From positions 1-23,192 of IMG/VR virus record IMGVR_UViG_3300010885_033104: a DNA stretch of 23,192 bases; one strand, 5' to 3'. The stretch comes from a virus. The notes below the pieces were generated by a model that saw nothing but the letters and a program-made list of their open reading frames with translations, was not told the origin of the DNA and made no database searches. Position 1 is the first letter of the stretch. Each line of letters begins with the position of its first letter. Position numbers and translations under genes: made by a program. Below, one piece after another: positions 1 through 23,192 of this stretch.

Positions 1-1055
1 ACACCAGAACCAGTAAAATTAATATCATTTACTGATTTGATGATTTGTGCTTTGTTGAATTGGATTCCAACAGCACCACCACCAAGAGAAGTAAGATCAA
101 ATGTTCCCTTTGTTCCCGAAAGAGAAGTGATTAACTTCTCAATCTTAGTAGAATCAAAACTTAAAGAACGCGCTTTTGCGTCATATACAAGGGGATATGA
201 TGCAGAGACAATACCAGCGGGTCCTGGTTCTCCTTGATCACCCTTCTCTCCTTGCTTTCCGGGTTTTCCGGGAGTTCCATCTTTACCGTCTTTTCCATCT
301 TTACCATTCTTACCATCTTTACCAGCAAGCCCATTTTCACCTTTATCTCCTTTTTCACCTTTTGCTCCGGTCGCGCCAGTGGAGCCGGGTTCGCCTTTGA
401 GTCCCGGTTCTCCACGATCACCCTTTGGTCCTTGCGAACCAGGCTTTCCATCCTTGCCTTGCTTACCAGAAGAACCGGGTTTACCTTGTAGTCCTTGAGG
501 ACCAACATCACCCTTTTCTCCTTGCTCGCCCTTCTCTCCGCGTTCTCCCTGAGGACCTTGAATTCCGGGGATACCTTGTTCACCAGTATCACCCTTCTCT
601 CCTTGATCCCCCTTATCTCCCTTTGCTCCACGATCACCAACAGAACCCTGAAATCCACGAGGACCTTGTTCGCCCTTTGGACCTCTTTCACCGGGGGTTC
701 CTTCTTCTACAATTCTCTGTTGAATTGTTTTATTCACGATAACAACCTTTGGTTCTTCTTCAAGAACTACAGGTTCAACATATGGATTAAAAGATTCTTG
801 AATTAGTTTAGTCGATCCCTGTAGTGTTAGTATCCCTTTTGGTGTGTTTATATTAACTACAGATAGACCAAAACCAACTTGCTGTATATCTCCAACCTCT
901 TCTGTTATTGTAACAACTGTTCCGGCATCCAAACCAAACTGATTATTGCAAAGAACAAACTTATCGCCAGCAATTGGTTTGCTAACAATAATCTTGGAAG
1001 AACCCTTTATTTCTTCCTTGAGTTCATTCTTGTTATAATCAAAAAAACTTTTCAT
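1..1055 (-). CDS. Collagen-like phage fibre protein (3' end outside window)
   Basis: An open frame runs from an ATG at 1055 to the window edge without a stop, giving 351 residues. Residues 1-118 form a non-repetitive N-terminal domain (starts MKSFFDYNKNELKEE) that presumably attaches to the virion. Residues 119-280 are 54 perfect Gly-X-Y triplets, rich in GEK, GDK, GPQ and GKD, and predict a collagen-type triple helix. Residues 281-351 start a globular, Gly- and Ser-containing C-terminal region that continues outside the window. Collagen-like stalks of this kind are known from tail or head fibres of many phages, so a host-contacting or capsid-decorating fibre is likely. The ATG overlaps the stop of the upstream 40-aa ORF (TAATG), suggesting coupled translation. 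The other long frames over this stretch are shadows of the repeat. Confidence 0.88.
   Translation of the reverse strand, partial: MKSFFDYNKNELKEEIKGSSKIIVSKPIAGDKFVLCNNQFGLDAGTVVTITEEVGDIQQVGFGLSVVNINTPKGILTLQGSTKLIQESFNPYVEPVVLEEEPKVVIVNKTIQQRIVEEGTPGERGPKGEQGPRGFQGSVGDRGAKGDKGDQGEKGDTGEQGIPGIQGPQGERGEKGEQGEKGDVGPQGLQGKPGSSGKQGKDGKPGSQGPKGDRGEPGLKGEPGSTGATGAKGEKGDKGENGLAGKDGKNGKDGKDGKDGTPGKPGKQGEKGDQGEPGPAGIVSASYPLVYDAKARSLSFDSTKIEKLITSLSGTKGTFDLTSLGGGAVGIQFNKAQIIKSVNDINFTGSG
216..701 (-). repeat. Gly-X-Y collagen-like coding repeat, 54 triplets
   Basis: These 486 bases encode 54 uninterrupted Gly-X-Y triplets. X and Y are mostly E, D, K, Q and P. Charged GEK/GDK triplets dominate, and a run of GKD-type triplets (GKD GKN GKD GKD GKD) lies near the C-terminal end. 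Phages lack eukaryotic-type prolyl hydroxylase, so helix stability probably comes from the charge pairs. The DNA is repetitive at the 9-base level but is not a CRISPR or tandem satellite. Confidence 0.93.
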
Positions 1056-1177
1056 TATGGGTGAAGAATTTTCTTCCTAGATTTATTCTGTATAATAAGT
1101 GATAGAACTTTCTTACCAGAAGAGTAAACCTGCTTACTGGTTACTATCTTATACTTTTCTGTTAGTTCTATCTTCAT
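1055..1177 (-). CDS. Small coupled ORF of 40 aa, function unknown
   Basis: ATG at 1177 to TAA at 1055-1057 gives 40 residues, starting MKIELTEKYKIVTSKQ. The peptide is lysine-rich (net basic) with no membrane segment or known motif. It fills the whole gap between the 134-aa gene and the fibre gene. Its ATG overlaps the upstream stop as ATGA, and its TAA overlaps the fibre start as TAATG. This exact fit in a phage with such junctions throughout is the main evidence that it is translated. It may be a real small virion or assembly protein, or a leader whose translation feeds ribosomes to the fibre start. I recognise no family. Confidence 0.6.
   Translation of the reverse strand: MKIELTEKYKIVTSKQVYSSGKKVLSLIIQNKSRKKILHP
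1063..1076 (-). promoter_or_regulatory. Short hairpin over the possible fibre-gene SD
   Basis: The arms GAAGAA and TTCTTC form a 5-6 bp stem 8 bases upstream of the fibre ATG, inside the 40-aa ORF. In the transcript the purine-rich AGGAAGA, the only Shine-Dalgarno-like stretch near this start, is partly in the stem. Ribosomes translating the 40-aa ORF would open it. The stem is short and the role is inference. Confidence 0.3.
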
Positions 1178-1578
1178 CGGGTTACTCTCGGGGAAGAATC
1201 AAATCGTCCTTCAAGCATTCTAACAATACCACCACCAGTTGTTCCTAGGATTCGGAGATCATAGACAAACTTACCAATTGGCATATTAGCCATACCAGTT
1301 CCAGTTCCTGTTAGGAAGATACCACCAGTATAACCAGTTACTCCGTCAACGGAGCAGTTTAGGGTTATACCACCATAACCACCAGTATTGCCTATAGTAC
1401 CACCACGGGGATTTGAAGTGAAGAAAGCAAGAACACCATCCATTTCATATGAACGGCGAACTTGCATTTCTGCTTTGTAATTGGTTAGATCAACCGGAGT
1501 ACCATTTTCATCCAAATAGCGAATGTGGAGGAAAAGATCTGAACCCTGCTCTGCTGGTATATCGTAATTGGCTGACAT
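1174..1578 (-). CDS. Putative phage structural protein, 134 aa
   Basis: The protein is 134 residues. The N-terminal half carries a pattern (QGSDLFLHIRYLDENGTP, then VDLTNYKAEMQVRRS) that resembles the beta-sandwich N-terminal domains of phage baseplate or fibre proteins of the BppU type. The C-terminal half is rich in Gly and Thr. There is no signal peptide or membrane segment. It is followed directly by the 40-aa ORF and the collagen-like fibre, so a virion or fibre-connected role fits. The ATG at 1578 has a strong SD (TTAGGAG, 7 bases upstream) that lies in a hairpin loop. The family assignment rests on pattern resemblance only; a hypothetical virion protein is the safe call. Confidence 0.7.
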   Translation of the reverse strand: MSANYDIPAEQGSDLFLHIRYLDENGTPVDLTNYKAEMQVRRSYEMDGVLAFFTSNPRGGTIGNTGGYGGITLNCSVDGVTGYTGGIFLTGTGTGMANMPIGKFVYDLRILGTTGGGIVRMLEGRFDSSPRVTR

Positions 1579-1599
1579 AGATTAGCTCCTAACTAATCT
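1579..1599 (-). promoter_or_regulatory. Hairpin presenting the SD of the 134-aa gene in its loop
   Basis: Arms AGATTAG (1579-1585) and CTAATCT (1593-1599) are perfect 7-bp complements around a 7-base loop. In the minus-strand transcript the loop reads TTAGGAG, a near-ideal Shine-Dalgarno, and the ATG follows the stem at once. The structure may display the SD to the ribosome or serve as a protein-binding site. A second, weaker stem (AGTTA/TAACT, 1604-1618) covers the stop of the upstream gene. Confidence 0.55.
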
Positions 1600-1605
1600 A
1601 TTTAG

Positions 1606-2814
1606 TTATCGGCTAACTCGTTCTTTTTGCTTGAAGGCTTTAACTTTCTTCTGTTCTTCCTTCTTTTCCATCTTTTTTTCTACTTTAGTCTCTAATTGCT
1701 TCATTTTAATATCAGTAATTAGTCGCTCATATTCCTTGAAATTATTCTTTACTCTTTCCAGTTCTTTTTCTGGTATGAGTTTACGATCAATTAGAGCCCT
1801 GCAAGCGTTATAACCTTCTTCGATCTTTCCAGCATAGAAAGCAGTGCTTCCGATTTCATCCAAAATACCATAACGATAAACATCAGTATCGATAAACAGA
1901 ATGTCATCCTTTGGATATGGAATCTCAGCAGCCATACGGGCAAATGCATAAGATAGTGCTGGTTTACCATTCAGTCGATAGATTCTAGCAATCTGATAGA
2001 ATGGTTCTGCTCTTGTTGGACGAGCATTATATGCATCAAGGAATGCTTGTTGAATCTCAACCCAAGGCTTATTCTGCAACGCACGACACATAGCAATTCG
2101 GTAGATTGAGTAATATATTTCTTCTGGCCATCCACCCATCTCTACGCGTTTAACATATGCCTCTTCTGCTTTGTCCCATTGATGAGAGTCAAAGTAACTC
2201 TGTCCGAGATAGAACTGATAACGAACATTGGTTGGTTCATCGATCAGTGCTTTTTCTAGAAGTTCTGCATCCTTCTTATACTTTTCAACTGGATCGATGC
2301 CAACATTTCTTGCACCCATAGTACGGGCAACTACTCTGTATCCATCAATCAGTCGTTGAATATTTGGAGTCTTTCCTTCGATGCTTGGATATTCATGAAG
2401 TACACCATAGTACTTCCATCCAGAATTGGCTTTAAAGATCTGAGTTCTCCACCAAGAAAAATCACCGCGTCCCATTAGAACGGCATAACCATCTGCGTCT
2501 TTGATTTGATCTAATGGGAACTTACCTTCGAGATAATCGTCTGCATCGATCATGAAGATATAATCGGCTTTACCATCGCATAGTTGAAGGGCTTCTGTTC
2601 TGTTGTGTCCGAAACTTACCCACGGACGCTCAATGAGTTCTCCGGGAATACCCTTCTCTGCAAAATAGTTTTTGATTAGTTCTTGGGTTCCATCTGTAGA
2701 ACCTGTATCAACAATGACCCAGTAATCAATTTGGTCATGTATTGTATCAAAGCATTCTTTGATAATGTGCGTTTCGTTTTTTACGATCATTGATAAACAT
2801 AATTTAGGCTGCAT
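1606..2814 (-). CDS. Family 2 glycosyltransferase with TPR-like region and charged tail
   Basis: The protein is 402 residues from the ATG at 2814, chosen because GGTGGAG lies 6 bases upstream; the frame also has an upstream GTG at 2826. It begins as a GT2 enzyme ([25 protein letters not shown] near residue 36, catalytic DADD at 90-93), the pattern of glycosyltransferases that act on surface glycans. Residues about 170-340 contain helical, TPR-like repeats ([22 protein letters not shown]). The last ~45 residues are a Lys/Glu-rich probable coiled coil. Its start and SD lie within the last codons of gmd. GC content is higher than in the middle of the cluster and resembles gmd and the structural genes. 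Sugar and acceptor are unknown. It borders the fibre genes, so virion glycosylation is possible. Confidence 0.85.
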
Positions 2815-3856
2815 GAAAATCTCCACCTTTATTTAGGGCCTGGTGTGAATGGATTATAAACTCTTTCCGTCCAAGTTCGAAGTCGTGATCAACCATCATC
2901 TTAATGAGATCATCAACACTAGTTGTTGGTTCCCATCCAAGTTTTTCTTTGGCTTTTGAATAGTCACCAAGTAGTTGATCTACCTCTGCTGGTCTGTAAT
3001 ACCGTTCATCTACCTCAACATATTGTCTATAGTCCATTCCTTTTAGAGCAAATGCTTTTTCACAGAATTCTTTTACAGATATCATTTTATTAGTGGCAAT
3101 AACATAATCATCTGGTTGTTCTTGTTGTAGCATCATCCACATTGCCTGAACATAATCACCAGCAAATCCCCAATCACGATATGAATCTAGATTACCAAGA
3201 TATAGTTTCTTTTGTAATCCTTGATATATTCTTCCAATTGCTCGTGTGATCTTTCTTGTGACAAATGTTTCTCCACGACGAGGACTTTCGTGGTTGAAAA
3301 GAATACCACAGGAAGCATGAATACCATAACTCTCTCTATAATTTACAGTGAGATAATGTCCATACACCTTTGCACAACCATATGGAGAACGAGGGTAGAA
3401 TGGAGTTGTTTCTTTCTGTGGTACTTCCTGTACCTTACCAAACATCTCACTGCTTGATGCTTGGTAATAACGAATCTTCTTTCCGACTCGTTGTTCGTAT
3501 TCACGAATGGCTTCTAGAACATGAAGAGTTCCAATACCATCGACTTGTCCAGTATAAACAGGAGCATCAAACGAAACACGAACATGGCTCTGTGCGCCTA
3601 GATTGTATATCTCGTCTGGATTATGTTTATTAATCACATTTGAAACTGTATTGTAATCCGTGAGATCACCATAATGCAAAAATAGAGTCTTATTGTAGAT
3701 CTCTTGGTTTTCAATTAGATGTTCTAATCTTGCAGTATTAAATGAAGAAGAACGACGAATGATTCCATGTACGATATAGCCTTTTGACAAAAGAAGTTCT
3801 GCCAAATAAGAGCCATCTTGTCCAGAAATACCAGTAATAATAGCAACTTTAGTCAT
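2804..3856 (-). CDS. gmd: GDP-mannose 4,6-dehydratase
   Basis: The 350-residue protein has the usual GMD length and motifs: the NADP-binding [12 protein letters not shown] at residues 9-20, RRSSSFN at 34-40, ASSSEMFG at 133-140 with the catalytic Ser/Glu, and the Y159-x3-K163 pair. It also has the family stretch [17 protein letters not shown]. It converts GDP-D-mannose to GDP-4-keto-6-deoxy-D-mannose, the precursor of GDP-L-fucose, GDP-rhamnose, perosamine and colitose. Its start overlaps the upstream SDR gene as ATGA. With that SDR as a possible reductase and the two GT10-like transferases near 17.4-19.1 kb, a fucose-type pathway is plausible. GDP-mannose must come from the host, since no ManC or ManB is in the window. 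Confidence 0.96.
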
Positions 3857-4629
3857 AATATAGTTTCACTCAATTTATTAAATGTCTCACGAATACCATC
3901 AGATGTACCAATTACATTTATTGGTAGATCAGAACCACCACAATAGAAATCAAATTTCTTTTTATCCTGAATTACTACAGGAACTTTATGTGATCCTAAT
4001 GTATTTATGAAGTTTGCTATGTTCTGTAAAGTATATTTGTGTTCATATGAGCAATTAATGTCTTGTTCCAACCCATCATTTATCATGTAGTATTCTACTA
4101 AAGAAATAAGATCTTTCATATAAAAGAAATCCATTATCTTATTTGCATGAATAACCATTGGTTCTTTTTTAAGATAACGAATTATATTTGATTTTATAAA
4201 ACGGGTATCTAATTCATTGTGATCAAAAACGGCGAATATTCTCAGATTGTAGAAATTTGAATACTCTAAAATTCTTTTTGCAATTTCTCGTTTACTATTG
4301 GCATATAGAGTATCGCCATGAAATATTTCAGCACCAGAACCAAATGTTATTAATTTAGAAAAATGATGTTTATTTGCAACCAAATTATCAAACATTGCAA
4401 GGTTTTGTTCAAAAACTGTATCTTCGTCTTTTTTTAATCTTGTTCCACCAACTATAGCAGTATGAAGAACAATATCAAACTTTTGTTTATCAAAGAAAGA
4501 ACATGTATTATCATAATTAGTCAGATCAAAGTTTTTCCTAGTTATTGATATTATATTGTGTTTATCTTTTAAACTGTTATACAAACTTTTTGCAATATAA
4601 CCATTTCCACCAGTAATCAATATGTTCAT
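3853..4629 (-). CDS. NAD(P)-dependent SDR, nucleotide-sugar reductase/epimerase-like
   Basis: The 258-residue extended-SDR protein has the nucleotide-binding GGNGYIA at residues 7-13 (last Gly replaced by Ala), FGSGAEIF near 96-103 and a Y109-A-N-S-K113 catalytic pair. Overlapping ATGA junctions on both sides place it in one unit with gmd and the HAD gene. Directly upstream of gmd, it could be the GDP-4-keto-6-deoxymannose reductase or epimerase-reductase (GDP-fucose synthase role). However, it is shorter than typical Fcl (about 320 aa) and has Ala where Fcl has its conserved Cys after the Ser. The exact product is therefore open. The gene is very AT-rich compared with gmd next door. Confidence 0.82.
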
Positions 4630-5015
4630 TTTAATAAATTTATTTCCTTATAAGTTTGATTCCAATTTTCAAATTTTATAGCCTTGTCATCAACATAAGC
4701 CAATGCATGTGGTTTTTGAAAAGTTATATCATGTATATACTGTTTAATTTTATACTTTTCCAACCATTCCCATATTAAATCTATACCAGTTTTACCATTT
4801 ATTAATGGTCTATTTGGATTTGCTTTACATGTATAAATTATTATTGTATATTGCTTAGATATTTTTTCAATAAATTCTAATGCCCCATCAATAGGATTTC
4901 CATAAATTGTTCCATCATGGAATCCCAAATTATCATTATGAAGTACTCCATCAAAATCAACACATATAACATTTTTTGAATTTTGTATTTGTGATAAAAA
5001 GTCTTTAGTGTTCAT
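4626..5015 (-). CDS. Small HAD-family phosphatase
   Basis: From the ATG at 5015 the protein has 129 residues; the longer frame begins with TTG at 5045 and overlaps the upstream gene, so I prefer the ATG. HAD motifs are clear: I: VDFDGV with D20 and D22; II: IIIYTC with T62; III: K101-P; IV: YVDDKAI with D109 and D110. There is no room for a large cap domain, as in small phosphatases that act on sugar phosphates or on macromolecule ends. It sits between the PRTase fusion gene and the SDR/gmd pair, with an ATGA overlap to the SDR. A sugar-phosphate or phosphoribosyl-product phosphatase is the natural guess, but the substrate is unknown. Confidence 0.8.
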   Translation of the reverse strand: MNTKDFLSQIQNSKNVICVDFDGVLHNDNLGFHDGTIYGNPIDGALEFIEKISKQYTIIIYTCKANPNRPLINGKTGIDLIWEWLEKYKIKQYIHDITFQKPHALAYVDDKAIKFENWNQTYKEINLLK

Positions 5016-5019
5016 ATTA

Positions 5020-6432
5020 TTAAGAAAAACAACAAATGTGTTCAAATCCAGAGGAAGAAAGAATATCTTTAAAGGAATTTAAATCTTGAAAAACTATGCC
5101 ATTGACTCCAAAATACGAAACTAAATCATCTAGTGTCTTGTGTTCACACAATAAGTCACGATCTGGTTGCATATTTAATTTACATTTGTTTTTACACATA
5201 GGACTTGCAATGAAAAAATAAATGTTTGCCACTGAAGTATTCTGTAGCAAATTTCTAACAATTTTTAATGTTTGTCCGGTAAAAATGGCTTCATCAACAA
5301 TTCCAATAGTTTTACCATTTATTAGATCTGGTATCAACCCAAGTTTACAGTTAATAAACTGCTTTCTCTTTTCCGCATCATTTATATCAAAACTTCTACC
5401 AATTTCCGACTGCTTATAGAAAGCCTCTAAATATGGTTTATTTAAACTATGAGCCAATCCCTGAGCATAGTATTTACCCGTTTCTGGAATTGGTACTATT
5501 GCATCCAATTTATTAATAATATTGGTCGGAATATTTTTCCCAAGAGAACAACCTAGATTATATCTCCAATTTGCCACACTGTTATCATTTGCAATTTCAT
5601 TTGGTTTTTTCCGATATATCAAATTTAAAGGACATTTTGTTTGTTTATTAACATATGAATACAAATCTGTATTTATAAAATCGGTCTGAATATATGACAA
5701 TGTAACTGGTCTTGATACATCATCTTTAAATTCTATTACATTTGAATTAGATGAATTTGAAATAATATCATTAATAACATCATCAGCCAAATTTAATGAA
5801 AATTCATTTAAACTTTCTTCTTTGCATATATCAAATAGTTTTTCAGTATTATTTAAAATCTCTATGGGATTGGTTTGTAAATTAGAATTTACATAAGTGC
5901 AATATGACGAAAATTTATAAACCAAATCTGTTTCACGATTAAGTAAAGTTTCAATTTGGTTCAATCGGCTTTGATACCATTTTTTACTTGACATATTACT
6001 TAATTCAGTTTGATCATTGCTTCCTTTACAAATATGTAATGGATTTTTTATGGCAATAAAAATTAACTTGATACTTGATTTTTTGATTTGTTTTAATACA
6101 TCTATAAATTGTAAATATTTTTCTTGTGAAAGAAAAAGAAGTATTTCACTTGTAAAAATTAAAGTATCCGAATTATGCAGATTTATTAATCCTTGTATCT
6201 TATTGTAAGATTCCAAATGAATATTAAAAGTAGTATCATCAATACAGGAAAAATATTCTTGTGTAAAATCATGTTCGTGATCTATTCTTTTTATTTTATA
6301 ATTTCTTTTCATTATTTCATATAATCGTTTAGAAAATAAAAAATTACCACCGAGTAGTAAAAAATTAAACTCTTTGGGAAAAAATAAATTAAGATCTTTG
6401 TCGATTTTAGTTTTCATAATATTTAAATACAT
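5020..6432 (-). CDS. Degenerate Rossmann/SDR domain fused to a PurF-type phosphoribosyltransferase
   Basis: The protein is 470 residues from the ATG at 6432; an ATG at 6417 is an alternative, and neither has a well-spaced SD. Residues about 22-185 look like a decayed extended SDR: LLLGGNFLFSKRL in place of GxxGxxG, and a remnant Y153-x2-R helix without the YxxxK pair. Residues about 235-470 match the C-terminal half of amidophosphoribosyltransferase. They include DAIVPIPETGKYYAQGLA, the QSEIGRSF segment, the PRPP loop IVDEAIFTGQT (377-388) and an ending FEHICCFS like the PurF CxxCF end. The N-terminal glutaminase domain of PurF, with its catalytic Cys, is absent. So it probably binds PRPP and may use ammonia or another nucleophile. 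I know of no sugar pathway where this fusion is standard. It is among the most AT-rich genes here. Confidence 0.8.
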   Translation of the reverse strand: MYLNIMKTKIDKDLNLFFPKEFNFLLLGGNFLFSKRLYEIMKRNYKIKRIDHEHDFTQEYFSCIDDTTFNIHLESYNKIQGLINLHNSDTLIFTSEILLFLSQEKYLQFIDVLKQIKKSSIKLIFIAIKNPLHICKGSNDQTELSNMSSKKWYQSRLNQIETLLNRETDLVYKFSSYCTYVNSNLQTNPIEILNNTEKLFDICKEESLNEFSLNLADDVINDIISNSSNSNVIEFKDDVSRPVTLSYIQTDFINTDLYSYVNKQTKCPLNLIYRKKPNEIANDNSVANWRYNLGCSLGKNIPTNIINKLDAIVPIPETGKYYAQGLAHSLNKPYLEAFYKQSEIGRSFDINDAEKRKQFINCKLGLIPDLINGKTIGIVDEAIFTGQTLKIVRNLLQNTSVANIYFFIASPMCKNKCKLNMQPDRDLLCEHKTLDDLVSYFGVNGIVFQDLNSFKDILSSSGFEHICCFS

Positions 6433-8233
6433 TTTCCTTCATTTCATCTTCTGAAAGAAAAGGATACATGTCTTCTAATGATGGTGTATGAAATTTTCCA
6501 TCTTCTAATAATTTAGATTGCAGTTTAGGTTGAAATTGTTCATTTGGTTCTGTGACAATTTCACAAATTAGAGGTCCTTTAGCAGCATATACTTCAGTTA
6601 TTTTAGAATCAAGTTCAGCAATATTATCTATCTTTATAAATTTAATCCCATATCCATATGCAATTTTTTCTGCTGATGGAAAACTAATTCCACTATCTGA
6701 ATTAGCACCACAATATCCTTTTTCTTTGGCTTTAAACATTGACACTTGTGTCTGTTTAATAGAATGATATCCATCATTATTAATCCAAAATATTTTAATG
6801 TTTAGGTTGTTATGGATTATTGTTTGTAATTCTTGCAAATTCATTTGTATTGATCCATCTCCTTCAATGCAAATAATTTGCTTCTCTTTACTGTCCGCAT
6901 ATGCCGCACCAATTGCTGCCGCTATTCCATAGCCCATGCTTGATGCTCCAGCATTTGTGAATACTCTTTGACCCTTTTTTACTTCTATTGCCTGTAATCC
7001 CACAACACATGCGGCTCCATTAGCCAATACAACTACATCATCATGTTGCAGAGAATTAGACAAAGATTTAATAAAAGAATAAACACTAATTGGAGATATA
7101 CTTTTTGCGTGTTGTTCAGTTACTACTGGATATTTATTATTTATATCACGACACCAATTATTCCATTTTTTGGCTGAGTGGTGTGTAGAAGAATATTTGC
7201 AATTATTAATGGAGTTTAAGAATGTCTTTATATCTGACTGAATAGGATAATCAATCTTGACAGTAGGTTTAATTAATTCATATCTATCGGCATCTACTGC
7301 TATCTTGTACGCATTCTTTGCGAAGTTTTTCCAAGCATAACTTATTTGCCTAATTGAAAACTGACACCCTAATGCCAAAACAAAATCAGCATTTTGTAAT
7401 ACAAAGTTTCCACCTCTATCCCCAATCGTTCCCGGATGCCCCGCATAATATTCATGATCTCTCCAAATTAAATCATTTGAATTCCATTCAGTAACTACTG
7501 GGATTTTAAGACGGAAAACAGTCTCCAAGAAATCATCATATGAGTCAGACATTCTGATACCATAACCAGCAAGGATTACTGGTTTTTTAGCATTGTTCAA
7601 TTTATCAAAAATGTGAGTTAATACTTCATCACTAATTGCATCAGGCACACCAGCCTGTTCTGAGACAAAATTAAAATGCACTAATTCATCTTCATTTACC
7701 ATTGCAGATTGAATATCTAAAGGAATGTCCAACCAAACTGGACCCTTTCTTCCACTTTGTGCTAAATGAATACTTTTCTCTAAATGATAGGCAATATATT
7801 TTGGATCTGTAATCATAACAGCATACTTAGTCATACACTTAACGCTGTCGATAATATTAAATTCTTGGAATCCAAGTTGTCGCAATGGTAGTGGTGTTGA
7901 ATGTAAAGTAGTATTGAGATTCATCTGTCCCGATAAAACAATCATCGGAACAGAATCCAACCAAGCACCCAATACTCCAGTTACAGCATTAGTAGAACCA
8001 GGTCCTGATGTTACACATACTAAGCCAGGTTTCCCAGATACTCTTGCATATCCTTCAGCAGCCATGGCACAGGCTTGTTCATGATGGTTATAAATGCACT
8101 CAATTTGATCATTATGACCAAAACTGTCATTCATGTGCATCGCACCACCACCAGTAACAACAAAGCATTTATTGATATTGTGCTTTATGAAGAAATTAAC
8201 AATATAATCAGAAACTTTAATTGTTTTATTCAT
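6407..8233 (-). CDS. TPP-dependent acetolactate-synthase-like enzyme
   Basis: The 608-residue protein has the full three-domain layout of the acetolactate synthase/pyruvate decarboxylase family. The N-terminal domain holds the catalytic Glu (E52 in NHHEQACAMAAEGYAR) and the TSGPGSTNAVTGVLGAW segment. The middle domain is at about 195-345. The C-terminal TPP/Mg site has GDGS at 458-461 and NN at 485-486. Such enzymes decarboxylate a 2-keto acid and transfer the two-carbon unit to an acceptor. In sugar clusters, YerE-type members add this unit to C4 of a CDP-4-keto-3,6-dideoxyhexose, and the E1-like gene at 12.5-13.8 kb could make such an acceptor. It ends over the PRTase start (26-base overlap) and follows the aldolase gene by 1 base. 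A true ilvB role is less likely, as no small subunit is present. Confidence 0.9.
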   Translation of the reverse strand: MNKTIKVSDYIVNFFIKHNINKCFVVTGGGAMHMNDSFGHNDQIECIYNHHEQACAMAAEGYARVSGKPGLVCVTSGPGSTNAVTGVLGAWLDSVPMIVLSGQMNLNTTLHSTPLPLRQLGFQEFNIIDSVKCMTKYAVMITDPKYIAYHLEKSIHLAQSGRKGPVWLDIPLDIQSAMVNEDELVHFNFVSEQAGVPDAISDEVLTHIFDKLNNAKKPVILAGYGIRMSDSYDDFLETVFRLKIPVVTEWNSNDLIWRDHEYYAGHPGTIGDRGGNFVLQNADFVLALGCQFSIRQISYAWKNFAKNAYKIAVDADRYELIKPTVKIDYPIQSDIKTFLNSINNCKYSSTHHSAKKWNNWCRDINNKYPVVTEQHAKSISPISVYSFIKSLSNSLQHDDVVVLANGAACVVGLQAIEVKKGQRVFTNAGASSMGYGIAAAIGAAYADSKEKQIICIEGDGSIQMNLQELQTIIHNNLNIKIFWINNDGYHSIKQTQVSMFKAKEKGYCGANSDSGISFPSAEKIAYGYGIKFIKIDNIAELDSKITEVYAAKGPLICEIVTEPNEQFQPKLQSKLLEDGKFHTPSLEDMYPFLSEDEMKENVFKYYEN

Positions 8234-8234
8234 T

Positions 8235-9269
8235 TTATTTAGAATTGGTTAAAAAATCAATATACAGTTGTTGTATAACTGATTCATCATACTCTTCACG
8301 ATCAGCCTTTGATTCAATTTTACTCAAAATTTTATTGATATCTTGCAGAGAAAGATTTGGTTTTTCCATCAAATATTCGGCATATGATCTATGTGTTTTA
8401 TTAAATGCTGTTATAGCATATGCGGGTATATACCCCCACGGTGTATCTTTTTTGATACTTGATATGGGATGATCAATTGAATCATAAACTCCCTTTAAAT
8501 CATAACAGGTTTTCTGAATTGAGTTTAAATAACCCATTATTAATTCTGTACACAAATTACCGGGAATTCTACCCATTCCTTGAACCGAACAATCAATATA
8601 GGCTAATCTTGTATCTTTCACCATATCAATAAAACTAATAGCCAATGCTAATGATATTGAAAGATTTTCATGTAAATGTAATCCTATAGCAATGTCTTTA
8701 TCTAATTGCTGGTTAAATGTAGAAAAAATATTTGGTAAATCGGATGGTAGTATAGATCCAAAAGTATCTACAATATAAATTCCTTTTGGTTTAAATTGAT
8801 TCAAAGAAAATAACAACTGTTTAAGTTCTTGATCAGAATAACTCAAAACATTTACTGGGTTAAAAAATACCTCATAACCATATGATCTAGCAATCTCTGC
8901 TTGATGTAGCATTAGATCTAAATCATTATAGTGAAAGGCAAATCGTAAAAACTTGATTTTACCAGTGCATTTTTTTAACTTAGAAATGTCATACCAATCT
9001 GGACGAATCATTAAACAAAAATCTTGATCCGTATCAATGTTTTTTGTAAATTTTTCTGCTTCTGAAACAAAATTAAATAGGCTTTGATCTTTGCTATGAT
9101 TACCGTTTTTTAAAAATCCCAGTTCAATAAGATCTATATTAGTAGTTGATAAGTTATTAACAATTTTATTGATGTTTTCTTCACCAAAATTAAAATTGTT
9201 AACATATCCACCATCTCTTAAAGTGCAATCTAATAGTTTGATGTTTGATTTATTTTGTTGCATTACCAT
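8235..9269 (-). CDS. DRE-TIM metallolyase family aldolase (HMGL-like)
   Basis: The protein is 344 residues with the signature LLDCTLRDGG (metal-binding Asp and Arg, residues 12-21), the metal ligands in GLHLHEN (H198, H200), and GMGRIPGN (231-238) close to the active-site lid. This is the fold of HMG-CoA lyase, isopropylmalate synthase and 4-hydroxy-2-oxovalerate aldolase. Members of the aldolase type split or form C-C bonds with pyruvate and aldehydes. It lies directly upstream of the TPP enzyme, and the two probably act in one route, for example to build or supply a two-carbon or keto-acid unit for a branched sugar. The start is ATG 9269 or ATG 9263; the second would give a TAATG overlap with the 4,6-dehydratase gene. 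Substrate unknown. Confidence 0.85.
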   Translation of the reverse strand: MVMQQNKSNIKLLDCTLRDGGYVNNFNFGEENINKIVNNLSTTNIDLIELGFLKNGNHSKDQSLFNFVSEAEKFTKNIDTDQDFCLMIRPDWYDISKLKKCTGKIKFLRFAFHYNDLDLMLHQAEIARSYGYEVFFNPVNVLSYSDQELKQLLFSLNQFKPKGIYIVDTFGSILPSDLPNIFSTFNQQLDKDIAIGLHLHENLSISLALAISFIDMVKDTRLAYIDCSVQGMGRIPGNLCTELIMGYLNSIQKTCYDLKGVYDSIDHPISSIKKDTPWGYIPAYAITAFNKTHRSYAEYLMEKPNLSLQDINKILSKIESKADREEYDESVIQQLYIDFLTNSK

Positions 9270-10210
9270 ATAAATTTATTCTTATAGTATTCTACTGTAG
9301 GTTTTAGATTTTCATCAAAATTACTTTTAGGTTCCCAACCAATTGATCGTAATTTTGAATCATCTAGTGCATATCTTACATCTTGTCCGGGTCGATTGAA
9401 AGAAAAATTAATATATTCTTTTTGGTTTTCGGTTATACCATATGCAGTTAATATTTTTGTAACTGTTTCCATGTTACTTTGTTCGTAACCACCACAGATA
9501 TTATAAATTTCATTCGTAACACCGTTTTCTATTATCTGAATAACGGCGTTTGCTGTGTCTTCTGCATGTAACCAGTTTCTAATTGGTGTTCCATTATTAT
9601 GAATCGGTATTTTTCTTCCTAATTTTAAATACTTACATGCCTTTGGTATTAATTTTTCAACATATTGACCTATACCGTAATTATTAGTAGGACGAATGAT
9701 AACATAGGGTATTTTATAAGTTCTAGCCCATGCCAATATTAACATATCTGCTGCCGCCTTTGAAGCAGAATATGGATTAGAAGGTTTTAACACATCCGTT
9801 TCTGTGTGTGCGCCATCTATAATATCTCCATATACTTCATCCGTACTGAAATGTAACAGAACGGGAATTTTAGTATTCTCTTGTCTATAGTTTTTTAGTA
9901 ATTCCAAGATGTTATGAACACCATTTATATTACTAGTGATAAAGTCATCACTATTGGCAATTGAATTACCAACATGGGTTTCTGCTGCGGTGTTTATAAT
10001 GTAATCACAGTCATATAGAAACTTTAAATCATTGATATCACAATGAACAAATGAGAAATTATCATACTGCTTAAATTCTTCCAATAATTGTTTGTTTGCT
10101 GCATATGTCATTTTGTCTACGCCTTTAACATACCATCCTTTTTTAAGGCACAAACGAGTTACATATGAACCAATAAATCCCAAACAACCAGTAATATATA
10201 CGACTTTCAT
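9263..10210 (-). CDS. RmlB-like NDP-glucose 4,6-dehydratase
   Basis: The 315-residue SDR has ITGCLGFIGSYV (GxxGxxG at 8-14), the catalytic triad segment FSTDEVYGD (T123, D124, E125) and NPYSASKAAADML with Y147 and K151. It also has RPTNNYGIGQYVEKLIP, typical of dTDP- or CDP-glucose 4,6-dehydratases. These make the NDP-4-keto-6-deoxyglucose that feeds deoxysugar routes, here most likely the 3-dehydrase at 12.5-13.8 kb. The nucleotide (dTDP, CDP or UDP) cannot be told from the motifs. It is slightly shorter than RmlB (about 350 aa). The start overlaps the upstream SDR stop as TAATG. Confidence 0.9.
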   Translation of the reverse strand: MKVVYITGCLGFIGSYVTRLCLKKGWYVKGVDKMTYAANKQLLEEFKQYDNFSFVHCDINDLKFLYDCDYIINTAAETHVGNSIANSDDFITSNINGVHNILELLKNYRQENTKIPVLLHFSTDEVYGDIIDGAHTETDVLKPSNPYSASKAAADMLILAWARTYKIPYVIIRPTNNYGIGQYVEKLIPKACKYLKLGRKIPIHNNGTPIRNWLHAEDTANAVIQIIENGVTNEIYNICGGYEQSNMETVTKILTAYGITENQKEYINFSFNRPGQDVRYALDDSKLRSIGWEPKSNFDENLKPTVEYYKNKFIW

Positions 10211-11061
10211 TATTTACTTTCCTTTTTATAGAAGTTCACTAGCATTTCAATTGTAGTATCAATATTAAATTTTTGCTTGAAGCCATAAGATATTAACTTT
10301 GCAGTGTCAAGATAGGAATGCCGTACTTGAACAATATCATGAAAAGTCGTTGGCTGAATGTGTATTATTTTTGATGTTGAACCAGAATACTCAATCGCTT
10401 TGTTTATCATGTCCAAAAATTTATATGGTTTACCACTTCCAATATTTATTATCTGATTGGGGGGTGATTTATCCATGCACAGTTTAAGCGCAGAGCAAAC
10501 ATCTTCTACATGAATATAATCACGCAGAACTTCTCCACCATAATATAGTGGAACATCTCTATTATTAACTATTTCTCTGATCAAGAATTGAAGAGCATTT
10601 TTCTTCTTGGAGATCTTCTTATCTCCTTCTCCTATCACATTGGCTAATCTTAATATTCTGTATTTTATATTATGAGTTTGACAGAAAGAAACTAGTAATT
10701 GTTCAGCACAATATTTTGTGATTGAATAGAATCCAGAAGGATTACATTTTGAATAATCCTCCCGGAATGGCATTTCATAGTTTTTACCATAAACAAACCA
10801 AGAACTTACGAAGTTAAAAATAGTATCACTATTTTTTGGCAGATTTTCTAACACATTCATAAGAACTGTTAGATTGGTGTCAATATCAATGTGGAGATCA
10901 GTATGTACATTGTAATTGTCCACCGTGCTTATAAAATATAAAACATTATCTGTTTTTGACTTATAATCATTTCTGTCTATCCGTATAACAGAATCTGAAT
11001 ATAGTTCACAAAATTTAGATCCTATGAACCCAGTGGAACCAAAAACAGATATATCATTCAT
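10210..11061 (-). CDS. SDR-family nucleotide-sugar reductase/epimerase
   Basis: This 283-residue extended SDR has VFGSTGFIGSKF (GxxGxxG at 8-14), a catalytic Ser region NFVSSWFVYG near 83-92 and Y112-S-I-T-K116. The context resembles CDP-abequose/paratose synthases and YerF-type reductases, which finish 3,6-dideoxyhexose synthesis by reducing the 4-keto or branch keto group. A reductase acting after the E1-like 3-dehydrase and possibly the TPP enzyme is a reasonable guess, but C3/C5 epimerases and C4 epimerases share these motifs. It overlaps the upstream glycosyltransferase stop by 8 bases and the 4,6-dehydratase start by 1 base (TAATG). Confidence 0.8.
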   Translation of the reverse strand: MNDISVFGSTGFIGSKFCELYSDSVIRIDRNDYKSKTDNVLYFISTVDNYNVHTDLHIDIDTNLTVLMNVLENLPKNSDTIFNFVSSWFVYGKNYEMPFREDYSKCNPSGFYSITKYCAEQLLVSFCQTHNIKYRILRLANVIGEGDKKISKKKNALQFLIREIVNNRDVPLYYGGEVLRDYIHVEDVCSALKLCMDKSPPNQIINIGSGKPYKFLDMINKAIEYSGSTSKIIHIQPTTFHDIVQVRHSYLDTAKLISYGFKQKFNIDTTIEMLVNFYKKESK

Positions 11062-11830
11062 CGAATATAACCTTTTCGAATTTTGCTATATTGTGTTTAT
11101 TGTTTTTAATAAACATTTCATATGGATACTGCTGAATATCTGAAACTATTTTCTTAATTGGAAACGGGCACATAAGAGTAGGATATCCATCGATATCATT
11201 TTTTTCATACAACAATTCTATTAATTTTCTATTGAAAAGAGGTTTATTATCTTCATGTGTTTCTATTTTTTCATTTTTTAAATTATATGCAGCAATGTTA
11301 TAGATTCCACCAACCATTAATTTTGGTATAGAATAACCAATCTTAGTCATATGTCTCCAATGCATATCTGCATCCTCTTCACCAAATCCACAAAGGCGTT
11401 CATCAAAATAACCTATTTTATGCAAAATAGACTTAGTGCATACAAAATGCGAAAACCCATGATTGATTGTAAAAAATTCTTGCTTAGTTGCGTTGATGTG
11501 ATTTACAATTTCATTGTATATGTTGGGATTTGCCCATGCAACATCATCACATACTATAAAGTTATATTCTGTCTTGCTAAAAATGACCAAATTGTTCCAA
11601 AGTTTACTTAGTCCCTTAAACTCTGGACAAAATATAGGATAAATGTTTTTATATTGTTTTGCCAAATCTAACATTTCAATTCTATAACTATCTGGCATTT
11701 CTTCTTCATTATTACCATTTATGGCTAATAAAATATCAACAGTTTCTGGAACCGTTAATCTAATTCTTCGAATTAGTTCTGCTACCAATTCTTTTCTTTG
11801 TCTAAATGTAACTATTCCTATACTTAACAT
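11054..11830 (-). CDS. GT2-like glycosyltransferase
   Basis: The 258-residue GT-A protein opens SIGIVTFRQRKELVAELI, has a CDD nucleotide-sugar site at 94-96 and a GFGEEDADMHWR segment (148-159) that matches the catalytic ED motif of family 2 transferases. There is no membrane helix, so it acts in the cytoplasm on soluble or membrane-linked acceptors or on phage proteins. The start has the clearest SD of the cluster (GAGGAG, about 9 bases upstream) and a 13-base gap, so translation can begin independently here. Donor sugar unknown. Confidence 0.8.
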   Translation of the reverse strand: MLSIGIVTFRQRKELVAELIRRIRLTVPETVDILLAINGNNEEEMPDSYRIEMLDLAKQYKNIYPIFCPEFKGLSKLWNNLVIFSKTEYNFIVCDDVAWANPNIYNEIVNHINATKQEFFTINHGFSHFVCTKSILHKIGYFDERLCGFGEEDADMHWRHMTKIGYSIPKLMVGGIYNIAAYNLKNEKIETHEDNKPLFNRKLIELLYEKNDIDGYPTLMCPFPIKKIVSDIQQYPYEMFIKNNKHNIAKFEKVIFDE

Positions 11831-11843
11831 GTTATATCACTCC

Positions 11844-12536
11844 TCAAAGATATTTACTAAAATGATCATTTAAAATTTTAACTCTATTGTTATTAGACAC
11901 ACCAGTAAGATGTGCTAGAAAACTGTGTTCATTCCAAGGAGCATAAATTGCTCTACGACCAGTCCAACAAGTTGTATCCATAATTGGCGCTGGAACAGAA
12001 TTTAAAAAATTATGTTCTAATACTTTTATTACACTATTTGGTAAAGATCCACGATGAATTGCATTTAATGCATCTTGCTCTGTTGGAAATTTCTTTGCAC
12101 AATTATAAAACACATTCAAAAATGCATCCGTGTACTGAGTGCGTTGTATAATAAAATTCCCAGTACTAAATGTCCATTTACCAATCCAATCATAAGATGC
12201 ATAAAATGTATTATGTTCATCTAATTCAAATTTTTCTATAGAATAATTATCATCAGTTATGATGGAATCTGCATCTACCCACATAACAATATCATAATAT
12301 TCTAGCATTTCAAATGTACGAACTGCACGCAAAAAACCAATATCAGTATCTTTAAATCCGTACTTTTTATCAGTTCCAAAAGTTCGTAAAGTCATCAAAT
12401 CATAACCATGTTTTTTTGCATACCTCTGCTTAGATGGCAAAGTTAATTCAAAAACTTCATTCATTGTCTTGTCAGTTTCTAATGGATTACGAACAATTTC
12501 CGATGATCCTGTTAATATTAGAACTCTTTTATTCAT
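11844..12536 (-). CDS. GT34-like (GMA12/MNN10-type) glycosyltransferase
   Basis: From the ATG at 12536 the protein has 230 residues. I chose this start because GGAA lies 6 bases upstream; the longer frame has no ATG. It begins RVLILTG, then SKQRYAKKHGYDLM, a DxD site in MWVDADSII (D88-A-D90), a TFSTGNFIIQRT segment and a C-terminal SFLAHLTG. This order matches the galactosyltransferase GMA12/MNN10 family (GT34), which transfers alpha-galactose or mannose with a divalent metal. Family call moderate; donor unknown. The start lies 1 base past the stop of the E1-like gene. Confidence 0.75.
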   Translation of the reverse strand: MNKRVLILTGSSEIVRNPLETDKTMNEVFELTLPSKQRYAKKHGYDLMTLRTFGTDKKYGFKDTDIGFLRAVRTFEMLEYYDIVMWVDADSIITDDNYSIEKFELDEHNTFYASYDWIGKWTFSTGNFIIQRTQYTDAFLNVFYNCAKKFPTEQDALNAIHRGSLPNSVIKVLEHNFLNSVPAPIMDTTCWTGRRAIYAPWNEHSFLAHLTGVSNNNRVKILNDHFSKYL

Positions 12537-12537
12537 A

Positions 12538-13848
12538 TTATATTCCTGCGAAAAAATTTGTAGTGATTTGTTCGATATAGTCCAGTTGCTCATTAGTAAT
12601 TACTGGACTAGTTCCCAAAAAGAAAGTATCAGTAGTAACCTTTCTAGCATTTGGAAAATTGTTGATTACATCATCTTGATTCATTATACCAGTATAAGCG
12701 GGCTGTAGCATCACATTTCCAGCAAAGTACGGTCTAGTTTGAATCTTATTATCTTCAAAATAGTTTACAATGTCCTTACGCTTGAATGGCGCACCATCTT
12801 TGATTGTCAAGGCAAAAGCAAACCAACTTGGATTTGCATGTTCTGTTGCTTTTGGAAGAATAAAGAATTCTTCATACTTAGCAAAGATATCACTTAGTCT
12901 TTTGTGATTATGATTTCTCTTTTGAGTGATTGTTGGTAATTTCTTTAGTTGAGCAAGTCCCATAGCAGCCTGTAATTCAATTGGCTTTAGATTGAAACCA
13001 ATCTCATCATAAACATACTTGTGATCAAATACCTCATCAGGCAAAGAAGGAAGCCAATTAGAGAATCTTGTCTTACACATACCATTCTTTAACATATTGG
13101 CTTTCTTACCAACACAATAGCAACCTCTTCCCCACTCGCGGAAACTTCGAACTACGATCTCTTGCTGTTGTGTATTACAAGCAACGAATCCACCCTCACC
13201 CATAGTAATATGGTGGGCTGGATAGAAAGAACAACTAGCGAAGTCACCGAAAGATCCTAGTGGTTTACCATTGTAAGTAGAATCTAATGCATCACAGCAA
13301 TCCTCAAGAAATATTAAACCATACTGATTGACAATATCCATGAGTCTGTTCATATTTGGTGGATTACCCAACACATGTGCAAAAGTAATTACCTTGCAGC
13401 CTTCTTTTGCTTTTTGTTCTACTTGATCTAGGTTGAGATTGAGAGTGTCGATATCAATATCAACAAACTCAGGAACAAATCCAACTTGAAAAATTGGGTT
13501 AATTGTGGTGGGGAAACCGGCGATAGGAGTGATTACCTTTGTTCCCTTTTGGAAGTTTGTCAGTCTTTTGGATGTAAGAGCAGACATCATGAGCAGATTA
13601 GAACTGCTGCCGCTATTAGTCAAGATACCAAAATCTTTTCCAACATACTTTGGAAACTGATGTTCGAAACGAATACCGTTCTCGCCTAATACAAGCCACC
13701 CATTTAGTAAGGCTCGTATTGCTTCGACATATTCTTCCGTTCCAAAATATGGACCTGCGTATTGGACAATATCTTGTCCGGCAATCCATTTCTTTGATTC
13801 GTTCTTCTTGATTATAAACTCTTCTACTGCTTTTAAAATATCTTCCAT
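12538..13848 (-). CDS. RfbH/E1-type CDP-4-keto-6-deoxyhexose 3-dehydrase
   Basis: From the ATG at 13848 the protein has 436 residues, near the 437 of E1. It belongs to the DegT/DnrJ/EryC1/StrS fold but is not a transaminase: the PLP lysine is replaced by His (H212 in SFYPAHHITMGEGG), as in E1 (RfbH, AscC) and ColD. E1 holds a [2Fe-2S] cluster with cysteines C-X57-C-X-C-X7-C. Here C185-X57-C243-X-C245 is exact, and the fourth Cys (C258) follows after 12 residues, an insertion of five. E1 removes the C3 hydroxyl of CDP-4-keto-6-deoxyglucose, giving 3,6-dideoxyhexoses. Other matches: GFPTTINP, NCD-type LEDCCDALDSTY, and FDHKYVYDEIGFNLK. No obvious E3 ferredoxin-type reductase is in the window, so electrons must come from a host or distant phage protein. 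Confidence 0.92.
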   Translation of the reverse strand: MEDILKAVEEFIIKKNESKKWIAGQDIVQYAGPYFGTEEYVEAIRALLNGWLVLGENGIRFEHQFPKYVGKDFGILTNSGSSSNLLMMSALTSKRLTNFQKGTKVITPIAGFPTTINPIFQVGFVPEFVDIDIDTLNLNLDQVEQKAKEGCKVITFAHVLGNPPNMNRLMDIVNQYGLIFLEDCCDALDSTYNGKPLGSFGDFASCSFYPAHHITMGEGGFVACNTQQQEIVVRSFREWGRGCYCVGKKANMLKNGMCKTRFSNWLPSLPDEVFDHKYVYDEIGFNLKPIELQAAMGLAQLKKLPTITQKRNHNHKRLSDIFAKYEEFFILPKATEHANPSWFAFALTIKDGAPFKRKDIVNYFEDNKIQTRPYFAGNVMLQPAYTGIMNQDDVINNFPNARKVTTDTFFLGTSPVITNEQLDYIEQITTNFFAGI

Positions 13849-13850
13849 AA

Positions 13851-14687
13851 TTAATGAATACCCATTCCCCAATCATTTAAGTTTGGAATGTTATATTTTT
13901 TTACATTTTCTTTTATAGTTTTAAACTTAAAACTTTCTTCGATATTATGATTTTGATACACATTATATGGAACTTTTAATAAAAAATCAAACAATTTAAC
14001 ATCCCAATTAAAATTATTTACAGAATAATCGTATTCTTTTGCCGGCGTTGTTTTAACACCAAACTTAAGTTGAGCAACATAATCAGTCACTTTCCAATAA
14101 TACTGTTTAACTGCAACTGTTTTTTTATCCAACCATTGTATGTGTGCAACAAATAACATTGGATGATTTATTTTAATGGCTTTTCCGGGATGCGGTAAAT
14201 GCTCAGAGTGTCTTTGTGCATCTTTAAATGCGGCTCTAGAAGAATAAGAACCAATTCTATCTGCTATATGATCTCTCCATTTTCCATCTACTCGTATTTT
14301 ATTATAATCTGTGTATTGTATCCAATCCATATAAATTAAAGTATCTTTATATGTTTCTAAAATTTGTTCTAACTGTTCTTTAGTTAAATTACCATCAAGA
14401 TATTCATCTGTGTCTAAGCAAATAATTTTACCAGAATGTTTAAATGCCTCATCATACAACAGTTGCCTATTATTAGATTCTATGTCGCATTTATTTTCTA
14501 TATGTGTATCTGTTCGTAAAACATTCAAGATGTTGAATTTATCTTTATTTTCCATCAAATATTCATATGTGCCATCAGTTGAACTGTCATCCATGAAAAT
14601 AAAAGCATCTGCATATTTTTTCCATTGAGGAAGCATTTCTTTTAAGATAAACAATTCATTTTTTGTAAGGGTAATTTGTATTATCAT
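13851..14687 (-). CDS. GT2-like glycosyltransferase
   Basis: The 278-residue protein shows ITLTKNELFILKEML, FMDDSSTDGTYEYL (33-44) and a catalytic-type CLDTDEYLDG (DTDE at 92-95), as in family 2 transferases of the Glyco_tranf_2_4 type. A His-rich patch, QRHSEHLPHPGKA, and several aromatic residues follow in the C-terminal half. No membrane helix is seen. The start overlaps the upstream GT stop as ATGA, and the stop lies 2 bases before the E1-like start. Donor and acceptor unknown. Confidence 0.78.
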   Translation of the reverse strand: MIIQITLTKNELFILKEMLPQWKKYADAFIFMDDSSTDGTYEYLMENKDKFNILNVLRTDTHIENKCDIESNNRQLLYDEAFKHSGKIICLDTDEYLDGNLTKEQLEQILETYKDTLIYMDWIQYTDYNKIRVDGKWRDHIADRIGSYSSRAAFKDAQRHSEHLPHPGKAIKINHPMLFVAHIQWLDKKTVAVKQYYWKVTDYVAQLKFGVKTTPAKEYDYSVNNFNWDVKLFDFLLKVPYNVYQNHNIEESFKFKTIKENVKKYNIPNLNDWGMGIH

Positions 14688-15388
14688 TTTTGTGTTATTG
14701 TTGGAAACCCAGAAGACTTTCGATTCATATACATCTGTTTATCGTAATTAGAACCAATTTGCATGTTTCTTGCCATTAGACTATCTTGATTTTCAAACCA
14801 TTTATGAATAATTGGTCTTCGTTTTATGTGTTTGAGAACTCCTAATGATTCAAAAACTTCTGTCTGTTCATTGTCGCACCATTCAGATTTGTAATCAGGA
14901 TGATACACATATCCAAATAAATTGTACAGTGTTCTTCCAATAATAGGAAGAGTAATTAAAGTTTTATATCCTTCTGGACCTTTATGATCAAGCCGAGGAT
15001 CTGTATCATAGTTTAAACTGCCCTTTAAATCGGGAAAGAAAGAAAACATATCATTAACTATGATATCGTCCCAATTATTTTCAACTGGTTCCATATCATC
15101 TGCCGTAGAAATTAAAATATCCCAAGAACTATTGGGAATATCTCTATTTATTGCATGTATTTTTCCTCTACTTTCGCCATAAAAGAAACTAACAATTACA
15201 TTATCTGTATTTTTAGATTCTAGGAATTGACGAACATGTTCGTTGTTCAATAGGGCATCATCTGTGTCCATGCTAATGATTACTGTTATTTTATGTTTAC
15301 CAGAAGCCTTATTTAAATAAGAATTCAAATTTGACATAAATTTTTCAGGTCGTTGTCTTGTCGGATATTTTAATAAAATGTGTTTCAT
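14684..15388 (-). CDS. GT-A fold glycosyltransferase, GT2-like
   Basis: From the ATG at 15388 the protein has 234 residues; the longer frame begins with TTG. It starts ILLKYPTRQRPEKFMSNL, has ISMDTDDALLN (DTDD at 41-44) and STADDMEPVENNWDD (ADD at 96-98). A later WCDNEQTEVF segment (C-terminal Asp) could be the acceptor or metal site. The pattern is the small GT-A transferase type often seen in marine phage sugar clusters. There is no signal or membrane segment. It overlaps the next GT gene as ATGA, so the two may be made in equal amounts. Role inferred from the fold only. Confidence 0.72.
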   Translation of the reverse strand: MKHILLKYPTRQRPEKFMSNLNSYLNKASGKHKITVIISMDTDDALLNNEHVRQFLESKNTDNVIVSFFYGESRGKIHAINRDIPNSSWDILISTADDMEPVENNWDDIIVNDMFSFFPDLKGSLNYDTDPRLDHKGPEGYKTLITLPIIGRTLYNLFGYVYHPDYKSEWCDNEQTEVFESLGVLKHIKRRPIIHKWFENQDSLMARNMQIGSNYDKQMYMNRKSSGFPTITQK

Positions 15389-15398
15389 AGTAAAAATC

Positions 15399-16058
15399 TC
15401 ATAGTACAAAAATCATATTTTCCCATCTATTTTCTATTAATCTATAACCTAATTTTGTAAATTTCTCAAATAATGCAGTATGCATATTATCATTCTCTAT
15501 GCAAATTATTTTGCAGTTATAGTCTCTTGGATTAAACCAATCCTGAAGTGCCAATTTTGCAGAATATCCTTCTACATCTATATTGATAAAATCAAATGTA
15601 GGACCAAATTTATTAAGAAGTTCTTTCATTCCTATCTGCCCAATATAAACCTTTCTTGGATTTACTGGATCGCCTTCTGAATTAAATTCTTTATTGTTTT
15701 CTATTCCCCGTTGTGTCCAACTTTGGATAGTAGAAGAAACAGCACTCATGGGTGAATCATAAAATTCTAACATTCTTTGATTTGTTAGTTCTTCTTCTAA
15801 TACTACGGCTAGATTAACTAAGTCTGCTCGTCTTGGTATCATTTTATACATGTCACATAATTTATAAAAGCAATATGAAGAGGGTTCCACAAATACTCCA
15901 CTCCAATTATTAAATTGTAACATAAGTTGTCGAACATTACTAAATGTCTCTCCATCATATGCACCAATATCTAGCAATTTACCAGAAGTAATATTGTTAT
16001 GTAAAATGTAGTTTATGATTATATCTTGTTCATTGTTTTGCGAATAATTTTTTGTCAT
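15399..16058 (-). CDS. FkbM-family SAM-dependent methyltransferase
   Basis: The 219-residue protein has the SAM-binding motif LLDIGAYDGETFSN (28-41), FVEPSSYCFYKL after beta-strand 2, and the FkbM landmark FDFINIDVEGY (155-165). FkbM-type enzymes O-methylate sugar hydroxyls in O-antigens, capsules and secondary metabolites. In this cluster it would methylate a sugar made or placed by neighbouring enzymes. Phages may use this to cap a glycan or to mask it from host enzymes; that is inference. Confidence 0.88.
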   Translation of the reverse strand: MTKNYSQNNEQDIIINYILHNNITSGKLLDIGAYDGETFSNVRQLMLQFNNWSGVFVEPSSYCFYKLCDMYKMIPRRADLVNLAVVLEEELTNQRMLEFYDSPMSAVSSTIQSWTQRGIENNKEFNSEGDPVNPRKVYIGQIGMKELLNKFGPTFDFINIDVEGYSAKLALQDWFNPRDYNCKIICIENDNMHTALFEKFTKLGYRLIENRWENMIFVL

Positions 16059-16066
16059 ATATTATC

Positions 16067-16780
16067 TCATTTCATTTCGTGATTATCGACCAAATTACGA
16101 TCAGGCAAATAACCATCAAATTCGTAAATATCTTTCTCATTGTCTACAATTATTTGTTGACCAACAAAATAAACACCGTTATTATTAACTCCACGGTGTG
16201 TTCCGGGTGGAAATGGTTTTTTAGAAAAAAATGGATCGTGTTCAATATAACTGAATTTATTATTTTTTATTTTGTGAGTTAAATATGCAGACATAAAATT
16301 CTGATCTTGTGTTTTTTCTAAAGACGGATTATAGCGTTTAATGGCATTAAACATTTCACCTTTAAATTTATCACACTTAAGTCCAAACATTCCTGCTTGT
16401 ATAAACCAAGCATGATATGGATGATCTCGCATTATATGAATATCTGCATCTGATTTAATCCATTCATCTACTGCTAGTTTTTCTCTAAAAGACACTCTAG
16501 AGTCGGCATCTCTAAAAATTGCGCGTTCAACATCTGCAAAATCGACAGCAAAAAATCTATTCATTGCCGATCTATTATCACCAATAGATTCTATCTGTAT
16601 TACATTTGTATTTTTTCTAGTTTTAAGTTCTTTGATTATTTCTTCGGGAACACAGGAATTGCAGAAATAATAACAAACCCATCCCGGATAAACATCTAAT
16701 GCTAAATCTGCATTATTTATTGCTCCTCTCGTATAGAGAGGATTATTGCCCCATAAACTAAAAGAAATCACATTTTTCAT
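16067..16780 (-). CDS. GT-A-like glycosyltransferase of uncertain family
   Basis: The 237-residue protein begins NVISFSLWGNNPLYTRGA, has a DxD-like FRDADSRVS (89-97), then EKLAVDEWIKSDADIH and IMRDHPYHAWFIQAGMFG. The RDADSR and RDHPxH motifs point to a nucleotide-sugar-dependent transferase with metal binding, but I cannot match it to a named CAZy family. It begins 3 bases after the GT2 gene stop and has no clear SD, suggesting re-initiation. Call at fold level only. Confidence 0.62.
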   Translation of the reverse strand: MKNVISFSLWGNNPLYTRGAINNADLALDVYPGWVCYYFCNSCVPEEIIKELKTRKNTNVIQIESIGDNRSAMNRFFAVDFADVERAIFRDADSRVSFREKLAVDEWIKSDADIHIMRDHPYHAWFIQAGMFGLKCDKFKGEMFNAIKRYNPSLEKTQDQNFMSAYLTHKIKNNKFSYIEHDPFFSKKPFPPGTHRGVNNNGVYFVGQQIIVDNEKDIYEFDGYLPDRNLVDNHEMK

Positions 16781-16783
16781 TTT

Positions 16784-17386
16784 TTATTTTTTCATATATT
16801 GAATCGATTCAGATGTTCTATCGTCATATCGATACAAGTGTAGTATTTTATTTATGTGTGTTTCTGATTTTACTTTAGGATACATCAACAGACACCAAGC
16901 AAAATCTTCACCATAAGAAGATACTTCAAGTTTTGCTTGTTTTGCTATGTCTGATTTCCAAAAACACATATGAAAAGGTGGTCGTTTTACATGAGTCATT
17001 CCCGGAACATATCTTTCGTTTGGATTGCTCATGTTAAAATTAACTATAAATTGATTGCCATTTACTATGCAATGTTGATCAAAACTTATAACATCGGCTG
17101 GTTTTTCTTTTATGGTATTGATAATAGTTGACATGTAATCATCAGTAATATCATCGTCATCATCCATAAAAGCAATCCATTTGCCTCTAGCAGAGTCTAA
17201 CAGTGATTGTCGTTTTTCACCAATAGTCATACTTTTATTATCAATAAGACAAAGAATTTCAACCTCTGGATAGTTTTTTGTTTGCTCTAACATTTTATTG
17301 TATAGAGGTATTAGATATTTTTCAATTCTAGATGGTATTGAAAGTATAAGTATACTAACCAAAACGCTGTCTTTATTAGTTGGCAT
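16784..17386 (-). CDS. Family 2 glycosyltransferase
   Basis: The 200-residue protein starts VSILILSIPSRIEKYL and contains IGEKRQSLLDSARGKWIAF followed by five aspartates (75-79), the nucleotide-sugar/Mn site. GEDFAWCLLMYP is near the end, a catalytic-Asp segment of the GT2 type. It is shorter than most GT2 enzymes, leaving little beyond the catalytic domain. The start overlaps the second GT10 gene by 11 bases, with GGAG 9 bases upstream, so it has its own SD. Donor unknown. Confidence 0.83.
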   Translation of the reverse strand: MPTNKDSVLVSILILSIPSRIEKYLIPLYNKMLEQTKNYPEVEILCLIDNKSMTIGEKRQSLLDSARGKWIAFMDDDDDITDDYMSTIINTIKEKPADVISFDQHCIVNGNQFIVNFNMSNPNERYVPGMTHVKRPPFHMCFWKSDIAKQAKLEVSSYGEDFAWCLLMYPKVKSETHINKILHLYRYDDRTSESIQYMKK

Positions 17387-18233
17387 ATTTTATTTCTCCT
17401 GCTGCTTTAATAATTCTATCTACAAAATTCACACAATATTGTTTTGCTTTTTCAAAATTGTAATTAATTTTTTCTAGATTTTGTTTGTAATAATTTTCCG
17501 TATATTCGTTTGTCCAAATTCGTTGTGGGTTTATCCAGTAACTAGTATCAAAGAAGTCTGAGATATTTGGACAACCCCAATAAATTGGAATAGTCTTTGT
17601 TATTAGGCAATCGATAAGTTTCTCTGAGAAATAATTTGGCTCACTAGAACTTTCTACTACCACAGAATACATGGATTTGAACAAATGAATCTTATCATCA
17701 TTTGGCAAAAGTTGTTCACCCGGAATTGGGAATCGAGTAGAAGAATAGAAGTCCAATCTTGCTGGTATGTTCTTACGATGATTCCATATAGTGTGTCGTA
17801 CACTATAACCCAATTTACCAGAAAGCGCGCCGCAGAGCATACTCACAGAATTTTCTTTTGGAATATTTCCTAGTTCTTCTGAAAATATTCCAAGAGAGTC
17901 TGGATGATGCTTCGACTTATTTAACCAAGTAGTTCCATATGCAAGAAATACTGCATTAGGGCAGTTCTCAAGAATCTTTGGATTAGATGTTACTATTTTT
18001 GTATAGTGATGTTGGTTTGCAATAACATGATCGGCTTGTTCAACCCATGCAGATGTGCTAGGTTCATTAACATTTACAAAGATCTTATGCTTTGCATCAG
18101 AGTAAAAAACAACATCCCCACCAGGTCTAGCATTTTTACCAAATCGAGTGAAGTGTATTTCACATGATTGTTTTAAGTCTGGTATTTGATCTGGGGCAAA
18201 AAGATAATCAGCATTAATTATTACGGGTTTCAT
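17376..18233 (-). CDS. GT10-like (fucosyltransferase-type) glycosyltransferase, copy 2
   Basis: The 285-residue protein has the C-terminal GT10 core YSVVVESSSEPNYFSEKLID (189-208) followed by IPIYWGCPNISDFFD, the donor-binding region of alpha-1,3/4-fucosyltransferases. The N-terminal acceptor half is unlike copy 1. No membrane anchor is seen, as in bacterial GT10 enzymes. The gene starts inside the end of copy 1 (20-base overlap). Paired with gmd 14 kb away, it may use GDP-fucose or another GDP-6-deoxyhexose. The donor is inferred from family, not shown. Confidence 0.84.
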   Translation of the reverse strand: MKPVIINADYLFAPDQIPDLKQSCEIHFTRFGKNARPGGDVVFYSDAKHKIFVNVNEPSTSAWVEQADHVIANQHHYTKIVTSNPKILENCPNAVFLAYGTTWLNKSKHHPDSLGIFSEELGNIPKENSVSMLCGALSGKLGYSVRHTIWNHRKNIPARLDFYSSTRFPIPGEQLLPNDDKIHLFKSMYSVVVESSSEPNYFSEKLIDCLITKTIPIYWGCPNISDFFDTSYWINPQRIWTNEYTENYYKQNLEKINYNFEKAKQYCVNFVDRIIKAAGEIKYAN

Positions 18234-19074
18234 GTATTACATTCCAAAGAGTATCATCTGACATTTCCAGATTAATCACACGATTCAAGTTATCATGAAC
18301 GGCATCAAGTTTCGATTTATACAAATCTTCTGTCAACATATTAATATCAAACTTAGAATCCAACTGAATAATACCATCCATATTGAAAACATCACCTATT
18401 GTTGGACTACCCAAATACACAGGTATAGTTCCAGTTGCAAAGCAATCAGTAATCTTCTCTGTATAATAGTTATCATAGAAATCATTCTCGACAACAACGG
18501 AAAACATATAGTCCTTTAGTCCATACAGTTTGCTCATCCAAGGACGAGATGGATTGGTTTCTGGTAGTCTGACAGAACCACACGCACCACCAAATAGATC
18601 TAAATGCTCTTTGAATCGATCTGCATATTCATGACGAATTATATGACCCTTGGTCATTCGCTTTGCAGATGCAACCATACTGACTAATTTACTCTTCGGA
18701 TATACTCCATATTCCGTATCAGGAATCCAAGGCAAATTACTTCCAGATGGACAGTATTCAAATACAGGCGAAAAACTAGCAAGTTGTTTATCTGAAACAA
18801 AGATCTTCTTAAATCGCTTTTCTAGTTCAGAAAAGTTCCAATTTAAAAATGTTGATGTATCTCGCGCAATTGATCTAGATTCACAAAGCCAACCATATAA
18901 GTTTTTAACCGTAGCAGGTATTAATTCATATTGTAGAATAGCATTATCAATCAACACCAAATGATCTAGTGGACCATGTGGCGGAAATTCCCACCTGAAG
19001 TTCTTTGGTTTACGATTGGAACAAGAAGAATGCTGTGGTTCAAATGGAAACCCATAACCATACAACACATTCAT
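18214..19074 (-). CDS. GT10-like (fucosyltransferase-type) glycosyltransferase, copy 1
   Basis: The 286-residue protein has the GT10 C-terminal signature: YMFSVVVENDFYDNYYTEKI (189-208) then CFATGTIPVYLGSPTIGDVF. E196 and the TEK lysine correspond to conserved donor-site residues of the family. The N-terminal half is Cys- and aromatic-rich and likely binds the acceptor. It overlaps the upstream transferase as ATGA and copy 2 by 20 bases. The two copies share the donor half but differ in the acceptor half. This suggests duplication followed by a change of acceptor. Confidence 0.86.
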   Translation of the reverse strand: MNVLYGYGFPFEPQHSSCSNRKPKNFRWEFPPHGPLDHLVLIDNAILQYELIPATVKNLYGWLCESRSIARDTSTFLNWNFSELEKRFKKIFVSDKQLASFSPVFEYCPSGSNLPWIPDTEYGVYPKSKLVSMVASAKRMTKGHIIRHEYADRFKEHLDLFGGACGSVRLPETNPSRPWMSKLYGLKDYMFSVVVENDFYDNYYTEKITDCFATGTIPVYLGSPTIGDVFNMDGIIQLDSKFDINMLTEDLYKSKLDAVHDNLNRVINLEMSDDTLWNVIHETRNN

Positions 19075-19730
19075 TGCTTAACTTCCATGAAAGAATTACC
19101 GGGAGATTGCCACTCAATAAGTTCTTCATTATAACCCATATGCTTAAGTGCTTCCTTCTTCGAAGGCGCATCCGAAAGACCCATCATGAATATAGTATTC
19201 TGATCTTGCTTTCCTGGCCAAACACAATAGTTTTTATCCAAAATAGCAATTTTCTTGGTTTTTACATACTGAGCCAAACACCCAATAAAGGTTTCGTGAT
19301 CAAATACAGTTCCCTTATGTTTACGAACAAACTCACAATGAGCAATCCATGTTCGAAGGAAATCTAATGTATCTGCGTTATAATTAAACCAAAGCGGAGA
19401 TGCTTTGGTTGTAATTAAATTCTGAGGATCTTCGCCAGCAACACCAACATTGATTCCCATATTACTAAGTCCATCAAAGGCAATTGGTTGCTTCATGATA
19501 AAGGTATCAATGTCCAACCAAAGAAGTGGTCTTTGATGTTGTGTGAGTTTCGAATAAATGAATTTTGGTTTTAATAAGCAGTTACTTTGATAACTGCCTT
19601 GCGATTGTATTTCAGAAACTTCATGGGGGATACCAAAAGCATGGCATTCTGAAATGAACCTTTTTGCATGATCGCTATAATAGGTTCTACCATCTACATC
19701 ACAAAAATAACTAATCACGAGTGTATTCAT
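19071..19730 (-). CDS. GT-A-like nucleotide-sugar transferase
   Basis: The 219-residue protein begins NTLVISYFCDVDGRTYY, and has SNCLLKPKFIYSKL followed by LLWLDIDTFIMKQP (DID at 73-75), the DxD site of metal-dependent nucleotide-sugar transferases. FDHETFIGCLAQYV and a C-terminal half with WPGKQDQN complete a short GT-A domain. It is the first sugar gene after regA, 1 base from the regA stop. This abrupt junction marks the inner edge of the glycan cluster. CAZy family not clear. Confidence 0.7.
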   Translation of the reverse strand: MNTLVISYFCDVDGRTYYSDHAKRFISECHAFGIPHEVSEIQSQGSYQSNCLLKPKFIYSKLTQHQRPLLWLDIDTFIMKQPIAFDGLSNMGINVGVAGEDPQNLITTKASPLWFNYNADTLDFLRTWIAHCEFVRKHKGTVFDHETFIGCLAQYVKTKKIAILDKNYCVWPGKQDQNTIFMMGLSDAPSKKEALKHMGYNEELIEWQSPGNSFMEVKQ

Positions 19731-19731
19731 A

Positions 19732-20133
19732 TTATTTACCTATATGGTATTTAGGAACTAATTCCCATTCCTTTTTCTCTTTGTATGGAATAATCTTAAG
19801 TTGCGCGATACTAAGTTGATGATTCTTGTACTTCTCATCTAATGGAGTAATTAATCCCCATTCAGTGAGTAGTTTAACAATAGTATTTCGTCTTGCAATA
19901 TCATTTTCACTAGTATCTGTCTCTAGCCCATCAAGAGCCAAAAGTTCCTTGAAGTGAAGGATTGCATATCTGCCTCGTTTATGTAGTATATGACAACTTT
20001 GATATAATTTTTTTTCTTTGCGGGAAGAAACGCCAATTCGAGTTAGTGTTTCTTTTACTTTGAGGAAGTCATCTTCATGCTTTAGACTAACTTCAACACC
20101 GTATCCCTGAAAAATATCTTCCGTGTTATTCAT
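19732..20133 (-). CDS. regA: RegA translational repressor
   Basis: The 133-residue protein contains the RegA core: DDFLKVKETLTRIG, LYQSCHILHKRGRYAILHFKEL and the end EWELVPKYHIGK. These closely match T4 RegA (122 aa; DDFLKVKETLTRMG and WKLVPKYTIGN in T4 form). RegA binds start regions of early mRNAs and represses their translation, including its own and those of genes 44 and 45. Compared with T4 it has about 12 extra N-terminal residues (NNTEDIFQGYG), and no later in-frame ATG or GTG could shorten it. It follows gp62 after a 62-base gap. Confidence 0.96.
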   Translation of the reverse strand: MNNTEDIFQGYGVEVSLKHEDDFLKVKETLTRIGVSSRKEKKLYQSCHILHKRGRYAILHFKELLALDGLETDTSENDIARRNTIVKLLTEWGLITPLDEKYKNHQLSIAQLKIIPYKEKKEWELVPKYHIGK

Positions 20134-20195
20134 AGTAAACCATTTCTTAAATACCTAATGCCTCTTCATTATTGGCACAGATATTTAGTATATGG
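20134..20195 (-). promoter_or_regulatory. 62-base gap before regA with a late-promoter-like box
   Basis: This is the longest gap in the replication module. On the minus strand it contains ACTAAATA (revcomp of 20182-20189 region), two mismatches at most from the T4 late promoter TATAAATA, about 50 bases before the regA ATG. AT-rich sequence makes such matches common, so the promoter is only possible. No terminator-like hairpin is seen. Confidence 0.25.
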
Positions 20196-20579
20196 CTACT
20201 TTTGACCACCAGTAAAGGTCTGTTCCTTCAGTAGTTGAATATCCTTCTCAGAAAGCAGAGGAAGCACATCTTTGGCTGTCTTGTGGGAGTAATTATAGAC
20301 TTGCTTAAGCATGTCGATTACTTCACTCTCCTCATCTTTTAGCCACTTGCTGAAACGCTTTCTTTGTCGTACAGAAAGACGCAGATAATCGAAGTGCATC
20401 TTCTTTGGGATGGATGGAACCTCGTTCATCTGATTAGATTGCAGCACGGTGTCAGGAAAGTAGGATAAACACCGATTTACAACATAGGGGGTGTAGTCCT
20501 TTTCGTTCAGATTATTCTCTCCATCTAGGAGACTTTCCTTTGAGTAATTAATGGCTGTTAAGAAGTCGCCTAATTTCAT
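20196..20579 (-). CDS. 62: Clamp loader small subunit gp62
   Basis: The 127-residue protein matches the C-terminal two thirds of T4 gp62: FLTAINYSKESLL, YTPYVVNRCLSYFPDTVLQS and RLSVRQRKRFSKWLKDEE align in order with AIINNKTK, VENALSQFPE and RGKRYGKWAK of T4. T4 gp62 has 187 residues; about 50 N-terminal residues are absent here. It forms the clamp loader with gp44 (4:1 in T4) and loads gp45 at primer ends. The ATG overlaps the gp44 stop as ATGA, so it is translationally coupled. RegA control is likely as in T4. Confidence 0.92.
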   Translation of the reverse strand: MKLGDFLTAINYSKESLLDGENNLNEKDYTPYVVNRCLSYFPDTVLQSNQMNEVPSIPKKMHFDYLRLSVRQRKRFSKWLKDEESEVIDMLKQVYNYSHKTAKDVLPLLSEKDIQLLKEQTFTGGQK

Positions 20580-21514
20580 TTAAATTCACATCCCATCATT
20601 AGTTCAACCACACAAGCCACCATATTGATCTCCTGATCCGCCACGAATGCCGACTTGTACTGATACTCCGCAATAGTCAGAATGGCAGTGGGGATAGATC
20701 CAGACTTCAGATACTCGTATAGACCCTCGTAGAGTTTACGGAAGATGTGTTGTGGATCGTTGTCCATATTGGAAACAACCCAAGAACGAGCCGAACTAAA
20801 ATCCTTCTCCTTCATATACCCCATCAGATCCTTGATCTTCAGTTGACCGGCTTCACTGAGAATACCGACATCAATCACACCCGCAGCAGAATACCTCTGG
20901 AGTTCGTTTAAAGTCCTTCTGAAGTCAGGGAAATGCTTTATAATGAGTTGGGACAGAACTTTGCTATCGAAGTCGATCTTTTCATTCTTTAACACAAATT
21001 CACATCGCTTCAGGAACTGCTTGGCTAGTTCTGGCTTCTCCTTTGCAGGGATGCTAAAGTCAATACAGGTGCAACGAGAATGAATTGGTTCAATGATCCG
21101 GTTCTTGTAATTACAAGTCAGAATGAATCGGCAGTTCTTAGCAAACTCCTCAATCGCACCACGCAATGCTGGCTGAATGGATTGAGCGTTTGAATAATCA
21201 AACTCATCAAGGATAACTACCTTCTTAGATGCAGACAGTGAAATGGTAGAAGCAAACTGACGAATCTTAGTACGCAGAGTATCGATATTACCATCTTCTG
21301 AGCAGTTGATGATAATCCAATCTGCGCCAAGTTGATTACAGAGTGCGCGAGCCACACTAGTCTTTCCTGTTCCTGCTTTACCGGATAGGAGAAGATTAGG
21401 GCACTCACCAGACTCTACGATATCCGTGAAAGTCTTCTTCAGAGATTCTGGAAGAATACAATCATCGATTGTTTTCGGACGATACTTTTCTACAAATAGA
21501 TTGATTTCACTCAT
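20576..21514 (-). CDS. 44: Clamp loader ATPase gp44
   Basis: From the ATG at 21514 the protein has 312 residues (T4: 319). I chose this start because GGAG lies 6 bases upstream; the longer frame begins with TTG. AAA+ motifs: VEKYRPKTIDDC, Walker A GKAGTGKT (45-52), Walker B VVILDEFDY with the DE box (103-104), sensor 1 LTCNY (133-137), and the SRC arginine finger (146-148). It opens and loads the gp45 ring with ATP hydrolysis. It lies between gene 45, which is separated by a hairpin, and gene 62, which overlaps as ATGA. Confidence 0.97.
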   Translation of the reverse strand: MSEINLFVEKYRPKTIDDCILPESLKKTFTDIVESGECPNLLLSGKAGTGKTSVARALCNQLGADWIIINCSEDGNIDTLRTKIRQFASTISLSASKKVVILDEFDYSNAQSIQPALRGAIEEFAKNCRFILTCNYKNRIIEPIHSRCTCIDFSIPAKEKPELAKQFLKRCEFVLKNEKIDFDSKVLSQLIIKHFPDFRRTLNELQRYSAAGVIDVGILSEAGQLKIKDLMGYMKEKDFSSARSWVVSNMDNDPQHIFRKLYEGLYEYLKSGSIPTAILTIAEYQYKSAFVADQEINMVACVVELMMGCEFK

Positions 21515-21529
21515 AATATACTCCAATAG

Positions 21530-21561
21530 AAAAGGACGACTGGAAACCCAATCGTCCTTTT
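21530..21561 (-). terminator. Terminator-like hairpin between genes 45 and 44
   Basis: Perfect 10-base arms (AAAAGGACGA and TCGTCCTTTT) enclose a further UGG/CCA stem with a GUUU loop. The single internal C/A mismatch on the plus strand is a U-G pair in the minus-strand transcript. Thus the RNA can form a continuous 14-bp hairpin ending in UUUU. It begins 17 bases past the gp45 stop and ends just before the gp44 SD. It resembles an intrinsic terminator or an attenuator that lowers 44/62 relative to 45. Confidence 0.7.
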
Positions 21562-21577
21562 GAACTCACGGTTTCTT

Positions 21578-22267
21578 TTAGTTATTGTAACTGCTAGATG
21601 ACTCTAGTGCAACCCAATACTTCAAGGAAAGATCCTTGTGAGTAAATTGGCTAATAACAGACTTGGCGATCTTTACCTCATATTCTCCGGGAAGGAACTT
21701 CAGATTCTCAATACGGAAGTCGAATGAGAATTCTGCGTCGCCCTTATGATCACCAAGAGTTACGCTAAACTGATTGCAAGTCGGATCATTCTTGTCGCAA
21801 ACAACGCCAATGATCTTCTTACCATCAGTTGTAACGGAGAGATGCGGAAGTTGTAGAACTGATGAGGCACGAACGAGTTCATCGAACATACTCTCAGTCA
21901 GATCAAAGTTAACTACTGCTTCTGGCATGTTGATTGACTTTGTAGGAACAGTCAGCAACTTTGGCTCAGAATAGTAATACTTAACCTTTGATCCATTACC
22001 ACCAGAAACGGTAACATACTTATCCTCAAACTCAAACTCAGCGTCCTTGAACAGTGAAACTGTACCAAGAAACTTGTTCATGTCCCAAATACCAAACTCG
22101 GTATCAAACTTCTCATCAACGGTTGCTTCAGCCATGACATTCTTGGCTGGAGCAACGGTAGCAATCTTGTTGCCTGGCTTGACAAGAAGATTGGAGTTGA
22201 TTGAAGTAAAGTTCTTTAGAATTGTTTGTGTTTGCTTTGAAATTTTCATAGTTGTAGATGTAGTCAT
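21578..22267 (-). CDS. 45: Sliding clamp gp45
   Basis: The 229-residue protein (T4: 228) begins with MTTSTT then MKISKQTQTILKNFTSINS, which matches the T4 clamp N-terminus MKLSKDTTALLKNFATINS. The C-terminal half has FSVTLGDHKGDAEFSFDF and FLPGEYEV, as T4 YSLTLGDYDGENTF and MQPGNYK, ending WVALESSSSYNN. The trimeric clamp tethers DNA polymerase and in T4 also activates late transcription. The start at 22267 is preferred over an ATG six codons later because GAGGA lies 6 bases upstream; this SD is formed by the last codons of the 59-aa gene. Confidence 0.97.
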   Translation of the reverse strand: MTTSTTMKISKQTQTILKNFTSINSNLLVKPGNKIATVAPAKNVMAEATVDEKFDTEFGIWDMNKFLGTVSLFKDAEFEFEDKYVTVSGGNGSKVKYYYSEPKLLTVPTKSINMPEAVVNFDLTESMFDELVRASSVLQLPHLSVTTDGKKIIGVVCDKNDPTCNQFSVTLGDHKGDAEFSFDFRIENLKFLPGEYEVKIAKSVISQFTHKDLSLKYWVALESSSSYNN

Positions 22268-22269
22268 TT

Positions 22270-22449
22270 TTATTCCTCGTCTTCCATTCTATCCATAATA
22301 TCTTCGATGTCAACAGTTCCGTGCTTAAAATCATCCATAAGGCGGCGGGTATCATGACGCGCGCCTTTGTTCTTCTTCACGCGGGTTTTCTTTACTGTGC
22401 GCTTGAAGTCACGATTGTCGGGTTCTCTTCCTTTATAGTTTTCTGACAT
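22270..22449 (-). CDS. Small basic protein of 59 aa between rnh and 45
   Basis: ATG at 22449 to TAA at 22270-22272 gives 59 residues, beginning MSENYKGREPDNRDFKRTVK. The middle (residues 15-36) is dense in Lys and Arg, suggesting nucleic-acid or acidic-protein binding. The last 13 residues are acidic with spaced Ile/Met (DIEDIMDRMEDEE), a short amphipathic helix. It starts right after the rnh stop (TAAATG) and its final codons form the gp45 SD, so it is coupled on both sides. I recognise no T4 homologue. A partner of the clamp or of RNA polymerase would suit the place and the acidic tail, but this is a guess. Confidence 0.8.
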   Translation of the reverse strand: MSENYKGREPDNRDFKRTVKKTRVKKNKGARHDTRRLMDDFKHGTVDIEDIMDRMEDEE

Positions 22450-23192
22450 TTAAAAATCCTCAATGTTCTCAATCAAATTCTTTAGTTTCTTTTCGATCAT
22501 GTAAGACATAACCTTTGTCTTTGAGCCAACAGTTGGCTTTTCGAACTCTTCAAGGATCTTCTCTTCCAGATCCACAGGAATACAAGATAGATCAATGATA
22601 GACTTGTTTCTGTCATAGAATGGCAACTCCTGAATGCGGTTATTCACGATATCGTCCATAACTTTAGACATAACCTTGGTTGTAAGTCTCTTCTGTGACT
22701 TTTCTTCGTTCACGAAGGTGTCATCATCAGAGAGAATATTTGGAACTCCATCAGAGGAATCCCCACGGGCAATGTGTTCCAATAGGAACATCTTTGGATT
22801 GCCTGTGCTGATATAAGACTTCTTCAACGGACTGTATTGAAACACATTTTCAAATACGCCAAGTTGCATGAAATCCTTATCATTAGATAAGATAAGAATC
22901 TTTTCCATCTTATGGAAGTGCTTTGCAAGAACAAAGATGATATCATCGGCTTCAGTTGTCTCAACCGTGACACTCTTGTATGGGAAAACTTCACGAATCT
23001 CCGAACGAATCTTATGGAGACTATCGTAAATCGCATCCCAATCCATATCAGAATTACTCTGACTCTTCTTGCGATTTTGCTTGTACTGCGGGAAGATCTT
23101 CTTACGCCAACAGTTACTTGAATCGTTACAGATTACAAGTTGACCATATTCACCACGGAATTCTGAATTATACTTACGATAAGTATTCAGAA
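22450..23192 (-). CDS. rnh: RNase H / 5'-3' exonuclease of T4 Rnh type (5' end outside window)
   Basis: The frame is open from the window edge to the stop at 22450, giving about 246 residues of a protein that in T4 has 305. Visible motifs follow T4 Rnh: GQLVICNDSSNCWRKKIFP then YKQNRKK, the DWDAIYDSLHKI segment, VETTEADDIIFVLA (acidic metal-site residues) and ILILSNDKDFMQL. The C-terminal VMSYMIEKKLKNLIENIEDF resembles the T4 end. It removes RNA primers from Okazaki fragments as a flap-type 5' nuclease. An internal ATG at 23046 is not the start, since the homology continues upstream of it. It lies directly ahead of the 59-aa gene. Confidence 0.93.
   Translation of the reverse strand, partial: LNTYRKYNSEFRGEYGQLVICNDSSNCWRKKIFPQYKQNRKKSQSNSDMDWDAIYDSLHKIRSEIREVFPYKSVTVETTEADDIIFVLAKHFHKMEKILILSNDKDFMQLGVFENVFQYSPLKKSYISTGNPKMFLLEHIARGDSSDGVPNILSDDDTFVNEEKSQKRLTTKVMSKVMDDIVNNRIQELPFYDRNKSIIDLSCIPVDLEEKILEEFEKPTVGSKTKVMSYMIEKKLKNLIENIEDF

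Follow-up and report, generated by a model that had tools for sequence, protein, structure and literature searches.

A T4-like phage fragment probably carries the genes to make a nucleotide-linked, C4-branched 3,6-dideoxyhexose of the erwiniose or caryophyllose kind, whose branch would exceed two carbons. The window, that is the whole stretch of 23,192 nucleotides analysed (IMG/VR record IMGVR_UViG_3300010885_033104), had been annotated in a first pass as possibly carrying a route to a two-carbon, yersiniose-like sugar, made up of an RmlB-like 4,6-dehydratase, an E1-type 3-dehydrase, a thiamine diphosphate (TPP or ThDP) enzyme and an SDR reductase. Frames and NCBIfam, Pfam and PDB matches place these four activities, and every other gene named there, where they had been reported, on the minus strand throughout. 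The cassette extends beyond the interval originally noted (6407-13848), leftward to 3853. Its genes are the following.

12538..13848, minus strand: E1, a homologue of RfbH-type CDP-4-keto-6-deoxyglucose 3-dehydrase with catalytic His and [2Fe-2S] Cys (NCBIfam PRK15407 above cut-off; 3bcx/3bb8 alignment; His and Cys positions)
11844..12593, minus strand: putative sugar-transfer gene beside E1 (position; 54% homologue at the same place in relative L122)
11054..11830, minus strand: family-2 glycosyltransferase-like protein (weak Pfam Glyco_tranf_2_2 match)
10210..11061, minus strand: SDR1, extended SDR family epimerase/reductase, YSITK (Pfam Epimerase 5.7e-30; 90% identity to L122)
9263..10210, minus strand: RmlB-type nucleotide-sugar 4,6-dehydratase, STDEVYG (TIGR01181 317 bits, below cut-off; PDB relatives; motif)
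8235..9269, minus strand: HMGL-type (DRE-TIM) aldolase, proposed maker of a 4-hydroxy-2-oxo acid donor (PF00682 E 2e-18; PDB 3dxi and 4-hydroxy-2-oxovalerate aldolases; conserved residues)
6407..8233, minus strand: YerE/ErwE/JanthE-like ThDP carboligase, Glu52 in HHEQA, GDG at 458 (PDB 8rph JanthE 383 bits; tree)
5020..6417, minus strand: fusion of an RmlD-like Rossmann domain and a PurF-type phosphoribosyltransferase (PRTase) domain without glutaminase (NCBIfam purF 1.2e-17; hmmsearch PurF 2.1e-22; model and fold search; distribution)
4626..5045, minus strand: small HAD-like protein, possible phosphatase (weak Pfam HAD matches; PHROG 1238; order kept in part of the relatives)
3853..4629, minus strand: SDR2, RmlD-like reductase, YANSK, a putative YerF-like enzyme acting on the new carbonyl (Pfam; PDB relatives of RmlD and GDP-fucose-synthase type; distribution)

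The sequence itself shows which enzyme families are present, their catalytic motifs, how the genes are ordered, and that donor-making genes accompany the ThDP gene. The frames from RmlB through aldolase, TPP enzyme, PRTase fusion and HAD protein to SDR2 abut or overlap in that order. The order RmlB-aldolase-TPP-PRTase-SDR2 recurs in eight other viral contigs belonging to four sequence clusters (RmlB is cut off in one, and the HAD gene is present in 5/8), and is therefore not due to chance.

The TPP enzyme has the architecture of the ThDP decarboxylase superfamily, with three TPP Pfam domains, the catalytic Glu and the GDG motif. Its best match in the PDB is JanthE, with 383 bits against 240 for the best acetolactate synthase; the two proteins are about 35% identical over their full length and have a C-terminal segment in common. 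Phylogeny had been proposed as the check on this enzyme, and the tree (a quick method, 68 of 174 rows, two long branches flagged, JanthE represented by residues 6-598 only) places it apart from the outgroup of E. coli IlvB and IlvI, and with YerE-like JanthE, the sole characterised member compared, rather than with acetolactate synthases. The gene is located among those for deoxy-keto-sugar enzymes (RmlB, E1 and SDR2). Most likely, to judge from these comparisons, it encodes a YerE-class ketone carboligase, predicted to add an acyl unit to a ketone.

In excerpts of a viral survey, ilvB is counted as an auxiliary gene (PMC8226683), and the TPP enzyme could likewise serve branched-chain amino acid or pantothenate synthesis, unrelated to the sugar genes. 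Acetolactate synthase models do match it, with 337 bits, and PanB in related phages, which in two relatives exceeds the NCBIfam panB cut-offs, would fit such a role. Nevertheless, we regard this as highly improbable, given that the score lies below the TIGR00118 cut-off of 538, that JanthE is nearer, and that E1-like and SDR2-like genes occur in 44/55 and 48/55 viral TPP clusters, respectively (90% clusters, from the best 80 of 242 matches). Moreover, NeuB is an equally frequent partner and has no known place in pantothenate synthesis.

Elsewhere, the TPP query matches 41 plasmid records (among the 25 listed, identity is 26.9-29.8% and those annotated are mostly acetolactate synthases) and 47 cultured or deposited phage records, of which 26 span 80% of the query at about 21-31% identity. 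A faecal phage record, MT837090, shows 49% identity over 29% of the query, at a contig end. Among Gammaproteobacteria, 9 of 369 genomes match at E 1e-80, the starting genome among them; L162 and L082 are consequently one gene, which counts in both sets. A genome family picked by its Gnd protein gave 0/275 at 1e-75, a set that held no positive control and is thus uninformative.

The enzymes that would make the acceptor sugar are well represented in the window. E1 passes the NCBIfam RfbH cut-off (463.9 bits against 423), and its best solved relative is 3bcx, a CDP-6-deoxy-L-threo-D-glycero-4-hexulose-3-dehydrase (E 2.4e-106). The His-for-Lys change and Fe-S cysteines reported earlier are both there: the motif PAHHITMG has His at the position of Lys in chain 3bb8, which we take to be a His-to-Lys mutant, and the four Fe-S cysteines are at 184/185, 243, 245 and 258, as in an E1/RfbH 3-dehydrase. 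The 4,6-dehydratase has dTDP-glucose 4,6-dehydratase as its top model (TIGR01181, 317.1 bits, under the cut-off of 365.1), and scores 82 bits with the CDP-glucose model TIGR02622 (under the cut-off of 278). Of its solved relatives, the ten with E values of 1e-40 or lower are all named dTDP- or TDP-glucose 4,6-dehydratases. From its sequence, the enzyme is probably of the dTDP (RmlB) type, and the nucleotide sugar probably dTDP-linked. TTDKVY is presumably the motif of CDP-type dehydratases; in the motif count no recognised motif was found in 21/79 viral loci and 27/70 bacterial proteins. The yersiniose A pathway has an E3-type reductase. The window fragment has neither an E3-type FAD domain (PF00970), which is also absent from all 48 viral records searched (fragments, and so a weak test), nor a sugar nucleotidyltransferase. 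Together with the dTDP-type dehydratase, this makes the CDP-linked option of the first-pass annotation the less likely one.

The earlier suggestion of the aldolase as a possible source of the acyl unit proved to be the right lead. In the window a single base separates its gene from that of the TPP enzyme, and in 8/8 other window-type viral contigs the two genes abut or overlap. The protein keeps D19, H198 and H200, presumably the metal site. Its score with the 4-hydroxy-2-oxovalerate aldolase model TIGR03217 is 74.8 bits, far under the cut-off of 286, and in the alignment it has no counterpart of the His located directly after RDG in 1nvm, so that its substrate, and even the direction of its reaction, is not fixed. 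A scan of viral contigs with the single aldolase sequence found no relative, and one with an alignment of three sequences recovered nine, of which seven are window-type contigs, one (L271) is another contig with a TPP gene and one (L270) has none. The latter, 33% identical, is on a record of 128 kb that gave no match to TPP; the aldolase family is thus not tied to TPP.

HMGL aldolase, NeuB, PanB and HpcH/HpaI are four unrelated families that can all make 4-hydroxy-2-oxo acids. Among 78 viral loci, taken from the best 80 of 242 confirmed matches and therefore biased to near relatives, 71 have one of them within about 1 kb of the YerE-like TPP gene. The nearest family is HMGL in 11 loci, NeuB in 29, PanB in 29 and HpcH in 2. 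Seven loci have none: two of these are truncated next to the TPP gene, and in the other five (L095, L100, L104, L105 and L131) all four families are absent near it. Among 80 bacterial loci (the best 80 of at least 531 matches, with the same bias), a family is found up to 5.2 kb away, HMGL in 48, HpcH in 10 and NeuB in 7, with none in 15. The 78 viral rows are 79 loci minus L153, where TPP is in pieces, and form 55 clusters at 90%, many being near-copies. Donor-family profiles were built from the fetched loci themselves. As representatives, two NeuB, two PanB and one HpcH protein were confirmed by curated models, as was HMGL in the window, in L271, in eight viral records and in two bacterial proteins. 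Conversely, a TPP gene lies within 1 kb of 80/80 viral PanB relatives, and within 100 bp of 79 (the best 80 of 99), where the query was built from TPP-adjacent PanB genes and the contigs are partly those already surveyed. Donor class also tracks the TPP tree, with 7 changes over 50 labelled rows against a shuffled mean of 25.6 (0/200 as low). Acetaldehyde dehydrogenase and a 4-hydroxy-2-oxovalerate-type aldolase adjoin the TPP gene in viral L149, L150, L151 and L271 and in bacterial L166 and L167; in L271 both are above NCBIfam cut-offs.

The partner genes thus suggest that the donor, like that of ErwE, is a 4-hydroxy-2-oxo acid, and therefore that the branch is longer than the two carbons first proposed. 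A yersiniose-type pathway, in which the TPP enzyme takes pyruvate and adds a two-carbon unit while the aldolase serves another purpose, seems unlikely to us. Its set of 4,6-dehydratase, E1, TPP enzyme and SDR would fit the YerE scheme in the published excerpts (PMC12247030), pyruvate is always available, in five viral loci none of the four donor families accompanies the TPP gene, and the aldolase relative L270 occurs without TPP. It would nonetheless have to account for the tight aldolase-TPP linkage in every window-type contig, for a donor slot occupied in most of the viral loci surveyed, for the PanB relatives beside TPP, and for the precedent of ErwE, which according to the same excerpts does not use pyruvate and prefers 4-hydroxy-2-oxobutanoate, -pentanoate and -hexanoate, with CDP-4-keto-3,6-dideoxyglucose as acceptor (PMC12247030). 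Relatives that lack the HMGL aldolase were at first taken for YerE types using pyruvate, a notion rejected because their neighbours proved to be NeuB, PanB or HpcH.

For the longer-branched sugar we infer the following route, including its substrates and nucleotide, the sequence of steps, the product and the purpose. The RmlB-type enzyme would convert NDP-glucose, probably dTDP-glucose from the host, to the 4-keto-6-deoxy sugar, and E1, using PMP, its Fe-S cluster and a host reductase as electron source, would remove O-3 to give the 4-keto-3,6-dideoxy sugar. The HMGL aldolase would join pyruvate and an aldehyde into a 4-hydroxy-2-oxo acid; the HAD protein, possibly together with the PRTase fusion, would prepare the aldehyde or take off its phosphate. 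The ThDP enzyme would then decarboxylate this acid and transfer the 3-hydroxyacyl unit to C4, forming a tertiary alcohol; SDR2 may reduce the new ketone, and the nearby glycosyltransferases may transfer the sugar onto an acceptor.

The PRTase fusion (mean pLDDT of the predicted model 72) is found in nine viral loci, eight window-type contigs and one cut off at the contig start; by this distribution it is tied to the HMGL aldolase-TPP pair, and has no known role in sugar branching. This would suit a block of aldolase, TPP, PRTase and HAD genes that makes a separate small molecule, beside an ordinary 3,6-dideoxyhexose made by E1, RmlB and the glycosyltransferases. So would the absence of an Fe-S E1 near the TPP gene in 5/8 other window-type contigs (L002, L003, L006, L007 and L089), for which 3-deoxygenation is consequently not certain; other His-type DegT proteins are present in four of these five. 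We find such a division quite improbable, since the RmlB gene is immediately upstream of the aldolase in window-type contigs, a TTDKVY-type dehydratase occurs together with E1, aldolase and TPP enzyme in many bacterial relatives, and excerpts of PMC12247030 link YerE, ErwE, MMAR_2332 and MygE to branched sugars.

The chances are about even that phage sugar branching is modular, with a common core (RmlB-type dehydratase, Fe-S 3-dehydrase and reductase) that makes and finishes one acceptor sugar, and an exchangeable ThDP clade that, with its own maker of a 4-hydroxy-2-oxo acid, sets the branch. The closest sibling, L122, has E1 at 95%, SDR1 at 90% and RmlB at 78% identity, but NeuB and a 42% TPP enzyme of another clade. 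The exchangeable makers would be HMGL aldolase, acetaldehyde dehydrogenase with a BphI-type aldolase, NeuB, PanB and HpcH/HpaI. Swaps of such pairs would let phages vary their stock of dTDP-linked C4-branched sugars, adding new ones for use in their glycans, and would allow related phages different versions of a sugar. The pairing rule would also predict bacterial donors, and so offer a testable donor for many YerE-like enzymes, including bacterial ones of unmatched product. Phages may therefore build elaborate branched sugars, perhaps altering host surfaces, virion proteins or phage DNA, and viral contigs would hold a wealth of candidate enzymes for tertiary alcohol formation. The ilvB, panB and neuB "auxiliary genes" of viral surveys may need re-reading.

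Several known systems resemble that of the window. The yersiniose A pathway of Yersinia pseudotuberculosis has the same set of 4,6-dehydratase, E1, ThDP enzyme and reductase, and YerE, in excerpts of PMC12247030, prefers pyruvate and places a two-carbon branch on a CDP sugar; the window differs in its adjacent aldolase, its dTDP-type dehydratase and the lack of an E3 domain in the fragment. Caryophyllose has a long polyhydroxy branch on a 3,6-dideoxyhexose, according to part of PMC5706390, and MMAR_2332 of the Mycobacterium marinum caryophyllose locus resembles ErwE in donor preference in the PMC12247030 excerpts; this is a bacterial glycolipid sugar, likened here by description, not by sequence. 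JanthE of Janthinobacterium sp. HH01 is the relative by sequence, and accepts 4-hydroxy-2-oxovalerate, with benzaldehyde as acceptor, in the text seen of PMC12188165. Unlike the window enzyme, it has CDG in place of GDG and belongs to a separate TPP clade, in which acetaldehyde dehydrogenase and an aldolase of another kind accompany three relatives (viral L149 and L151 and bacterial L166). The erwiniose system of Pectobacterium atrosepticum is also compared by description, not sequence, and its acceptor is CDP-linked in the excerpted account, whereas the window has a dTDP-type dehydratase and is carried by a phage. The two would share a YerE-like ThDP enzyme, a 4-keto-3,6-dideoxy acceptor and, as predicted for the window, a donor that is a hydroxylated 2-oxo acid of greater length than pyruvate.

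The window is a viral record of 23,192 bases with T4-like replication genes at its right end. Of the 15 best phage records listed for the gp44-like protein, Pelagibacter phage Mosig comes first (59%), followed by other pelagiphages and cyanophages at 56-58%. Much of the remainder consists of genes resembling those of sugar metabolism and transfer, on the minus strand, in the transcription order E1, two glycosyltransferase-like genes, SDR1, RmlB-type dehydratase, HMGL aldolase, TPP enzyme, RmlD/PurF fusion, small HAD, SDR2 and GDP-mannose dehydratase, with abutting or overlapping frames throughout from the RmlB-type dehydratase to SDR2. The features discussed here are:

3-1055, running off the left contig edge: collagen-like protein with GXY repeats, probably a fibre protein
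2804-3856, minus strand: GDP-mannose 4,6-dehydratase
5020-6417, minus strand: fusion of an RmlD-like Rossmann domain with a PurF-type phosphoribosyltransferase domain, glutaminase absent (also in viral loci L002, 11438-12829, and L088, 11788-13125)
6407-8233, minus strand: TPP enzyme
8235-9269, minus strand: HMGL aldolase
9263-10210, minus strand: RmlB-type dehydratase
12538-13848, minus strand: E1

All three domains are present in the TPP enzyme recognised in the first-pass annotation, as are the catalytic Glu and a GDG motif. In a PDB search its top match was 8rph (383 bits), followed by an acetolactate synthase (240 bits); 8rph is described as JanthE, a YerE-like enzyme (PMC12188165). The phylogeny proposed at that stage was made as a tree of 68 sequences, with E. 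coli IlvB and IlvI and with JanthE as the characterised YerE-like member; it places the window protein apart from both E. coli enzymes. Acetolactate synthase was rejected on the bit scores and the tree, and by sequence the protein is YerE-like. It clusters with four other viral proteins (100), and the enclosing 15-row set (99) includes ten bacterial proteins, most of them encoded next to HMGL aldolases (seven labelled HMGL, one HpcH, two unlabelled).

The assignments of E1 and the dehydratase also held. E1 exceeds the RfbH cut-off and aligns over its full length with a solved E1; its His lies opposite the Lys of 3bb8, which we take to be a His-to-Lys mutant, and the four expected cluster Cys are present. 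Where a locus has a long DegT homologue, an Fe-S, His-type E1 is present in 61 of the 72 viral cases and in 48 of the 53 others. DegT proteins with a His at the catalytic place (SFYASH) and without the Fe-S Cys were seen in TPP loci L089, L103, L119, L136, L146-L148 and L160, and are perhaps another type of 3-dehydrase. For the 4,6-dehydratase, dTDP-glucose 4,6-dehydratase models and structures are the best matches. The nucleotide is probably dTDP: a dehydratase motif was recognised in 58 viral loci, and in 56 of these it is the RmlB motif; 21 viral loci have no recognised motif. Among 70 dehydratase-like proteins of bacterial loci, 33 carry TTDKVY, presumably the CDP type, two have the RmlB motif, and 27 lack every motif sought. 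A CDP-glucose-type cytidylyltransferase gave a strong match in only three of 48 viral records, two of them above cut-off. Since neither a sugar nucleotidyltransferase nor an E3-type FAD domain was found in the window, a fragment, the host would provide glucose activation and electrons; the E3-type domain was found in none, and ferredoxin in two, of the 48 viral records, which are fragmentary, so that absence is weak evidence. The phage may also begin a GDP-6-deoxyhexose route, given a GDP-mannose 4,6-dehydratase that scores far above its NCBIfam cut-off.

Most important among the new findings is the position next to the TPP gene, surveyed in 79 viral and 80 bacterial loci, the best matches to the TPP enzyme. 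Eight other viral contigs (four sequence clusters) share the window-type aldolase, and in all eight it touches or overlaps the TPP gene. In the nearest sibling phage, L122, whose E1 and SDR1 are 95% and 90% identical to those of the window, a NeuB-family synthase sits between the dehydratase and a TPP enzyme 42% identical to the window's. PanB (ketopantoate hydroxymethyltransferase; two representatives above NCBIfam cut-offs) adjoins the TPP gene in other loci, and an HpcH/HpaI aldolase in further ones. NeuB enzymes convert PEP to 2-oxo-3-deoxy-4-hydroxy acids, PanB joins a C1 unit to a 2-oxo acid to give a 4-hydroxy-2-oxo acid, and enzymes of the HMGL and HpcH/HpaI families form or cleave acids of that kind. 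The family nearest the TPP gene in 78 viral loci, each within about 1 kb, is HMGL in 11, NeuB in 29, PanB in 29 and HpcH in 2 (a NeuB homologue lies 5 kb off in four PanB loci), and seven have none, two of these being cut off beside the TPP gene. Clustering at 90% leaves 55 viral clusters (within 1 kb: NeuB 23, PanB 17, HMGL 7, HpcH 2, none 6). The 80 bacterial loci, at distances up to 5.2 kb, hold HMGL in 48, HpcH in 10, NeuB in 7 and none in 15, and nine short-flank loci of gammaproteobacterial genomes, one repeating L082, hold HMGL in two, NeuB in three and none in four. Bacterial TPP-adjacent aldolases are mostly about 530 aa (e.g. L009, 8386-9981; L016, 6555-8162); they end in an extra domain of some 190 aa, which the phage aldolase does not have and for which scans of two such proteins gave no convincing Pfam match. 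In HpcH-type locus L101 (10735-13233) the TPP gene also has as neighbours a FabG-like SDR and a putative sugar-phosphate lyase related to AroB, just below the TIGR04425 cut-off; L060 and L075 have genes of similar sizes downstream of theirs.

When viral contigs were scanned with a PanB alignment, a YerE-like TPP gene lay within 1 kb in 80 of 80 and within 100 bp in 79 of 80 loci, the best 80 of 99; this is support and not an independent sample, because the query was built from TPP-adjacent PanB genes and some contigs were already in the earlier set. Mapped on the TPP tree, donor class requires seven changes for the 50 labelled rows; shuffling gave a mean of 25.6, and none of 200 shuffles came as low. 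Near-copies favour such clustering. On this count the donor maker tracks the TPP clade, though it has been re-paired several times. As a counter-example to the aldolase-TPP pairing, viral locus L270 (3992-4999) has an HMGL aldolase that shares 33% identity with that of the window, beside a GDP-mannose dehydratase homologue, and no TPP match was found in its 128-kb record. A further HMGL gene also turned up at another place in one window-type record.

Four viral loci (L149, L150, L151, L271) have, after the TPP gene, an acetaldehyde dehydrogenase homologue and a 4-hydroxy-2-oxovalerate-type aldolase, both above NCBIfam cut-offs in L271. The same pair, with the dehydrogenase truncated by the locus end, accompanies JanthE-like TPP enzymes in gammaproteobacterial loci L166 (57% identical to JanthE) and L167. 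The JanthE clade includes L149, L151 and L166; L150 is not clearly part of it, and L271 is absent from the tree. Together these two enzymes turn acetyl-CoA and pyruvate into 4-hydroxy-2-oxovalerate, an acid that JanthE uses in vitro, and in this case a likely donor can be named.

Several observations count against the proposed reading. No reported reaction was found for the subfamily of the window aldolase, which scores well below the cut-off for 4-hydroxy-2-oxovalerate aldolase and retains residues that we take to be the metal site, while the His after RDG is not retained. Of the eight other window-type contigs, five (L002, L003, L006, L007, L089) lack an Fe-S E1, and in four of the five other His-type DegT proteins may substitute. 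None of the four donor-making families was found beside the TPP gene in five complete viral loci (L095, L100, L104, L105, L131), whose enzymes may be pyruvate users; they form a TPP clade in which a small HAD, 50-55% identical to the window's, directly precedes the TPP gene, and in L095 a cupin-like protein comes before the HAD. The RmlD/PurF fusion, present in nine viral loci and tied to the window-type aldolase in eight of them (the ninth is cut off at the contig start), is a gene that the reading does not explain.

In the proposed pathway, the RmlB-type enzyme would convert NDP-glucose to a 4-keto-6-deoxy sugar, which E1 would deoxygenate at C3. The aldolase would supply a 4-hydroxy-2-oxo acid, and the TPP enzyme would decarboxylate it and move the 3-hydroxyacyl unit to C4; SDR2 would carry out the reduction and the glycosyltransferases the transfer of the sugar. 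YerE is described as using pyruvate to add a two-carbon branch to CDP-3,6-dideoxy-4-keto-D-glucose on the way to yersiniose A, ErwE (erwiniose) as refusing pyruvate in favour of 4-hydroxy-2-oxobutanoate, -pentanoate and -hexanoate, and the donor preference of MMAR_2332 (caryophyllose) as resembling that of ErwE (PMC12247030). JanthE is reported to accept 4-hydroxy-2-oxovalerate with benzaldehyde as acceptor (PMC12188165). The caryophyllose branch is given as a 1,3,4,5-tetrahydroxyhexyl group (PMC5706390). Its lack of a hydroxyl at C2 would be expected if an aldol product of pyruvate were passed on by decarboxylative transfer. Among the open-licence papers listed, we found no description of YerE-like enzymes in phages in titles and abstract openings, and a report may exist elsewhere; one auxiliary-gene table holds viral ilvB, rfbG and gmd, which are not linked there (PMC8226683). 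Branched sugars and YerE-like enzymes are already known in bacteria, and the new part is the exchangeable donor module.
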